A stretch of DNA of 64,000 bases, from positions 1,561,970-1,625,969 of the forward strand of contig JAFLBX010000001.1 of the NCBI GenBank assembly GCA_017303675.1, in the 5' to 3' direction. The notes below the pieces were generated by a model that ran no database searches, had not been told where the DNA came from, and saw only the letters and a list, made by a program, of their open reading frames with translations. Shown piece by piece: positions 1-64,000 of the stretch (its first letter is position 1; each line of letters opens with the position of its first letter). Made by a program: the position numbers and the translations under genes. This DNA is from Ignavibacteria bacterium. GTDB taxonomy: Bacteria; Bacteroidota; Ignavibacteria; Tepidaquicellales; OLB5.

Positions 1-776
1 GTAAAGATCACAAAATCCTCTAATTGAGATTCGCGGGCTAGATCCTGCATGTTTCTCAGGGTTTTGCCGTCACCTACGAAAATAAATCTCATCCGCGGGT
101 ATTTTTTTACAAGGAAGTATGCTGTTTGCAGTATTAATTTCTGGTTTTTTTGTTCATCAAATCTGGAAATATTACCAACTATAAAATTGTTTTCATCAAG
201 CCCAAGTGATTTCATGAGCTGAGTGTTTTTCTTCAGGTTTGCAAATTTACCTGTATTTATTCCGTTTGGAATAATATCGGTTTTTGTTCTGTCAGCTATC
301 CTGTTCTTTACAGCGGTAAGAAAATCATTGTGGGTTTCGCATATAGTTCTATCCGTAAACTGAACAAGATATTGTTCAATTGATCTGGATACCTTCTTCC
401 GCAGTAAATTACCGCTGTTTATGTAATGTATGCCATGAATTGTATGAACGCACTTCAGTTCAGGGTTATGCTTCTTTAATATCCTTCCGTAAAATCCTGC
501 AACACCGCCATGTGTATGAATAAGGTCATATTTATTTACATCGTACAGTTCCTGTAATGGTTTCAGATATTTTGTGCGCATTATTTTGGGAAGTTCTAAA
601 GGGTGAAATTTTGTAATACATTTTTTGACTTCCTCTTCAAATTTCCCGCCGCCTGCGGCAGCTATGGAAATATCAAAAATGGATTTATCTGCGTATTTGG
701 CGATAGAAAGTACATTCGTCTGCCCGCCGCCTAAAAATCCGCCATCTATCAGCTGTAATATCTTGAATTTTGCCAA
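1..776 (-). CDS. Glycosyltransferase family 4 (N-terminal part, runs off window)
   Basis: Partial gene; the C-terminus lies beyond base 1. The visible ~258 residues carry the GT4 N-terminal Rossmann domain: the glycine-rich acceptor loop LIDGGFLGGGQTNVLS near the start, a DLIHTHGGVAGFYGRIL segment, and then the linker into the nucleotide-sugar domain (DIIPNGINTGKF, FIVGNISRFDEQKN). No ATG exists upstream of the conserved part before an in-frame stop. The best start is TTG at 776, with AGG about 6 nt upstream. It is the last visible gene of the polysaccharide operon, 68 nt after the preceding GT2 gene. Family assignment is firm; the sugar and acceptor cannot be told. Confidence 0.85.
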   Translation of the reverse strand, partial: MAKFKILQLIDGGFLGGGQTNVLSIAKYADKSIFDISIAAAGGGKFEEEVKKCITKFHPLELPKIMRTKYLKPLQELYDVNKYDLIHTHGGVAGFYGRILKKHNPELKCVHTIHGIHYINSGNLLRKKVSRSIEQYLVQFTDRTICETHNDFLTAVKNRIADRTKTDIIPNGINTGKFANLKKNTQLMKSLGLDENNFIVGNISRFDEQKNQKLILQTAYFLVKKYPRMRFIFVGDGKTLRNMQDLARESQLEDFVIF

Positions 777-844
777 AATTTTCCTGTTAGATAACAAAAA
801 TAAGCATTAAAATTGATTGTAGTAAGTGAAATGCGGAGTATAAT

Positions 845-1876
845 TTAAAGGGATTTTTCTTTTTTTTGATAATATTCAACAGGTTTTATACCTGTTAACC
901 TTGAATAAAAGTAGGAAACAGAATTTAACAGGCCGGCAAATGGTGAATCAACATTTAATACTTTACTGGACATATATTTGATGATCTCATTTTCATTCTT
1001 CAATTTAAATTCTTTTAATGCTCTTCTTTTTTTAAGCACAGCCGGAAGATTAAAATAAAACCACAAATATGCCTTTATCACTCCCGTGAAAGAAAGCTCT
1101 TTGGAAAAAACTGCCTGTATAGTTCTGAGTGTATGGTTAAAAGTAATATAAGGTATCATTTTTATTAAAAATGTTGCGCTGAAAAATGTATAGAGGTTCA
1201 GGAATCTGTTCCTTTCCCTGCAGAATGTTCGGAATGAATTAGCACTATGGGTTGATGAACCTTTATGGTCTACCACAGAATCCTTCACGAATTTTATCTT
1301 CATTCCTTTAAAACGGGCTTTCAGCCCCAAATAAACATCTTCCCCATAAAAGAAATAATCGCTGTCAAACGGTACACCTATTTCACTCTGCCTGAATATA
1401 ACCGAGCAACCATTTGGATAAAATTCATCCTCAATATCCGGAAAAATATTCATAATATTATACATCATATATGAAACCGAGCCATTAGTTTTGTAATACT
1501 TTTCGGGAATTCCTTCAGTAATTACAAATGATGATGCAACTGTATTTCTATCTTTAACCGCATTTACAAGGCTTTCCAGCCAGCCCGTGCGGGTGATCGT
1601 ATCATTATTTAGCAGCACAACCAGATCGCCGCTGCAATGTTTAAGAGCTTCATTGTTGCCGCCGGCAAAACCCAGGTTTTTATCAGAGCGTACTATCTTA
1701 ATTCTGCCGTCAGAAAAGGTTTCTTTTACATACTCGCAGCTTCCGTCAGTGGAATTATTATCAAACAGAATAATTTCAAAGCTGCTGTATTGCTGTTTCA
1801 GCACAGAGCTTAAACACTCGCCAAGGAACTCTTTGCCGTTATAATTTAATATTATTATAGATACAAGCTCGTTCAT
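845..1876 (-). CDS. Glycosyltransferase family 2 (rhamnosyltransferase-like)
   Basis: A 343-residue inverting GT-A enzyme. The N-terminus has the GT2 opening VSIIILNYNGKEFL, the NDP-binding FDNNSTDGS and the metal-binding LLNNDT motif. FFYGEDVYLGLKARFKG supplies the ED acid/base region typical of the rhamnosyltransferase-like branch. A basic, partly hydrophobic C-terminal tail probably sits against the membrane. The ATG overlaps the stop of the upstream GT2 gene by 4 nt, so the two are translationally coupled. Likely adds one sugar to a lipid-linked polysaccharide in the cytoplasm; specificity unknown. Confidence 0.9.
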   Translation of the reverse strand: MNELVSIIILNYNGKEFLGECLSSVLKQQYSSFEIILFDNNSTDGSCEYVKETFSDGRIKIVRSDKNLGFAGGNNEALKHCSGDLVVLLNNDTITRTGWLESLVNAVKDRNTVASSFVITEGIPEKYYKTNGSVSYMMYNIMNIFPDIEDEFYPNGCSVIFRQSEIGVPFDSDYFFYGEDVYLGLKARFKGMKIKFVKDSVVDHKGSSTHSANSFRTFCRERNRFLNLYTFFSATFLIKMIPYITFNHTLRTIQAVFSKELSFTGVIKAYLWFYFNLPAVLKKRRALKEFKLKNENEIIKYMSSKVLNVDSPFAGLLNSVSYFYSRLTGIKPVEYYQKKEKSL

Positions 1877-2829
1877 TTAACAAATAAACTTTTTATATAC
1901 TTTGCGGAAACTTTCCTGTTTCTCTGAATTTCAAACCTTTCAGGCAGCTTTGTAATTGCAAGTAACGACCCTCTGATATAACCCCTCAATGCCCTGAAAA
2001 AAATTGTAAATGAATGAAACCTGATAAATGAGTAATACCTTTTTAAACGCGCTATAAAAAATAACGGCTGGTATAAAAGATAAACTGAAAGCGGATAATT
2101 TTTTATCCGCATAAGGATCAGGTTGCGTTCGCACATCTCAGTCTGGAAGCCGTGCGTGGCTACCGAACTGGTTCCCCCGCGTTTGTGATAACAAACCGCA
2201 AGCGGTTCATACAGGCATTTAAACCCGGCAAGCTGCGCTCTGAAGCTGAAATCAATGTCTTCGTAATATGCAAAGAAAGTTTCATCAAAAAGCCCGGTTT
2301 TTTCAAATACTTCTTTTTTGTAGAAAGCAGCGCCGGCGCATGATCCGAAAATATATTCAGGCTTATCATATTGACCCGTATCTTTTTCACCGTTACCACG
2401 GGCAAGCGGCGAGCCGCCGTTTGCTTTTATAAAATCACCGCAGTCATCAATAATATCCCTGTTAAAATAATTCAGCATTTTTACTGCAAGTATATCTGCA
2501 TTTTTTAATTTTATTGAATCTGTTGCGGTTTGGAGAAAACCGGGTTCAAGCTCTATATCATTATTCAGAAGCAGTATAATATCACATTCAGGAATCGTCA
2601 GTGAATGCTTTATTCCTTCATTAACCGCTTTTGCAAAGCCTGAATTATACCCAATTTCAATTACTTCTGCTGAAGGAAATTCATCTTTTGTATATTGAAC
2701 CGAATTATCCCTCGAGCCGTTATCGCATAAGATCACTTTGTAATCCTGCAATGTTTGCCTCTTCAGCGAGGCATAACAGGTTACAAGATGTTCAGATCCG
2801 TTATAATTCGGAATTACTATACTTATCAT
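1873..2829 (-). CDS. Glycosyltransferase family 2
   Basis: 318 residues. ISIVIPNYNGSEHL opens the GT-A fold, CDNGSRDNS contacts the nucleotide, LLLNNDIELEPGF is the metal site and FFAYYEDIDFSFRAQLAG the acceptor/catalytic helix. It abuts the upstream GT2 gene without spacing and overlaps the next by 4 nt (ATGA). Paralogous to the three other GT2 genes in this cluster, suggesting one enzyme per linkage of a repeat unit. ATG start. Confidence 0.9.
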   Translation of the reverse strand: MISIVIPNYNGSEHLVTCYASLKRQTLQDYKVILCDNGSRDNSVQYTKDEFPSAEVIEIGYNSGFAKAVNEGIKHSLTIPECDIILLLNNDIELEPGFLQTATDSIKLKNADILAVKMLNYFNRDIIDDCGDFIKANGGSPLARGNGEKDTGQYDKPEYIFGSCAGAAFYKKEVFEKTGLFDETFFAYYEDIDFSFRAQLAGFKCLYEPLAVCYHKRGGTSSVATHGFQTEMCERNLILMRIKNYPLSVYLLYQPLFFIARLKRYYSFIRFHSFTIFFRALRGYIRGSLLAITKLPERFEIQRNRKVSAKYIKSLFVK

Positions 2830-3789
2830 TTACTTTTCATTGAATAATTTTAATAAGTGATCATGTTTCTTATAACGGTAATCATCTTTATTGCCGAATA
2901 TTCCTTTAATATTTTCAATAAATATAATGAAATATGAGTTTATTTTTATAAGAAATTTTAATGTCCGCGCTTTACCTGCGGTATAATTCTTACTGAAAAA
3001 TGTATACATGCTGTATATAAATCTGCCGTGCAGCCACCAGTTATCATTAGTCTTAAAGCTTGAACCTCCCAGGTGTGTTACCTGTGTATTTGTATCAACA
3101 GCCAGCAGGTATTTTTTATAAATGCTGTATGAAAGGTCAACATCTTCGAAGAAAAGTATATACCTTTCATCCATAAACCCTGCTTCTGAAAGGACCTGCT
3201 TTGTGGTTAGAAAAAACGCGCATGGTATCTGTTCGGTATAGAATATTTTCTTTTCTTTTACATCTATTTCCTGGTTTTCAAGATACCGGTTCATCCTTGA
3301 TGCTGATTTATTAAATAATGGCGCTAATACAGAGAAAAAGTAAACAAATTGCATGATTGTCGGGTACCTCTGGAAATAATTCCGCTGAAAATTACCATCA
3401 GTACCTCTTAGCGCGGGAGATATTGCACCAATATTTTCGTTTCTTTTCATTGCTAACACTAAGCTTTCCAGTACGGGTTCGGTAAATATTATATCAGGAT
3501 TCATAATAAGCACATACTCACCTTTCGCCTTCTTAATTCCCAGGTTATTTGCTGCTGAAAAGCTTATTAATGAATCAGTAAAAATTGATGAAATATTATT
3601 TTCTTTTCCTGTTAATTCTTTAATTATTTCCCGTGAATCATCTGAAGAAAAATTATCAATAATAATAATTTCCGGTTTTATGGAATTTTCATTCATCAAT
3701 ACGGAGTTTATACAATTCTTTAAAATTGCCCCGGTATTATGATTTACTATTATTATTGATATTAACAATTTACCTGATAAATTTTTCAA
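2830..3789 (-). CDS. Glycosyltransferase family 2
   Basis: About 319 residues with the GT2 signature LISIIIVNHNTG, IIDNFSSDDS, LIMNPDIIFTEP and LFFEDVDLSYSIYK. The opening codon is TTG at 3789, which overlaps the 3' end of the upstream GT4 gene by 20 nt. A second in-frame TTG about eight codons later has a better-placed AGG, so the exact start is uncertain, but no ATG occurs before the catalytic core. Part of the tightly packed polysaccharide operon. Confidence 0.88.
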   Translation of the reverse strand: MKNLSGKLLISIIIVNHNTGAILKNCINSVLMNENSIKPEIIIIDNFSSDDSREIIKELTGKENNISSIFTDSLISFSAANNLGIKKAKGEYVLIMNPDIIFTEPVLESLVLAMKRNENIGAISPALRGTDGNFQRNYFQRYPTIMQFVYFFSVLAPLFNKSASRMNRYLENQEIDVKEKKIFYTEQIPCAFFLTTKQVLSEAGFMDERYILFFEDVDLSYSIYKKYLLAVDTNTQVTHLGGSSFKTNDNWWLHGRFIYSMYTFFSKNYTAGKARTLKFLIKINSYFIIFIENIKGIFGNKDDYRYKKHDHLLKLFNEK

Positions 3790-4834
3790 AATGAACTATA
3801 CTCTTATCCCAGTTCATGAACTCCCTGATGTGAATATATGCAGCTTCAGATATTTCCTTTATTTTTCCGGGATTATTTATCAAAAATTCAGCTCCTTTAA
3901 ATAATCCGTCCTTATCTGCCGGATCAGCGTGAATTGCTGTTATCAAATGTTCTGAATACTCAGGTATGGCAGCAACTTTATTAGCCACTATTGCGCATTT
4001 ACATGCCATAGCCTCCGAAGGAGGCGAACCAAATCCTTCAGTAATGCTGGAAAATAAAAAAATATCCGTTCTGCTGTAAATATCAGTTAATTCTTTATCA
4101 TTTGGATTTTCAGTAAACTCAATATAATCCGGCATAATATGGTATCTCTTAACTCCAAATGCCCTGAATTTCAATTCCGGATATTTTTCTTTCAGCTTAA
4201 TACATGTATAAATTGCCCTTTCAACATTTTTGTTCGGCAGGCTGTGATCCTGAAATGCAATTACAGGAGGCTCATTGTAAATTTTATTATCATTATAAAA
4301 CCTGTTCCTGTCAAGCCCTATATATATCAATTCAGAGTCAGAGCCGAACTTATCCATTAAAAGCTTCTGCATGTGCCTGCTGCAGACAATCCTTTTCAGC
4401 GGCAGGGTGTATGATCTGTCAACATACTTCACATTTGAATTCCATATTTCATAGTCCTGTATCAGGTAATATTTCCTTCCTTTTGAACTGCTGAAATGAT
4501 ATACCGGGTAAGCTGTTGGCCATGATGTTGCAATTGAAACATCAGCATCACGAACAAACATATTATGCATTACAGGTACAAACTTAACCTTAAACTTATA
4601 CGGATAAATATTTGATGGCAGCTTATTTTTACCCGCGGTTAACCATTTTAATACTGTCTTAACCTGGTATTTAAAATAATACCATTTAATCCTGTTCTTG
4701 TGCATATTGAAAGGAACTACCGGAGTATACAACACCACGTCGTGGCCTCTCCCCAGCAGCCTGTTTGCATACTGAAAAATTATATTCATGCCGCCTGTAC
4801 GGTTTATTTCAGGAACTATGAAATTAACCTTCAT
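3770..4834 (-). CDS. Glycosyltransferase family 4 (group 1)
   Basis: 354-residue retaining GT-B enzyme. The N-terminal INRTGGMNIIFQYANRLLGRGH is a typical GT4 acceptor-side loop. The C-terminal domain has the E-x7-E nucleotide-sugar signature in EGFGSPPSEAMACKCAIV. It starts on an ATG directly abutting the stop of the flippase gene and overlaps the following GT2 gene. Cytoplasmic, peripheral membrane; substrate unknown. Confidence 0.9.
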   Translation of the reverse strand: MKVNFIVPEINRTGGMNIIFQYANRLLGRGHDVVLYTPVVPFNMHKNRIKWYYFKYQVKTVLKWLTAGKNKLPSNIYPYKFKVKFVPVMHNMFVRDADVSIATSWPTAYPVYHFSSSKGRKYYLIQDYEIWNSNVKYVDRSYTLPLKRIVCSRHMQKLLMDKFGSDSELIYIGLDRNRFYNDNKIYNEPPVIAFQDHSLPNKNVERAIYTCIKLKEKYPELKFRAFGVKRYHIMPDYIEFTENPNDKELTDIYSRTDIFLFSSITEGFGSPPSEAMACKCAIVANKVAAIPEYSEHLITAIHADPADKDGLFKGAEFLINNPGKIKEISEAAYIHIREFMNWDKSIVHFEKFIR

Positions 4835-6397
4835 TTACTGCCGTTTCCTTAAAGGATTGATCAACCTGAGCATTTTAAAAAGATTTTCCCTGTCACGATT
4901 GTTTAAATAACCTGATTTCCACAATAAAATTATATAAAGCAAAAAGATAATCGCAGATGTAGTTGTGATCAAAATAATTCCTGTAATCCTTTCACCCGAA
5001 AATGCGAAATATTTTTCTGTATAATGAAAAATCAGATAAATAACAGAACAAACTGCCCCGGCAATTCCAAGAGGCTTCAAAAAACTTCTGAACATGAATT
5101 TTAACGGATTTTCTTTGAAATATCCGGCAGAGGTAAAATAAATATATGTTGATGCAGCAAGAGTTGCAGCGGTTGTACCGATTGCCGCTCCTACGATTCC
5201 GTAATATTTTATGAGTATAAAGCTTAATACCAGGTTCACTGCAAGGCTTATTATACCTTCATACATAAGATACTTTGGTACACCAAGATTCGGGATGATT
5301 GAATTCCCCGGTGCGGAAATAAGCAGGTTTACCAGCTGTCCAAATGCAAGTATCCTTAAAAGGTAAACTGATATTTCATAACCCGGACCCATCCAGGTAT
5401 TTATCAGCAGGTCCGCAAAGATCAATATATATAAAAAAATAGGAGCTGAAAAAACCGTAAGGTATTTTGTCGCTTCAAAAAAAAGCTCATTAAGCCTGTT
5501 TTCCTCTTTCCTGGCATTTAATTCAGCTGCTACAGGCGCAACCTGCTGGAATAACTGCAGAGGAAAAAATTTCCCCAGGCGTGTAACGCGGTTTGCAAGG
5601 TTAAAGTATGTTACATTTCCTAGTGTTGAAAAATATCCTAAAAGGAACTCATCATACTTTTCAGAAAGAAATGCTGAAAACCTTGAAACCTGCATTTGCA
5701 GCCCGAATTTACCCATCTGCCTGAAGGTTTGCCTGTTCACATAAGCGGGAGATATCTTAATGGCCGGCACTTCCTTAAGGGCAAGAATAATATTAAAGAA
5801 TACACTTACTGCAACTGCACCCAGCTGTGAGTATAAAATTCCTTTTAAGCCGTATCCGGAAACTAGCAGTATGTAAGTTATAATAAAATTCAGAATATTT
5901 ATTACCAGTCCAATTATACTGTTAAGGTACATTTTCTGTATGCTGATAAGTACTGAAACAAAAATTGTGCTGGATGTTGCAGTAAAGAATATCACAAGGC
6001 TTATATATAATGAAAACCTGGCAAGCTCAAATAGATCAGGGGGAATATTTATCAGCCTCAAAATGCTTTCTGAAAAAAGTATTACAACTATACAAATAAG
6101 CAAAGTGAATGCTATATAAAAAAACAGGCCTGTGTTTATTGTTTTATTCAGCTCATCGTGATTTCCCCGGTTGTAATGCTCGGAAATGAACTTAATAAAT
6201 GAAGCTGAAAAGCTGAAATCAAGCAGACCGAATGTGCCGATAAATCCAAGTACAATTGCGTAAATACCAAACTCGGTTTGCCCAATGTACATTATTATAA
6301 GCGGAGTTAATATGAAAGGGGATAGGAAGCCGAATGCCTGAGCCGCAAAATGGTAAAAAGTATTTTTAATTACTTTATCTCTTAATGATGATGACAT
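4835..6397 (-). CDS. Wzx-like lipid-linked oligosaccharide flippase
   Basis: 520 residues and almost wholly hydrophobic, with about 12-14 predicted membrane segments in the polysaccharide-transporter (MOP superfamily) pattern. The start, NTFYHFAAQAFGFLSPFILTP, is the usual first helix of PST flippases; FGIYAIVLGFIGTFGLLDF follows in helix 2. It would turn over the undecaprenyl-linked repeat unit made by the adjacent glycosyltransferases. 20 nt separate it from the upstream GT2 gene and none from the downstream GT4. No Wzy polymerase or ligase is visible in the window, so the rest of the locus probably lies before base 1. Confidence 0.88.
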   Translation of the reverse strand: MSSSLRDKVIKNTFYHFAAQAFGFLSPFILTPLIIMYIGQTEFGIYAIVLGFIGTFGLLDFSFSASFIKFISEHYNRGNHDELNKTINTGLFFYIAFTLLICIVVILFSESILRLINIPPDLFELARFSLYISLVIFFTATSSTIFVSVLISIQKMYLNSIIGLVINILNFIITYILLVSGYGLKGILYSQLGAVAVSVFFNIILALKEVPAIKISPAYVNRQTFRQMGKFGLQMQVSRFSAFLSEKYDEFLLGYFSTLGNVTYFNLANRVTRLGKFFPLQLFQQVAPVAAELNARKEENRLNELFFEATKYLTVFSAPIFLYILIFADLLINTWMGPGYEISVYLLRILAFGQLVNLLISAPGNSIIPNLGVPKYLMYEGIISLAVNLVLSFILIKYYGIVGAAIGTTAATLAASTYIYFTSAGYFKENPLKFMFRSFLKPLGIAGAVCSVIYLIFHYTEKYFAFSGERITGIILITTTSAIIFLLYIILLWKSGYLNNRDRENLFKMLRLINPLRKRQ

Positions 6398-6417
6398 TCG
6401 GTATATTTATTGGCGTT

Positions 6418-7239
6418 TTAAGCTTTAATTGATGATACTACTATGAGCCTGAACGCTAAAATAGGGTATAAAAACTTAGCCTTAAAGCCAAAATGTCTTG
6501 AATAATACCTGTAAATATCACTGTACATTATCTTCCTTAAAGAAAAATCCGCGTTTTTTGTGGAGTGGCTGCCGTAATGGATAATTGATACCGTATGCAG
6601 AAAATATATCTTTTTGCCGGCAGCCCATATACGGCTGCAAAGATCAACATCATTATATAATATCCTGTATGATTCATCAAACCAGCCGATCTCCTCAGCC
6701 AGTTCTCTTCTGATCATTAAAAATGTAGCCGCTGCCTGCTCTACCGGACATGTCTGGTTATAATCAAAAGATGCCATATCATATTCCCGGTTCAGCTTGT
6801 TAAAAGAAAGATATGTGTAAAATGCGTTTTTTAGTTTTGGGAATTTTTTCAGGCTGTTCTGAACAGTACCATCGGGATTTAACAGCCGGCAGGCAACTGC
6901 CCCGGCATCACTTGTATTATCAAGAAAGCTCACACATTCTTTCAATGTATTTTCCAGCATGATAGTATCGCTTCCCAGCAGAAGTACATATTTTCCTGAA
7001 GATACTTTCATCCCCTGGTTACAGGCTTTGGCATATCCAAGGTTAACGGAATTTTCTATCAGTGTGATCTTATCCTTCATGCCGCGTAAATACTCTCTGC
7101 TGCCGTCACTTGAAGCATTATCTATTACAATGATCTCATATTTCAGAACTTCTGCCGGGGTTGTTTTAAAAATGGAAGTTAAACATTCTTCTATAAGAGT
7201 GCGTGTATTCCAGTTCGCAATTACTATCGAAAGTGTCAT
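6418..7239 (-). CDS. Glycosyltransferase family 2
   Basis: 273 residues: LSIVIANWNTRTLIEECL, VIDNASSDGS, LLLGSDTIMLEN and ILYNDVDLCSRIWAAG place it in GT2, with the usual second Asp of NND replaced by GSD. First visible gene of the minus-strand polysaccharide operon; the bidirectional hairpin at 7251-7283 separates it from the PrsW-like gene. ATG start. Confidence 0.88.
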   Translation of the reverse strand: MTLSIVIANWNTRTLIEECLTSIFKTTPAEVLKYEIIVIDNASSDGSREYLRGMKDKITLIENSVNLGYAKACNQGMKVSSGKYVLLLGSDTIMLENTLKECVSFLDNTSDAGAVACRLLNPDGTVQNSLKKFPKLKNAFYTYLSFNKLNREYDMASFDYNQTCPVEQAAATFLMIRRELAEEIGWFDESYRILYNDVDLCSRIWAAGKKIYFLHTVSIIHYGSHSTKNADFSLRKIMYSDIYRYYSRHFGFKAKFLYPILAFRLIVVSSIKA

Positions 7240-7250
7240 TTATTGAAATA

Positions 7251-7283
7251 AAAAGCCAATCCTATAACGGATCGGCTTTTTTA
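7251..7283 (-). terminator. Rho-independent terminator after the PrsW-like gene
   Basis: Read on the minus strand, a 9-bp stem AGCCGATCC / GGATTGGCT (one G-U pair) closes a short loop and is followed by a T run; A runs on the other side make it usable in both directions. It lies directly after the PrsW-like stop at 7302 and just before the GT2 start at 7239. Confidence 0.75.
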
Positions 7284-7301
7284 TGGGTTATAAAAAAAAT
7301 T

Positions 7302-8303
7302 TTACTGTGTTTTTTGCTGCTGATAAAACACCATAGTATATATTCTGTTCCTTAAAGCGTCAACTTCACGCTGGTAAACCGCCTGTTTACCTGCTTTCAG
7401 GGTCTTTGCCTGGTTTTTACGGATAGCAAGCTTTATAGCCGTTTTAACATAATCCTTGTGGTTAATATGTGAAGCAAGCCATCCTTTTTTGCCGCGTTTT
7501 GATGTGTAAGGAAGGTGTGCCAGGTGTTCTTTGGGGATATAACCTGTAGTATTTGATTCGTCAGTTAACTCTCTTAATATAATTTTGCCTTCATTATGAA
7601 CCGCGAACTGAAATACTACGAATATTATTATTACAGACATTATCATGAATGCAAACCCTATAAGTGCGGTTGAATTAAAGCTTACCATCAGATTCCACAT
7701 AAAATGCATGAACATTGCAAGCCCGAGGCCAAGCGGTATGATAGTCATTTTTGCCAGCATACCTTTGAATTTAGCATAACCTATTGCAGCGCCAAATACT
7801 GCCTGGCAGCAGCAATGCAGTACTGCAGAAAATAATGTCCTTATTATTATCAGCATAAAAAGCCCTACATAATCCTGAGGAAAGCTCATAAAATACAGGA
7901 AATTTTCAGTCATGCCAAAACCCAGTCCAACAGCGCCTCCGTAAACTGCGCCGTCAACAGGTCCGTCAAAATTTTTGCTCAGCGCTATCATTAACAAAAA
8001 TATTCCTTTTGTACTTTCTTCAACAACCGGGGCTACTATTACCGCGCCTGCAAGATTGTTAAATGTGCCTGCATCTGAATCATTGGCAAACTGGTATATA
8101 AACTCAGATACTCCAAGACCCATGATCATACTTCCTATGATACCGAAAATTATTGCACCGGTTGCTCCCCATGCAAAATTCAGACTAACCAGCCAGAATG
8201 GCTCTCGCTCGTACCTGTCCATCCACCAGATAATGATCAGATACATTATCATCGGAACAACAGAAAAGAAACCTGCCAAAAAAAGATGTATTAACGGATT
8301 CAT
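7302..8303 (-). CDS. PrsW-family intramembrane metalloprotease-like protein
   Basis: 333 residues with about 8 membrane helices and a basic cytoplasmic tail. The PrsW/CPBP-type signature residues are present: E95-E96-x-x-K99 in PVVEESTKG, F129-x-x-x-E133 in FGMTENFLYF, and H163 and H200 (MHFMWN) in later helices, with N where PrsW often has D. Bacillus PrsW cleaves the anti-sigma factor RsiW; whether this protein has a similar client is unknown. Two ECF sigma genes with likely membrane partners (35382-35993 and 62256-63005) are possible but unproven substrates' neighbours. Single-gene transcription unit. Confidence 0.82.
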   Translation of the reverse strand: MNPLIHLFLAGFFSVVPMIMYLIIIWWMDRYEREPFWLVSLNFAWGATGAIIFGIIGSMIMGLGVSEFIYQFANDSDAGTFNNLAGAVIVAPVVEESTKGIFLLMIALSKNFDGPVDGAVYGGAVGLGFGMTENFLYFMSFPQDYVGLFMLIIIRTLFSAVLHCCCQAVFGAAIGYAKFKGMLAKMTIIPLGLGLAMFMHFMWNLMVSFNSTALIGFAFMIMSVIIIFVVFQFAVHNEGKIILRELTDESNTTGYIPKEHLAHLPYTSKRGKKGWLASHINHKDYVKTAIKLAIRKNQAKTLKAGKQAVYQREVDALRNRIYTMVFYQQQKTQ

Positions 8304-8376
8304 ATATTATTTATTATTTATTATAACGGGTCAAATATAACTAAACAATTGTGAATTAACAATTAATCATTAAACT

Positions 8377-9708
8377 TTACTTTATTAATACCATTTTTTT
8401 AGAAAGGGTTATATCTTCGGCTGAAAGTTCGTAAATATATATCCCTGATGCGTATGAGCTCATATCCGCTGTTTCAATATAGTTGCCTGTGGAATGGTAA
8501 GAATTAACCAACACTTTTATTTCTTTTCCGTTCAGGTCATAAATAACAAGTTTTACATTACCTGCAGCCGGAACAGAATATTTTATTGAAGTAACCGGGT
8601 TAAATGGATTAGGATAGTTTTGTTCGAGAATGTAATCAACAGGTACAGTAGTATTTTCCGGGTCTAAACCGAAAGGTTCTCCTTCATATTTTATCAGTTT
8701 CCCGTTTGTTGCAAGCGCATAGGCGCAAATTGAATTTTCTGTTAATTTATAAAGATCCATCTGCCTGAAATTATTCACATCTCCGGTATTCATTGATTCC
8801 CATGTTTGGCCGTTGTTTGAAGTTCTTTTCATAAATCCTGATGCCATAAAATAAATTCCGGTTCCGGGAACCCACTTTACTATACCAGCAAAGGTCAGGT
8901 TGGTTCCTGTATTTATTATTTCCCAGTTGTTGCCTCCGTTTGATGTTCTGGCTATATCAGGCGCAACTGCATCGCTTAATGCAATTGCGTTCAGCTTATC
9001 ATTCTGGAATGCGATTGAAGGCACTGATGTTCCGGGAATACCAAGTGTTTTAACAGACCAGCTTACACCGCCGTTTGTTGTTATATATATTTTTGCCGGA
9101 TTTGTTATCAATCCAAATCCGTAAAATAAACTATCAACTACAAACAGAGAATTTTGTGTTATATATGGAGCCGTTTGCGGCGCTTTTGTTACGTGCCATG
9201 TTTTACCGCGGTCAAAGGTTTTTGCCACCCAAAATGAATCACTGCTAGTAGAAGGGTCGCTTACTATCACTCCAAAGTTCGGATTGGTTTTGCTGAACTG
9301 AATTCCGCTGATAAATCCGTTATTACCCCCTGTGGAAAGCATTACCTGCCAGTTAAGTCCGCCGTTAACAGTTTTATATACCCTGGCATTTCCGCCGCTG
9401 CCGCCGGCTGAACCGCCATCACCGGCAAATATTGTATCGCTGCCCAGCGCGTAAACACTGTAAAGCTCATTTGTGTTGATATTACCTGTAATATTTATAA
9501 AGTTTAATCCGGAATTTGTTGTTAAAAATATTTTTGGAAAGTTGTTGGAACCCCCTGCAATTACAACCGTGCTGCAGTTAGGTACTGAAACGGAAGGAAA
9601 GCTTCCCAGCTCATTTGAGTTTAACTGTGATACTGTTGACCATTGGGTATAAAGGTTTGCCTGTAAAAAAATGAACGGTAATATAAGCCAAAGGGCGTAT
9701 TTTTTCAT
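8377..9708 (-). CDS. T9SS-sorted secreted beta-propeller (BNR/photosystem-repair-like) protein
   Basis: 443 residues: N-terminal signal peptide (hydrophobic to about residue 20), a body of repeated T-x-N-G-G-x-x-W units (TTNSGLNF, KTVNGGLNWQ, ITTNGGVSWS, RTSNNGQTWE) typical of sialidase/Ycf48-like propellers, and a C-terminal ~80-residue T9SS type A sorting domain opening NYPNPFNPVTSIKY and ending KKMVLIK. Exported by Sec, crossing the outer membrane through T9SS. Paralogous to the next gene upstream (10359-11687). Ligand unknown. Confidence 0.85.
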   Translation of the reverse strand: MKKYALWLILPFIFLQANLYTQWSTVSQLNSNELGSFPSVSVPNCSTVVIAGGSNNFPKIFLTTNSGLNFINITGNINTNELYSVYALGSDTIFAGDGGSAGGSGGNARVYKTVNGGLNWQVMLSTGGNNGFISGIQFSKTNPNFGVIVSDPSTSSDSFWVAKTFDRGKTWHVTKAPQTAPYITQNSLFVVDSLFYGFGLITNPAKIYITTNGGVSWSVKTLGIPGTSVPSIAFQNDKLNAIALSDAVAPDIARTSNGGNNWEIINTGTNLTFAGIVKWVPGTGIYFMASGFMKRTSNNGQTWESMNTGDVNNFRQMDLYKLTENSICAYALATNGKLIKYEGEPFGLDPENTTVPVDYILEQNYPNPFNPVTSIKYSVPAAGNVKLVIYDLNGKEIKVLVNSYHSTGNYIETADMSSYASGIYIYELSAEDITLSKKMVLIK

Positions 9709-9847
9709 GATTTTGGAGTAAAAATTTAATTTTATTGCACTAATCTAACGATTATTAAAAATAATCTCAACTGAAAATGAAAAACCCCGATTTAGTGATG
9801 TCAAATCCCGTACTGCGGCAGGTAGTTGCATGCGGTTATTTTATATG

Positions 9848-9877
9848 TTTGTCATACCCGCGAAAGCGGGTATCTAG
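9848..9877. repeat. CCCGC/GCGGG palindromic repeat, copy 1
   Basis: GTCATACCCGCGAAAGCGGG plus TATCTAG forms an ATACCCGC / GCGGGTAT stem. Near-identical to the copy at 10147-10175. This is a widely distributed intergenic repeat type in many bacterial phyla. Confidence 0.75.
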
Positions 9878-10032
9878 TGGATAATTAAAATTTATGAATG
9901 ATGAACGGAAAACTACTATTTAAAATTTCAACAAATAGGGGAGTAGAGAGGGGGTAGCAAAATAGAATATTAAAAAACCCATTGGTAAATAGACGAAAAT
10001 CCTTGTTGAATGCGGCAAAACTTTATGATCTA

Positions 10033-10051
10033 ATGTCACCCCTACGGGGTT
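10033..10051. repeat. ACCCCTACGGGGT palindromic repeat, copy 1
   Basis: ATGTCACCCCTACGGGGTT contains the near-palindrome ACCCC-TAC-GGGGT. Two further copies occur within 215 bp, and a related GACCCC..GGGGTC family recurs at 58680-59375. Confidence 0.75.
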
Positions 10052-10082
10052 CTGATTGTCTTTTTCTTATCGTTCTACAAAT

Positions 10083-10101
10083 ATGTCACCCCTACGGGGT
10101 T
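10083..10101. repeat. ACCCCTACGGGGT palindromic repeat, copy 2
   Basis: Identical 19 bases to the copy at 10033-10051, same orientation, 50 bp away. Confidence 0.75.
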
Positions 10102-10146
10102 TTCAATATGTCGTAAACCAATTGCCGTAGGAAGGCACCTATCCGC

Positions 10147-10175
10147 TTGTCATACCCGCGTAGGCGGGTATCCAG
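10147..10175. repeat. CCCGC/GCGGG palindromic repeat, copy 2
   Basis: TGTCATACCCGCGTAGGCGG followed by GTATCCAG; stem ATACCCGC / GCGGGTAT as in copy 1, with a variable loop. Confidence 0.75.
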
Positions 10176-10246
10176 ACTAATATTTCTTTCAATGTATAAT
10201 CCACGGATAACGATTATACATTATAGGAAAATTGTATTTATATTTT

Positions 10247-10265
10247 ATGTCACCCATACGGGGTT
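10247..10265. repeat. ACCCCTACGGGGT palindromic repeat, copy 3 (diverged)
   Basis: ATGTCACCCATACGGGGTT; one base differs from the other two copies and breaks one pair of the stem. Confidence 0.7.
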
Positions 10266-10306
10266 AAGATTTTTTTTCGATGTAAGTGGTTAGTTCATAC
10301 ATAAAA

Positions 10307-10338
10307 AAAAGAGGCTCTCTTTTCAGAGAGCCTCTTTT
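10307..10338 (-). terminator. Terminator of the T9SS gene 10359-11687
   Basis: AAAAGAGGCTCTC..GAGAGCCTCTTTT forms a stem of about 13 bp with a TTTTC-type loop and T-rich flanks, 20 nt after the stop. The symmetric A/T flanks would also let it work on the plus strand. Confidence 0.85.
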
Positions 10339-10358
10339 AAATCTGTTTTTTTGCTTTT

Positions 10359-11687
10359 TTACTTAACTAACATCATTTTCTTTGTATCTGTGAATCCGTT
10401 TGAATTCAAAGTATAGAAGTAGATACCTGATGAAAGTCCGCTGAGGTCTACGTTTTCAACGTAGTTGCCTGCAACGTGATCTTTGTTAACAACAGTCATA
10501 ACTTCAACACCTAAGCTGTTATATACCTTTATTGATACATTACCGCTTACAGGAACTGAATATTTGATTGTTGTTGAAGGATTGAACGGATTAGGATAGT
10601 TCTGTTCAAGAGCGAATTTTGTCGGTGTTGTAGTATTACCCGGGTCAATTCCTACCGGACTTGAAAGTTTTACAACGCTTCCGTCACCTGCAACACAATA
10701 TCCATTAATTGTTCCGCTGTTGTTCTGAACTGAAATATCGAAGAATCCGGTGATTGCAGAAGTTGTCATACCAATCCAAGTTGTTCCGTTATCAGTGGTC
10801 ATTCTGATACCGTTTGTAGTAGCTGATGTAGCTAGGAAACATATGTTTGTTCCCGGAACCCATCTTAATACGTTTAATGTGCTTGTTCCTGTACCGCCTG
10901 TTGAAACAGTTGTCCAGGGACCGCCGGGTCCGTTGGTTGAACGTGATATATTCGGATAGGAAGCGCTTGATATAACAAGACCGTTAAGCTTGTTATCGTT
11001 AAATGCAGCGCCTGATGTGAATGTACCTGTTACGCTTACGGCTGTTCCGGTCCATGTTGTACCGCCGTTTGATGTCCAGCCAAGTCTTGGAGCTGTGCTT
11101 GCACCGCTGCCGTAGAACTGGTTATCAATACAGAATACTGCAGGTAATGAACCGATCGTGAAACCAACACCGGTCATGTTCTGGAGTGTCCAGTTTAAAC
11201 CGCCGTTTGTGGAGGTGAACATAACTGCTGTTCCGGCAAAAGCGTCAGACTGTGCAATTAAAAAGTTCGGATTGGTAGAAGCTTTAACTATACCGTTAAA
11301 GAATCCGCCTGAACCGCCTGTTGTTAAAACTGTTGTCCAGGTTGTTCCGCCGTCAGTGGTCCTTTTAATATTAGCAGATCCTGATGCGGGGCCATCACCA
11401 ACTAAAAATGTGTTTGCGTCTATCATGCAGCCTGCGTAAAGCTCGCCGCCTGATAAGTTACCTGAAGCATTTACAAAGTTAGCTCCGCCGTTTGTGGTTT
11501 TGAAAACTCTTGGTGCACCGGTAACGCCGCCTACAACTATAGCGTTGTTTCCGTCTAGACAGTAAACACCAGGGTTTGTACCAAGACCGGTGATCTGGAT
11601 TGAACCTGGGCAGTATGTCCACTGTGAAAAGGTATTAGCAGCAAAAATAAAAGCTGCAGCCAATACAAAAAGTTTAAGAAATTTCAT
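10359..11687 (-). CDS. T9SS-sorted secreted beta-propeller protein (paralogue)
   Basis: 442 residues with signal peptide (MKFLKLFVLAAAFIFAANTF), repeated T-x-N-G-G motifs (KTTNGGANF, RTTDGGTTW, TSTNGGLNW, WTSNGGTTW, MTTDNGTTW) and a C-terminal sorting domain starting NYPNPFNPSTTIKYSVP and ending KKMMLVK. Same length, architecture and repeat phrasing as the 8377-9708 product, so the two look like an old tandem duplication. More GC-rich and repetitive than its neighbours; a strong private terminator suggests it is well expressed. Confidence 0.86.
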   Translation of the reverse strand: MKFLKLFVLAAAFIFAANTFSQWTYCPGSIQITGLGTNPGVYCLDGNNAIVVGGVTGAPRVFKTTNGGANFVNASGNLSGGELYAGCMIDANTFLVGDGPASGSANIKRTTDGGTTWTTVLTTGGSGGFFNGIVKASTNPNFLIAQSDAFAGTAVMFTSTNGGLNWTLQNMTGVGFTIGSLPAVFCIDNQFYGSGASTAPRLGWTSNGGTTWTGTAVSVTGTFTSGAAFNDNKLNGLVISSASYPNISRSTNGPGGPWTTVSTGGTGTSTLNVLRWVPGTNICFLATSATTNGIRMTTDNGTTWIGMTTSAITGFFDISVQNNSGTINGYCVAGDGSVVKLSSPVGIDPGNTTTPTKFALEQNYPNPFNPSTTIKYSVPVSGNVSIKVYNSLGVEVMTVVNKDHVAGNYVENVDLSGLSSGIYFYTLNSNGFTDTKKMMLVK

Positions 11688-11801
11688 GTAGTAATTACCT
11701 CCAATAATTCTCCTTATTTAGGGAGAGGTTTTGTTAATTAAATGTTAACGCTTTGATTGAAGCAAATGTAACTATCCAATAGTAAAAAAACAATATATTT
11801 A

Positions 11802-13235
11802 TTAATTTTTTTGCAGAAAATTAAATATTCGCTTTATAACCCCATCTTTTCCCAATACTACCATAACTTCAAATATTCCGGGGCTAACTGTTTTTCCCGT
11901 TAGACTTAATCTTAAAATATGTATCAAAGCTGCGGCTTTTACCCCTTTTAATTCAGCAAATTCTCTTAAATTTTGCTCTATTATACCAGATTTCCAATCG
12001 CTTATGCTTTCTAATCTTGATGCGAATTCTGTAAATACAGGCTTGATCTCATCTACCCAGTACTTTGAAAGTCCTTTTTCATCATAAACCCCGGGTTCTT
12101 TGAAAAAATACCCCGCAAAGTCATAAATATCATTAATTGTATTCAGCCTTTCTTTCATAAGCCTTATTACTGAATTTATATAATTATCTTCAAAATCTTT
12201 AAGCTCAATTCCGTTTTCCATGATATATTTTGAGCTCTTTGCAGCTGATAAAAGCTCTCCTTCTGAAGCACTCCTGATATATTCAGAATTTATCCAGTTC
12301 AGCTTTTTCATATCAAATACTGATGAGGATTTATTCACTCTTTCAAAAGTGAACATTCTTATCAATTCCTCTTTTGATGCTATTTCAATATTATTTTCCG
12401 GACCAAAGCCCAGCAGGGTTAAAAAGTTGAACATTGCTTCCGGTAAATATCCTTTATAATTGTAGTCTTCAACACCAACGGGACTTCTTCTTTTTGAAAG
12501 CTTTTTCTTTTCTTCATCCAGTATCATAGGCAGATGTGCAAATTCAGGCACATCCCAGCCCATTGCTTTATACAGTAATATTTGTTTCGGTGTGTTTGAA
12601 AGATGATCATCGCCTCTGATTATATGAGTAATATTCATATCATGGTCATCAACCACAACAGCTATCATATAAACAGGTGTGCCGTCTGATCTCAATATTA
12701 CAAAGTCGTCAATTTCAGAATTATTGAATGTTGTGCTTCCGTGAACAATATCATTGAATTCAGTTTTTCCTTCCGGCACTTTAAACCTGATTGCGTACGG
12801 TTTACCTTCGGAAAGATATTTGTTAACTGTATTTTCATCAAGATTTAATGAAGCACGGTTGTACTTAAAAACCGTTTTATTCTTCTGTGCAAGCTTTCTC
12901 TGTTCATCAAGTTCTTCGGCTGTTTCAAATGCATAGTATGCTTTTCCGGCTTTCAAAAGCTCGTAAGCAACTTCCTTGTGGCGTTCAATATTCAATGCCT
13001 GGTAAACAATAGGCTCATCCGGCATCATTCCAAGCCATTGCATACTTCTTACAATTTGCTCAGAAAGCTCGCTTTTGCTTCTTTCAGGGTCAGTATCTTC
13101 AATTCTAAGCAGGAATTTCCCGTTTTTATTCTTTGCGAAAAGCCAGTTAAATATAGCCGTTCTTGCGCCCCCAACATGCAAAAAACCTGTTGGCGAAGGC
13201 GCAAATCTTACACGAATTTCATTCATTTTTTTCAT
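11802..13235 (-). CDS. gltX: Glutamyl-tRNA synthetase
   Basis: 477 residues, normal for bacterial GluRS. The class I signature FAPSPTGFLHVGG (H20-V-G-G) and the KLSKR motif (residues 245-249) are intact, as is LLRIEDTDPERS. The zinc-binding Cys residues of the E. coli enzyme (around residue 100) are absent, as in many GluRS. Attaches glutamate to tRNA-Glu in the cytoplasm; no gatCAB is visible here to say whether it is non-discriminating. The ATG at 13235 is followed three codons later by another ATG (MNEIRVRF), which may be the true start. Monocistronic, divergent from the MerR gene. Confidence 0.97.
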   Translation of the reverse strand: MKKMNEIRVRFAPSPTGFLHVGGARTAIFNWLFAKNKNGKFLLRIEDTDPERSKSELSEQIVRSMQWLGMMPDEPIVYQALNIERHKEVAYELLKAGKAYYAFETAEELDEQRKLAQKNKTVFKYNRASLNLDENTVNKYLSEGKPYAIRFKVPEGKTEFNDIVHGSTTFNNSEIDDFVILRSDGTPVYMIAVVVDDHDMNITHIIRGDDHLSNTPKQILLYKAMGWDVPEFAHLPMILDEEKKKLSKRRSPVGVEDYNYKGYLPEAMFNFLTLLGFGPENNIEIASKEELIRMFTFERVNKSSSVFDMKKLNWINSEYIRSASEGELLSAAKSSKYIMENGIELKDFEDNYINSVIRLMKERLNTINDIYDFAGYFFKEPGVYDEKGLSKYWVDEIKPVFTEFASRLESISDWKSGIIEQNLREFAELKGVKAAALIHILRLSLTGKTVSPGIFEVMVVLGKDGVIKRIFNFLQKN

Positions 13236-13314
13236 AATATAGGCAAATTAAGCATAACTGCTTTCATTTGCTATTGACTAATCTGATTTAATGAAGTATT
13301 TTAATAGTTACCTG

Positions 13315-13345
13315 TTGAAAAGTATCACAAAAATAAGTATTTTTG
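13315..13345 (+). promoter_or_regulatory. Bacteroidota-type promoter of the MerR-like gene
   Basis: TTG at 13315-13317, a 20-nt spacer and TATTTTTG at 13338-13345 fit the TTG/TAnnTTTG pattern. The inferred start of transcription near 13351 leaves a leader of about 20 nt before the ATG at 13370. Confidence 0.55.
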
Positions 13346-13369
13346 AATTAAATCATAAGAATTAAATTT

Positions 13370-13831
13370 ATGGCTATGAAAAATTTTTCAATGAAAAAGC
13401 TGTATTATTCTATCAGCGAGGTGAGCAGAATATGTGACCTGGAGCAGTACGTACTTAGGTATTGGGAAACAGAATTTGAACAGCTTAAACCTGCCAAAAA
13501 TTCATCAGGCAACAGGATCTATACAAATAAAGATATTAAAATGATCCTGTTAATTAAAAAGTTACTTAAAGAAGAAAAATATACCATCGAAGGCGCAAAA
13601 AAAATTATTAAAAATTATAATATCGGCGATGACGGCACTGAAAAATCCGATATGAATGTTGTTGACGTGCAAAAACAAAAAGCCGGCGAGCTTAGTTTGT
13701 TTGATAGCCACCAGGGCTCAACTGAAACAGCAGTGATGGAAGATGGCGAAAACCAGGGCGATAAGATGGTAGAAGATCTGAAAGAACTAAGAAAGTTTCT
13801 GGAAGAATTATATAACCAGTTAGATGATTGA
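13370..13831 (+). CDS. MerR-family transcriptional regulator
   Basis: 153 residues. Residues 10-80 form a MerR winged helix: YSISEVSRICDLEQYVLRYW, then EFEQLKPAKNSSGNRIYTNK, then a helix with LLKEEKYTIEGAKKII. The C-terminus is acidic and ends in a short coiled coil (DLKELRKFLEELYNQL), with no effector-binding cysteines or GyrI domain. This short type is common next to housekeeping genes in Bacteroidota; its ligand is unknown. The next ATG (codon 3) is an equally possible start. Confidence 0.85.
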   Translation: MAMKNFSMKKLYYSISEVSRICDLEQYVLRYWETEFEQLKPAKNSSGNRIYTNKDIKMILLIKKLLKEEKYTIEGAKKIIKNYNIGDDGTEKSDMNVVDVQKQKAGELSLFDSHQGSTETAVMEDGENQGDKMVEDLKELRKFLEELYNQLDD

Positions 13832-13891
13832 ATAATTATGCACGAAGCGCCTGCCTGCCAAAACGGAAGTGCAGGCTGGAAGGATCTCGTT

Positions 13892-13925
13892 AAAGGCTCG
13901 GAAAAACTTCCGGGCCTTCTTATTT
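13892..13925 (+). terminator. Terminator after the MerR-like gene
   Basis: Stem AAGGCTCGGAA / TTCCGGGCCTT (11 pairs with one T-G) around an AAAC loop, followed by CTTATTTATAAA. 61 nt after the stop. Confidence 0.7.
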
Positions 13926-14570
13926 ATAAAGATTCTTTAAATATACATTCCCAAACGGAAGTTTAGGATTGAGAAGATGAAATTTTACCAAAGGGCTATT
14001 TCATAAATAATTTGCGAGGAGCTTTAGCGACGAAGCAATCTTAAAAATTTACTAAGTTTCTCAAACAAAAAATTATAATTGTACTATCAAGGCAGCCCCT
14101 TTTTTTATGTGGTCTGCTCATTTTTAGGGCTTTAATGATCACAATACTTATCCTTTTAACTTGACAGTGTAAATTGCATATATTATATTTAAGTAATATG
14201 CTGATAGCATATTATAAATAAAGACTTCCTTTGCGTAATTTTTCATTGCTTAAAATGCCGCTTTCATTGATGATTTTAACAAATCCGGTATGCAGTTCTG
14301 CCAGGCTGTTATTTGAATTATTTTTCAGTCTCATCTGTCTCATTTATATCGTAAAAACACTACCGGTGAGAATTGCTGCAAATTTATACGGGAATCAATG
14401 AATTTACATAAAAAAACATATTTGAGTTTATTTTTTGAGACAAATGAGACAAGGTAATAGGATCCTTTATTTGATAAGCATTTCTATTTTAAAAATACCT
14501 TTATATACAAATTTTGTAAGTGAAATTGGATAAAAAAAATATTAATTTAGTGTTCTGTTCAGGTTTATTT
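13926..14570. other. Gene-free spacer before tRNA-Pro
   Basis: AT-rich, without a supportable ORF. It holds GCGAGGAGCTTTAGCGACGA followed by AGCAATC (14015-14041), a member of a common intergenic repeat type, and a 10-bp inverted pair TGTCTCATTT (14336-14345) / AAATGAGACA (14442-14451). No riboswitch or small-RNA family could be recognised. Confidence 0.6.
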
Positions 14571-14644
14571 CGGCGCGTAGCGCAGCCCGGTAGCGCACCA
14601 CTTTGGGGTAGTGGGGGTCGCTGGTTCAAGTCCAGTCGCGCCGA
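14571..14644 (+). tRNA. tRNA-Pro (GGG)
   Basis: Full cloverleaf by hand: acceptor CGGCGCG / CGCGCCG, D stem GCGC / GCGC, anticodon stem CCACT / AGTGG with loop TTGGGGT (anticodon GGG at 14605-14607), T arm GCTGG-TTCAAGT-CCAGT, discriminator A. CCA is not encoded. Confidence 0.95.
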
Positions 14645-14853
14645 CTTGAGTTTCTTCACTAAATTAATGTTTTTACTGTATTGTGTTCTATGCAACCTTT
14701 ATTTAACTTTATGCATTAAAACTATGGAGCCCTATTTAATTAACCATATTTAAACTTATTCTTTAGGCTATTACCCTAAGTGTATTATTTTTATAGGGTT
14801 CTTGATTTTTAATTCTTTATTGTTTAAGTTTGAATGGTTCTTTTCAATATTAA

Positions 14854-14935
14854 GCTGGAGTGGCGGAATTGGTATACGCACATGCCTTAGGAGCATGCGC
14901 CGTAAGGCTTAGGAGTTCGAGTCTCCTCTCCAGTA
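14854..14935 (+). tRNA. tRNA-Leu (TAG)
   Basis: Acceptor GCTGGAG / CTCCAGT (G-U at pair 1), anticodon stem CATGC / GCATG with loop CTTAGGA (anticodon TAG at 14888-14890), long class II variable arm CGCCGTAAGGCTT, T arm AGGAG-TTCGAGT-CTCCT, discriminator A. CCA is not encoded. Confidence 0.95.
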
Positions 14936-14945
14936 CAAGTTTTAC

Positions 14946-15027
14946 CGAGAGGGAATTCAGGAAATACGCATCCCGCTAGGGCGGGACGCCGTAAGGCTTA
15001 GGAGTCCCTGAGTCTCCTCTTCAGTAC
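14946..15027 (+). pseudogene. Degenerate tandem copy of tRNA-Leu
   Basis: The stretch repeats the 3' half of the tRNA-Leu just upstream: ACGCCGTAAGGCTTAGGAGT is shared, then a T arm with a two-base insertion (AGGAGTCCCTGAGTCTCCT) and CTTCAGTACAAGTTTT matching the flank of the real gene. The acceptor 5' strand and D arm are ruined, and the anticodon arm is replaced by TCCCG-CTAGGG-CGGGA, a perfect stem with a 6-base loop. Not expected to fold or charge as a tRNA. Confidence 0.75.
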
Positions 15028-15077
15028 AAGTTTTTAAAAACTTAAATTTTCGGGACTAATAAATCATAATCTAAAAC

Positions 15078-16361
15078 ATGTCCAATAAAACCAACATCAA
15101 AAACATTAACTCACCGGTTTGTTCATTCTGCGGAAGAAGCGCTAATAAAGTAACCAGTATGATCGCAGGACCTTCCAACTACGTTGGAAAAAAGGTCTAC
15201 ATATGCGATATGTGTGTTACTAATGCAATGACAATCATTAAGCAGAGCACAGCGGCAAGTCTAAACAAGAACATGCCGCAAAGACATGAGCTTACCCCTG
15301 AAGGAATTAAGAAATTCTTAGACCAGTATGTTGTTGGCCAGGATGCTGCTAAAAAAGTACTTTCAGTAGCTGTATACAATCATTACAAAAGAATTGATTC
15401 AAATGAATTCAGCTATGTTGATGATGTTGAAATAGAAAAAAGCAATATTATGCTTATCGGTCCGACAGGGAGCGGTAAGACCTTCCTGGCACAAACACTT
15501 GCCAAGCTGCTCGATGTTCCGTTTGCAATAGCAGATGCAACAACATTGACCGAAGCCGGTTATGTTGGCGATGATGTTGAAACAATTCTTGTTCACCTGC
15601 TTCAATCTGCAAACTATGATGTTAAAAAGGCTGAACGCGGTATTGTTTATGTAGATGAAATTGATAAGATATCACGTAAATCTGACAGCACCTCTATAAC
15701 CCGCGATGTATCAGGTGAAGGTGTGCAGCAGGCACTTCTTAAAATTATAGAAGGAACTACAGCTAACGTGCCTCCCAAAGGCGGAAGGAAACATCCTGAA
15801 CAGCCGCTCATAAGTATAAATACAAAAAATATTCTGTTTATCTGCGGCGGAGCTTTTGACGGGCTTGAAAAAGTAATACAGCAAAGAGTCTCGCAAACAT
15901 CCATAGGTTTCGGAACCGAAATAATCAGCAAAAAATCAAAAGAATATGATGAGCTTATGGGACAGGTAGAGCCTGATGATCTTATCAGGTTCGGGTTAAT
16001 TCCTGAATTCATTGGCAGGCTGCCAATAACTGCAGTGCTTAATTCACTCAACGAAGAAGCATTGCTTTCAATTTTAACTGAGCCTAAGAATGCAATTGTT
16101 AAGCAGTATAAAAAACTCTTCAGGATGGAAGGTGTGGAACTTGAGTTTGAAGACAGCGCATTAAGGGCAGTTGTAAAAAAAGCTATCACTAAGGGAACAG
16201 GGGCACGCGCCCTGCGCTCAATACTCGAAGAAATTATGATCGATATAATGTATAAGCTGCCATCAAAAGAAAATGTTTCCAAGTGTGTAATTACTGATAA
16301 AGTGATTGAGAAAAAAGATCAGCCGGTTTATATACAGGAATCAACAACGAAATATGCTTAA
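15078..16361 (+). CDS. clpX: ATP-dependent Clp protease ATP-binding subunit ClpX
   Basis: 427 residues, normal length. N-terminal C4 zinc-binding domain (C15, C18, C43, C46), Walker A GPTGSGKT (residues 128-135), Walker B VYVDEIDK (190-197), the GYVGDDVE pore loop and a standard C-terminal small domain. Unfolds tagged substrates for ClpP; clpP is not beside it in this window, unlike in many bacteria. An intact terminator follows at 16386. Confidence 0.97.
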
Positions 16362-16385
16362 TAATTGTATGGTAACCAAAGTATC

Positions 16386-16414
16386 AAAAGGAACGGTAAT
16401 ACCGTTCCTTTTTT
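16386..16414 (+). terminator. Terminator of clpX
   Basis: AAAGGAACGGT / ACCGTTCCTTT stem around AAT, then TTTT; 25 nt after the clpX stop. Confidence 0.88.
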
Positions 16415-16540
16415 GTTAATAGTATCTTATCACTTATATTTTTATCTTTGTAAATTCACGAAAATTACAGGAGAAATACCATCGCTACCATAAAAACCAA
16501 TATCGCTCAGGACCAGACTTATCACGAACGCGAAGATAAT

Positions 16541-18136
16541 ATGAAGAACCTTCTTCGAAAGGTTAATGCCGCAGCAAAGGAAATATCACTTGGCGGCGGG
16601 AAAAAAGCAATTGAGAAGCTTCATGGCCAGAAAAAGCTGCACTGCAGGGAACGCGTAGAGTTGCTTATTGATAAAGGTTCATTTTTTATGGAAATAGGTC
16701 TGTTCACAGCTTATGGAATGTATAAGGAATACGGCGGTGCACCTTCAAGCGGAACGATATTTGGTATCGGGAAGATACACGGGCGCAATTGTGTTATAGT
16801 AGCAAATGATGCTACAGTTAAGGCAGGAGCATGGTTCCCGATTACATGCAAAAAAAATCTGAGAGCCCAGGAAATTGCCATCGAAAACAGGCTGCCGATA
16901 ATTTATCTGGTTGATTCAGCCGGAGTATTCCTTCCGCTGCAGGAAGATATTTTTCCGGATAAAGAACACTTCGGAAGGATATTCAGAAATAATGCTGTAA
17001 TGAGCTCTATGGGTATTCCCCAGATAGCCGCTATTATGGGACCCTGTGTTGCAGGTGGAGCTTACCTGCCAATTATGAGTGATGAAGCACTGATAGTTGA
17101 AGGTAACGGAAGCGTATTCCTTGCAGGCTCACACCTGGTAAAGGCAGCAATCGGAGAAAATATCGAAAACGAAGCCCTCGGCGGAGCTACCGTTCACACA
17201 GAAATTTCAGGCGTTACTGATTATAAAATGAAAAGCGATGAAGAATGCCTTGAAACGATCAGGAACCTGGTAAGCAAATTCGGACACACAGAAAGAGCCG
17301 GCTTTGACAGGATTGAACCTAAAGAACCGCTGTACCCGGAAAAGGAAATATACGGCATAATGCCGCAGGATAGGGCAAAGCCTTATGATATGTATGAGCT
17401 GATAGCAAGAATAACTGATGGAAGTGAAATTGATGAGTATAAAGCCGGTTATGGCAAGACGATCATTACTGCATACGCCAGAATTAACGGCTGGTCAGTG
17501 GGAATAGTAGCAAACCAGCGCAAGATTGAAAAGACAGCAAAAGGTGAAATGCAGGTTGGCGGGGTAATTTATTCAGATAGCGCAGATAAAGGCGCAAGAT
17601 TCATAATGAACTGTAACCAGAAAAAAATACCGCTGGTATTTTTACAGGATGTAACAGGCTTTATGGTGGGTTCCAGGGCAGAGCATGGCGGCATAATTAA
17701 AGACGGCGCTAAGATGGTGAACGCTGTGGCTAATTCCGTTGTACCTAAAATAACACTGATAGTTGGCAACAGCTACGGCGCGGGCAATTACGCAATGTGC
17801 GGCAAGGCATATGACCCCAGGTTCATTTTTGCTTACCCAACTGCATCAATTGCAGTGATGGGCGGTGCGCAGGCATCAAGTGTGCTGCTTAATATCAAAG
17901 TGGGACAGCTCAAAAAACAGGGAAAAGAGCTTAGTGAAGAAGAACAGAATGCAATGCTTAAGGAAATTAAAGATCATTATGATGAACACGCGGATCCGCT
18001 TTACGCTGCTTCGCAGCTTTGGGTTGATGGTATTATTGATCCTGCTGAAACCCGCAAGGTAATTTCAACCTGCCTTGAGTGTGCTGATAATAATCCAAAT
18101 ATGCCTAAGTTTAACCCGGGTGTGCTGCAGGTGTGA
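16541..18136 (+). CDS. Acyl-CoA carboxylase carboxyltransferase (beta) subunit
   Basis: 531 residues from the first ATG. Two crotonase-fold halves with oxyanion-hole glycines: MGPCVAGGAYLPIMSDEA in the N-terminal half and GNSYGAGNYAMCGKAYDP in the C-terminal half. QDVTGFMVG and the full length match the methylcrotonyl-/propionyl-CoA carboxylase type. It moves CO2 from biotin carrier protein to an acyl-CoA. In-frame sequence continues 20 codons upstream to an ATC at 16481 (I-A-T-I-K-T-N), preceded by AGGAG with 7-nt spacing; the family commonly starts with M-A-T-x-x-T, so the true start may be that ATC. No biotin carboxylase gene is adjacent. Confidence 0.93.
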   Translation: MKNLLRKVNAAAKEISLGGGKKAIEKLHGQKKLHCRERVELLIDKGSFFMEIGLFTAYGMYKEYGGAPSSGTIFGIGKIHGRNCVIVANDATVKAGAWFPITCKKNLRAQEIAIENRLPIIYLVDSAGVFLPLQEDIFPDKEHFGRIFRNNAVMSSMGIPQIAAIMGPCVAGGAYLPIMSDEALIVEGNGSVFLAGSHLVKAAIGENIENEALGGATVHTEISGVTDYKMKSDEECLETIRNLVSKFGHTERAGFDRIEPKEPLYPEKEIYGIMPQDRAKPYDMYELIARITDGSEIDEYKAGYGKTIITAYARINGWSVGIVANQRKIEKTAKGEMQVGGVIYSDSADKGARFIMNCNQKKIPLVFLQDVTGFMVGSRAEHGGIIKDGAKMVNAVANSVVPKITLIVGNSYGAGNYAMCGKAYDPRFIFAYPTASIAVMGGAQASSVLLNIKVGQLKKQGKELSEEEQNAMLKEIKDHYDEHADPLYAASQLWVDGIIDPAETRKVISTCLECADNNPNMPKFNPGVLQV

Positions 18137-18185
18137 TGAGAATTCAAATTATAAAAAACCACATTTATTTCAAAATATTAAGATT

Positions 18186-18437
18186 ATGAAACCTGAAATT
18201 TATTATAAACTTTTTGATGGTCAACACCATATAGATTATGATCAGTATGGCAAACCAATCGCTATTATAAGAATAGTTAAAGAAGGTAATAGATATAAAG
18301 CATACAACATAAAGAATCCTAATTTATTTGAATATTTTGATTCAGCAAAAGAGTTTTTAAGCGCAATAGGTTCTCCTGCCACTAGACCAAATGCATTTGA
18401 TGATCAAACAGGTGAAGATATTTTTTGGGGTAGATGA
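18186..18437 (+). CDS. Hypothetical 83-residue protein upstream of trypsin-like protease
   Basis: Not recognised. It begins MKPEIYYKLFDGQHHIDYDQ, is soluble, lacks a signal peptide and is rich in Tyr, Phe and Asp. The ATG at 18186 fits the gap after the carboxyltransferase; longer readings start inside that gene. The stop overlaps the start of the protease gene by 4 nt (ATGA), implying coupled expression. Both genes are clearly more AT-rich than the flanking clpX and carboxylase genes, which hints at later acquisition. Confidence 0.65.
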   Translation: MKPEIYYKLFDGQHHIDYDQYGKPIAIIRIVKEGNRYKAYNIKNPNLFEYFDSAKEFLSAIGSPATRPNAFDDQTGEDIFWGR

Positions 18438-19261
18438 AAGAACCATCCAGCATATTCGAAAAGCTTTTTTTCACAACAGTAAGAATTGCAACCTTAAACA
18501 AAAATACATATAAAAGAGAAGTTGGAACAGGATTCTTTATTCGCAAACAACTTAAAGATGATTTATCGTTAGTTTATTTGGTTACTGCTAAGCATGTCAT
18601 TGATGATATGAGTGATTGCGTAATTTTTATGCATGCTACCAAAGAAGGTAAATTAGATTTAGGGAATCCAATGAGAATCGAATTAGATAAATTTGGAAAT
18701 GATTGGATTAAACATGAGAGATTTGATGTTGCAATTTTAAGTATAGGTCCAATCCTTAATGAATTAAAAGAAAAGAATACTGAACCTTTCTTGTTATTTA
18801 TTGATTTGGACTATTCTCCGGTACAAGAAGAAATCGATGAATATATAGATGGGGTCGAAGATGTTTATTTTATTGGATACCCAGATGATAAGTATGACAA
18901 GGTAAACATGATACCAATTATGCGAAAGGGAATTACGGCAACACCATACAATATTAACTATAATGGAGAATCAAAATTTGTAATAGATGCTTCAATTTAT
19001 GAAGGTACAAGCGGGAGTCCTATATTGATATGTAACCCTGATAATTTTTCATTGAAGGGCAAAGGTTTACATGCTGGCACCAGATTATTTTTTCTTGGAT
19101 TGATAAGTAGAGCTTATAGGAGAATGGAAGACGAAGAATATATTAATCTGGGTATTTGTTGCAAATCATCAATCATTTATGAATTAATTGAACAACATGC
19201 TAAAAAGCATAATTTTGAATTAGAGCCTCGCAGGAAGATATGTATTCCAGGGTTATCTTGA
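18434..19261 (+). CDS. Trypsin-like serine peptidase, cytoplasmic
   Basis: 275 residues, no signal peptide. The chymotrypsin-fold triad is visible: H54 in YLVTAKHVIDD, D98 in ERFDVAILSIG, and S193 in EGTSGSPI (GTSGSP in place of GDSGGP). VGTGFFI before the His is the usual first barrel segment. The C-terminal part after residue 200 is not assignable. Translationally coupled to the 83-residue protein. Proteases of this type without export signals occur in conflict systems and as degenerate DegP relatives; nothing else here decides its role. Confidence 0.8.
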   Translation: MKEPSSIFEKLFFTTVRIATLNKNTYKREVGTGFFIRKQLKDDLSLVYLVTAKHVIDDMSDCVIFMHATKEGKLDLGNPMRIELDKFGNDWIKHERFDVAILSIGPILNELKEKNTEPFLLFIDLDYSPVQEEIDEYIDGVEDVYFIGYPDDKYDKVNMIPIMRKGITATPYNINYNGESKFVIDASIYEGTSGSPILICNPDNFSLKGKGLHAGTRLFFLGLISRAYRRMEDEEYINLGICCKSSIIYELIEQHAKKHNFELEPRRKICIPGLS

Positions 19262-19283
19262 TTTAAAATATTGTTCCCTTATC

Positions 19284-19844
19284 TTACTTCAAATAATCAA
19301 CAATTTTCCCTACGTTAACATCAACATCATTGAATGAACTGAGAACAAGGTTGAACCTGTATTTTTTTGAATCAAGCTCCTTAGCCGTTACTTCCATTTT
19401 CTGCCAGTTCTTTGCTGAATTCGATTTCTGCGCTTTATCGCGCTCCTTTATATTCTTAAGCCTCAGGTCTTCCGGTCCTGATACCCTGAAAATGTAATTG
19501 CTTTTTGGATAGGGCAGTATAGTATCAATAATCATATACCTGCAAATCCTGAAAGGTTTGCCGCCGGTTTTATCAACCCTGATCAATTTATTAAAATCAA
19601 AATTCGGGCTCTCAGCCTGTATTCCGATAGGTGTATCAATAACCTGTTTGATCATTTCCCAATCATACTTAAAAGGAGTGTTCATATACTCCTCATATGG
19701 TTCATTGTTGTATGATTTAAGATAGTAGTCACCGGGAATTCTTGCAGCCATTGTATCGCCCAGTTCACGCGCGAGCTTTTTTGCAAGAGTTGATTTACCG
19801 GCGCCCGCAGCGCCGCATATACTTATAACTATTTTATCGTTCAT
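19284..19844 (-). CDS. P-loop kinase, uridine-kinase-like
   Basis: 186 residues with Walker A GAAGAGKST at residues 10-18, a GDYYL segment in the place where uridine kinase has its substrate loop, and VSGPEDLRLKNIKERDKAQK resembling the LID arginines of nucleoside kinases. Likely phosphorylates a small molecule; the true substrate is unclear. Convergent with the trypsin-like gene (22 nt between stops). ATG start. Confidence 0.72.
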   Translation of the reverse strand: MNDKIVISICGAAGAGKSTLAKKLARELGDTMAARIPGDYYLKSYNNEPYEEYMNTPFKYDWEMIKQVIDTPIGIQAESPNFDFNKLIRVDKTGGKPFRICRYMIIDTILPYPKSNYIFRVSGPEDLRLKNIKERDKAQKSNSAKNWQKMEVTAKELDSKKYRFNLVLSSFNDVDVNVGKIVDYLK

Positions 19845-19861
19845 TTATATATTGTGTCATG

Positions 19862-19918
19862 CTGAACTTGTTTCAGCATATTGCTTTTATTTTATTGTGA
19901 ACCCTGAAACAAGTTCAG
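19862..19918. repeat. Inverted pair of CTGAACTTGTTTCAG elements
   Basis: CTGAACTTGTTTCAG (19862-19876) and its exact reverse complement CTGAAACAAGTTCAG (19904-19918) are separated by 27 bp. Each is itself a palindrome (CTGAA / TTCAG). They lie between the kinase and hydrolase genes and belong to a common intergenic repeat type; together they could fold after the hydrolase transcript start or act in neither direction. Confidence 0.7.
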
Positions 19919-19938
19919 AGTGAAAATGATCAAATTTT

Positions 19939-20985
19939 CTATTTACTTAATTTATATTCGCTTACAAATACGGGCTGGGCAATTGCTTCTTTGTAAAATC
20001 TGAGTGCATCTGGGGATGAATCTATCTGAATTGCAGACATTGTGCCATCATGATTTATCCATGTGGAGTGCCACCAGCCGATTGCTTTGATTCGGCTGAA
20101 TTCAGGCTGCTGTACAGTATAAAGAGCACTTTGAATCCAAAGTGCTTTGTTAACATTTGGAAGGTAATCTGCTACACCGAACTCCAGAATCGCGATCGGC
20201 TTATCACCTGTCAGATTCAAGAGCTGGTCATATCCGGGTTTCATAATATCCATAAATCTTTGGTAACTTTCGCCCCATCTTTGAGCGCCATATGCGCTGA
20301 TACCTATCCAGTCAATGTAATTGTCACCCGGATAATAATTTTTAATATTATTCCACTCTTCATCAGGCGCGCCTACAGAATTTACATGGAAGATCCAGGT
20401 AACTTTTGTAGCGCCTTCATCATTAAATATATCTATAATATACCTGTAAGCATCCCTGTACAGCTCTGGTCCATCAGCAAGATTTTTATCACCATATCCT
20501 GTTTTATTGCCGCCGCCATTTTGTATGCCGCTCCATGGAAACCAGTCACCGTTTGGTTCACCTGCAAATCCTATCAATACAGGTATATCGGTTTTTTTAA
20601 GATCTGCTGCCCATTTTCTGAGTTCTTTTTCAAATTTTCCGTCAACAATCTTTTTCAGTGAGTACGTTTTATCAAGCTTATCATATTTGCTCCATGGCAG
20701 CATCCTGATAGAAGGTATTGCACCGCTTTTCCAGATATTTTTTACTGATTCCCCGGGGAATTTTATTCCCTCAAACCAGTCGCTTTGAAAATTGAGCCAG
20801 ACAATTTTTTTGCCTGTTAGATTTTCGAAATACGGTACTTCATTTTCTGATACATTGTTTGATGATGAATAAATAGTTGAAAAGGCTGTATGATATATTC
20901 CCTCATCAGGTGGAAGCAGCTTAACTTCTTTTGACTGGCAAAAAATATTAAGTACTGAAAAAACAAGAATTATAATGATTTTCAA
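19939..20985 (-). CDS. Secreted glycoside hydrolase, GH26-like (beta-mannanase fold)
   Basis: 348 residues starting on TTG with a signal peptide (MKIIIILVFSVLNIFCQS). (beta/alpha)8 barrel features: acid/base E143 in GFAGEPNGDWFPW, DWIGISAYG, and nucleophile E268 in AILEFG, in the positions expected for clan GH-A family 26. Would cut beta-mannan or a similar beta-glycan in the periplasm or outside. No SusC/D or other carbohydrate-use genes are nearby. Family call rests on motifs only. Confidence 0.72.
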   Translation of the reverse strand: MKIIIILVFSVLNIFCQSKEVKLLPPDEGIYHTAFSTIYSSSNNVSENEVPYFENLTGKKIVWLNFQSDWFEGIKFPGESVKNIWKSGAIPSIRMLPWSKYDKLDKTYSLKKIVDGKFEKELRKWAADLKKTDIPVLIGFAGEPNGDWFPWSGIQNGGGNKTGYGDKNLADGPELYRDAYRYIIDIFNDEGATKVTWIFHVNSVGAPDEEWNNIKNYYPGDNYIDWIGISAYGAQRWGESYQRFMDIMKPGYDQLLNLTGDKPIAILEFGVADYLPNVNKALWIQSALYTVQQPEFSRIKAIGWWHSTWINHDGTMSAIQIDSSPDALRFYKEAIAQPVFVSEYKLSK

Positions 20986-21002
20986 TAGATTAAATTAATT
21001 TT

Positions 21003-21950
21003 TTAAGGCTTGTTTATTTTAACATAGTTCGGCCTGTTATACATTAAACGGAATCCGCACCTCAAGATGTTCCAGTATGATGGATTTGGATTTTCTTCTG
21101 AATCTTCGCCTGTATCAACAAAGATCCATTTAGCTCCGCGATCTCTTGCTGCATCGATCCTGAGCTTTAATAACTCACCCTGTATACCGCGTCTGCGATA
21201 TTCAGGCAGTACATTTGCAAACGAAAGATAAGCGGTTTCTCCGGTGATGCAAACGCCGGCAGAACCAGCGGGCTTATCATTTTCAAAAGCCATAAAATTT
21301 ACCCATCGGTCAGTGCCTACAGTTGAAGCAATTACATCATCAAATTCATGCGGAAAGTCAAATACTGTATTCAGCATAAAAGCAAAATCCTTTGCTTTTT
21401 CTTTTGTTACTTCGCGTATTTCAAGATCACAACCAGCTGATTTAACAGGTGAAGTATCTTTATAAAATGTTATCAAGGAGTTTGCATATTCGTAATTTCC
21501 TGACTTCAGCATTTCTTTTTTATTATCGTCAAGCAGTCCGGGCGGGATCTGCAATGCGAACTTACCTGTTTTACCTGAATAAAATTTTTCAGCTGAATCA
21601 AGCAATGCTTTATCGAGGTTAAAAATTCCTAGGGTCCTGTTCAATGAAAAGCCCGGAAAAATATCAGACCTTATGGAAGTAAGATCACCGCTGCGCTGCA
21701 TTTTAAAGCCTGCTCGCCTAAAGGCATCTTCTCCTGCGAATTTGTGCATCAGGTATGTTGCTTCTGATTCTGTTTTTTCGAACTTATCACCAAAGAATTT
21801 TAGGGCATCAGATTTCAATTTTAGGCAGAGCTCATCTTTTGCATGATTATAGCCTGCAGGGTCATCAAAATCTATTTCAGCAAGCTTCAGCTTAAGTGCT
21901 TCATATTCCCGTGCGGCAGTTTGATTAACTGTAATATAATCCCTGAACAT
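21003..21950 (-). CDS. GNAT acetyltransferase domain carrying the C-terminus of GrpB (3' part of a frameshifted fusion)
   Basis: Residues 1-55 (FRDYITVNQTAAREYEALKL onward) match the C-terminal part of GrpB/UPF0157 proteins. The rest is a GNAT domain with the acetyl-CoA loop PEYRRRGIQGELL and a following SYWNILRCGFRLMYNRPNY segment. The reading frame continues upstream without a stop to about 22030, where it joins the GrpB N-terminal half after a one-base shift. The original gene was therefore probably one GrpB-GNAT protein of about 432 residues. The ATG at 21950 overlaps the TGA of the upstream fragment, so reinitiation could still make this piece alone. Confidence 0.75.
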   Translation of the reverse strand: MFRDYITVNQTAAREYEALKLKLAEIDFDDPAGYNHAKDELCLKLKSDALKFFGDKFEKTESEATYLMHKFAGEDAFRRAGFKMQRSGDLTSIRSDIFPGFSLNRTLGIFNLDKALLDSAEKFYSGKTGKFALQIPPGLLDDNKKEMLKSGNYEYANSLITFYKDTSPVKSAGCDLEIREVTKEKAKDFAFMLNTVFDFPHEFDDVIASTVGTDRWVNFMAFENDKPAGSAGVCITGETAYLSFANVLPEYRRRGIQGELLKLRIDAARDRGAKWIFVDTGEDSEENPNPSYWNILRCGFRLMYNRPNYVKINKP

Positions 21951-22300
21951 CAGGTCAATATTCCTGAAATAATGCCCTGCATTTGTAGCGTGAATGTGGA
22001 AAGAACGCTTGCCATCAATAAATTTTCTAAATACCTTCGGAAGGGAAGAATATCTTCAAAATCTTTATAATACTCATAGCCAAGTTCAGTAAGAGGCTCA
22101 ATGAGGCTGTGAGCGTCTTCCAGCGACCTTGTACCAATGTAAATATCAATAACAGGTTTTGCTGCCAGACCCTCAACTGAAGTACTGCCGGCGTGCTCTA
22201 TTATAAATATTTTGTTACCGCATTTTTCTTTGATAGCAAGGGCTTCTTTTAAATACTTTTCCTTCCAGGCCGGGTCATATGGAACAACTTCCGTTTTCAT
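21950..22300 (-). pseudogene. GrpB family (UPF0157) N-terminal fragment, frameshifted
   Basis: 116-residue reading frame; the first ~95 residues are GrpB-like: VVPYDPAWKEKYLKEA, EHAGSTSVEGLAAKPVIDIY, YEYYKDFEDILPFRRY. After that the frame ends in unrelated sequence. Restoring one T in the TTT run at 22029-22031 (minus strand) gives FRKFIDGKRSFHIHATNAGH, the expected GrpB continuation, and runs into the next reading frame. GrpB-like proteins have a nucleotidyltransferase-like fold; no firm function is known. Confidence 0.82.
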
Positions 22301-22374
22301 TATTTAAAGCTGCTTTTAAATGAATGGTTAGCTGTAAGATACTATTTGTTGTTGAGTATAAAAATCCATTTATA

Positions 22375-23229
22375 CTAAATTGCCAAAATTATTTTATTCC
22401 CGTCAAAATCTTTAACTTCTGCAGATTTACCGTCAAAGGAAGCAGAATGCAGACCTGCTTCTTTGGCTCTGTTTGTAATTAAGTTAATACAATCAGGATC
22501 GGGGATCGTTATTGTGAAGCTTAACAATCCAACGGAATTGGAAGGCGCAGGTGATCCATTCCGGGACGACCACACATTTGTTCCAATATGATGATGATAT
22601 CCGCCTGCTGAAAAGAACATTGCTCCGTTATATGCAGAATTTGTAACATTCATTCCCAAAATAAAACTGTAAAAATTCTGAGCCTTTTTAAGATCACTTA
22701 CATTGAGATGTATATGACCTATTTCTGTATCAGGGTGAATACCATTCCATACGTTTCTGTCATTAAGTTCATCTGTAATTGTATTCAGATTCAAAGGCAG
22801 TGTTGCCATTTCAACCTGCCCCATATTGTAAGGCCAGTCTTCACGGGGTCTGTCTGCATAAAGTTCTATACCATTTTCATCGGGGTCTTGCAGGTATATT
22901 GCTTCGCTAACCAGGTGATCTGAAAATCCCTGGAATTTGATCCTGTTATTGAACAGTCTTAAAAAAACCCGGGCAAGCTCTTTCCTGTTGGGCAGTTTTA
23001 TTGCAATATGAAACAACCCTGTTGTTCCTTTAGGTTTGTAAACTGCATTTTTATCTTCTCTCAGAAGTAACTGGTACGGCATTTTCCCGGTGGCAGAAAG
23101 CTGAACAGAATTTTGATCCTGAGAGATCACTTTAAATCCCATCAGCTCAGAATAAAAATGTAATGAAGCTGTGAGGTCTTTTACCTTCAGCTCTGCGCTT
23201 TGAATTTTTGTATTATCAGGTATTTTCAT
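22375..23229 (-). CDS. Two-domain VOC protein, catechol-2,3-dioxygenase (CatE)-like
   Basis: 284 residues, the size of Bacillus CatE. Two vicinal-oxygen-chelate modules: residues ~8-130 (SAELKVKDLTASLHFYSELM, GLFHIAIKL, GIELYAD) and ~160-284 (GHIHLNVSDLKKAQNFYSFI, YHHHIGTNVW). H and E metal ligands are present. Extradiol ring cleavage is the likely reaction; the substrate is inferred from the CatE resemblance. Lies 53 nt behind the isomerase-like gene at the end of the MarR-headed cluster. Confidence 0.82.
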   Translation of the reverse strand: MKIPDNTKIQSAELKVKDLTASLHFYSELMGFKVISQDQNSVQLSATGKMPYQLLLREDKNAVYKPKGTTGLFHIAIKLPNRKELARVFLRLFNNRIKFQGFSDHLVSEAIYLQDPDENGIELYADRPREDWPYNMGQVEMATLPLNLNTITDELNDRNVWNGIHPDTEIGHIHLNVSDLKKAQNFYSFILGMNVTNSAYNGAMFFSAGGYHHHIGTNVWSSRNGSPAPSNSVGLLSFTITIPDPDCINLITNRAKEAGLHSASFDGKSAEVKDFDGNKIILAI

Positions 23230-23282
23230 GATTTATACTGGAAACATTTCAGCACTACCCTGAAATGTTTCCTGCATTAGAA

Positions 23283-23588
23283 TTAGTTAAGTGAAAAATC
23301 AGGTATTTTAAAATTAATACTGTTATGAAATGTTAATTTATGGATCCTGTAATTAATATACGGAGCTATAGGAAATGAGTTCAGCAGATTCTGAACTTTT
23401 TCTTCCGATTCAGCAATTACATTTACCCAAAGCTTACCGCTTTCAATAGATAGTGCGTATGAAGAAATTATTCCTTCATTCATTAATTTGTTAACCTGCG
23501 CACGCTGCCGGGGTACCAGTGAAAGAAATTCATCATTAAACGGTACAGGCAGATCTATATCTGCAAGAAATTCATACATTATGATCAT
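23283..23588 (-). CDS. Muconolactone-isomerase-like small protein
   Basis: 101 residues. The pattern F.....VP (start), QRAQVNKLMNEGIISSYALS, then LNSFPIAPYINYRIHKLTFH resembles the ferredoxin-fold muconolactone isomerase/YCII type, whose C-terminal signature is LPLFPYMxxEVTPLxxH. It starts directly after the stop of the PIG-L gene; a second ATG lies at codon 4. Similarity is faint, so an enzymatic role is tentative, although its place beside a ring-cleavage-like protein fits. Confidence 0.6.
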   Translation of the reverse strand: MIIMYEFLADIDLPVPFNDEFLSLVPRQRAQVNKLMNEGIISSYALSIESGKLWVNVIAESEEKVQNLLNSFPIAPYINYRIHKLTFHNSINFKIPDFSLN

Positions 23589-24296
23589 TTATTTTATTCC
23601 TTCAAAAATATCTTTCAGTTTATGTTCAAAAGTTTCACCGAAAATTTCAAAAACTACTTTATTTGTAATGTGCTGCTGTATATTTGTTGCTTTAATTGTT
23701 TCCTGAAAAGTAACGTAACAATCCAGCGCTTTTAGAGAGTTATCAATATCAACCTGTTCAACTTCTACTATGCAGTCAATTTCTTCGGGTTTTGAACCGC
23801 TGATCTTAAAATGTGTTTGTTTAGCAGCCTCTTCTTCAGTAATTGTAAAAAGCGCAAGTCTTTTGGGATATCCCAGTTTTTCTTTCATTTCTACAAATAC
23901 CCGTTTTACAATACTGTGTATTATCAGGTGGTCATGGAAACCGCTGATGCCATGTACAGCATAGGTTACTATAACATCAGGTTTTAATCTATCTATCTCA
24001 TCGAAAACAACTTTTTCAATATCCCGCGGGTCCATTTTTTTCAAACCGCTATCAGGCAGGTCTAGAACATTCATCCCGCTTAAGTTCAGGACTTTTTCTA
24101 CTTCGAGCATTTCCTTATATCTGACCTCTCCCATTTCTTCAACAGAGTATCCGTATTTATGTCTTTGCCTGGTTGCTCCGCCTTTGGTCAAAGTTAACAG
24201 GTAAACTTCATGCCCATCCCTGCGCTGCTTGGACATTGCATGAGCTGGACCGAAAGATTCATCATCAGGATGGGGGAATATATAGAGTATCTTCAT
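23589..24296 (-). CDS. PIG-L family deacetylase (BshB2-like)
   Basis: 235 residues. The zinc-binding signature PHPDDESFGPAHAM at residues 9-22 and the later H in GISGFHDHLIIHS define LmbE/PIG-L enzymes. It aligns best with BshB-type N-acetylglucosaminyl-malate deacetylases of bacillithiol synthesis (YIFPHPDDE, GGATRQR). bshA and bshC are not in the window, so a thiol role is a guess, but it sits well among redox and electrophile genes. Eleven nt after the FMN reductase gene. Confidence 0.8.
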   Translation of the reverse strand: MKILYIFPHPDDESFGPAHAMSKQRRDGHEVYLLTLTKGGATRQRHKYGYSVEEMGEVRYKEMLEVEKVLNLSGMNVLDLPDSGLKKMDPRDIEKVVFDEIDRLKPDVIVTYAVHGISGFHDHLIIHSIVKRVFVEMKEKLGYPKRLALFTITEEEAAKQTHFKISGSKPEEIDCIVEVEQVDIDNSLKALDCYVTFQETIKATNIQQHITNKVVFEIFGETFEHKLKDIFEGIK

Positions 24297-24307
24297 TATT
24301 TTAAATT

Positions 24308-24865
24308 TTATTTTTTAAAAATTTTTATCCAGTTTTCAAACGCTGAAATAAATCTTATAAGGTGCTGTTTAAGTGCGTCATCTATAAGTAAACCGTTCTC
24401 ATCAAATTTTTCCTGAATTTTTGTTACAAGTACTTCAGGCTTTTTAAGATCAAGCATATTTGAATGAGCAAAGATCTGCCGTAAATGTCCCTGTGCCCTT
24501 ATAGTTCCGCTTATGCCGCCTGAACCTCCCATCATTGCCACAGGTTTCAGGTGCAGCGGTGTATCTATCGGAGTTCTGGAAGCCCAGTCTAATACATTTT
24601 TTAATACACCCGGTATTGAATAGTTATATTCGGGTGTTGCTATCAGGAGTCCGTCTGAAGATCTTATTTTTTCTTTCAGTTCTTCAATCAGGGGTGGAAC
24701 ACCGGATTTTTCCAGATCTGTGTTGTACATTGGGATGCCGCTTATATCAAACTCTTCAATATTCATTTGTTCCACGGCTATTTCTTTGGCAGCTCTCAGC
24801 AGCATCCTGTTGTAAGAGCCTTTTCTTAAGCTGCCGGCTATTCCAACTATATTTAATTTTTCCAA
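24308..24865 (-). CDS. NADPH-dependent FMN reductase family protein
   Basis: 185 residues, flavodoxin fold: GIAGSLRKGSYNRMLLRAA at the phosphate loop, the conserved PEYNYSIPGVLKNVLDWAS and the MMGGSGGISGTIRAQ flavin-binding segments. Probable quinone or azo reductase. It starts on TTG at 24865, with AAAGGAT well placed upstream, 4 nt after the nitroreductase stop. Confidence 0.88.
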   Translation of the reverse strand: MEKLNIVGIAGSLRKGSYNRMLLRAAKEIAVEQMNIEEFDISGIPMYNTDLEKSGVPPLIEELKEKIRSSDGLLIATPEYNYSIPGVLKNVLDWASRTPIDTPLHLKPVAMMGGSGGISGTIRAQGHLRQIFAHSNMLDLKKPEVLVTKIQEKFDENGLLIDDALKQHLIRFISAFENWIKIFKK

Positions 24866-24869
24866 TCAG

Positions 24870-25475
24870 TTATCCTTTTTCCCATTTTATTTTTTCAGTC
24901 AGAGGAATTGTACGTTTACCTTCGTATTGATTTTCAGAGTAACCCAGGTAAACCAAAGCTATCACTTTATCTTCCTCATCAAGTCCAAGATATTCTTTCA
25001 TTAATTCAGTATGTGTCATCCCGCCTGTTGACCAGAAATTTGCAATGCCTAATGAGGTAGCGCCAAGCAGAATATTCTGCACAGCTGCAGAAGCTGCTGA
25101 AATTTCCTCAATTTCAGGCAGGCGTTTTTGTTCATCACGCTTCATGACACAAACAATCAAATGAGAAAGATTATTACCGTTTCCGAGTATCTTTTCATAT
25201 TTATCTTTATTGAAATTACTTTCATCTGTACTTTTCCTGTAAAGTTCAGCATGATCGGAAACAAATTTCCGGGCCTGCGTTCCTGCGAAAACATAAAATC
25301 TCCACGGTTCAGTATGTTTATGAGTAGGTGCCCAATCAGCAAGTTCAAGAAGCTGCATTACATGTGCATCAGGAATAATTTTCCCGTTCATTTTTGAAGG
25401 TTTTACAGTCCTTCTTTTCTTAATTATCTCTGATAAAACATCAAAATCTGATTTCATATAATTATTAATTTTCAT
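24870..25475 (-). CDS. Nitroreductase family protein
   Basis: 201 residues: IIKKRRTVKPSKMN and WAPTHKHTEPWRFYVFAG (flavin-binding Arg and PxxWRF), NILLGATSLGIANFWSTGG and a VALVYLGY strand. NAD(P)H-dependent FMN enzyme of the YdjA/MhqN type, cytoplasmic dimer. Coupled to the FMN reductase gene. ATG at 25475; a second ATG six codons later is possible. Confidence 0.88.
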   Translation of the reverse strand: MKINNYMKSDFDVLSEIIKKRRTVKPSKMNGKIIPDAHVMQLLELADWAPTHKHTEPWRFYVFAGTQARKFVSDHAELYRKSTDESNFNKDKYEKILGNGNNLSHLIVCVMKRDEQKRLPEIEEISAASAAVQNILLGATSLGIANFWSTGGMTHTELMKEYLGLDEEDKVIALVYLGYSENQYEGKRTIPLTEKIKWEKG

Positions 25476-25573
25476 TGCAAAATATTATGCAATATGAACT
25501 TAAACTCTTAAAACCTCAAGTGAATGAACGGGAATATTTCAAAATATCATTATTTTACGCTAATAATATTAAA

Positions 25574-26287
25574 TTATATCTTCATTGGTACTTCAATTAT
25601 TAGCAGGCTTGATTCTTCATTAGCAGAAATTTGGAAACTATCAGTATCTTCAATTCCAAGCCCGTCGCGCTTATTAAGATCAATTCCGCCTGCATTAACA
25701 GAGCCTTCGATTACGAATAAATAAATACCATTACCGCGTTGATTGACATCATATTTGAGATTTTTTCCTTTATCAAGATCAGTAAGTGAAAAATATGAAT
25801 CCTGATTGATCCAAAGACTTCCGTAATTTTTATCCGGTGATACAACGACCTGAAGTTTGTTCTTCCTGTCATCGGCATTATAAGTCTTTTGGTCATATCT
25901 TGGTTCGATATCACGCTCTTTAGGAAAGACCCAGATTTGCAGAAAGTTCACATCTTCTTTTTTTGAAGCGTTATATTCACTGTGATAAAGGCCGGAGCCT
26001 GCTGACATTATCTGAACATCACCTGTTTTTATTACCTGTTCGGTGCCTGTTGAATCTTTGTGTGCAAGCGATCCTTTTAACGGAATTGAAACTATTTCCA
26101 TGTTATCATGCGGATGCGTGCCGAATCCTTCACCGGGCTGCACAATATCATCATTCAGCACCCGCAGCAGCCCGAACCTTACCCTTTCAGGGTTATGATA
26201 AGATGCGAAGCTGAATGTATGATGTGAATTTAACCAACCATGATCAGCTTTACCTCTTGTATCTGATTTATGCAGAGTAGTTTTCAT
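25574..26287 (-). CDS. Pirin family protein (YhaK/YhhW-like bicupin)
   Basis: 237 residues. The pirin start is clear: SDTRGKADHGWLNSHHTFSF, then GFGTHPHDNMEIVSIPL with the metal-ligand histidines, and GSGLYHSEYN for the glutamate/histidine end of the first cupin. The second cupin lacks metal ligands. E. coli YhhW has quercetin dioxygenase activity; pirins usually respond to redox stress. Separated by about 85-98 nt from its neighbours. Confidence 0.9.
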   Translation of the reverse strand: MKTTLHKSDTRGKADHGWLNSHHTFSFASYHNPERVRFGLLRVLNDDIVQPGEGFGTHPHDNMEIVSIPLKGSLAHKDSTGTEQVIKTGDVQIMSAGSGLYHSEYNASKKEDVNFLQIWVFPKERDIEPRYDQKTYNADDRKNKLQVVVSPDKNYGSLWINQDSYFSLTDLDKGKNLKYDVNQRGNGIYLFVIEGSVNAGGIDLNKRDGLGIEDTDSFQISANEESSLLIIEVPMKI

Positions 26288-26371
26288 AATATTTTCCTTT
26301 CGTTTTCATTTTGTTTGAATTTAAACCAATAACCGCAGAATCCTGTTCCATATTAACAATATACTTTTTTT

Positions 26372-26899
26372 CTAGATAACTTCTTTCATTTCCGCAAATA
26401 TCTCAAGCTTAACATCCTGTCCCACTACTATACCGCCTGCTTCGGTCATAACATTCCATTGCAGCCCGAAATCAAACCTGTTCAGCTTTCCTGTAATTTC
26501 AAACCCTGCGACCTGCAGATTATCGAAGCCTCGGGCTATTCCATTGTATTCAGTATTAAGTACAACTTCTTTTGTAATACCTTTTATTGTGATATCGCCA
26601 GTAAGTTCAAATTTTCCATCTGATATTTTTGTAAATTTTTTCGATTTAAAAGTAAGCTCAGGAAATTTTTCTGCATCAAAAAAATCAGCTGATTTTAAAT
26701 GCGTATCTCTTTGTTCGTTCTTTGTATCAATTGAATCAATATCAGCTGAAAATGTAATTTTAGCATTTTCAAATGAATCATTTTCTGTTTCAATTTCAGC
26801 ATCAAATTTATTGAACTGTCCTGTTACGGTTGAAACAACCAAATGTTTAACCTTGAATTTTATTTCTGAATGCGCAGGATCAATTTTCCATTTTTTCAT
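26372..26899 (-). CDS. YceI family lipid-binding protein
   Basis: 175 residues without a signal peptide. YceI lipocalin-like features: WKIDPAHSEIKFKVKHLVVS at the start, DIDSIDTKNEQRDTHLKSADFF, and the FGLQWN end of the barrel. Binds isoprenoid quinone-like or amide ligands in known members. A strong GGAGG lies 6-7 nt before the ATG. A candidate operator (26957-26974) precedes it. Confidence 0.9.
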   Translation of the reverse strand: MKKWKIDPAHSEIKFKVKHLVVSTVTGQFNKFDAEIETENDSFENAKITFSADIDSIDTKNEQRDTHLKSADFFDAEKFPELTFKSKKFTKISDGKFELTGDITIKGITKEVVLNTEYNGIARGFDNLQVAGFEITGKLNRFDFGLQWNVMTEAGGIVVGQDVKLEIFAEMKEVI

Positions 26900-26956
26900 T
26901 TTTTTACCCTCCAGGTATATTAATTATTTGTTATTAAAAAATCTCTGTTTCAACAA

Positions 26957-26974
26957 TATTTGTTTAAACACATA
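26957..26974 (-). promoter_or_regulatory. Candidate MarR-type operator upstream of the YceI gene
   Basis: TATGTGT-TTAA-ACAAATA on the minus strand; 6 of 7 pairs match, and the left arm equals that of the perfect operator at 27514-27533. It lies 58 nt upstream of the YceI start. Confidence 0.45.
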
Positions 26975-26988
26975 TATATATAAATTTT

Positions 26989-27456
26989 TTACATCTTTTT
27001 TTCATATAATTTTTCGAGTAATGCTGAAAGCTGCAGGCATTCTTCTTCAGAAAGCTCTTTTGTGCTTTCAAGATGCTCTTTAGTAAGATAAGGATTTATC
27101 TTATCCAAAAGTTCTATTCCTTTTTTTGTTATTTTTGTTATTGACATTCTTCTGTCTTCGCTGGTTCTATCGCGCTGGACAAGTTCCTGCTTTTCCAGCC
27201 GGTCAATTATCCTTGTAATATCAGAAGCTCTTTCAACCATTCTTGTAGCAATTTCACACCTGGCATGTCCTTCAGGATAAACACCTTTTAAGATCCTGAG
27301 TACATTATATTGTGCACCGGTAATATTAAATGACTCCATGAGCTTATTAAAACCGGTATCCAGTAAAGAAACTGCTACCCTCAAATTCAGATCAACTTCT
27401 TCTCTTGGTTCTAGGTTCTTAGATAATTTAAGCCATTTTTTTAAAGCTTCACCCAT
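26989..27456 (-). CDS. MarR-family transcriptional regulator
   Basis: 155 residues. Winged helix at residues ~40-110: ITGAQYNVLRILKG, CEIATRMVERASDITRIIDRLEKQELVQR, then the wing DRTSEDRRMSITKITKKG. Long N- and C-terminal helices give the dimer. Two palindromes overlap its own promoter, so it probably represses itself and the downstream YceI, pirin, nitroreductase and reductase genes. No cysteine occurs near the usual quinone-sensing N-terminal position except C85 region (RCEIA), so the inducer is unclear. Confidence 0.88.
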   Translation of the reverse strand: MGEALKKWLKLSKNLEPREEVDLNLRVAVSLLDTGFNKLMESFNITGAQYNVLRILKGVYPEGHARCEIATRMVERASDITRIIDRLEKQELVQRDRTSEDRRMSITKITKKGIELLDKINPYLTKEHLESTKELSEEECLQLSALLEKLYEKKM

Positions 27457-27485
27457 ATTTCAATAAATTGTGTGCAATTACATTG

Positions 27486-27499
27486 TTTGTTACAACAAA
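27486..27499. promoter_or_regulatory. Palindrome over the -7/start region of the MarR promoter
   Basis: TTTGTT-AC-AACAAA, six perfect pairs. It overlaps the end of the TATATTTG box and the inferred transcription start, a position that would block RNA polymerase if bound. Confidence 0.5.
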
Positions 27500-27526
27500 T
27501 ATAATACAAAACATTATGTGTGTCAA
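27496..27526 (-). promoter_or_regulatory. Bacteroidota-type promoter of the MarR gene
   Basis: On the minus strand TTG (27526-27524), 20 nt, then TATATTTG (27503-27496), fitting TTG/TAnnTTTG. The transcript would start near 27490, leaving a leader of about 35 nt. Confidence 0.6.
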
Positions 27527-27533
27527 CACATAA
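27514..27533. promoter_or_regulatory. Perfect MarR-type operator over the -33 box
   Basis: TTATGTGT-GTCA-ACACATAA (plus strand): eight perfect pairs around 4 nt. It covers the TTG of the MarR promoter. Confidence 0.65.
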
Positions 27534-27557
27534 ATTCATAAACATATGTAAATACAA

Positions 27558-28115
27558 TCAATACTTCTTTGTGAATTTATACATAAGGATACTATCAACG
27601 TTTCTCCCATTAATAATCATATCAGAAGGACATCTTCCTTCCTGTTTGAAACCAAGTTTTTTGTAAAGCGTTATAGCATTTTTATTAGTTGAAAATACTG
27701 CCAGAGAAAGCTTTTTATTTAATGAATTATTTTCACCCCAGCTTATCAATGATTGGATCAATAATTTACCAATTCCGGCTCCGCGCCATTTCTTTTTCAG
27801 AAATACAGAGAATAATCCGGTATGACTCGTTCTTCTGGTATCCCAGTTATCAAAAGAAATAAAGCCGGCAATTTCTTTTTTGAATTCGGCAACAATGTAA
27901 ATTTTTCCTTCAGCTTTTTTAAACCTTAAAATCCGGCGTGCTTCACTTTTTGCTGTAGATTTATATTCATCGGGTTCATATAAAGTAAACGGACCTTCTT
28001 TAATAACGCTTTTCATCAGTTTTACCAACTGCGCTGAATCTTTTGCAAGAGCAGTTCTTATCAAAACTGTTTTACCATTCTTCAGTTTAAATTCTTTTTG
28101 AGATATTGAGCTCAT
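27558..28115 (-). CDS. GNAT family N-acetyltransferase
   Basis: 185 residues: TALAKDSAQLVKLMKSVI, FSVFLKKKWRGAGIGKLLIQ (acetyl-CoA pyrophosphate loop R-x-x-G-x-G) and NKNAITLYKKLGFKQEGRCP. Close to the RimJ/YhhY-like general acetyltransferases. Cytoplasmic; acceptor unknown. 21 nt after the T9SS gene it may be transcribed with it. Confidence 0.88.
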   Translation of the reverse strand: MSSISQKEFKLKNGKTVLIRTALAKDSAQLVKLMKSVIKEGPFTLYEPDEYKSTAKSEARRILRFKKAEGKIYIVAEFKKEIAGFISFDNWDTRRTSHTGLFSVFLKKKWRGAGIGKLLIQSLISWGENNSLNKKLSLAVFSTNKNAITLYKKLGFKQEGRCPSDMIINGRNVDSILMYKFTKKY

Positions 28116-28136
28116 TTTAATATTGTATAGAAAGAA

Positions 28137-29522
28137 TTATTTTAGCAAGATCATTTTTGATGATTCATTAAAAACTTTTGTAACACCTTCTTTATAAACT
28201 GCAACAAGGTTATAAAAATAAACACCGCTTGCAAAACGGCTGCCATCAAAATTTATTTGCCTGTTGCCGCTTTGTACATTGCCGTCAATTAAAGTCGCAC
28301 ACAACCTTCCGGCTGCGTCATAAATTTTTAATGTAACGTAGCTATCGAACTTAAGAGAATAGCTGATCTTTGTAACTGGGTTGAAAGGATTCGGAAAATT
28401 CTGACCTAGTGCAAACCTTTCAGCGATAGCCGGATTTTTTTCTTTTAACGGGAAATTTGTCCTGAATACGTATAAACCGGTGTTCCTGTCTGAGGCTATG
28501 ATCTTTTCTGAGTTGAATATATAAGGTCCCCAGCATCCTTCAAACGTAAAATTATCATTTTCAGGAAATGTATCATAAAATGCTGCTTCAACCGGTCCGA
28601 AAGGATTACTGACATCAATTACTCTTAAGCCTGCTGTATAGTGTCCTGCAAAAAGATATCTTCCGAATAGTTCAACATTATGTATTATTGATGTAGTTAT
28701 TCCCGGGGGCTGCCACTCCGCAATTTTAATTACATTATTCAGATTTGATATATCCCAGATTTTTAACAGCCTGGGATTTCCGCCGATCTCATCAGTTACA
28801 AAAGCATATTTCCTGTTTTCTGAAATTGCAATGTTATGCGGTCCCGGGCTTGGTACATTTTCCCAGTAACCTATGGTTACCAGGTTATCTTTATTTCTGG
28901 CATCTATGACTGATATTCTGCCCGGGGGGTAATATATATTACATGCAAAGATCGTATCATTAACAACCCGTGAATCATGCACAACATATTCTTCCCATTC
29001 ACCCCGCTTAACCGGGTTTATAGGATCTATACTCAGGTCCAGTACGAACATTCCGCCGATATTATAATCTCCCCCGTGAATGTACAAATATGGCCCGCTT
29101 TGGGAAATTGTATGTCCCATAGTGAAATCGCCAACATAGTAAGTGTTCACTAAACGAACGGAATCAGGGAGATATTGCAGGTCAATTATCTGCAGTCCGC
29201 TTGCAATACCATCTGCAACAACGTAGGCATAATGGCTGAAAACTTTCATTTCCCTGCAGCATGAAGCTGAATTCAATCCAGGCAGATAAGCGGCTTCATA
29301 AATATTATTTGTATCTGTGATATCAATGAATGCAGTGCCTTTGGCACATCCTAAAATTGCATACTCTCTGCCATCTGGCGCTGTATAGCCCCAGCAAGCG
29401 GAGTATTCACCATCAGCCCTGTGGTCATTTAAATTTGCCAGCTTACGCATATTTGAAGAGGTTTGTGCAGTTAAAGGGAGCTGCAAAAGGGCTGTAAGTA
29501 TAATAATTGAAATTTTAAGCAA
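28137..29522 (-). CDS. Choice-of-anchor B / LVIVD-repeat secreted protein with T9SS domain
   Basis: 461 residues starting on TTG: signal peptide to about residue 19 (ending LPLTAQT), a seven-bladed LVIVD-type propeller (DHRADGEYSACWGYTAPDGR, FIDITDTNNIYEAAYL, LQIIDLQYLPD, RVIDVSNPFGPVEAAFYD), then a sorting domain beginning NFPNPFNPVTKISYS and ending SKMILLK. Members of this family in Bacteroidota are surface proteins of unknown ligand. An internal N-E-S-S insertion precedes the last strand of the sorting domain. Confidence 0.85.
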   Translation of the reverse strand: MLKISIIILTALLQLPLTAQTSSNMRKLANLNDHRADGEYSACWGYTAPDGREYAILGCAKGTAFIDITDTNNIYEAAYLPGLNSASCCREMKVFSHYAYVVADGIASGLQIIDLQYLPDSVRLVNTYYVGDFTMGHTISQSGPYLYIHGGDYNIGGMFVLDLSIDPINPVKRGEWEEYVVHDSRVVNDTIFACNIYYPPGRISVIDARNKDNLVTIGYWENVPSPGPHNIAISENRKYAFVTDEIGGNPRLLKIWDISNLNNVIKIAEWQPPGITTSIIHNVELFGRYLFAGHYTAGLRVIDVSNPFGPVEAAFYDTFPENDNFTFEGCWGPYIFNSEKIIASDRNTGLYVFRTNFPLKEKNPAIAERFALGQNFPNPFNPVTKISYSLKFDSYVTLKIYDAAGRLCATLIDGNVQSGNRQINFDGSRFASGVYFYNLVAVYKEGVTKVFNESSKMILLK

Positions 29523-29608
29523 TATACCGTGTTATCAATTTTTAAGTTATGTTTTTATGAAAAACTAAGTATTATATTTAACCATAAACTAAAATATCTC
29601 CGGTAGAT

Positions 29609-30208
29609 ATGAAATATAATCTTGTTTTCCTGATAATAATTTCATTTAATTTAACACAAAATTACTCTCAATTAAAGGATAGTAATAATCTTGATACTGC
29701 TCTAAATAAAAACGAATACCTTTATGTTAAATGCGGCAATCACATTTTAGGACCAGTTGTTGGATATTCCCTCAAATCAAAAGTACCGGTTTATGTGCTG
29801 AACTATGAATATGCATTTTCGCAAAATGATAAAGGTATTTTCACAGGAGGTATAATCGGGAAATACAGTACCAATAAAGAAGAGGGGATGAATAATTCGG
29901 CTGAATTGAAAACACAGATTTTTTCTTTTGGATTGCAGGGCAATTTCAATTTAAACCGGCTTGATGCTAAAAGAATCATTCCTTTTGCCGGAATAATTAT
30001 TGGATACAGTTATTCCAAAACGCAGTACAGTTTTGATTCAGGTATAGAAAACCCGTTATTTCCTGATACTAAAAAGAATTCACTCTATATCCATGGGCAA
30101 GCCGGTATTAGAATTTTTTTTTCACGCAATGCAGCTTTAAATATCAGGATCGGTACGGGAAGTATTGATAAGAGCTTAGTTGAAGCAGGTTTAGATTTCA
30201 AATTTTAA
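29609..30208 (+). CDS. Outer-membrane beta-barrel-type protein
   Basis: 199 residues with a signal peptide (to about residue 21, NYS-QL) and alternating hydrophobic strands such as IIPFAGIIIGYSYSKTQYSF and NAALNIRIGTGSIDKSLVEA, ending in an aromatic residue (DFKF), as expected for an eight-stranded OmpW/OmpX-like barrel. Specific role unknown. Divergent from the choice-of-anchor B gene. Confidence 0.65.
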   Translation: MKYNLVFLIIISFNLTQNYSQLKDSNNLDTALNKNEYLYVKCGNHILGPVVGYSLKSKVPVYVLNYEYAFSQNDKGIFTGGIIGKYSTNKEEGMNNSAELKTQIFSFGLQGNFNLNRLDAKRIIPFAGIIIGYSYSKTQYSFDSGIENPLFPDTKKNSLYIHGQAGIRIFFSRNAALNIRIGTGSIDKSLVEAGLDFKF

Positions 30209-30304
30209 AAAAAATGAAATTTTATATTAAACTATTGGTACTTTAAGGAAAAATATCTGTAATATTAATCGTAACTTTCGAATAAATTAGTTTGTTAATT
30301 AAGT

Positions 30305-31414
30305 ATGAGGCAAATTAAACAATTAATATCAAAAATGAACAATTATATAAAGTTTTCATTATGTGTAGTAGCAGTTTTCATGTTTGCATTTTTAATTTAC
30401 GGATGTGGTAATGATGGTAATACTATCATTACTCCGGGCGCTCCGGCTTCTGATCTGACCCGAACAGGTAAATTTATTTCATTTACTTCAAATTTTAACG
30501 GGAATTATGATGTATTCCTGGCACAGGTAAATTCTTCGGGAAGGCTTGAATCAAGCGGTCTGGTTTACCAGACAAATCCGTTTAACCTTACACTGTCAAA
30601 TACATCAGATGACAGGCAGTCAAACTGGTCACCGGACGGAAGGGTACTTGTATTTTCAAGAACTGACGGAAACCAGCAGGAAGTTTATGCATTCTTTTTC
30701 AATGCTGATGGAAGCATAGACAGCACGATTGCGCAAAATCCAAAAAAACTATTCTCATCAAACGGAAACTGGGATAATAATCCATCATTTTCGCCGGACG
30801 GTAAATATTTGATCTGGGACAGAAGAGAAGATAATGCATCACCTTCAGGAGTAGATACAGCAGATTCAAGAGATCTTTATTTTGGAGATGTTACAGGAAC
30901 CGGTAACAGCTTCCAGGTTTCAAATCCAAGAGCTATTGTTGTGACCGGCAGTGATGAATATAATCCTAAATGGTCACCGCGAATTTCTGTAAGAAGGGTT
31001 GCGTATGAATACCAGTCATCCGCAACATCATCAGATCATGATGTTTATGTTATTGATCCTCTTGACCCGGTAAATAACGTAAATTTTTATAATCCAAATA
31101 ATTCGGGATACCCTGCATGGGCTCCTGCATGTGACAGGATAATTTTTGAATCAGATAAAAATCCCGGTAATTACTGGTCTATTGTTTCGCTCAGCTACCC
31201 GGCATCAGGGTCACCGGGTGATATAGTAAATGAATCAGGAGTAAATTCCAGGTACCCAACATGGCTGCCAAATGGAGGGCTGCTGGCCTATATAAAATTT
31301 ACAGGTAATAACGGTAATATATATATAGTTTCTTCTGCTGGCGGCACACCGGTAAAATTGCTTGAATCTTTACCTCAGTTTGATGCTGTTAATAATTTGT
31401 GGCCTGCATGGTAA
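30305..31414 (+). CDS. TolB-like PD40 propeller lipoprotein
   Basis: 369 residues from the first ATG; a better start is the ATG at 30335 (MNNYIKFSLCVVAVFMFAFL), giving a proper lipoprotein signal with the lipid Cys in LIYGCGN. PD40/WD40-like repeats follow: SNWSPDGRVLVFSRTDG, NPSFSPDGKYLIWDRREDN, PKWSPRISVRRVAYEY, PAWAPACDRIIFESDKN, PTWLPNGGLLAYIKF. Cell-surface or periplasmic scaffold; no partner visible. Followed closely by another envelope gene. Confidence 0.82.
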   Translation: MRQIKQLISKMNNYIKFSLCVVAVFMFAFLIYGCGNDGNTIITPGAPASDLTRTGKFISFTSNFNGNYDVFLAQVNSSGRLESSGLVYQTNPFNLTLSNTSDDRQSNWSPDGRVLVFSRTDGNQQEVYAFFFNADGSIDSTIAQNPKKLFSSNGNWDNNPSFSPDGKYLIWDRREDNASPSGVDTADSRDLYFGDVTGTGNSFQVSNPRAIVVTGSDEYNPKWSPRISVRRVAYEYQSSATSSDHDVYVIDPLDPVNNVNFYNPNNSGYPAWAPACDRIIFESDKNPGNYWSIVSLSYPASGSPGDIVNESGVNSRYPTWLPNGGLLAYIKFTGNNGNIYIVSSAGGTPVKLLESLPQFDAVNNLWPAW

Positions 31415-31480
31415 CTAAATCAAAAATTGCTATTTTCGGGGAATTTTCAGAATTTCATAAATTTAATTTTTTTATATAAT

Positions 31481-32218
31481 ATGAAAATAATTATTATTTT
31501 ATCAGCTCTCATAACATTTTCTATTTTTAATTCTGTACAATCACAAATAAGCATAGAGCTTGGTCCGCAGCTTGGTTTAACATCTCCAACAATGGATTAC
31601 AGCGGTGATGCAAAGGATTTTTATACCGGAACAAAATATGGCTTAAGATCAGGGCTGCATTACGGAGTAATGGGAAAAGTTCAGCTGGGTCCCTTAAACG
31701 GCAGACTTTCATTAAGCTATTCATCACTTGATAATAACGGGCCAACGGGTGAGCCGAACAGTACAGTTGAAATAAAAAATAACCTGTTTATGTTCACACT
31801 TGGAACTGAGTTTGGCTTCGGCATTCCAATGAGTCCGGTGAAGCCATATGCGGGAATTGATATTTTATTTACAACAATCAGCGGCTCGTTTAATTTTTCA
31901 GGGTCAACACCTAATGGCTTAAGCGGGGGAACAAAAAATATTGAATCTGCATCGAGAACTGGATTAGGGTTTTCGATCGGTTCGGAGATCGGTTTTGGAA
32001 GGCAGTTTACACTTGATCTCAGCTTAAGATATAACCTCATAAATTTATTCGGTAAAGAATATACACCTTCTGCCAATAACAGCAAAACAGATGTTTATGC
32101 TTTTTTAAATGATGCTAAAGATCCGAATTTTAATGCTAATGACCCGAAACATCCAATAGCTAATGACAGATCAATAACAACTATACAAATAAACGCTGCA
32201 CTGCTTTTCGGATTTTAA
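31481..32218 (+). CDS. Outer-membrane beta-barrel protein
   Basis: 245 residues from the ATG at 31481, which gives a clean signal peptide (MKIIIILSALITFSIFNSVQ-SQ); the longer reading from 31427 adds 18 unlikely residues. Strand-rich body (LNGRLSLSYSSLDN, SPVKPYAGIDILFTTISGSF, LGFSIGSEIGFGRQFTLDLS) and terminal LLFGF. 67 nt behind the PD40 lipoprotein and 49 nt before a second lipoprotein, so likely one envelope operon. Confidence 0.72.
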   Translation: MKIIIILSALITFSIFNSVQSQISIELGPQLGLTSPTMDYSGDAKDFYTGTKYGLRSGLHYGVMGKVQLGPLNGRLSLSYSSLDNNGPTGEPNSTVEIKNNLFMFTLGTEFGFGIPMSPVKPYAGIDILFTTISGSFNFSGSTPNGLSGGTKNIESASRTGLGFSIGSEIGFGRQFTLDLSLRYNLINLFGKEYTPSANNSKTDVYAFLNDAKDPNFNANDPKHPIANDRSITTIQINAALLFGF

Positions 32219-32267
32219 ATAATTTTTGGTATATTAGTATATTCACAAAACTAAAAATACAATTTAA

Positions 32268-32894
32268 ATGAAAAAACTTTACAAACCGGTTTTATCATTA
32301 ATACTTGTTTCTTTTGCAGTTATAAACTTCGGCTGTTCGGGAGTAATGGACGCTATTACAAATGTACAGCGTCTGCAGTTCAAGCTGGATAAAGTAACAG
32401 GGATGAAGGTTGCCAATGTTTCACTTTCAAATTTCAGTTCAATATCAAATATCGGGGTAATAGATGCAGCGAACCTGCTTGCAGCTTTTACATCTGGAAA
32501 GCTTCCTGTTGAATTTACACTAAATGTGCTTGCAAAAAATCCAAATGACGGAACAGGCGGAACGAAGCAGTCAAGTGCAGTCATTGAAAACTTAGCATGG
32601 CGGTTATTTATTGACAGCAAGGAGACCATTAACGGGAATGTTGGTAATATTTCTGTTCCAGGTGTAGGCCAGTCAACAAATATTCCTATATTAATGTCAT
32701 TTGACCTTTTAAAATTCTTTTCAAACGGACAGTATAATGACCTGATAAATCTTGCGCTGGCATTAGGCGGAAAGAGCGGTTCATCATCAAGAATTACACT
32801 TAAAGTAAAACCCACAGTAAGTACTATACTCGGTCCAATCACTTATCCGGGAGAATTTGATGTTGTTGACAGGGAATTCCGCGGCGGAAATTAA
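32268..32894 (+). CDS. Lipoprotein, possibly LEA14-like
   Basis: 208 residues with a lipoprotein signal (VINFGCSG). The body, with a L.VLAKNPND strand and a SFDLLKFF segment before a final ITYPGEFDVVD strand, recalls the LEA-14/WHy fold seen in Bacteroidota lipoproteins, but the match is weak. Last gene of a three-gene envelope group ending at the terminator 32914-32946. Confidence 0.7.
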   Translation: MKKLYKPVLSLILVSFAVINFGCSGVMDAITNVQRLQFKLDKVTGMKVANVSLSNFSSISNIGVIDAANLLAAFTSGKLPVEFTLNVLAKNPNDGTGGTKQSSAVIENLAWRLFIDSKETINGNVGNISVPGVGQSTNIPILMSFDLLKFFSNGQYNDLINLALALGGKSGSSSRITLKVKPTVSTILGPITYPGEFDVVDREFRGGN

Positions 32895-32913
32895 TCGAAA
32901 ATTAATCATATCA

Positions 32914-32946
32914 TAAAAAAACCCATCTTTTCAGATGGGTTTTTTA
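32914..32946 (+). terminator. Bidirectional terminator between convergent genes
   Basis: AAAAAACCCATCT-TTTC-AGATGGGTTTTTT: eight G/C-containing pairs plus A/T flanks. It serves the lipoprotein gene on plus and possibly the protease gene on minus. Confidence 0.88.
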
Positions 32947-32993
32947 TTGCAATAGTATTAAATAATGAATGAATCAAAAATCAGAACAATTTA

Positions 32994-34361
32994 TTATACT
33001 CCAAAATATATGTTATTATTGTTGAAATCCACTTCAATTGAAGTAAAGTTTTTTAGAAATGATGTACCCAGTAATCCGCCGTTTTTATCCAGTCCGTAAG
33101 AAGAAAGTATAGATCCGCTTACAAATTTAAATTCTGTATTTTTTATAATTCTATTGTTTAATAAAAATTCATTAAGCTTTGCTGTACCGGTTTTTACCGG
33201 ATTCCCGTCAGCACCATAAACAGAGATATCTTCCCGGGTTTCAATATTATTTTCTCCGGCAAAGCTTTCAGATAAAAAATTAAAGGGTGAGCCTGTATCC
33301 AGTATAAAATTAATATCATTGTTGTTGTATTTTCCTTTCAGAAAAATATGACCATGAGATAAACTGAATGGAACAGGATCTCCTTTGAGGCTATTTTTAC
33401 CTGATCTTAAAACGCATTTACTGCTTTTATTTTCATCCGGAATTTCAAGCAAAAGGTTATCAGCAAGAGATAGTATATCAAGTCCTAATATTGCTTCGAT
33501 TTTTTTTCCTTCAAAATTCTTAATTTTGCTTAGTACGTAAAAGGTTTTTTCTGCCAGGTGAATATTTCCTAAGGAAATATTCTGAAGATCGCATGCTTTA
33601 AGATTGTTTACTTTTCCTCCGAAACCGCTTACCGGCAGCTCAATACTCCTGCTTCCATCTGCTGATACTTCACTTGCATATATATCATATAACTTTGTAC
33701 CTTCTGATACGGCTTCACCTATAATAAATGAATTCGCCGCACCGAGATCGACAATTGCATCAACATCCTTACCGTTTAAATTAAGACGGGTGAAATAATA
33801 ACCGCCATAGTATTCAATACCAAATTCACCCTCAATTTTACCTTCACTTTTGGTCGCAGTAATTTCTGTGGTAATAGAATAATCACCTTCGCTCATGGGT
33901 ATTTGTCCCTTAAACATATCAATAACCGGAGAGTCATTATCTTCAGTAATTTTATCATAACCCTGAATGTTATACACTTTCTTTTGGCTTACGCCTGTTA
34001 TATTCACTTTAATATCATATTTAATCAGTTCTGAGGAGGTTTTTGAAACAAGCTCTTTTTGAGTGCCATCTGGCTTTTGCACTGAAATTACAAGTGTACC
34101 TGCTTTATTTCGTGCTATCATAACGGATTTATCTGATGCTTTGGCAAAATCCCCTGAGATCCCTTCAGAAACAGGTATTACCAGCGAAATGTTTTCTGAG
34201 CCGCCGCCACGCTGGAAAACCTGTACTTCGTTTTCAGCCAGATCAATTTTTTCTAATGAAAGGGTATTGTTGACAGATTTGATAAGGAACACAGAAACTG
34301 TTTGAGAAAAGCAATCAAATGAAGCAAACAAGAATATTATTATTGCCAGAATTATTTTCAT
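32994..34361 (-). CDS. Secreted double retropepsin-like aspartyl protease
   Basis: 455 residues with a signal peptide (to about residue 19, CFS-QT). After an N-terminal beta domain of ~180 residues there are two aspartic-protease-like halves: one around DAIVDLGAANSFIIGE, where the catalytic triplet reads DLG rather than DTG/DSG, and one at INFILDTGSPFNFLSE with a standard DTG. Each is followed by a hydrophobic-glycine strand (AILGLDILS, GLLGTSFLKN). One single chain thus carries a pseudo-dimer. Possible processing enzyme of the periplasm; target unknown. Confidence 0.78.
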   Translation of the reverse strand: MKIILAIIIFLFASFDCFSQTVSVFLIKSVNNTLSLEKIDLAENEVQVFQRGGGSENISLVIPVSEGISGDFAKASDKSVMIARNKAGTLVISVQKPDGTQKELVSKTSSELIKYDIKVNITGVSQKKVYNIQGYDKITEDNDSPVIDMFKGQIPMSEGDYSITTEITATKSEGKIEGEFGIEYYGGYYFTRLNLNGKDVDAIVDLGAANSFIIGEAVSEGTKLYDIYASEVSADGSRSIELPVSGFGGKVNNLKACDLQNISLGNIHLAEKTFYVLSKIKNFEGKKIEAILGLDILSLADNLLLEIPDENKSSKCVLRSGKNSLKGDPVPFSLSHGHIFLKGKYNNNDINFILDTGSPFNFLSESFAGENNIETREDISVYGADGNPVKTGTAKLNEFLLNNRIIKNTEFKFVSGSILSSYGLDKNGGLLGTSFLKNFTSIEVDFNNNNIYFGV

Positions 34362-34423
34362 ATTATCAGTTATAAAAATGCCCGCTATCTAAAATCAATA
34401 CCGGGCGTTATTATTAAAATTAT

Positions 34424-35425
34424 TTATTTTACTTCTTTAACATCTTTATTTATTTTAACCTGTACTTTCCCGTCTTTTCTTTCAATTATAATATCACTAT
34501 CCTTTATATTCTCATTACCGAAATCTTTTTTCACCATTTCCCTGATCTGTTCATCGGTTTTGCCTTCAAACTGTTTAGGATCAGCTTTTTTGGTAAAGAG
34601 CTTTATTTTTTCACGTCCGTTGTTATCTTCAATATTCATTTCAAAGCTTTTGGGTTCATTGTTTACATCAATTTTTCCATCCTGCTCCATCCTGATCTCG
34701 CGTCTTCCGTCAGGTCCGGTTTTGAACTGGAATTTCATGTCAACTCCCTGTTCTTTGAGCTTTGATTCAATTTCAGTTTTAAGCTCGTCGTCACTCATAC
34801 CTGTGGCATCAATATTTATACTGAAAAAATCATGCAGAGCGGCTGAATACAAAGGACGCTTCACATCATAATCCATAGGAGTAATTTTAATTGTTGATAT
34901 ATCGCCGATTGTTTCAAGCTCTTTGGAATATGCCCGTACCTGCTCTTCGGTCGCATTGGGCAATACTATTCTGTAAACAATTTGATCAACACCATTATTT
35001 ACATTTTCATTGGAAGTTACCTGTGCAGATTTAATCCATGGTAAGTTCTGCATTTTGGAGGCGAAATCATTATCGCTTTTATTTACGGCCAGTGTTATCA
35101 TTTGACCTGCAGTTTCTGTCTGGGTGACAGGCATATTACAGGCTCCGATTAAAACAACAAAAGCAATAATTGTATAAACAAGTCTTAGTTTGGTTCCGAA
35201 AAAGAAATTTTTCATTTTATGGAGCAGCCTTTCATTTGAATTAGTTAGATTATAATTGTTTTGCAGATTTACAGATGCTTTGTATATCCAGCTTTCAACC
35301 TCAGGAAAAGTTGAATCATAGTTTTCCTGTTTTAACTGATTAAAATGATGCTCCAGTGATTTGTCTTTATTTTCTTTCAATTTACCGTTCTGTTCTGATC
35401 TCTGTGATGAGTTTGAGTGTTTCAT
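34424..35425 (-). CDS. Membrane-anchored protein, probable anti-sigma partner of the adjacent ECF factor
   Basis: 333 residues from the ATG at 35425, chosen because GGAGAT sits 8 nt upstream; a TTG two codons earlier is also in frame. A ~95-residue cytoplasmic N-terminus leads to one membrane helix (LVYTIIAFVVLIGACNM) and a large extracytoplasmic part with acidic, Lys-rich repeats (EGKTDEQIREMVKKDF, IIERKDGKVQVKINKD). No zinc anti-sigma motif is visible, but overlap of 44 nt with the sigma gene and the topology point to an anti-sigma-like role. Confidence 0.65.
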   Translation of the reverse strand: MKHSNSSQRSEQNGKLKENKDKSLEHHFNQLKQENYDSTFPEVESWIYKASVNLQNNYNLTNSNERLLHKMKNFFFGTKLRLVYTIIAFVVLIGACNMPVTQTETAGQMITLAVNKSDNDFASKMQNLPWIKSAQVTSNENVNNGVDQIVYRIVLPNATEEQVRAYSKELETIGDISTIKITPMDYDVKRPLYSAALHDFFSINIDATGMSDDELKTEIESKLKEQGVDMKFQFKTGPDGRREIRMEQDGKIDVNNEPKSFEMNIEDNNGREKIKLFTKKADPKQFEGKTDEQIREMVKKDFGNENIKDSDIIIERKDGKVQVKINKDVKEVK

Positions 35426-35993
35426 TTTCAAGATCTCCGTTTAGCTCCCAGAGAGAATCTTCATTCCGGGATAAAAAATTTTCTTCTTTTTCAATTAAAT
35501 TTCTCAATTTAGTCCTTGCCCTGCTTAATCTTGATTTTACCGCAGAAATGCTTTTTTCTCCCTGAATTGCAGTAATTTCTTCGATTGAAAAGTTTCCAAG
35601 TTCATAAAGCAGTATTGCAGAACGTTCTTTTGCAGAAATTCCGGCAAGCGCGCTGTTGATTATCATCCTGTTTTCAGTTTGTTCAGCCCTGTTAAATACA
35701 TCTGGAATTTTGTGAACATTTGAGGCTGCGCCATCAGAAGGCAGGAATTTTTTCCAGAAGTGTCTTCTGATGGAAGAATAAAAAGTTGTTGTTATTATTT
35801 TAAAGAACCATGAACGAAATTTAGAATGATCTTTCAGACTGCCAAAGTTTTCAAGTGCCAGCAAAAATGACTGCTGCAATACGTCTTCCGCATCATCGGC
35901 TGACCATGTGGAACAGAGGGCTCTTGAATACTTCAGAGCATCATTGTAATGCGGCTGTAAAAGCCTGCTGAATTTAGCTGAATCTACTTTCAT
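35382..35993 (-). CDS. ECF-type RNA polymerase sigma factor
   Basis: 203 residues. Region 2: LKYSRALCSTWSADDAEDVLQQSFLLALEN, with the typical FRSWFFKIITTTFYSSIRR of 2.4. Region 4: ISAKERSAILLYELGNFSIEEITAIQ and SAVKSRLSRARTKLRNLIE. It would steer RNA polymerase to a stress or envelope regulon. The downstream overlapping gene is its likely membrane regulator. ATG start. Confidence 0.92.
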   Translation of the reverse strand: MKVDSAKFSRLLQPHYNDALKYSRALCSTWSADDAEDVLQQSFLLALENFGSLKDHSKFRSWFFKIITTTFYSSIRRHFWKKFLPSDGAASNVHKIPDVFNRAEQTENRMIINSALAGISAKERSAILLYELGNFSIEEITAIQGEKSISAVKSRLSRARTKLRNLIEKEENFLSRNEDSLWELNGDLENETLKLITEIRTER

Positions 35994-36202
35994 TAATGAG
36001 TGTTAGTGTAAACCTGTTTACAGTAATATGATGCATTAACCGCATGAAAAGTCGCACGTAAATAATATTAGTTTAATTTATATAAAAATATGTTAATTTT
36101 GGGTTTAATATAATACATTTTTCAATGTCATTATGAGATAATGTAGTTTTTTGCAATCATTACAATATTCATTTTTATATTGTACTTCATACGCTGTTAA
36201 AA

Positions 36203-37273
36203 ATGAAAAAAAGAATTAAGGAGATCAGGTTTAACCTGGTAGCCTGGCTGATAGCCGGTAATATGTTCGTAATATTCAGGTTTTTCGGGATGTATGATTT
36301 TGAACAATACTTTATCCTGAAAAAACCTGTTGAAATGGACCTTATGTTTTTTGAAGGCAATGTAGTTGCCGTAGTGAACGGCTTGCTGCTTTCATTCATT
36401 GATTTCCTGATGGATACACCAAAATTCAAGCGGAGATCATTCAGGTATATAATTACAGTGAAAAGCCTGGCATACATTGTTACAATGTTCATTTCAATAG
36501 TATCAATTTTTGTTCTGCACGGAATTATTATCAACAGGGATAATAACCTGATATATTCAATTAATTATACACTGCAGAGCCAATATACCGTAGCGCTGTT
36601 TTTATACGGTGCATTTATCAGCTTGCTGATAAATTTTCTGAAAGAGGTGAACAAAAAGTTCGGACCCGGCATTTTGGTAAAGCTTTTTTCTGGGAAGTAT
36701 TATAATCCAAGGGTTGAAGACCGGATCTTTATGTTCATAGACCTTAAAGCTTCTACAACAATAGCTGAAAAGCTTGGACACCTTAAATACAGCCGTTTAA
36801 TACAGGATTGCTTTTACGATGTTACAGATGTTGTGGCAAAATATAAAGCAGAAATTTACCTGTATGTAGGTGATGAAATTGTTCTGACATGGGAACTTGA
36901 AAAAGGGATAGAGAATGATAATTGTTTTAAATTCTTTTTTGAATTTAAAAATAAACTGGAATCACTTGGAAGCTATTATAAAGAAAAGTACGGGATAGTG
37001 CCCGTATTTAAAGCAGGTATGAACTGCGGTACTGTTACCGTTGCGGAAATAGGGGAGCTTAAAAAGGAAATAGCCTATCACGGCGATGTTTTAAATACTG
37101 CTTCGAGGATACAGGATAAATGCAATGAACACAATAAACCGCTGCTGATCTCAAATAATATGTACAAAAAAATGCCAAGAACGGGATATTGCAGATTTGA
37201 TCTGATAGGTGAAATGCTGCTGAAAGGCAAGCTGAATCCGGTTGGAATATACAGTGTGGAAAGAATAAAATAA
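36203..37273 (+). CDS. Membrane-anchored class III adenylate/guanylate cyclase
   Basis: 356 residues. About four membrane helices (residues 10-35, 50-72, 82-110, 128-148) precede a class III cyclase domain: metal-binding D180 (FMFIDLKAST) and D224 (YVGDEIVL), and the transition-state Asn/Arg in GDVLNTASRIQ. KAGMNCGTVTVAEIG is the dimer-arm strand. Purine specificity cannot be fixed by eye. Overlaps the GNAT gene by one base, so it heads a small operon. No cyclic-nucleotide receptor is visible nearby. Confidence 0.88.
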   Translation: MKKRIKEIRFNLVAWLIAGNMFVIFRFFGMYDFEQYFILKKPVEMDLMFFEGNVVAVVNGLLLSFIDFLMDTPKFKRRSFRYIITVKSLAYIVTMFISIVSIFVLHGIIINRDNNLIYSINYTLQSQYTVALFLYGAFISLLINFLKEVNKKFGPGILVKLFSGKYYNPRVEDRIFMFIDLKASTTIAEKLGHLKYSRLIQDCFYDVTDVVAKYKAEIYLYVGDEIVLTWELEKGIENDNCFKFFFEFKNKLESLGSYYKEKYGIVPVFKAGMNCGTVTVAEIGELKKEIAYHGDVLNTASRIQDKCNEHNKPLLISNNMYKKMPRTGYCRFDLIGEMLLKGKLNPVGIYSVERIK

Positions 37274-37719
37274 TGAATTATACACTGCGGAAAGCAGTTG
37301 AAAACGATAATGAACTTTCATTTGAAATAAGAAAGAACGCATTAGGAAAGTACGTTGAGGAAACCTGGGGATGGGATGAAGAATTTCAGAGGAAATACCA
37401 TGAAGAAGATTTTGATACGGATATTCTGAGTATTATTGAAGTTGACGGAGAACCAGCAGGTACGCTGGAGGTCTATAGCGATGAACACTCCATGATAATC
37501 AGCGGAATTTATATAATAGATAAATACCAAAACAAGGGAATCGGAACAAAAATATTATTAAATTTGCATAAACAGGCCTCAGCAGAAAACAAAGCGATAA
37601 GGCTGCAGGTACTTAAGGTAAATGAAAGAGCTAAAAAGCTTTATCTTGCATTGGGCTATGAAATATACAATGCTACAGAAACTCATTTTCAAATGGTAAA
37701 TTACAACCCGGTAAAATGA
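37273..37719 (+). CDS. GNAT family N-acetyltransferase
   Basis: 148 residues: IRKNALGKYVEETWGWDEEF near the N-terminus is typical of a small GNAT subfamily, with GIYIIDKYQNKGIGTKILLN (acetyl-CoA loop) and VNERAKKLYLALGYEIYN. The start and stop overlap both neighbours by 1-4 nt, so it is co-translated with the cyclase and DUF3667 genes. Confidence 0.88.
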   Translation: MNYTLRKAVENDNELSFEIRKNALGKYVEETWGWDEEFQRKYHEEDFDTDILSIIEVDGEPAGTLEVYSDEHSMIISGIYIIDKYQNKGIGTKILLNLHKQASAENKAIRLQVLKVNERAKKLYLALGYEIYNATETHFQMVNYNPVK

Positions 37720-38450
37720 TAACATGTAAAAATTGCGGTAACAGTTTTGAGGGCCGTTTCTGCAATGATTGCGGGCAAAAAGCTGATATTCACCGCTTTA
37801 CCTTAAGACATGCAATGCATGATTTTTTTCATTCTTTCACACATATTGATAAGGGAATTTTATTTCTTATAAAAGAGCTTTTTACCCGCCCCGGGTATGC
37901 TGCAAAAGACTACATTGAAGGCAGACGGAAAAAATATTTTAACCCTTTCCAGTATTTATTCCTGGCAGTTGCGGCAGCAACTTTTTTAAGCGTAAACTAT
38001 CAACTAATGGGACCAAAAGCCGATATAAATACAGTTGGCTCAGGGATAAATTCTTTTGGTTTGCAGTACAATGCCTTTATCTATAAATATTTCAATGTAA
38101 TACAGCTTGTCAGCGTACCTGTGATAGCATTTTTTTCGTGGCTGTTCTTCAGAAAGTCCGGGTATAATTACGCTGAAAATCTTGTGTTCAATACTTTTCT
38201 TGGGGCTCAAAGAACGCTGATGTATATTATGATCAGTCCCTTTTTATTTATTTTTAACAGGTATTGGTATATTCCCATTTCTATTTATTATATAGCCTGG
38301 CTTGTTTATTACGGCTGGGCATTTGTACAGTTCTTTAACGAAAGCAGGGGCAGAGTAATATTGAAATATATTGTTTCTATACTGCTTTTTATTCCTGCCG
38401 CGCAGCTCATTTCACTTGCAATTTTTTATTTATTCTTTTATCATAAATAG
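37716..38450 (+). CDS. DUF3667 family membrane protein
   Basis: 244 residues. The N-terminal zinc ribbon CKNCGNSFEGRFCNDCGQKA (C4, residues 3-22) and RFTLRHAMHDFFHSFTHIDKG with LFTRPGYAAKDYIEGRRKKY define DUF3667; five or so membrane helices follow. Common in Bacteroidota, function unknown. Overlaps the GNAT gene by 4 nt. Confidence 0.85.
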   Translation: MITCKNCGNSFEGRFCNDCGQKADIHRFTLRHAMHDFFHSFTHIDKGILFLIKELFTRPGYAAKDYIEGRRKKYFNPFQYLFLAVAAATFLSVNYQLMGPKADINTVGSGINSFGLQYNAFIYKYFNVIQLVSVPVIAFFSWLFFRKSGYNYAENLVFNTFLGAQRTLMYIMISPFLFIFNRYWYIPISIYYIAWLVYYGWAFVQFFNESRGRVILKYIVSILLFIPAAQLISLAIFYLFFYHK

Positions 38451-38490
38451 CTATTTTTGTAACAGCCCCCGAAAGTTAACCATCTTTTAA

Positions 38491-38889
38491 ATGAAAAAAC
38501 CGATAGTTTTTATCTTCACTCTTGGAGCCGGATTATTTACGGGCTTACTTATTATTGTAATACTTTTCCAGCTTCTGGGTTATACACTGAGTGACAGGGT
38601 TATAATGGAGTCATCACAGGGCGATTATGTTAAATACAGTTCCTACGACCCGTATAAGCTTTCAATCATAAAACAAAGCCAGCCGCTAAGCTCGGCTTAT
38701 ATAGTTATGATAAGCCGGAAGGATGATAACAGTTACGGTCACGTGATAAACTATCTTGACCCCTCGCCGTTAAGCGATGAAGATATTAAAAAGACCAGGG
38801 TAATATGGAGTGCTGAAGGAATTGAAATGACCTTCCCGATGGGTCATAAGCTTTATATACCCAAGGAAAGGTTTATTGGCGGCAGGTGA
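38491..38889 (+). CDS. Small membrane-anchored hypothetical protein
   Basis: 132 residues: one N-terminal membrane helix (LGAGLFTGLLIIVILFQLLG) and an extracytoplasmic part of ~100 residues without a known motif. Contains VIWSAEGIEMTFPMGHKLYI, a strand-rich end reminiscent of small immunity-like or DUF-type proteins in Bacteroidota, but not recognised. Last gene of the cyclase group; its stop abuts the stop of the convergent symporter gene. Confidence 0.65.
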   Translation: MKKPIVFIFTLGAGLFTGLLIIVILFQLLGYTLSDRVIMESSQGDYVKYSSYDPYKLSIIKQSQPLSSAYIVMISRKDDNSYGHVINYLDPSPLSDEDIKKTRVIWSAEGIEMTFPMGHKLYIPKERFIGGR

Positions 38890-40386
38890 TCAGTCCTTAA
38901 CCTTAATTTCGCCAAGCTCTCCTTCACTTCTTGCAAGCACAACGCTTGCCATTGTATCACCAATTACATTTACAGTTGAACGGCACATATTGATGATACG
39001 GTCAACACCAACAATAAGCGCAATACCTTCAACAGGAAGGCCTACCGCATTTAATACTACTACTAGCATAATGAGCCCCGCGCCCGCAACGGGCGCTGTT
39101 GCCGCGCCGGTTATGACGCAGGTTATAAAAATTGTGAACTGCTGCGCCAAGCTGAGCTCAAACCCGTAAACCTGCGCTATGAATATAGCGGCAACTGCCT
39201 GGTAAAGAGCAGTTCCATCTTTGTTTATTGTGGTACCAATTGGCAGAACAAATGCCGCAATTTTATTGGGCACTCCAAGCTTATTTTCTGTGACATCAAT
39301 TGTAACAGGCAGTGTTGCTGAGCTTGAGCTTGTTGTAAATGCTACCGCCATCACCTGCTTTTGAGCCAGGAAATATTTTACAGGTGAAACTTTACCAAGG
39401 AATTTTACCAGCGCAGGATACAATACAAATCCGACAAGTACCAAAGCTATAATACATGTAAGGGCATACCAGAATAGTGTGCCAAGGATACTGAAGCCAA
39501 ATTCCGCCACGGTAGCTGATATTAGGGCAAACACTGCAAGCGGAGCCATAAGTATTACCTTTTCTACCAGCTTTATCATAGCCTCTGATACCCCTTCAAA
39601 AAAAGCTATAACAGGCTTTGAGCGTTCTTTAGGAATATAACATAATACCAATCCGGTTAATATTGCATAAAATACTATCTGCAGAAAGTCGCCTTCTGCC
39701 AGGCCCTTGAACGGGTTTTTAGGCACAATGTTGACAAGGAAATCAACCAGGTCCATTTTATATTCCTGCAGCAGCGGAGCCTTTACTTCATCTTTATATG
39801 CTTCAACAAGCCTTAACTTTGCTTCGGGGGTCATATGCAATCCCGGGCGGATAACAACGGTAAGCACCTGCGCCAGTGCAACCGAAATTACTGAAGTGAA
39901 CAGGAACAAAGCCATCAGCTTGCCGCCAAGCTTAGCAAGATGCTTAACATCATGCAGCGAAGCTGCGCCGACAATTAGTGATGCAAGTACAAGCGGAACA
40001 GCGATCATATTCAACAGCCTGATGAATATTTCGCCAACAGGCTTAATATCAGCGCCGATAGAGCTTGTCTTTTGTATAGAGCTGATATTTTCGTAAGTGT
40101 GAATTTCAACCGACGCGGGGTAAACTACATTTATTTTTACACCTTCGGTTTTTTTATCTTTCTTTAAGGATTCAAAATACCTTATAATACCATTTTGTGA
40201 GCTTTCATTAAAAACAGCTACTGCAGAATCACCTTTTACGAATGAGAACTGCTGCCAGCTTTCTATTTTTATTTCATTTCCAGCTGAAAAAATAATAAGG
40301 CTGTTGTGGTTCACACTGAAAATCGCTCCGAAGATAATTCCGAGTAAAAAGCCGATTAAGATCTGTATGTGAAGTTTTACCTTCAA
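38890..40386 (-). CDS. Dicarboxylate/amino acid:cation symporter (DAACS/GltP family), copy 1
   Basis: 498 residues. The transport core is clear: NMIAVPLVLASLIVGAASL, AFTTSSSSATLPVTIDV (HP1 serine-rich tip), LPIGTTINKDGTALYQAVAA (the NMDGT-type motif as NKDGT) and IALIVGVDRIINMCRSTVNV. Between the first helix and the next membrane segment lies a ~75-residue polar insertion. It starts on TTG overlapping the ATPase stop by 4 nt, so is read from the ATPase operon. Substrate probably glutamate, aspartate or C4-dicarboxylate. Confidence 0.9.
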   Translation of the reverse strand: MKVKLHIQILIGFLLGIIFGAIFSVNHNSLIIFSAGNEIKIESWQQFSFVKGDSAVAVFNESSQNGIIRYFESLKKDKKTEGVKINVVYPASVEIHTYENISSIQKTSSIGADIKPVGEIFIRLLNMIAVPLVLASLIVGAASLHDVKHLAKLGGKLMALFLFTSVISVALAQVLTVVIRPGLHMTPEAKLRLVEAYKDEVKAPLLQEYKMDLVDFLVNIVPKNPFKGLAEGDFLQIVFYAILTGLVLCYIPKERSKPVIAFFEGVSEAMIKLVEKVILMAPLAVFALISATVAEFGFSILGTLFWYALTCIIALVLVGFVLYPALVKFLGKVSPVKYFLAQKQVMAVAFTTSSSSATLPVTIDVTENKLGVPNKIAAFVLPIGTTINKDGTALYQAVAAIFIAQVYGFELSLAQQFTIFITCVITGAATAPVAGAGLIMLVVVLNAVGLPVEGIALIVGVDRIINMCRSTVNVIGDTMASVVLARSEGELGEIKVKD

Positions 40387-42848
40387 GCCGATGCTGTCTT
40401 AATTAACTTCGCCCTTATCTGCTGCAGTATGAACAATACCGCTCCGCTGATAAGCGCAATTGCGGCAGTAATGCCTAAATAGCGGTGTTCGAGGAAGGAT
40501 ATTTCATAGAAAGTTTTTATCCAGCCTATAAGTATGAACTGCGATTGCGTTAAACTCAGAAATGAATACAGCGTAACAAGCCCGATAGCATATAAGACGT
40601 ACAGCTTCATGTTCTTTTCATTTTTGTGCGCTACAACACAGAGGAAGTTGACAGATGTTATAAAGATCATAACTGAAAGCATGACCATCTGTATATCTTC
40701 AGGGGTGAACCCGGCAAATTTTTCTGTGTAATACTGCCCTATATAAGAAGCCCCAACGAGTATTGCTGCTGATATAAGCACAAAGCTGAACAGGTCTTTC
40801 GAAAAATTCGTAAGCTTGCTTACGTTAGAATTCCTTAAAGCAATAATGAAAGAGGGGAGACCGATAGAAAAAATATTTATCAATGATACCCTGCGGGGAG
40901 TTAAGGGGAATTCAAAAGCGAAGAACATTGAAAGTATAGTGAAGTATATCACCATAAAATTCTTGGTAAGGAAAAGCTTAGCAACAGAGCTTACTGTGTT
41001 AACAATTTTATTCCCTTCATCAAAAATGTTAGGTAAGAGCGCGAACTTGTTTTTCAGCAGAACAATATCAGCCACCTCTTTGGTTATCTGGCTTCCTTCT
41101 TCCATGGCAATGCCCATGTCTGATTCTTTTATTGCAGGCAGATCGTTCACACCATCGCCTATCATAGCAGTGTAGATCTTTTCTTTGCGGAGCGTTTTTA
41201 TAATGCGCAGCTTGTGTTCAGGCTTAAGGCGGGCGAAAATTTTCTTTTCCATTATGACCTTGAATATTTCACTATCGCTTACCTTTTCAATATCGCTGCC
41301 TGATATAAGCTCGTTATCTTTTATATCCCAGCCAATTTCTTTTGCAACTGCCTGTATTGCATAAGCATTATCACCTGAGAGAATCTTTATTTCAATATTA
41401 TTTTTATGGAAGAGGTTTATGGCTTCCATAACGTCACCCCGCACCTGGTCTGTAATTGAAACTATACATACAGGCTCAATTTTAATCTGCGATAAATCCT
41501 CTTCGAGCTCTTTAAGGCTTCGCCCTGAAGTTTCTATTCCAAACAGCAAATTGCGGTATATCTTTAAGCCGTCTTTTTCAAAAATTTCTTCAGCTTTTTG
41601 TTTTTCTTGAGATCTTTCATTTAAAATATCATACCCGCCAAACACAATTGTTAATTGCTCATTTTTGAGACTCGACTGTGTCGAGTCGAAATCAGGCTTA
41701 GACGGACTAATTGTTAATTGTAAAAGGCTCATCTTATTTTCAGAGCTGAAGGGTATTTCATCAGTAACTGCTGCGTTGATATCAGCAGGATATATTTCAA
41801 GGGTCTTTAATGTCGCATTTTTATCAGAAGAGAGCTTTGCGTAAGTACCCAGTAATTCCTCAATTTGTTCTTTGGTAAATTTTGATGTTAATGGGGTTAT
41901 CCTGTTTACTGCGAGCTTATTTTGGGTAAGAGTGCCGGTTTTATCAGTACATACTATTTTAACATTGGCGAATGATTCAATAGCGTTAAGCTTTTGAATT
42001 ATAGCGCCTATTTTGCTGATGCGGTAGATACCCAGAGCAAAAGTAACTGAGGCCATTAGAACGAGTCCCTGGGGAATGAGTGAAAGCATTACGGTTGAAA
42101 TACGGCGAACGAAATCAAGATCAGAAAAGCCATTGGGGTTACGAATAATTTCAAGTATTACCAGAAAAATAGCAGTTGAAAACAGAACTTTAACGATGAA
42201 ATTCAGCTTAACCTGCAGCGGTGATAAGTTCAGCTTGAATTTTTTCGCGGTTTTTGTAATTTCATTGGCGTAGCTGTTATCGCCGACCTTTTCAGCCTTA
42301 TAAAATCCGTTACCTGAAAGGCAAAAGCTGCCTGAGAGGACCTGGTCGCCGTTTTTCTTATTTATAGGAAGTGATTCACCGGTTAATAGTGATTCATCAA
42401 TTTCAAGCTTGTTTGATTCTTCAACTACACCATCAACTACCACCTGGTCACCGCGTTCCAGCACAATAATATCATCAACTACAACATCAGTCTGGTCGAT
42501 AACTGCCTCTTTACCATCCCGAATAACTTTTACTTCCTTTTTTAAAAGCAGGCTGACCTTATCAAGCGCTTTTTTAGCGCGGATTTCCTGGTAAACTGCA
42601 ATAAATGTATTGAGTGAAATTACAAATGTAGTGCCTATGGTATCATAAAGCAGCCTTTCATCACCGGAAGTGATGAAGAAATAAAGTAAAAATAGAATAA
42701 CAGATGTAATAACCAGATTAAATACAGAGAATACATTTTCCAGGATGATTTCCCGGATCTTTTTAGTCTTAGTAACAGTAGAGCGATTGATTCGTCCACT
42801 ATTTATTCTTTCCAGTACTTCGTTGTTTGTTAAACCTTTTAATTGCAT
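40383..42848 (-). CDS. Cation-translocating P-type ATPase (HAD-IC family)
   Basis: 821 residues: LTGESLPINK (actuator), CTDKTGTLTQNKLAV with the phosphorylated Asp, GDGVNDLPAIKESDMGIAM (hinge) and about ten membrane helices, four of them after the hinge. There are no CxxC heavy-metal domains and no CPC motif, so it is not a P1B enzyme; it resembles the CtpE-like group linked to Ca2+ or related ions. An insertion between DKTGT and the nucleotide domain is rich in polar residues (KPDFDSTQSSLKNEQ). Ion not provable here. Confidence 0.88.
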   Translation of the reverse strand: MQLKGLTNNEVLERINSGRINRSTVTKTKKIREIILENVFSVFNLVITSVILFLLYFFITSGDERLLYDTIGTTFVISLNTFIAVYQEIRAKKALDKVSLLLKKEVKVIRDGKEAVIDQTDVVVDDIIVLERGDQVVVDGVVEESNKLEIDESLLTGESLPINKKNGDQVLSGSFCLSGNGFYKAEKVGDNSYANEITKTAKKFKLNLSPLQVKLNFIVKVLFSTAIFLVILEIIRNPNGFSDLDFVRRISTVMLSLIPQGLVLMASVTFALGIYRISKIGAIIQKLNAIESFANVKIVCTDKTGTLTQNKLAVNRITPLTSKFTKEQIEELLGTYAKLSSDKNATLKTLEIYPADINAAVTDEIPFSSENKMSLLQLTISPSKPDFDSTQSSLKNEQLTIVFGGYDILNERSQEKQKAEEIFEKDGLKIYRNLLFGIETSGRSLKELEEDLSQIKIEPVCIVSITDQVRGDVMEAINLFHKNNIEIKILSGDNAYAIQAVAKEIGWDIKDNELISGSDIEKVSDSEIFKVIMEKKIFARLKPEHKLRIIKTLRKEKIYTAMIGDGVNDLPAIKESDMGIAMEEGSQITKEVADIVLLKNKFALLPNIFDEGNKIVNTVSSVAKLFLTKNFMVIYFTILSMFFAFEFPLTPRRVSLINIFSIGLPSFIIALRNSNVSKLTNFSKDLFSFVLISAAILVGASYIGQYYTEKFAGFTPEDIQMVMLSVMIFITSVNFLCVVAHKNEKNMKLYVLYAIGLVTLYSFLSLTQSQFILIGWIKTFYEISFLEHRYLGITAAIALISGAVLFILQQIRAKLIKTASA

Positions 42849-42903
42849 TAAACTTCAGTTAATTGAATTGCGGCTAAAGCCGGGTTTATTTTATAATTGT
42901 TAC

Positions 42904-42953
42904 CCACGACCTGAAGGTCGTGGCAACTCATCCTTCGACAAGCTCAGGATGAG
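42904..42953. repeat. Two palindromes in the spacer after the second symporter
   Basis: CCACGACC-TGAA-GGTCGTGG (42904-42923) is followed by TCATCCTTCGACAAGCTCAG with GATGA (42928-42952), stem TCATCCT / AGGATGA. Both resemble common intergenic repeat types; the spacer (42849-43003) has no gene. Confidence 0.7.
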
Positions 42954-43003
42954 GTTTGGATGATAGTTTGATATTTAGATTTTGGCATTTGGAATTATGC
43001 TTC

Positions 43004-44509
43004 CTACATCACTCCATCATACTCGGCATCGGGTTTGATCTCGCCGAGCTCGCCTTCGCTGGATGCGATCACTACGCATGCAAGTGAATCTGCAATAACA
43101 TTCGGCACGGTGCGGCACATATCAAGCAGGCGGTCAACACCTATGATCAGCGCAATACCTTCTTCAGGCACGCCGACTGATTTCAGTACTATGATAAGCA
43201 TTAGCAATCCAACCCCCGGTACGGGCGCTGTACCTACAGCGGCAAGAGCAGCAGTAAGCACAATTGTTAACTGCTGAGTAAGATTAAGCTCGAAACCAAA
43301 AACCTGCGCTATAAAAACCGCTGCGACTGCCTGGTAAAGGGCGGTGCCATCCATATTTACTGTTGTGCCTAATGGGAGAACAAAACTTGCAATTTTATTT
43401 GGAACACCGAGACGCTTTTCGCAAACATCCATGGTAACAGGCAGCGTAGCTGCAGAGGAGCTGGTTGAAAAAGCCACGGCTATTACCTGCCGCTGAGCAC
43501 GCATGAAGTCCTTAAAACGGATCTTAGTAAAAATTTTAAGCAGTAATGGATATTCAATAAACGTTAAAATTGCGAGTCCGAGTACAACTGTAAGAGAATA
43601 CCACATCAGGGTCTTTAAAATGGAAAAGCCAAATTCCGCCACAGTAGCAGCAATTAAAGTAAACACCGCATACGGGGCAATAATCATAATTTTTTCAACA
43701 AGTACAATCATAGCATCGCTTAACCCGTTGAAGAAGCTTATGACCGGTGCAGATTTATCTTTTGGTATCTGCATCAGGAAAATTCCGGTTAGGATAGCAA
43801 AGAATACTATCTGCAGGAAGTCACCATCGGCAATAGCTTTAAACGGATTTTTAGGAACAATATTTACAAGAAACTCAACGATGTTCATTGAAACATTCTG
43901 TTCAATTTTACTTTTCGCGTCATCCTGGTAAACATCAAGCAGCCGGTCTTTTGAGCTTTGGTCCATAATATGGCCGGGCTGAATGAAATTCACGCAAAGC
44001 AAACCAATGGTAATAGCCATAACAGCTGTAAGGGCGTAGAACCCGATAGTTTTTCCGCCGATCTTCGCAACATGCTTCAGATCTGTAAGCGAAGCAGCAC
44101 CAACTATCAACGAAGCAAGCACAAGCGGCACAGCTATCATATTAAGCAGCCTTACGAAAATATCACCAACGGGCTTGAACCATACACCAATAGTTTTTAC
44201 CTTTTCAACTGATGTAATGCTTTCATAAATTTTTTCTGAGCCATCTGAAAGCTTAACTTTCAGCTTAACATCTTTTTTATCTTTAAGATTTTTGTAATAT
44301 TTGATAATTGAAAGCTGATCACCGCCGTAAAATGTTTTAAGTAGTGAATCTTTTTTCAGGTAACTGAATTCCTGCCAATTTTCAACCTGTTCGGAGTGGT
44401 CTTTGTAGTTAAGCTCAACTTTATTGGGATTTATGGCAAAAATGGCTCCGAAGACAGCACCGAGAATAAGCCCAATTACTATTTTTGTATGAAGCTGTAA
44501 TTTTGGCAA
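43004..44509 (-). CDS. Dicarboxylate/amino acid:cation symporter (DAACS/GltP family), copy 2
   Basis: 501 residues, paralogous throughout to copy 1: NMIAVPLVLASLIVGAASL is shared, AFSTSSSAATLPVTMDV marks HP1, LPLGTTVNMDGTALYQAVAA keeps the canonical NMDGT sodium site, and IALIIGVDRLLDMCRTVPNV ends the core. It has the same ~75-residue insertion after helix 1. It starts on TTG with AGGAG 7 nt upstream, which settles the start. Confidence 0.92.
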   Translation of the reverse strand: MPKLQLHTKIVIGLILGAVFGAIFAINPNKVELNYKDHSEQVENWQEFSYLKKDSLLKTFYGGDQLSIIKYYKNLKDKKDVKLKVKLSDGSEKIYESITSVEKVKTIGVWFKPVGDIFVRLLNMIAVPLVLASLIVGAASLTDLKHVAKIGGKTIGFYALTAVMAITIGLLCVNFIQPGHIMDQSSKDRLLDVYQDDAKSKIEQNVSMNIVEFLVNIVPKNPFKAIADGDFLQIVFFAILTGIFLMQIPKDKSAPVISFFNGLSDAMIVLVEKIMIIAPYAVFTLIAATVAEFGFSILKTLMWYSLTVVLGLAILTFIEYPLLLKIFTKIRFKDFMRAQRQVIAVAFSTSSSAATLPVTMDVCEKRLGVPNKIASFVLPLGTTVNMDGTALYQAVAAVFIAQVFGFELNLTQQLTIVLTAALAAVGTAPVPGVGLLMLIIVLKSVGVPEEGIALIIGVDRLLDMCRTVPNVIADSLACVVIASSEGELGEIKPDAEYDGVM

Positions 44510-44741
44510 GAAATACTCCTTTTTAAACTAAGTTAATCATGCAATTTATGAATAAAGTTTTTAATAATCATTAATTTTATTAATTCCTTTTAAACCCTGA
44601 AATTTACTTCATTAAACACGGCCGGTAAAGGTAATTGGATCATTCTTGTTTTCTCACTTACAATCGATTTTTTTTATTTGAGGGTTTTGAATCAGTTTTC
44701 TGCGAAAACAGCCTGTTATTGAAAGTGAGAACTCTCTCATA

Positions 44742-44858
44742 ATGAATATATTCATGTTGATACAGTCTCATGATGAATTTTTCATAATGAGAATGGATTG
44801 AAAATCCATTGATTTAACCGGGGGTGAAAATTCTCATGGTGATTATTCATAATGAGAA
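44742..44858. repeat. Cluster of TTCTCAT..ATGAGAA palindromes
   Basis: ATGAATATATTCAT (44742-44755, perfect); TCTCATGATGAA-TTT-TTCATAATGAGA (44766-44792, 11 of 12 pairs); AATGGATT-GAA-AATCCATT (44792-44810, perfect); TTCTCATGGTGA-TTAT-TCATAATGAGAA (44831-44858, 10 of 12). The first, second and fourth share a CTCATnATGAA half-site, like repeated operators. Confidence 0.75.
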
Positions 44859-44905
44859 CTCACGAAAAAATAGAACTTTTCATGTTAAAGGAAATTTGGA
44901 ATATT

Positions 44906-44930
44906 TTATATATGCGTTATGCATATATAA
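44906..44930. repeat. Perfect 10-bp inverted repeat
   Basis: TTATATATGC-GTTAT-GCATATATAA, ten perfect pairs around 5 nt, AT-rich. Upstream of the T9SS gene; a possible regulator site or cruciform. Confidence 0.65.
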
Positions 44931-45039
44931 GTAAATATAATATATGTTAATGGCAGTGTCAAGGGAAAAAAAGATGAAATGTAAAAAAAATAGAATTACC
45001 CCGGTGTTGGTGGCGGATCCTGATGACTCATTTTTTGTA

Positions 45040-45080
45040 GCGCAGAGTCCTCCTTTGGAGAGACTCTGCGCATACTAAAG
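45040..45080. repeat. Hairpin repeat left of the T9SS gene
   Basis: GCGCAGAGTC and GACTCTGCGC pair around CTCCTTTGGAGA, followed by ATACTAAAG. A near-identical copy stands right of the gene at 46718-46756. Confidence 0.8.
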
Positions 45081-45226
45081 GTATCAATAATCAAGTTGTC
45101 TTTTGAGGATGCACAGCGACGCAAGGGAGGGGAATATTATGACGTAAATCATTGCATTGACTGATTTGATGTATTATTTTGAGCTAGATATTCAACAATC
45201 CTGCGGAAAAATTTAGAACATAGTTT

Positions 45227-46660
45227 ATGAACAAAAATCCTCAATATTACCTGAAATCCAGCCCAACACTGAAAATTATAGCTTTTTTAGTTTTTAGTTT
45301 TATTTTTTGCCAAAGTTTAAGCAGCCAGTTGTATTGGCAGAAGACGTACGAGAGTTTTATTGGCGGAGATGAAGAAGGATACGACGGCTGCGCAGCAGAC
45401 GGTTCTAACTTTTATATTGTAGGCTATACCGGAATACTGGATTACTATATGTACGTTTTGAAAATGAATCAGCTAGGTGATACGTTATGGACCAGGACAT
45501 ATATAGGAGGAATAGCAAAAGCAGTTGCACCTAGTAATGACGGCGGTTGTGTCTTTACCGGGCAGAGGAATTCCTGTTTTTCAATGAAGCTTGATTTGAA
45601 CGGCAATGTAGTATGGGATAAATCATATCCAAACGGCGCTGAAACGAGAGATATTACGCAAACCGGCGATAGCGGATATGTGATGTGCGGAGGCTCTTTT
45701 TCTGGTTATATATGCAAATTGGATACTCTTGGAAATTTACTATGGGAAAAGTATTATGATGATACTCCGCAAAATTTTTATAAAATAGAACCTTCTATTG
45801 GCGGCGGATATATAGTCTGTGGAGATAAATTTATAAATGGTACTTGGAAAGCATATTTAATGAAGTTAGATGGGGCTGGTAATATTATTTGGGAATCATC
45901 TTATCAATATAGGTTCGTTTCATCTTTTGTAAGTACAAATTTTGGTTTTATTATCCTCGGAGGCTATTATTCAAATAGTTATTATAGAATAGTGATTATT
46001 AAAACAGATATAAACGGTAATGCACTTTTAACGGATACAATAAGTAAAAATAATAATAGTGATTTTAGTCCGAATATTATCAGATTAGAGTCTAATAAAT
46101 ATATTGTTTCCTATCGGTCAAGTTTAAATAATGAAAACCGACATGTTGGTAAAGTATGTCAGTTTGATACTAACTTAAACAAAATTAGAGAAATAAACCT
46201 TTTTTCAGATCTTAATTCCGTTTATTTACAAAACATGATAAAAGCTCCTGATTCTAACCTTGACGATATAATTTGTTTTGGTGGTGCAGAACCAAACAAT
46301 CCGCATGATGTTGATTTGTATGCAATTAGAATTGATAGTGCATTATCCCAACCGCCTCCTATTTCAGTTAATATTATTTCGAATCAAGTACCTGAAAAAA
46401 ACGAGTTAATCCAAAATTACCCAAATCCGTTTAATGGTACAACGATAATTAAATTTAAAGTTAACAAAAGTAACTTTGTGCAAATAAAAGTCTATGATGT
46501 ACTTGGCAGAGAGGTTGAAAATTTAGTTACTGAAGTACTATCATCAGGAACTTATTCTAAAACATTTGTCCCGAAAAATCTTGCCAGCGGAATATATTTC
46601 TATCAGTTAAATATCGCAGGAAAAATTATTGCAACTCAAAAAATGATTTACAATAAATAA
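45227..46660 (+). CDS. T9SS-sorted secreted protein, delta-60-like repeats
   Basis: 477 residues: signal peptide (LKIIAFLVFSFIFCQSLSS), a propeller of units such as GDTLWTRTYIGG, GNVVWDKSYPNG, GNLLWEKYYDD and GNIIWESSY, and a C-terminal sorting domain (NYPNPFNGTTIIKFKV to KMIYNK, with NG where NP is usual). Secreted via T9SS; function unknown. Low GC in its second half, and flanked by a matched pair of hairpin repeats. Confidence 0.85.
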   Translation: MNKNPQYYLKSSPTLKIIAFLVFSFIFCQSLSSQLYWQKTYESFIGGDEEGYDGCAADGSNFYIVGYTGILDYYMYVLKMNQLGDTLWTRTYIGGIAKAVAPSNDGGCVFTGQRNSCFSMKLDLNGNVVWDKSYPNGAETRDITQTGDSGYVMCGGSFSGYICKLDTLGNLLWEKYYDDTPQNFYKIEPSIGGGYIVCGDKFINGTWKAYLMKLDGAGNIIWESSYQYRFVSSFVSTNFGFIILGGYYSNSYYRIVIIKTDINGNALLTDTISKNNNSDFSPNIIRLESNKYIVSYRSSLNNENRHVGKVCQFDTNLNKIREINLFSDLNSVYLQNMIKAPDSNLDDIICFGGAEPNNPHDVDLYAIRIDSALSQPPPISVNIISNQVPEKNELIQNYPNPFNGTTIIKFKVNKSNFVQIKVYDVLGREVENLVTEVLSSGTYSKTFVPKNLASGIYFYQLNIAGKIIATQKMIYNK

Positions 46661-46717
46661 TTACACCCTTGGTTGGTGTTCCCAACAGGAGGATTCAGTC
46701 GATTCATTATTTAGCAT

Positions 46718-46756
46718 GCAGAGTCCTCCTTCGGAGAGACTCCGCGAATACTAAAG
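46718..46756. repeat. Hairpin repeat right of the T9SS gene
   Basis: GCAGAGTC / GACTCCGC around CTCCTTCGGAGA, then GAATACTAAAG. Same orientation and ~90 percent identity to the copy at 45040-45080. Confidence 0.8.
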
Positions 46757-46784
46757 AGATTGAAAAAAATGACCTCACCCCCAG

Positions 46785-46883
46785 CCCCTCTCCTAAAAGG
46801 AGAGGGGAGCAAAGTGTGGTAACATGAGGTTAGTTGTGTAGTTTTAGCATGAAACCCCCTCCAGCTCCCCCTACTAGGGGGAG
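46785..46883. repeat. Two C-rich palindromes
   Basis: CCCCTCTCCT-AAA-AGGAGAGGGG (46785-46807) and CTCCCCCTA-C-TAGGGGGAG (46865-46883), both perfect, in the spacer after the T9SS gene. Each is preceded by an ACCCCC.AGC-like lead-in. A relative lies inside the coding sequence at 55186-55211. Confidence 0.8.
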
Positions 46884-46920
46884 AGTGAGAGGATAGCTTT
46901 AACTCAACCAATAATCTGAG

Positions 46921-48531
46921 TTACCTTCCCAAAGGCCAGATGAAATTGACCTGGGGAGTGAATCTTTTCTGTGCAACATAACCAATAACATTGTTATTCG
47001 CATCACGTTCAGCGGCAAAGGTCTGCTGGTATGAAAGTGAAAGAATTATCATATCACTAAGCACATAACTTGCCTGCCCGAAAAAGACCGCATTTTCGTT
47101 GAATGTGAATAGTTCGCCTGTATCCTGAATCCTGCGTTTGTAATACCCTGCGTAAATTGAGAACCTGTCATCAATATTCGGGAACGAAGCCACCAGGTAC
47201 AGCTCACCACCAAGATCACCGCGGTCAATTTTCTGGTAAGTTGCGTAAGCAACGAATGTTTTCATGAACATGCCGTAGAGTGAAAAAAACACACTGCCTT
47301 TTAATTCCTGCACAGTATCAAGCTGCGAAGCCTTGCTGATAAGCTGCGGGGGAGTTAAGTTGTTCTCATTTGTGATAAGCTGGTATCGGTCATTTTCATA
47401 AAGACCGTTAAAATATGTAGGAAGGTACTTGCCCTGCTGGTATCTGCGCTGGAAAGTAAGCGAGAAATAGTTTTTGTTATCTTCTGTTCTTGCAACCAGG
47501 TCAAGCCCCGCCGAAGCGTCGCTACCGAATTTTACAATTTTTGAGTATTCCCCGTAAATGTAAGTAGAAAAAGTTTTTTGTCCGAAAAGAACCATCTCGC
47601 CGTACAGGTTCACAAGTGACATTGCACCCATATCTTCAACTCCGCGCTGATAGTAACGGGTAATACCGCCGGTAGTATCAGTATCATAAAATACCTTTGT
47701 TATTCCCGCGTTTTTGTTGAAGTCACTTGCAACATTGACGCCAATGTTAAAATCTTTTAGTACCGGCAGGTCAAGCTTTCCTTTTCTGCCGCCAAAAACT
47801 TTTAAAGGGGAGCCTTCAAACCCCAGACCGAAAATACCGCCGGAAGTAATATCACTTAAAAATAATTTCGCCGAAGCGGCGTTATCATTCAGATATCCGC
47901 TCACATTGTAGGCAATATCGAGTGAAATACCGTTACGGCGGTTTTCATAACTTGGTGAGTTGTTGTATCCGTACATTATGGAGCCCTTGCCTAATGTTGC
48001 GTTATTTATCTGGCTGAACCCGCCGTTGAATACTAGAGAAAATGACTTTGTGTTAAACAGATATGCGTAACTTGAATTAAGGGTGCTTAGGATCTGTGTA
48101 AATGATTCATAATCCTGTGAGCGGAAAGCTATCTTGCTTGTGCGGTATCTCAATGGAGCGTCTATGCCGATATCAAAAGCCCAGGTTTTGCCTCCTATAC
48201 TATAGCCCGGCTTGAGATCAAGCAGGTAATAATTGGTGGTATCAACTTTTGAAAGCCCGACTCCTGTTTCAAGTCTGAATGGATTTTTATTTGTTCGTGA
48301 TTCACTGACAATATCATAAAGCCTGTTTGATGCGAAATCACTTTGGCTTAAATGTGAGAGCATATAAGGCGCAGTTCTGGGATTATCCAGAATATTTGAC
48401 TTAATTTTCAGCCCGTTTTTCTTTTTCTCAGCAAGCTTTAAAAGCCATTTCGTTTTTTTATCAACAGAGAAGGAATCTTTTGAAATCAGAAAGCAGCAAA
48501 TTACAGTAAAGAAGAAGAAAGCTTTCTTCAT
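46921..48531 (-). CDS. Large outer-membrane beta-barrel protein, unknown
   Basis: 536 residues with a signal peptide (to about residue 22), a short basic linker (KKTKWLLKLAEKKKNGLKIK), and then a strand-rich body of about 450 residues (WAFDIGIDAPLRYR, NYFSLTFQRRYQQGKYLPTY, RFSIYAGYYKRRIQD) ending FIWPLGR. Fits a 14-18-stranded barrel; family not recognised. GGAGAG sits 6 nt before the ATG. Confidence 0.7.
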   Translation of the reverse strand: MKKAFFFFTVICCFLISKDSFSVDKKTKWLLKLAEKKKNGLKIKSNILDNPRTAPYMLSHLSQSDFASNRLYDIVSESRTNKNPFRLETGVGLSKVDTTNYYLLDLKPGYSIGGKTWAFDIGIDAPLRYRTSKIAFRSQDYESFTQILSTLNSSYAYLFNTKSFSLVFNGGFSQINNATLGKGSIMYGYNNSPSYENRRNGISLDIAYNVSGYLNDNAASAKLFLSDITSGGIFGLGFEGSPLKVFGGRKGKLDLPVLKDFNIGVNVASDFNKNAGITKVFYDTDTTGGITRYYQRGVEDMGAMSLVNLYGEMVLFGQKTFSTYIYGEYSKIVKFGSDASAGLDLVARTEDNKNYFSLTFQRRYQQGKYLPTYFNGLYENDRYQLITNENNLTPPQLISKASQLDTVQELKGSVFFSLYGMFMKTFVAYATYQKIDRGDLGGELYLVASFPNIDDRFSIYAGYYKRRIQDTGELFTFNENAVFFGQASYVLSDMIILSLSYQQTFAAERDANNNVIGYVAQKRFTPQVNFIWPLGR

Positions 48532-48980
48532 GTGTACTCTCCTATAGAATTTTATTATTTTTGGTTTAAATTAATGAAAAATTGAATTTCAAAGATAAAA
48601 AACTGCTTTTTTTAATCAAAAGAGGATTTTTTTAAATAGTGAGTGAAAATTACCAGGAAATGTGCTATAATTTAACTATAATGAATAAAATTTTAAAATT
48701 TGTGAATATTTCAGTGAGTATAAATTAAATATAATTCAGACAAAGTTTATTTCCAGCAATTTTCTAAAAAGCAGCAGATAACAATAATGCATAATCACTC
48801 AATTGAATGGATTTTTTTAAAATTTAATCATTGATTCATTTTTAGTGTTGGTTATAACATGAAATGTTTGGATGTATAAACTAAAAATCAATTACAGATT
48901 TTGATTGTGCAGTTTAAAGAACTTAAACACTAAATTTGATGAAAGCCGTATTAAACTGCTAAAAAATATGACTTATATCA
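48532..48980. other. AT-rich spacer before the transhydrogenase operon
   Basis: 450 bp with no ORF worth calling and no clear repeat. Probably carries the promoters of the barrel gene (minus) and, at its end, of pntAA (plus). Confidence 0.6.
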
Positions 48981-49011
48981 TTTGTTTATTTATGCGGTTT
49001 TGTTAATTTTG
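48981..49011 (+). promoter_or_regulatory. Bacteroidota-type promoter of pntAA
   Basis: TTTG (48981-48984), 19 nt, TAATTTTG (49004-49011). The predicted transcription start near 49017 lies downstream of the ATG at 49012 and so favours the GTG at 49051 as the start of translation. Confidence 0.55.
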
Positions 49012-49050
49012 ATGGATAATTTTTTTGAAAATAATCGGATAACAACAATA

Positions 49051-50175
49051 GTGGCTATAATAGGAATTCTCAAAGAGCCGGAAGGCGAAAACAGAGTCGT
49101 AGCGCTTCCGGAAATAGCAGCACAGTTGGTAAAGATGAATTTTCAGGTCCTTGTAGAAAGCGGAGCAGGCAGCAAAGCTTTTGCAAGTGATGAAGACTAC
49201 AAAGCGCAGGGCGCTGAAATTGGCGATAAAGCCAAGGTGCTTTCTTCATCGGATATCATCCTCAGAATAAATTCACTTACAAAAGATGAGATCACAAAAC
49301 TGAAAACAGGCTCGGTTGCATTCGCAATGTTCCAGCCGTTCTTTAACCCCGAAACAGTTAAGCTGCTTTTGGATCAAAAGGTATCAGGCTTCAGCCTTGA
49401 GACCATTCCAAGAACAACACGCGCCCAGTCAATGGATGTACTTTCCTCGCAGGCAACTGTAGCAGGTTACAAAGCTGTATTGCTTGCAGCATCAAATCTT
49501 CCCAAATTCTTCCCGATGTTCATGACAGCAGCAGGAAGCATTACACCTGCCAAAGTACTGATACTCGGCGCAGGTGTTGCCGGTCTTCAGGCAATAGCGA
49601 CTGCAAGGAAACTTGGTTCAGTAGTGGAAGCGTTTGATACACGCAGCGCGGTTAAAGAAGAGGTAAATTCACTTGGCGCTAAATTTGTTGAAGTTGAAGG
49701 CGCTAAAGATGATAAGGCTGCCGGCGGTTATGCTGTTGAGCAGACCGAAGAATTCAAAGCCAAACAGAGACAGGTGATACATGACCATGCTGTTAAATCT
49801 GATGTGATAATTACAACAGCGCAGATACCGGGAAGAAAAGCCCCTGTGCTTATCACAAAAGAAACAGTTGCAGCCATGAAAAAAGGCTCAGTTATAATTG
49901 ATCTTGCTGCATCTACAGGCGGTAACTGCGAGCTCAGCAAAAATGAAGAGACAGTTGATGCTGACGGAGTAAAAATAATCGGTTCTTCATTTTTACCCTC
50001 AACAGTTCCGTTTGATGCAAGTAAAATGTTCGGTAAGAATGTGCTTACATTCTTAAAGCTCATTTTAAAGGACGGGCAGATCAACCTGAACTTTGAAGAT
50101 GACCTTGTAAAGGGAACGTGTATTACACATAACGGTGAAATAGTTAACGAGAAATTAAAAGAGGTGGTTAAATAA
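49051..50175 (+). CDS. pntAA: NAD(P) transhydrogenase subunit alpha, NAD-binding part
   Basis: 374 residues from GTG 49051 (MAIIGILKEPEGENRVVALP); starts at 49012 (ATG) or further up are in frame but add non-conserved residues. Domain I features: ILGAGVAGLQAIATARKLGSVV (NAD phosphate loop) and RAQSMDVLSSQATVAGYKAV. As in Rhodospirillum, the alpha subunit is split into a soluble NAD(H) part and a membrane part. The complex couples hydride transfer from NADH to NADP+ to proton entry, feeding NADPH. Confidence 0.95.
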   Translation: MAIIGILKEPEGENRVVALPEIAAQLVKMNFQVLVESGAGSKAFASDEDYKAQGAEIGDKAKVLSSSDIILRINSLTKDEITKLKTGSVAFAMFQPFFNPETVKLLLDQKVSGFSLETIPRTTRAQSMDVLSSQATVAGYKAVLLAASNLPKFFPMFMTAAGSITPAKVLILGAGVAGLQAIATARKLGSVVEAFDTRSAVKEEVNSLGAKFVEVEGAKDDKAAGGYAVEQTEEFKAKQRQVIHDHAVKSDVIITTAQIPGRKAPVLITKETVAAMKKGSVIIDLAASTGGNCELSKNEETVDADGVKIIGSSFLPSTVPFDASKMFGKNVLTFLKLILKDGQINLNFEDDLVKGTCITHNGEIVNEKLKEVVK

Positions 50176-50486
50176 TGGAACAGGTATTAGCTTTTATCAG
50201 TGAGAATATCAGGTTTATTTACCTGCTTATCCTCATGGTTTTCCTTGGGATCGAGGTAATTTCACATGTTCCTTCGGTTCTGCATACACCGCTTATGTCA
50301 GGTGCAAATGCTATTCACGGTGTAGTGATAGTAGGCGCAATCCTGGTTATGGGCAGGGCGGAGCCGGATAATTACCTGGCAATTATCCTCGGATTCTTTT
50401 CAGTAATATTAGGTACATTAAATGTAGTAGGCGGATTTGTTGTTACAGACCGCATGCTTGAAATGTTTAAGAAGAAGAAGAAATGA
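50175..50486 (+). CDS. pntAB: NAD(P) transhydrogenase subunit alpha, membrane part
   Basis: 103 residues, about three to four membrane helices (IYLLILMVFLGIEVISHV, HTPLMSGANAIHGVVIVGAI, LAIILGFFSVILGTLNVVGG). HTPLMSGANAIHG is the invariant segment of domain II. Starts one base into the pntAA stop codon. Confidence 0.95.
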   Translation: MEQVLAFISENIRFIYLLILMVFLGIEVISHVPSVLHTPLMSGANAIHGVVIVGAILVMGRAEPDNYLAIILGFFSVILGTLNVVGGFVVTDRMLEMFKKKKK

Positions 50487-50487
50487 C

Positions 50488-51867
50488 ATGGAAAAATACA
50501 TTGTAGATATAATTTATTTAATAGGCTCGGTAACATTTATATTAGGTTTAAAAATGCTGAGCCATCCCGATAGCGCAAGAAAGGGCAACCTGATCGCGGC
50601 TTTTGGTATGACAATTGCTATCTTCGGAGCTATTTTTCTGGAAGATGGAATAGGCAACTATATATGGATATTCGGCGGTATTTTAATAGGAACAGTAGTA
50701 GGATGGATAGCAGCAAAACGCGTAAAGATGACAGCGATGCCGCAAATGGTATCCCTTTTTAACGGAATGGGCGGCGCCTGCGCAGCTGTAATTTCAATTG
50801 TAGAATATACAAAACATGATTTCAGCCATGGCGGAGCAGCACTGGTTGCGATAATAATGGCAGGCCTTATCATCGGTACAGTTTCGTTCACCGGAAGTAT
50901 GATAGCATTCGGTAAGCTTAACGGTAATATCGGCGATAAAGTATTCCCCGGACAGAAATTCATAAACCTGGTAATATTACTGGCAGCAGTCGGACTTGCA
51001 ACATACCTTTCAATGCAGCCTGCAGCAAATAACATGCTTCTTTATGTTGTTTTAGGAATTGCAGTTCTGTACGGAGTTATGTTTGTTATGCCTATCGGCG
51101 GAGCAGATATGCCGGTGGTGATATCACTGCTTAACTCCTTTACAGGTGTTGCGGCAGCATTTGCCGGTTTTGTTTACAACAACCAGGTAATGTTAACAGG
51201 CGGTATTTTGGTTGGTTCAGCCGGTACTATTTTAACGATACTTATGTGTAAGGCTATGAACCGCTCTTTATTTAACGTTATTGCCGGAGCATTCGGCACA
51301 GCAGGCGGAGCATCAAGCGGTGATAAACAACAGGGAACTGTGAAAGAAATTTCAGCTTCCGATGCTGCAGTATTACTTGCATATTCAAAGAAGGTATTCA
51401 TAGTTCCGGGTTACGGACTTGCTGTTGCACAGGCGCAGCATACCTGCCATGAGCTAGAAAAACTGCTTGAAGAAAAAGGCGTTGAAGTAAAATATGCCAT
51501 TCATCCAGTAGCAGGCAGAATGCCGGGCCATATGAACGTACTGCTTGCAGAAGCTGACGTTCCTTATGACAAGCTTCTTGAAATGGAAGATGCCAACGGT
51601 GAAATGCCGAATACTGATGTAAGCATTATTATCGGTGCCAATGACGTTGTAAACCCGGCTGCACGGCATGACCAGTCCAGCCCGATTTACGGAATGCCGA
51701 TACTTGATGTGGATAAATCAGCCAATGTGATAATTATGAAACGCTCTATGGCAGCAGGTTATGCAGGTATTGATAATGAGCTGTTCTACTATCCCAATAA
51801 CAGAATGCTCTTCGGTGATGCAAAAGCATCCCTGCAGAAGCTGGTTACGGAAGTTAAGGGATTATAA
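50488..51867 (+). CDS. pntB: NAD(P) transhydrogenase subunit beta
   Basis: 459 residues from the ATG at 50488. A membrane domain of about nine helices leads to the NADP-binding domain III: VPGYGLAVAQAQHTCHEL, HPVAGRMPGHMNVLLAEA, GANDVVNPAARHD and KRSMAAGYAGIDNELFY. Completes the pnt operon, with 1-nt spacing after pntAB and a strong terminator. Confidence 0.97.
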   Translation: MEKYIVDIIYLIGSVTFILGLKMLSHPDSARKGNLIAAFGMTIAIFGAIFLEDGIGNYIWIFGGILIGTVVGWIAAKRVKMTAMPQMVSLFNGMGGACAAVISIVEYTKHDFSHGGAALVAIIMAGLIIGTVSFTGSMIAFGKLNGNIGDKVFPGQKFINLVILLAAVGLATYLSMQPAANNMLLYVVLGIAVLYGVMFVMPIGGADMPVVISLLNSFTGVAAAFAGFVYNNQVMLTGGILVGSAGTILTILMCKAMNRSLFNVIAGAFGTAGGASSGDKQQGTVKEISASDAAVLLAYSKKVFIVPGYGLAVAQAQHTCHELEKLLEEKGVEVKYAIHPVAGRMPGHMNVLLAEADVPYDKLLEMEDANGEMPNTDVSIIIGANDVVNPAARHDQSSPIYGMPILDVDKSANVIIMKRSMAAGYAGIDNELFYYPNNRMLFGDAKASLQKLVTEVKGL

Positions 51868-51895
51868 AAAAGAAATAAAGATATGTAACTGTTTT

Positions 51896-51930
51896 GAGGA
51901 GGCTTTTTAAGCCTCCTTTTTTTTTATTAA
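51896..51930 (+). terminator. Terminator of the pnt operon
   Basis: GGAGGCTT-TTT-AAGCCTCC followed by eleven T residues, ~30 nt after pntB. It overlaps the 3' end of the convergent hypothetical gene. Confidence 0.9.
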
Positions 51931-53444
51931 CCCGCCATACTGTATTTCTTCTTTGAACTTTCGAATAAAGATAATTTTTCTGTAAGCCAATCCTTATAGG
52001 CACAGCTTTCTTTCTGCAATTTTTGAATCTCCAGGCCGGCTTCAAATTTCTTAGAGCCTTCGGTAACTGAAATAAGTCTTTTAGTATATTTCAAAAATGC
52101 GCGGTGAAATGTTTTCCTGGGGGCAGGCATCATTTTATCATTCCTCAGGAACTGCGTATATGCATGAATCAACTCGAGTGCTGAGTTCAATTCATTATCT
52201 TCATAAAGGATACGCAGCTTAAGGTTATATATATCATATTTAAAAATGAACTGGGTAATATCAATTGAACTGATTGTTTCAAGGGCTTTTCCGCTTCTGC
52301 CGGTTGAAAAATAATAAAAAGCCATTGCGTACTGTTTCATGTTTTCCCTTTCAGAAGGTAAGAGTTCATCAACAAACCTGTTTATTACTCTAAGCAGCCA
52401 TGGAAGCTTTTTAAGCTTTACTGCCTGAAGAACAACCGTTCTGAAAAGATTAACGGGGATATAACGAGTTTTGTTATCTCTGTAATAACTATTTTCCAGG
52501 AATATTAAATACAGCTTCAGCAATTCACTGTTATAAATATCAGGATTTTTACCATATTTTGCTCCTAAAATACAGCAGCTTATAAGCTTGGAATAATGCA
52601 TCGAAATTTCATCATTGCTTAAATGGGGTAAGGAGGCTTTTACTAAATTCCTGTATTTTTCATAATATTTGAAGTTCCCTGCTTTTTGGAAGGCTTGGAT
52701 CATTGCAATATAAAGCTCGGCAACAAAACTGTATTGGCTTTTTGATTTTACCAATTTGTATAATGATGAATCACAAATTTCGTTTACAGCCTTTATAAAA
52801 TCTCCATCAGCAGGGGAATCGATAAATCTATCTTCAAAAATAATAAGATTACTGAAATTTGCGGTAATTTCCATAAAAGAATACAGTAGAATAAATTCTT
52901 CCGCAGATCTAAAATCCTCAGTAAGCCTTGTTATTGATTTTTTAGAAGTCCGGTTACTAAATATCATTTTAAGGTTAATATTCATTACCTGCAGTTTATA
53001 TCTTTCCAGAAAATAAGAAGAATCTATAAAACCAGAATTTCCTTTGATTGCACTGAATTCTCTAATCAGCTTTGCAGCATTTTTATGAAGCCCTCTTTGA
53101 GAAAGCTCATAAATTTTTTGAGAAAGGGTATTATTATTTTTTATCATAGAATCTATTGCGATAAATTCAGCAGCTGCTTCATAAAGAGATGAAAGGAGAT
53201 CTCGCATAGTGCCGCCGTTGTAATTCATTCCCGGATATACAATGCTGTATAATGATTCTTTTGAACAGCTAACATTTGTATATAGAGGGTGGAATTTTAT
53301 CAGTTCGGTATACAGTATTACCAATGCTTTTCTTGTAACAAAAAATTCAGAATTCAGAAACATTAAAAATCGTTTCTGCTCTTTTGCTGTAAAAGATCTT
53401 AAAAGCTTAATAAGATCATGTTTAAAAAGCGGCTTATTCTTCAT
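51927..53444 (-). CDS. Large helical hypothetical protein
   Basis: 505 residues, almost all alpha-helical with Lys/Leu-rich repeats, no signal peptide or membrane helix. The start (LIKLLRSFTAKEQKRFLMFL) recalls a group of ~500-residue Bacteroidota proteins with TPR-like helical repeats, of unknown role. Convergent with pntB, so independent of it. ATG start; C-terminus ends KKKYSMAG. Confidence 0.75.
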   Translation of the reverse strand: MKNKPLFKHDLIKLLRSFTAKEQKRFLMFLNSEFFVTRKALVILYTELIKFHPLYTNVSCSKESLYSIVYPGMNYNGGTMRDLLSSLYEAAAEFIAIDSMIKNNNTLSQKIYELSQRGLHKNAAKLIREFSAIKGNSGFIDSSYFLERYKLQVMNINLKMIFSNRTSKKSITRLTEDFRSAEEFILLYSFMEITANFSNLIIFEDRFIDSPADGDFIKAVNEICDSSLYKLVKSKSQYSFVAELYIAMIQAFQKAGNFKYYEKYRNLVKASLPHLSNDEISMHYSKLISCCILGAKYGKNPDIYNSELLKLYLIFLENSYYRDNKTRYIPVNLFRTVVLQAVKLKKLPWLLRVINRFVDELLPSERENMKQYAMAFYYFSTGRSGKALETISSIDITQFIFKYDIYNLKLRILYEDNELNSALELIHAYTQFLRNDKMMPAPRKTFHRAFLKYTKRLISVTEGSKKFEAGLEIQKLQKESCAYKDWLTEKLSLFESSKKKYSMAG

Positions 53445-53631
53445 TTAAATAGAATTTCTTTACTTCAAATGCTGTAACGAATATTCCTAAAATCCCTTAA
53501 AATAACAATAAAATCAATGATTTAAGAAATCCACACATATAAAAATGACTTCAAATAAAGTAACATTTGCTTTTTAAAAAAGTACATGTTGGCAATCATT
53601 GCTTATTCCAAAAACAAAAGGAGAATAAGCC

Positions 53632-53877
53632 ATGAAAAAACTTTCAATTAATTTTCGTTCACTTGTTTTCACTTTAGTATTAGTAGTTTCAATTACGGGA
53701 ATTTTTTATAATACAGCTGTTTCAGGAGAAAATGATAATAAGCAATTTGAAACAACCTATAATGAGATCTGCGATACATGTTATATAATTTATGTATGGA
53801 TAGACGGTGTTCGCTGGGCACAGGTTTATAACCAGGATGGAACAATGGTAAACTTTTATCCGGATTCAGAAGATTAG
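53632..53877 (+). CDS. Small secreted protein, 81 residues
   Basis: A signal peptide or membrane anchor (LVFTLVLVVSITGIFYNTAV) precedes a ~50-residue mature part with one C-D-T-C motif and aromatic residues (YIIYVWIDGVRWAQVYNQDG). AAGGAG is 9 nt before the ATG, the best ribosome site in this stretch. Not recognised. A perfect 9-bp hairpin without a T tract follows at 53936-53966. Confidence 0.65.
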   Translation: MKKLSINFRSLVFTLVLVVSITGIFYNTAVSGENDNKQFETTYNEICDTCYIIYVWIDGVRWAQVYNQDGTMVNFYPDSED

Positions 53878-53935
53878 CCATTAGGTTCATAACAAAAAAA
53901 TTTTCATCACCACCCTCTAGCGCGTGATAAAGATC

Positions 53936-53966
53936 GGAGCGCAGTATAAGCAGCAACCTGCGCTCC
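53936..53966. repeat. GC-rich inverted repeat after the small secreted protein
   Basis: GGAGCGCAG / CTGCGCTCC, nine perfect pairs, 13-nt loop. No T run follows, so it is more likely an RNA structure or protein site than a terminator. Confidence 0.6.
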
Positions 53967-54077
53967 CCCTTAACGCAAAGTGAAAGCAGAATTTGCCATA
54001 TTTTTTTGCAAAAACGTATCCCCTTATATATTTAATTTAGAAACTTTATTAGCGATATTTACATTGAGTTATAATAA

Positions 54078-55397
54078 ATGACCAGTTCAAAACTGAAAAT
54101 ATTGCTGTTAGTTTTCTGTTTCGTATTTGTAACAACGAAGCCGGAATCCCAATGGTTAAAACTCAATACTTCAGGCAGCATTGAACATTTAAAAAATGCA
54201 TCTGTAATTTACGATCCTTCCGGTAACAGGTTAATAGTATATGGCGGCAGAAATGCCTCGGGAAATCCCGTAAACAGTATGTTCAGCCTTAACCTGAACA
54301 GTAATGTATGGTCACAGGTTACGCAGGTTGGGGGACCCATACCGGCACCGCGTTATACTCATAACGCCCATTACGATATTAATACCAATTCTATGATAGT
54401 CTGGTCAGGGCAGGGAACAGGGAGCACTCTTTTTAATGATGTATGGAAATTCAGCTTTGCTACAAATACGTGGAGTGTTTTATGGGAAGACGGCAATGTT
54501 ACCAATGCACCTTCACGGAGATATGGCACAGCATCAATATATGAACCTGTTTCAGGCAATATATCAACATTTGCAGGCTTTACATCAGCAGGCAGGTTTG
54601 ATGATACATGGACATTTGATGTAATTTCACTCACATGGCAGGATAAAACAGTTGCGCAAAAGCCGCCAAAGCGCTGCCTTCATTCTGCAGTATATGCAAA
54701 TGATATGGGCAGAATGGTAATTTACGCTGGTCAGGATGATAACGGACTGCGTGATGATATATGGGAGTGCCAGCTCAGCAGCTATTCATGGAATAACATT
54801 ACGCCAACACTAAAACCGCCGGCGCGGTTCTGGAATTCAATGATATATTATAATGGCGGGAATATAATTATCTGGGGCGGGCTCAGCACCGGCGCAAGAA
54901 ATGATATGTGGAAATTCCGCATGGGCAGTAATTTATGGGAATTTATTGTTCAGGGCGCTGTTGTTCCTCCGGCCAGGTGGGGACATACGGGAATTTACAT
55001 TCCCGAACAGGACAGGATGATAATTTTCGGCGGAGAAGGTGATTCTTTATACAAGGATACATGGACGTATAACAATGTAAGTGTAATAGGTTTTGAACCG
55101 ATTTCTGAAATAATTCCGAAGGAATATAGTTTAATGCAAAATTACCCTAACCCGTTTAATCCCGTAACAAAGATAAGATTCACTACCCCCCTCAGTCCCC
55201 CCGAAGGGGGGAAGTTGATCAGACTTCAGGTGTTTGATTTATCCGGTAAACTTGTAAAAACTCTTGTAGAAAATAATTTAAAAGCAGGGGAATATGAAGT
55301 TGAGTTTGATGGCGGCGGACTTTCAAGTGGTGTATATTATTACAGGCTGAGTACTACTGGCTATATTGAAACCAAAAAGATGGTACTTGTGAAATAG
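54078..55397 (+). CDS. T9SS-sorted Kelch-repeat secreted protein
   Basis: 439 residues: signal peptide, then about six Kelch blades (RLIVYGGRNASGNPVNSMFS, SMIVWSGQGTGSTLFNDVWK, RMVIYAGQDDNGLRDDIWE, NIIIWGGLSTGARNDMWKF, RMIIFGGEGDSLYKDTW) and a sorting domain (NYPNPFNPVTKIRFTTP to KKMVLVK). In the sorting domain the segment P-L-S-P-P-E-G-G-K-L is encoded by a palindromic repeat (55186-55211), an in-frame insertion between two conserved strands. Confidence 0.87.
   Translation: MTSSKLKILLLVFCFVFVTTKPESQWLKLNTSGSIEHLKNASVIYDPSGNRLIVYGGRNASGNPVNSMFSLNLNSNVWSQVTQVGGPIPAPRYTHNAHYDINTNSMIVWSGQGTGSTLFNDVWKFSFATNTWSVLWEDGNVTNAPSRRYGTASIYEPVSGNISTFAGFTSAGRFDDTWTFDVISLTWQDKTVAQKPPKRCLHSAVYANDMGRMVIYAGQDDNGLRDDIWECQLSSYSWNNITPTLKPPARFWNSMIYYNGGNIIIWGGLSTGARNDMWKFRMGSNLWEFIVQGAVVPPARWGHTGIYIPEQDRMIIFGGEGDSLYKDTWTYNNVSVIGFEPISEIIPKEYSLMQNYPNPFNPVTKIRFTTPLSPPEGGKLIRLQVFDLSGKLVKTLVENNLKAGEYEVEFDGGGLSSGVYYYRLSTTGYIETKKMVLVK
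55186..55211. repeat. C-rich palindrome inside a coding sequence
   Basis: CCCCCTCAGT then CCCCCC-GAA-GGGGGG, matching the lead-in and stem of the intergenic palindromes at 46785-46883. It lies in frame within the T9SS domain of 54078-55397. Confidence 0.75.
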
Positions 55398-55438
55398 AAC
55401 AATAATAAGCAGTATTAAAATAAAGTTGTTACGGTGAA

Positions 55439-55468
55439 AGTCGGGTAAATAGCCCGGCTATTTTTTTG
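55439..55468 (+). terminator. Terminator of the Kelch T9SS gene
   Basis: GTCGGG-TAAATAG-CCCGGC followed by TATTTTTTT, 42 nt after the stop. The weak stem (about five pairs) makes this moderate. Confidence 0.55.
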
Positions 55469-55469
55469 A

Positions 55470-55500
55470 TTGATTAGCGTAATATTTTTGAGTATTTTTG
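55470..55500 (+). promoter_or_regulatory. Probable promoter of the Xaa-Pro peptidase gene
   Basis: TTG (55470-55472), 20 nt, TATTTTTG (55493-55500). A second TATTTTTG stands 10 bp upstream. Leader of ~60 nt to the ATG. Confidence 0.45.
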
Positions 55501-55565
55501 TAGTTTAAGCCAAATTTAACAATATTTTAACTTACACATTAACTTCTGAAAGTATAAGGCATTTT

Positions 55566-56636
55566 ATGTCAAATATAAGAATAGATAAAATTAAAGAAAT
55601 TCTCACAGAATTGAACCTTGATGCATTTTACATTACGCACATACCTAACATTCGTTATTTGAGCGGATTTTCAGGATCATCAGCCTACATTATAATTACT
55701 AAAGATAAGAATTATTTTTACACAGATTTCCGCTACCAGACTCAATCACATGATCAGGTAAAAGGATTTGAAATAGCAGTAAATTATTCACCTGCTGTTA
55801 ATATTAAAGAGACCATGCTGAATGAAAAATTCAGTAATGTTGGGTTTGAATCAGCGCATTTAACAATTCACCAGCTGAACATACTTAAGGAATCGCTTCC
55901 CGGGATAAATTTTGTAAGTGTACCTGAGCGGATTGAAAAGCTTACAATGGTGAAAACAGCAGATGAAGTTTCAAAAATTAAAAAAGCCTGCGAAATTACA
56001 GATAAGGTATTTGATAAGCTGCTTGAGATAATAAAACCCGGAATGAAGGAAAGCGAAGTATCAGCTGAAATTTCATACTGGCATAAAAAATACGGGGCTG
56101 AAAAGGATTCATTTGATCCAATTGTCGCAAGCGGCTGGCGCGGAGCGCTTCCGCATGGTATGGCAAGCCAAAAGGTGATAGAATCCGGTGAACTTGTCAC
56201 TCTTGATTTTGGTTGTATCTACGAAGGATTCTGCAGCGATATGACCCGCACAATTGCCGTTGGCAAGCCTAAAAGCGATGAAATGGTGAAGATATACGAC
56301 GTAGTACTGCAATCACAATTGCTTGCTGTGAATGCAGCAAAAGCAGGTGTAAATACCAGGCAGCTAGATTCAATTGCGCGTAATTATATTAATGAAAAAG
56401 GATATGAAGGAAAGTTCGGACATGGTTTAGGTCATGGCCTGGGAATTGAGGTTCATGAAATGCCCGGTGTAAGCCAAAGGATGGATATCGATATACCGGC
56501 AAATGTTGTGTTCACCATCGAGCCCGGTATTTATATCGAAGGGCTTGGCGGCGTAAGAATTGAAGATGATGTTTTCACAAAAGAAGGCGGATGCGATGTG
56601 CTGAATACTTCACCAAAAGAATTGATTATAATTTAA
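55566..56636 (+). CDS. Aminopeptidase P family (Xaa-Pro peptidase)
   Basis: 356 residues, the length of prolidase/PepQ-type proteins. Creatinase N-domain followed by a pita-bread M24 domain with metal ligands: D in LVTLDFGCIYEGFCSDMTRT (two Asp), H in GHGLGHGLGIEVHEMPG, E in FTIEPGIYIEGLGG, E in VRIEDDV. Splits X-Pro peptides in the cytoplasm. ATG start. Confidence 0.93.
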   Translation: MSNIRIDKIKEILTELNLDAFYITHIPNIRYLSGFSGSSAYIIITKDKNYFYTDFRYQTQSHDQVKGFEIAVNYSPAVNIKETMLNEKFSNVGFESAHLTIHQLNILKESLPGINFVSVPERIEKLTMVKTADEVSKIKKACEITDKVFDKLLEIIKPGMKESEVSAEISYWHKKYGAEKDSFDPIVASGWRGALPHGMASQKVIESGELVTLDFGCIYEGFCSDMTRTIAVGKPKSDEMVKIYDVVLQSQLLAVNAAKAGVNTRQLDSIARNYINEKGYEGKFGHGLGHGLGIEVHEMPGVSQRMDIDIPANVVFTIEPGIYIEGLGGVRIEDDVFTKEGGCDVLNTSPKELIII

Positions 56637-56638
56637 AT

Positions 56639-56676
56639 CGCCAAGAGCGCTGAGTACATTTTTTACACTCTCGGCG
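56639..56676. repeat. Repeat-like hairpin after the peptidase gene
   Basis: CGCCAAGAG ... CTCTCGGCG pair with one mismatch. The left part CGCCAAGAGCGCTGAGTACA resembles the inverted repeats of the GxxExxY cassette just downstream, so this may be a third, diverged copy or the peptidase terminator. Confidence 0.55.
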
Positions 56677-56757
56677 TATTAAATGAATGGCTTGAAGTAT
56701 ACATTAAAGCAGATATTGCTTAATCAGATCTTGAAAAGTAGTAATTATTATCTGATA

Positions 56758-56786
56758 AACCGCCAAAAACGCTAAGTACGCCAAAT
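56758..56786 (+). repeat. Left 29-bp inverted repeat of the GxxExxY cassette
   Basis: AACCGCCAAAAACGCTAAGT then ACGCCAAAT. 26 of 29 bases match the reverse complement of the repeat at 57216-57244. Confidence 0.85.
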
Positions 56787-56828
56787 AAAAGCACTCAGGT
56801 ATTGAATAAATCACTACAAACACCAGGT

Positions 56829-57215
56829 ATGAATTTAGATGAAATTGGAAAACAAATTGTTGACGCAGCTTATGAAGTTCATAAAACATTAGGACCTGGC
56901 TTACTGGAATCAGCTTATGAGGCATGTTTGAAGCACGAACTTACTTTAAGAGGAATAAGATTTGTTTCTCAAAAGGAAGTACCTCTGATTTATAAGGGAA
57001 TACGTGTTGATGTTGCATATAGATTAGATCTCTTGGTAGAAGATGTAATAATAGTTGAAATTAAATCAACAGATAGATTAACTGATATCAATCTGGCTCA
57101 AATTATTTCATATTTGAAATTAAAGGATTTGAGATTAGGATATCTGATTAACTTCAATGTTAAATATTTCAAAAACGGCATAAAAAGAGTTGCTAACAAT
57201 TTTGCAGATGAATGA
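56829..57215 (+). CDS. GxxExxY family protein (PD-(D/E)XK nuclease-like)
   Basis: 128 residues from the ATG at 56829 (MNLDEIGKQIVDAAYEVHKT); a TTG 27 nt upstream is also in frame. The name-giving motif is GPGLLESAYEACLKHEL, and the nuclease-like core is YRLDLLVEDVIIVEIKSTD (Asp, then E-I-K), followed by QIISYLKLKDLRLGYLINF. Family members are small, scattered proteins with a restriction-endonuclease fold and no settled function. The reading frame sits exactly between two inverted 29-bp repeats; the stop codon touches the right one. Confidence 0.88.
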   Translation: MNLDEIGKQIVDAAYEVHKTLGPGLLESAYEACLKHELTLRGIRFVSQKEVPLIYKGIRVDVAYRLDLLVEDVIIVEIKSTDRLTDINLAQIISYLKLKDLRLGYLINFNVKYFKNGIKRVANNFADE

Positions 57216-57244
57216 ATTTGGCGTCTTTAGCGCTTTTGGCGGTT
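57216..57244 (-). repeat. Right 29-bp inverted repeat of the GxxExxY cassette
   Basis: ATTTGGCGTCTTTAGCGCTT then TTGGCGGTT. The reverse complement differs from the left repeat at three positions. Confidence 0.85.
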
Positions 57245-57267
57245 AAAACAAAAATAAGAAAGTATAA

Positions 57268-58596
57268 TTGAAGAAAGTTTTAGTAATAACACATGATTTT
57301 CCCCCTTTAGGCAAGGGCAGCGTATTGCGTCCTTTGAAGTTTTCCAAGTATTTCAGGACATACGGCTGGGAACCTATTGTTCTGACATCTACCCCAAAGA
57401 CATATTATTTCAGGGATGACAGCCTGCTGAGGGAAGTTGAGTCGCTGGGAATACAGGTATACAGAACGCCCGGCAGCGGGAATAATCTGCTTACGGGCAG
57501 AAAGCTTAAAGACCTGCCAAATGAAGGCTCCAGAAAGCTGAAGCGCAATATCAGCCGTTACCGTAAACAGCCTGATGAACACAGAAGCTGGATTAATAAA
57601 GCTGTAAAGCTGGGTAAAGAAATAATTGAATCGCATAAAATAGAGATAATCTACGCTACCGGTCCCTCATTCACAGCGCTGATAGCAGCCGGTGAATTGA
57701 AGGATAAATTCAAAATTCCATTGGTTACCGATTACCAGGATTCATGGCTGCACTCCCCAAGCGCATATTACCCTATGGGTTATCACAGGCTGCGCAATAT
57801 GAAGCTTGAACAGGAAGTAATAAAAGTAACTGATGAGATCATAACTACCAACAGGCGCATAAAAGAATACCTGATAGAAGAATATGACTATCTTAAGCAT
57901 GAGGATATAAATATAATTCATCACGGTTATGATGTTGACGATCTTAACCTGGCGGCACAGGGACCGCTTCCTGAGAAGCCGAAGATGCGTTTCACAACTT
58001 CCGGGAATTTCTTTGATCTGGTAACACCGAAGTATTTTTTTGAAGGCATGCGCCTTGCTTTCGAAAATAAACCCGAAATGCGCGGAAAGATTGAAGCGTG
58101 TTTTATAGGGGGACTTTCAAAAGAAAACCTAAAACTGATACAGAAAAACAATGTTTCAGATGCTGTTATAAATCCGGGTTATATCGGGCATATTGATTCA
58201 ATAAAATACCTTATGGCAAGTGATGTGCTGTGGTTCATGATAGATAAAGGAACGGGCTCAGAAGTAATTGCACCTGTAAGGCTTGCTGAATATTTTGGTG
58301 TACGCAAACCAATCCTTGCCTGCACACCTGACGGCGCTGCAAAGCAGCTTCTGCGGGATTATGATGCTGTAAGGATATGCGAGCCCGATGAACCGGAAGA
58401 TATTGCAAAGCTGATAATAGAATATTACGAGCTCTACCAGCAAAGAATGATGCCCATTGCCAATGAGGAAATAGTGCGGAAATTCAATATTAAGAATCTT
58501 ACTTATGACCTGGTTAGATACTTTGAGTTTTTACGTGACATTCCGCCTGAGTTTGGGATAAGGAAAGCAAAGCCTGCTGTTGAAAATGAGTATTGA
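57268..58596 (+). CDS. Glycosyltransferase family 4
   Basis: 442 residues, starting on TTG (MKKVLVITHDFPPLGKGSVL). GT-B fold: PPLGKGSVLRPLKFSKYF in the acceptor domain, EIIYATGPSFTALIAAGELK, then a nucleotide domain ending APVRLAEYFGVRKPILACTP, which carries the E near the usual E-x7-E site in diverged form. FTTSGNFFDLVTPKYFFEGM is the start of domain 2. No other glycan genes are adjacent. Confidence 0.85.
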   Translation: MKKVLVITHDFPPLGKGSVLRPLKFSKYFRTYGWEPIVLTSTPKTYYFRDDSLLREVESLGIQVYRTPGSGNNLLTGRKLKDLPNEGSRKLKRNISRYRKQPDEHRSWINKAVKLGKEIIESHKIEIIYATGPSFTALIAAGELKDKFKIPLVTDYQDSWLHSPSAYYPMGYHRLRNMKLEQEVIKVTDEIITTNRRIKEYLIEEYDYLKHEDINIIHHGYDVDDLNLAAQGPLPEKPKMRFTTSGNFFDLVTPKYFFEGMRLAFENKPEMRGKIEACFIGGLSKENLKLIQKNNVSDAVINPGYIGHIDSIKYLMASDVLWFMIDKGTGSEVIAPVRLAEYFGVRKPILACTPDGAAKQLLRDYDAVRICEPDEPEDIAKLIIEYYELYQQRMMPIANEEIVRKFNIKNLTYDLVRYFEFLRDIPPEFGIRKAKPAVENEY

Positions 58597-58600
58597 GTGG

Positions 58601-58629
58601 AAATCCTCCTGAAAAAGGGGGATTTTTTT
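58601..58629 (+). terminator. Terminator of the GT4 gene
   Basis: AAATCCTCC / GGGGGATTT stem (one T-G) around TGAAAAA with a T run, just after the stop. Confidence 0.8.
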
Positions 58630-58659
58630 ATGTACAGCTGACTGCACGTGCGACACCTA

Positions 58660-59385
58660 CGGTGTCGGGGATCAATTTCATGTTTTATACTATAAACGTA
58701 TGACCCCTATGGGGTCATTTTTTTTAAAAAGCTACAAACATTTGACCACTCTGCGGTCAATTATATAAACACATCTTTATTTACCGTCCCAATTCGCCTT
58801 GGCGAAACGGCCTGGGACGAATTTGAGCTTGGAGCTTTAGATTCATTTTTCTTTAAATAACGGTGCCTTCAGATAATGTTTATTTAATTCCTAAACTGGA
58901 GTTTGTCCGAAGGACTTCTTTGGTGGGAATCAGATGTAAAATTGGTTAATGATGTTAGGAGTGTTATTGTTATTTGACTCCGTCAGGAGTCAAATGTTTA
59001 TAGATATAATTTCGAATTAATTTTCGACCCCGTAGGGGTCGCACATAAAAACAATTGACCCCAATGGGGTCAATTTTTTTGTAATTTTTTAAGCTACAAA
59101 CATTTGACCGCTCTGCGGTCAAAGATAATTTATATCCTTTTGTCACTAATATCTGCTTGGGAACATTAATAGGATATATATTCTTTGTTTCCCAAACTGG
59201 AGTTTGTCCGAAGGAATTCTTTGGTGGGAATCAGATGTAAAATTGGTTAATGATGTTGGGAGTGTTTTGATAATTGACTCCGTCAGGAGTCAAATGTTTA
59301 TAGATATAATTTCGATTTTACATTCGACCCCGTAGGGGTCGCACATAAAAACAATTGACCCCAATGGGGTCAATTGTTTTATTCT
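58660..59385. repeat. Tandem repeat block, period about 300 bp, built of GACCCC/GGGGTC palindromes
   Basis: Two near-identical ~190-bp copies (58893-59085 and 59194-59385) lie 300-301 bp apart, preceded by a partial copy (58698-58765). Each full copy has CAAATGTTTATAGATATAAT, TTGACTCCGTCAGGAGTCAA, CGACCCCGTAGGGGTCG and TTGACCCCAATGGGGTCAA; TTGACCGCTCTGCGGTCAA lies between them. No ORF. The 882-bp spacer 58597-59478 is filled by this block. Confidence 0.85.
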
Positions 59386-59478
59386 TTTAAGCTGGTTTAT
59401 ATTAAAAACTGGTTTATGGTATTAGGAGTTGTAATTGATTTCTTGTTTTTTGGTATTTGAGCTTTGGAATTTGGCATT

Positions 59479-60495
59479 TTATTTATTTTCTTCCATGCTT
59501 TTATATATCCGCTCAATTATCTCAACGGTTTTCATACCTTCAAATGCGTTGGCAGCGATCGTTCCGCCTTTAGTTAATACATCAATTACATTTTCATAGA
59601 CCTTTTCATGGTTACTCATTGAGCCCTGGTAGAATCCGTAATCATTTGCGGGCCGCGAAGCGGGGAGACCTTCTATTTTAAATCCATCTATAGACTGGTA
59701 TTCCAGTACATTTAAATATTGACCGCCTATTTTTACTGTTCCGTTCTCGCCAAATACGGTAATTGAGCCTTCCATGTTCTGCTTATGGCTGTTGACGGTA
59801 TAATTTATGGTGCACAAAGCACCGTTCTCAAATTCGCCAATTACAACTCCTGTATCTTCAAATTCAACTATACCACTATGAATATAATTTTTTCCTATAC
59901 CGCTCAATGTTTTAAAATCACCAATAAGCCAGTACAGCAGATCAATAAAATGCGAGAACTGAGTAAACAATGTTCCGCCATCGATAGCTTTTTTACCTTT
60001 CCAGTCTGATTGCCTGTAATATTCCTCATTTCTGTTCCAGAAACAATTGAGCTCCACATTCAAAATTTTTCCCAGCTTACCGGAAACTATCACTTCTTTT
60101 AAAGCTGCTACAGGCGGATTGAAACGGTTCTGTTTAACTATAAAAAGATCTTTCCCTGATTTATCGGCTTCAATCATCATCCTTTTGCAATCGCTTACGC
60201 TGATAGCCATGGGTTTTTCACACAGAACATTTATGCCTGCATTTAAAACAAGGATAGTATGTGCTGAATGAAATGAGTTTGGAGTGCATATCGATACTAC
60301 ATCTATATTTTTTTCATTTTCAAGGAGTGATTCAATATCAGAATAAGGCTTAGCTGAATATTTCTGAGCAAAATCATTTACCCGTTCGGGTTTTATATCA
60401 CATACAGCGGAAAGTTCAGCAATGCTGTTTATTATTTCCGCATGACGCATTGCTATTCTGCCGCAGCCTATTATTGCAAATCTGAGTTTATTCAA
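59479..60495 (-). CDS. Gfo/Idh/MocA family NAD(P)-dependent oxidoreductase
   Basis: 338 residues, starting on TTG. Rossmann domain with FAIIGCGRIAMRHAEII, then NVLCEKPMAISVSDCKRM (the E-K-P motif) and DGGTLFTQFSHFIDLLYWLIGD, which holds the catalytic D/H. Acts on a sugar nucleotide or polyol; in Bacteroidota often part of polysaccharide or inositol metabolism. Its orientation away from the GT4 gene leaves context silent. Confidence 0.9.
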   Translation of the reverse strand: MNKLRFAIIGCGRIAMRHAEIINSIAELSAVCDIKPERVNDFAQKYSAKPYSDIESLLENEKNIDVVSICTPNSFHSAHTILVLNAGINVLCEKPMAISVSDCKRMMIEADKSGKDLFIVKQNRFNPPVAALKEVIVSGKLGKILNVELNCFWNRNEEYYRQSDWKGKKAIDGGTLFTQFSHFIDLLYWLIGDFKTLSGIGKNYIHSGIVEFEDTGVVIGEFENGALCTINYTVNSHKQNMEGSITVFGENGTVKIGGQYLNVLEYQSIDGFKIEGLPASRPANDYGFYQGSMSNHEKVYENVIDVLTKGGTIAANAFEGMKTVEIIERIYKSMEENK

Positions 60496-61118
60496 TAAAA
60501 AATATGTACTTAAGTTTCTGCGTTCCCAAACTGGTTCGCCGCGTCGAATTAGGAACGAGGTTAGATGAACGATTTATGCAAATATCCCGAAAAAGAAGGG
60601 GTATTTCAAGTTAATATTAATGCAAATGGTTCCCCTCCTTTATTAAGGAGAGGAAGAGCTCCGCTTGATGCACACCATAGGTGCGATTTTACGGGGCGAG
60701 GGGTAGTTACAAATCATTATCTTAATTCAAATACAATTTGGATAATCTGATATTTATACCAGTTTTGAAAAAAATTTATATGTTCTTTTTGTCTTGACAT
60801 CCCGCATCAAGTGCGGGACAGGCGCCAAGAACCAAAAAAGTCAAGGCTGATGAAAAACGTCTAAAACTCATCGAACGCTATTGACGCAAAAAATAACTCG
60901 TCCGGCTGCTGCCGGACTCGAACAGATTTTTTGCGTTTATCAAATGCGTTCTTGAGTTTCTTAACGCCGTTTTTCATAGGCCGTTTTTGATTATTTAAGA
61001 AATTTTTTTTGTTGAAGTTTTGCAAACAACAAACATATACAGTAATTTTCAAAGGCGGGTTTTAAATAAGACCATTTGGTTTTAATATCATTTTGAACTT
61101 TGTCATTTGGCATTTTCT
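60496..61118. other. 623-bp spacer with C-rich and long palindromes
   Basis: No convincing gene. It carries TCCCCTCCTTTATTAAGGAG (about 60630), CCCGCATCAAGTGCGGG (60801-60817) and the 128-nt palindrome 60850-60977. Confidence 0.7.
60850..60977. repeat. Long imperfect palindrome (about 128 nt)
   Basis: Nested matching arms: GATGAAAAACG / CGTTTTTCAT, AAACTCATCGAACGC / GCGTTCTTGAGTTT, TTGACGCAAAAAAT / ATTTTTTGCGTTTATCAA and GTCCGGC-TGCT-GCCGGAC at the centre. A transcript would form one long rod. The minus strand also reads as a 38-codon peptide, probably spurious. Confidence 0.75.
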
Positions 61119-62021
61119 TTATTCATATTTCAAAGTCTTTACCCATGCAACGTAATCTGCGTCAAGCTCGCTTATTGATTTTCCGGTTATCTTTTCCATT
61201 TGTTTGATGCCGGTGTTATCATCATTATATGTATCACGAAAGTGTTTGTAATACTTTTTCAGCAGGTCCTGTTCCTGCAGGTACATGCACAGATATCTTG
61301 CCTGGGAATAGTTCACATCGCTTCCATCACTGTAAAATTCTTCCCAATTGGTTTTCATTAATCGTTCAATTGACTTATAACTCTTATCAGCAATCGCATC
61401 CTGCAGCGCCGGAAGGCGCCAGTTCACATAACCAAGGATAGTTTTGTTGTTCAGCGAGCATCTTTCATACAGCGAGCCAAGCCCTTCATTAAACCAGGAA
61501 GGGATATCGGGGAAATCATACCTCGCTAGCGCATGTGTCATTTCATGCACCAAAGTGCCGGTTCCGGTATTGATGTTCATGAGCATAGTTCTTTCTGAGG
61601 GCTTATAATAACCGTATTTTGAAAGGTCATCGTCATCATATAAAGTCTTTGCCCAGTAGCGGTATGTTTTATCATCTTTAAAAAGAAAGATAGTTGTGGC
61701 TTCAGTTGGTTTTGTATGAAAGTAGTCGTTGTAAAAACAATCAACAGCACGGTCGATCGTCTGTGAAAGTATCTTGTCGGTTTCCGCTTTGCTTAAGTTG
61801 CTTGCAATAACAAAATATGAATGTTCTTTAACGATAAAATCTGTTGAAAGCTTTCCTGTAAGCTCATTTATCCTGCCTGAGAAATTAATTGTAACGCTGT
61901 CCGGAGGCTGAACTTTTTTAGTGTTATTATTTATACCGGAGCTACCGGGTGAATTTTCAGCCGGTCTGCAGTCAGATACCAAAAAGATAAGAAATAAACA
62001 AAAAAATAAAATCTTTTTCAT
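61119..62021 (-). CDS. Secreted gluzincin-type metallopeptidase (lipoprotein-like)
   Basis: 300 residues with a lipoprotein-like signal (FLVSDCRPA). Zinc site: H-E-M-T-H in GTLVHEMTHALARYDFPD and the third ligand E in WFNEGLGSLYE, the peptidase MA-like/DUF1570 pattern. QARYLCMYLQEQDLLKKYYK follows in the C-terminal helices. Acts outside the inner membrane; substrate unknown. Confidence 0.82.
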   Translation of the reverse strand: MKKILFFCLFLIFLVSDCRPAENSPGSSGINNNTKKVQPPDSVTINFSGRINELTGKLSTDFIVKEHSYFVIASNLSKAETDKILSQTIDRAVDCFYNDYFHTKPTEATTIFLFKDDKTYRYWAKTLYDDDDLSKYGYYKPSERTMLMNINTGTGTLVHEMTHALARYDFPDIPSWFNEGLGSLYERCSLNNKTILGYVNWRLPALQDAIADKSYKSIERLMKTNWEEFYSDGSDVNYSQARYLCMYLQEQDLLKKYYKHFRDTYNDDNTGIKQMEKITGKSISELDADYVAWVKTLKYE

Positions 62022-62077
62022 TGTATAGAAGTGTTTAATGTATAGATTTAAACTGTAAAATATATATAGTGTTCCGC

Positions 62078-62093
62078 CCTAACGTATGTTAGG
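62078..62093. promoter_or_regulatory. Palindrome between the peptidase and sigma genes
   Basis: CCTAAC-GTAT-GTTAGG, six perfect pairs, in the divergent spacer; a possible operator, 57 nt upstream of the peptidase start. Confidence 0.35.
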
Positions 62094-62255
62094 CTGAGAG
62101 AGCAAAATTAAGCTCAATTTACAAATATTTACACCTAATAATGGAAAATTTTATCATATTATATAGTAACTATTTTGGGTAATTTATATAAATTGGATTG
62201 CTTGAAATAGTGCATTAAATTCATTAACTTAATGAACTAAAAATAAGAGAAATTA

Positions 62256-63005
62256 TTGAAAAAAGATAACTCCAAAAAAGAGTCAAAAATAAACAAAGAG
62301 GCAGATATCAATAAAACAGCAGAAATAAAAAGTGAGGCAGAAATAATGAATCCTGAAAATTTAGAGCCCACAGAAGCCCCTGAAAATGATGAATATAGTG
62401 AAGGTGAAGATAATCCTTTAGATGAGCTAAGTCCTTCGGAATTAGACGCCAGAAAGCGCGATTTTGAGAAGGAAGCTGTGCCGCATATGAAGCTGCTCTT
62501 CAATTACGCTCAAAGAATGACCGGTGACCAGCTTGAAGCTGATGACCTGGTACAGGATACCTATATGCGTGCTTTCAGGTTTTTCCACAAGTTTGAACGG
62601 GGAACTAACTGCAAAGCATGGCTGTTCAGGATAATGAAGAATTGTTATATCAACAAGTACCGTAAAAATAAAAAAGAGCCTTCAAAAGTTGATTATGAAG
62701 ATGTTCAGAACTTTTACGATTCAATAAGAGATGATGTAGTTGATCCTAACGATCTGGAACACAAGGTGTTCAGCAACCTGCTTGATGATGAATTAATGAA
62801 CGCGCTTAATTCACTGCAGGATGATTATAAAACGGTTGTAATACTGTGCGATCTTGAAGGATTGAGCTATGAAGAAATAGCGGAGTTCCTTGATGTGCCG
62901 ATAGGCACGGTTAGAAGCCGCCTTCACAGAGGAAGAAAAATATTACAGAAAAAGCTTCAGGACTATGCAAAGTCCAGGGGCTATTCGGTTGAATCAATGG
63001 CGTAG
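62256..63005 (+). CDS. ECF-type sigma factor with acidic N-terminal extension
   Basis: 249 residues from TTG 62256; an ATG at 62346 (MNPENLEP, GAGG 9 nt upstream) may be the true start. The N-terminal ~60-90 residues are Lys/Glu-rich and disordered. Then region 2: HMKLLFNYAQRMTGDQLEAD, DLVQDTYMRAFRFFHKFERG, CKAWLFRIMKNCYINKYRK; region 4: LQDDYKTVVILCDLEGLSYE, EIAEFLDVPIGTVRSRLHRG. The following gene is its probable membrane regulator. Confidence 0.93.
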   Translation: MKKDNSKKESKINKEADINKTAEIKSEAEIMNPENLEPTEAPENDEYSEGEDNPLDELSPSELDARKRDFEKEAVPHMKLLFNYAQRMTGDQLEADDLVQDTYMRAFRFFHKFERGTNCKAWLFRIMKNCYINKYRKNKKEPSKVDYEDVQNFYDSIRDDVVDPNDLEHKVFSNLLDDELMNALNSLQDDYKTVVILCDLEGLSYEEIAEFLDVPIGTVRSRLHRGRKILQKKLQDYAKSRGYSVESMA

Positions 63006-63083
63006 GTCTCATAAACCAGCATTCATTATTTTTAACCGGAATTAGACGGAGAAAATTGTTATTATCAAAAACCATCAAATACT

Positions 63084-64000
63084 ATGCCTATGGGTCTAAA
63101 TACTACTACTTTTAACATAGATGAGTTAATTTCATCCTATGCAGATAACCAAATTACAGATCCCGAATTAAAGAAACAAATTGAAGACCTTTTAAGCAAA
63201 GATCAGAAGCTCAATGCCAAGTATAAGGCAGAAGTTCTGACCAAAGATCTTTTACGGACCAGGTTACCTGAAGTCGAGCTGCCTTCCGTTACTTATCAGA
63301 AAGTAATGCTTTCAATTGATAACATGATAGCGGAATCCAAAAAAAAATACAATACTTCTTCTGCCGGCGGTAATTTAGCTGAAGCAGAAATTGAATACCC
63401 TTCCTTCTGGGAATCACTAAAACAGGCATTCACTGAAAAATTCATTGGCGTTCCGAGATATGCATTTGCGATACTTGCATTTGTAATTATCGGGGGTCTT
63501 GTTGTATTTTCAGGCGGAAAGAAAACACGCAATCCGTACATTTTAACCGGCACTGAATCAAGCATAATGGTACAGGCTGTAAACAGCTTCCACAAAGTTT
63601 TAAAGGGAGATGTTAAGCCGCAGCTTACATCAAGCAATGCAGCAGAGGTTGAAAAGTATGTGATGGAAAAAGCGCATTTCGATCCTTACGTTCCCGTGAT
63701 TGAAAATTACCAAATAGCAGGTGTTGTTTGCAATGATTATAAAGGCCAGGAACTTGCTCACATAATTTATAAGAACAATGACGGCTCAATGATATACATT
63801 CTGCAGGTGCCGATAACTGCCATGCAGAAAAAGAACCTTGATCTGCCTGATGACGTACAGAATGAAATTAAAAAAGCGCAGTATTACATGTGTGATGAGG
63901 TTGATGAAAACGACTGCACTATGACACTTTGGTACAAGGAAAATAATGTATGCGCTTCCATGACAACAATGCCGAAGCAGGAAATGTATTCAACGTTCAC
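63084..64000 (+). CDS. Probable anti-sigma factor (runs off window)
   Basis: About 305 residues visible, no stop before the window end. The N-terminus (FNIDELISSYADNQITDPEL) has the typical anti-sigma opening where a short acidic D/E-L-I-x-x-Y-x-D-x-x segment precedes a helix. One membrane helix, YAFAILAFVIIGGLVVFSGG, follows at ~residues 130-150, then an extracytoplasmic domain (VVCNDYKGQELAHIIYKNND) with paired cysteines. Its position 78 nt behind the sigma gene supports the role. The ATG at 63084 is followed by another at 63090. Confidence 0.75.
   Translation, partial: MPMGLNTTTFNIDELISSYADNQITDPELKKQIEDLLSKDQKLNAKYKAEVLTKDLLRTRLPEVELPSVTYQKVMLSIDNMIAESKKKYNTSSAGGNLAEAEIEYPSFWESLKQAFTEKFIGVPRYAFAILAFVIIGGLVVFSGGKKTRNPYILTGTESSIMVQAVNSFHKVLKGDVKPQLTSSNAAEVEKYVMEKAHFDPYVPVIENYQIAGVVCNDYKGQELAHIIYKNNDGSMIYILQVPITAMQKKNLDLPDDVQNEIKKAQYYMCDEVDENDCTMTLWYKENNVCASMTTMPKQEMYSTF

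Follow-up and report, generated by a model that had tools for sequence, protein, structure and literature searches.

The family of GxxExxY genes looks like a very small and apparently undescribed type of selfish DNA. The reading that we favour, with a probability of roughly 0.6, is that of a minimal selfish element of about 0.45–0.5 kb, whose sole protein is a PD-(D/E)XK nuclease that would bind the arrays at the ends of the element. The copy described here lies in the window, a stretch of 64,000 nucleotides from an Ignavibacteria bacterium. An earlier note on this DNA had observed the gene between inverted repeats, which was confirmed, and had interpreted the whole as a mobile or selfish unit of about 487 bp, which was partly supported. 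A recurrent layout and empty sites support this interpretation; a target-site duplication was sought and not found, and we infer transposition as such. We know of no function for GxxExxY genes, and none was found in the literature searched.

The two 29-bp arms of the window element (56758–56786 on the plus strand and 57216–57244 on the minus strand) match as reverse complements at 26 of 29 positions. The left arm begins with AAC, followed by the units CGCCAAA (56761–56767), CGCTAAG (56770–56776) and CGCCAAA (56779–56785), with linkers of 2 and 2 nt. The right arm is the opposed three-unit array, with CGCCAAA (57241–57235), CGCTAAA (57232–57226) and CGCCAAA (57223–57217) and the same linkers of 2 and 2 nt. 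Between the arms lies the GxxExxY coding region (56829–57215, plus strand, 128 aa), which starts with ATG at 56829. Its stop codon touches the right repeat, as had been noted: TGA occupies 57213–57215 and the arm begins at 57216. Both neighbouring genes are on the plus strand and were named from sequence. The upstream M24-type peptidase gene (55566–56636) stops 121 nt short of the left arm, and the downstream glycosyltransferase-like gene (57268–58596) has a TTG start 24 nt past the right arm.

An inverted-repeat scan of the whole window showed two scoring pairs, the GxxExxY arms and an unrelated pair at 59048/59380, and shuffled sequences gave none. A degenerate arm pattern matched the window at three positions (56638, 56760 and 57222), against 0.00 expected. 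The match near 56638, which had been described as a third and weaker relative of the repeat, is genuine: it forms the left half of a short, decayed two-unit hairpin (about 56637–56685, arm-type unit, no strand assigned) directly 3′ of the upstream stop codon. A fuller hairpin is located at the orthologous place in WB-IL-15 (locus L134), and the decayed hairpin is the remnant of a gene-less element. The window element is present in OLB5 (G003), WB-IL-15 (G005) and BA6 (G006), and in eight other species of the window genus the orthologous gap has neither arm nor gene. L134 also contains a 223-bp tandem duplication, comprising a gene-less hairpin together with the 3′ end of the peptidase gene upstream, and beside it a GxxExxY gene interrupted by in-frame stops. 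The break points of the duplication seem to coincide with arms. Elsewhere in the window (59000–59400), two nearly identical blocks, separated by about 300 bp, both carry the palindromes ATAGATATAATTTCGA, GACCCCGTAGGGGTC and CAATTGACCCCAATGGGGTCAATT, and these blocks look like an unrelated intergenic hairpin repeat.

The window protein was assigned to PF13366 PDDEXK_3 (Pfam, E 3e-42) and TIGR04256 GxxExxY (NCBIfam, E 4e-42). The curated cut-offs were exceeded over the full models (143 bits versus 35 and 144 versus 22), so the protein is a full-length member of the family. The PD-(D/E)XK core (D, then EIK) that had been recognised in place of a transposase held up, with PDDEXK_3 as the sole match. 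G24, E27, Y30, D67, E77 and K79 (window protein numbering; G24xxE27xxY30 and E77xK79) were invariant in 97 sequences, and Q91xxxY95 was nearly invariant, as in the RecB/Cas4 branch. The AlphaFold2 model, for which five plasmid-derived rows were left out of the input, had a pLDDT of 93.5. Its closest fold was Cas4 SSO0001 (4ic1, Z 9.6, 98 residues, 3.4 Å), followed by Hjc (1gef, Z 7.0) and XisH (2okf, Z 5.7), and the protein is predicted to have a Cas4/Hjc-like fold. A sequence search found no solved structure related by sequence, and the Cas4b model matched the protein weakly (E 0.0025). No report of nuclease activity in the GxxExxY family was found in the literature searched. The gene is under purifying selection, with silent codon changes exceeding replacements in nine ortholog pairs.

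The genome of the window contains eight GxxExxY genes, most of which are flanked by an inverted repeat or lie beside hairpins, and every repeat sequence is different. A like layout was found in relatives from Ignavibacteria, Bacteroidota, Gammaproteobacteria, Chlamydiae and other groups. With the threshold set above the 99th percentile of same-locus controls, a flanking inverted repeat surrounded 109 of 146 GxxExxY genes (75%), compared with about 1% of controls. In the first gene set the repeat was present at 54 of 70 genes, 47 of them above the maximum of 2100 controls, and the gap from the stop codon to the right arm clustered between −1 and +2. Because the layout recurs at most GxxExxY genes and in several phyla, it is a recognisable element type, as the earlier note had expected. 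A fixed terminal repeat was ruled out, as the arm sequence differs at every locus; what the earlier note had missed is that the arms are arrays of units with a locus-specific spelling. About a quarter of the GxxExxY genes had no clear arms, which was counted against the selfish-element reading. On a plasmid of Sphingomonas parapaucimobilis (L190), a GxxExxY gene sits tightly between fabD and fabG with no recognisable arms, and it is possibly a fixed or arm-less branch.

The arms could also be an unrelated dispersed repeat, with the gene merely lying among its copies. Solo arms and hairpins do occur away from the gene inside gene-bearing genomes, for example in G138, as this explanation predicts. 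We consider it highly improbable, since at most loci the stop codon directly adjoins the arm, the two sides of the gene share their spacing and dialect, and the same-locus control comparison above speaks against it. Arms are also very rare elsewhere in the genome of the window, where few gene-less unit-type arms were present in 464 kb (a 400-kb sample plus the window). Wide occurrence of the repeats without the gene had been named as a difficulty for the element, and the solo arms and hairpins keep part of that difficulty alive. Across 148 sampled Bacteroidota genomes, arm-positive genomes were mostly gene-positive (20 of 23). The gene was present in 74 of the 148, and the strict arm pattern was found in 20 of the 74 gene-bearing genomes versus 3 of the 74 gene-less ones (Fisher p 1.6e-4).

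The arms had a periodicity of 8–10 bp, with a lag-9 identity of 0.40 versus 0.30 ± 0.011 in shuffled sequences. A typical arm consists of three 7-bp units, C-R-C-N-R-A-K (R is a purine, K is G or T), separated by linkers of 1–3 bp. Agreement between unit letters was computed on the 74 loci with both arms clear. At unit positions 2, 5 and 7, agreement within a locus was 0.81–0.90 in same-arm, opposite-paired and opposite-unpaired pairs, whereas between loci it was 0.47–0.54, about chance level. At position 4 (N), opposite units agreed at 0.486 and non-opposite units at 0.477. The pattern of linker spacing was identical in both arms at 81% of loci, versus 22% by shuffling. That paired and unpaired units agree equally, and that the N position is unpaired, argues for opposed arrays of sites and not for a selected stem; selection of a stem between the arms was ruled out by the equal agreement of opposite and non-opposite units. 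Judged from their letters, both arms are arrays of putative sites for a cognate reader, set in opposed orientation and with a private dialect at each locus.

With a function at the RNA level, the arms would base-pair within the polycistronic transcript, and the resulting stem would act as an insulator or be a processing substrate of the protein. The nearly invariable sense orientation inside operons would suit such a function, but the two arms are different words in RNA and equivalent only as duplex DNA. The N position is no more complementary than the dialect gives, paired units agree no better than unpaired ones, and the arms had no Rfam match, which also rules out a known RNA family. We regard an RNA-level function as very unlikely.

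The unit dialect tracks protein similarity. Unit position 5 varied with window residues 7 and 8 (T7 with G, K8 with A), and unit position 2 with residue 122 (V with CGC, I with CAC). Tree-independent contrasts showed the change from I to V at residue 122 in 6 of 6 informative cases and the change to T at residue 7 in six ungapped cases. After family-wise correction this covariation was not significant (p about 0.09 and 0.15), which was counted against the selfish-element reading, and it weakly suggests that the encoded protein may be the reader of the units. We consider it likely that the protein binds the units of the arms. A further proposal, which we hold tentatively and at somewhat less than even odds, is that the ends are rewritable arrays of short words read by a lone PD-(D/E)XK nuclease through a simple residue-to-base code. 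Residues 7–8 would then specify unit position 5 and residue 122 position 2, and the elements would form a widespread mobile class without transposase or recombinase, each copy having a private address. If this code is true, the numerous protein–site pairs that occur naturally offer a ready-made means of studying DNA recognition by a tiny nuclease.

The locus alignment suggested in the earlier note revealed empty sites at orthologous places. Within one genus, the element occupies, in G040 and G068, a gap of 13 nt that separates a stop codon from the following ATG. The same gap is uninterrupted in G052 and G162, with both flanks 93–96% identical to those of the occupied genomes. The empty spacer in G052 and G162, AAAGGAATTTAAGA, is as in outgroup G083, and outgroup G163 is also empty. 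The more distant G079 has a 78% identical element at this position, which implies either two colonisations of the gap or several clean losses. At a second place, four species have a hairpin, the gene and an arm, and G068 keeps the hairpin alone, a precise deletion between two directly oriented arms. In the gap behind a gene named mutS-like from its sequence, the element proteins of different species are only 31–34% identical. The suggested search for a target duplication found none: the aggregate of 83 loci, in which copies are mostly old and without a strain-level empty site, gave no signal. Many copies are vertically inherited at one place, which was also counted against the selfish-element reading.

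Derivatives of the element were found as well. At L064, six copies of 117–127 bp lie in 147-bp tandem arrays and contain, in order, the left arm, a mid-gene stretch, and the gene end with the right arm; they are internal-deletion (MITE-like) derivatives that keep both ends. Gene-less hairpins, some with a 5-bp loop, are present in gene-bearing genomes. L252 (G079, 418–478) and L251 (G138, 365–429) have back-to-back arms with outer ends 9–13 bp apart, the reverse of a hairpin. Inverted repeats with 8–9-bp periodic arms (e.g., CAATGAACAATGAGCAATTAACAATAA) were also observed at L080 (7308–7408), L078 (8728–9204) and L090 (12413–12517), with no GxxExxY gene seen between them. They are possibly another dialect or another class of repeat.

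Classical homing and an autoregulatory role are the main rivals of the selfish-element reading. A homing-type nuclease would cut the empty intercistronic site, the gap would be filled from the occupied homologue, and the arms would only insulate the gene or block self-cleavage. The 13-nt gap, occupied in G079 and G040/G068 and empty in G162, G052, G083 and G163, would suit homing. However, the elements of one genome occupy many unrelated gaps, the letters of the protein track the arm units, and the MITE-like copies lose the gene and keep the arms, and we judge homing to be unlikely.

The placement of the elements bears on the second rival. The elements lie in tight gaps between co-directional genes. 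Both neighbours had the same sense as the GxxExxY gene in 97 cases and both were antisense in 4; the median distance was 14.5 nt from the upstream stop to the element end and 27 nt from the element end to the next ATG, and these tallies count orthologous loci of one genus more than once. Such a sense orientation within operons would suit an operator or insulator, in which the protein binds the arms to regulate its own transcription or that of the operon, the gene being inherited with an autoregulatory loop and not mobile. The dialect-specific unit arrays would fit a DNA-binding regulator, and many loci are vertically conserved. Yet autoregulation needs no operator past the stop codon, and the catalytic triad is invariant. 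The hairpins without a gene, the tandem arrays and the copies with internal deletions point to mobility, as do the empty sites and the turnover of unrelated elements in one gap, and we give the operator a low probability.

GxxExxY relatives were found in 8 of 72,556 plasmids and 2 of 50,697 phage records, and this rarity rules out plasmid or phage carriage as the vehicle. In the archaeal Halogranum tailed virus 1 (KC292026.1, 91549–91875), a distant relative is annotated as a PD-(D/E)XK nuclease.

Under the selfish-element reading, we infer three steps: the protein reads the units, it cuts DNA, and the cutting drives spread. Selfish mobility is probable in our view, whereas cleavage of the ends as the driver of spread is rather doubtful. 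Most likely the protein would act as a multimer, bound to units of its own dialect. The bound protein may bring the two ends together and cut at or near them, and host break repair would then copy or re-insert the element, or delete it and leave an arm or a hairpin. The element would settle in tight operon gaps in the sense direction, where, placed along transcription, it would need no promoter and do little harm. The gene-less hairpins and internally deleted copies would be its non-autonomous derivatives. The defined ends turn orphan GxxExxY nucleases into a recognisable element type, offer a DNA target with which biochemical tests could begin, and account for the ACCACAGAGGACACAGAG-like hairpins in gene-bearing genomes.

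Among known systems, insertion sequences and MITEs share with these elements the single gene, the inverted terminal repeats and the internally deleted non-autonomous copies, and the six L064 deletion derivatives have both ends, as gene-less MITEs do. In contrast, no DDE, HUH, tyrosine or serine transposase was found here (only PDDEXK_3), no target-site duplication was seen, and the ends vary from copy to copy. RAYT/REPIN systems, in which a REP-associated tyrosine transposase goes with its repeats, resemble the present elements in the single small nuclease gene, the short inverted repeats, and the gene-less hairpin derivatives in intergenic gaps (compare PMC3116915). RAYT enzymes belong to the HUH/Y1 type and REP sequences are palindromic, whereas the enzyme here is of the PD-(D/E)XK type, with no HUH Y1, and the arm is a non-palindromic array of units.

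The protein is similar in fold to Cas4 and Hjc-like nucleases, including XisH, the fdxN excision factor, but it has only 128 aa, and cas genes are absent from its surroundings in the window. The neighbours of the window gene are peptidase-like and glycosyltransferase-like, not cas1/cas2 or CRISPR. Each end of Tn7 has several transposase-binding sites, and TnsA is also a PD-(D/E)XK protein. The present elements likewise have several sites per end and a PD-(D/E)XK protein, but they have no TnsB-like recombinase and are more than ten times smaller. Literature searches with the protein name and the arm words found nothing on the flanking unit arrays, the dialects or the element layout. The TIGR04256 and PF13366 models cover the protein alone, and elements of the window type add to it the flanking unit arrays and their dialects.
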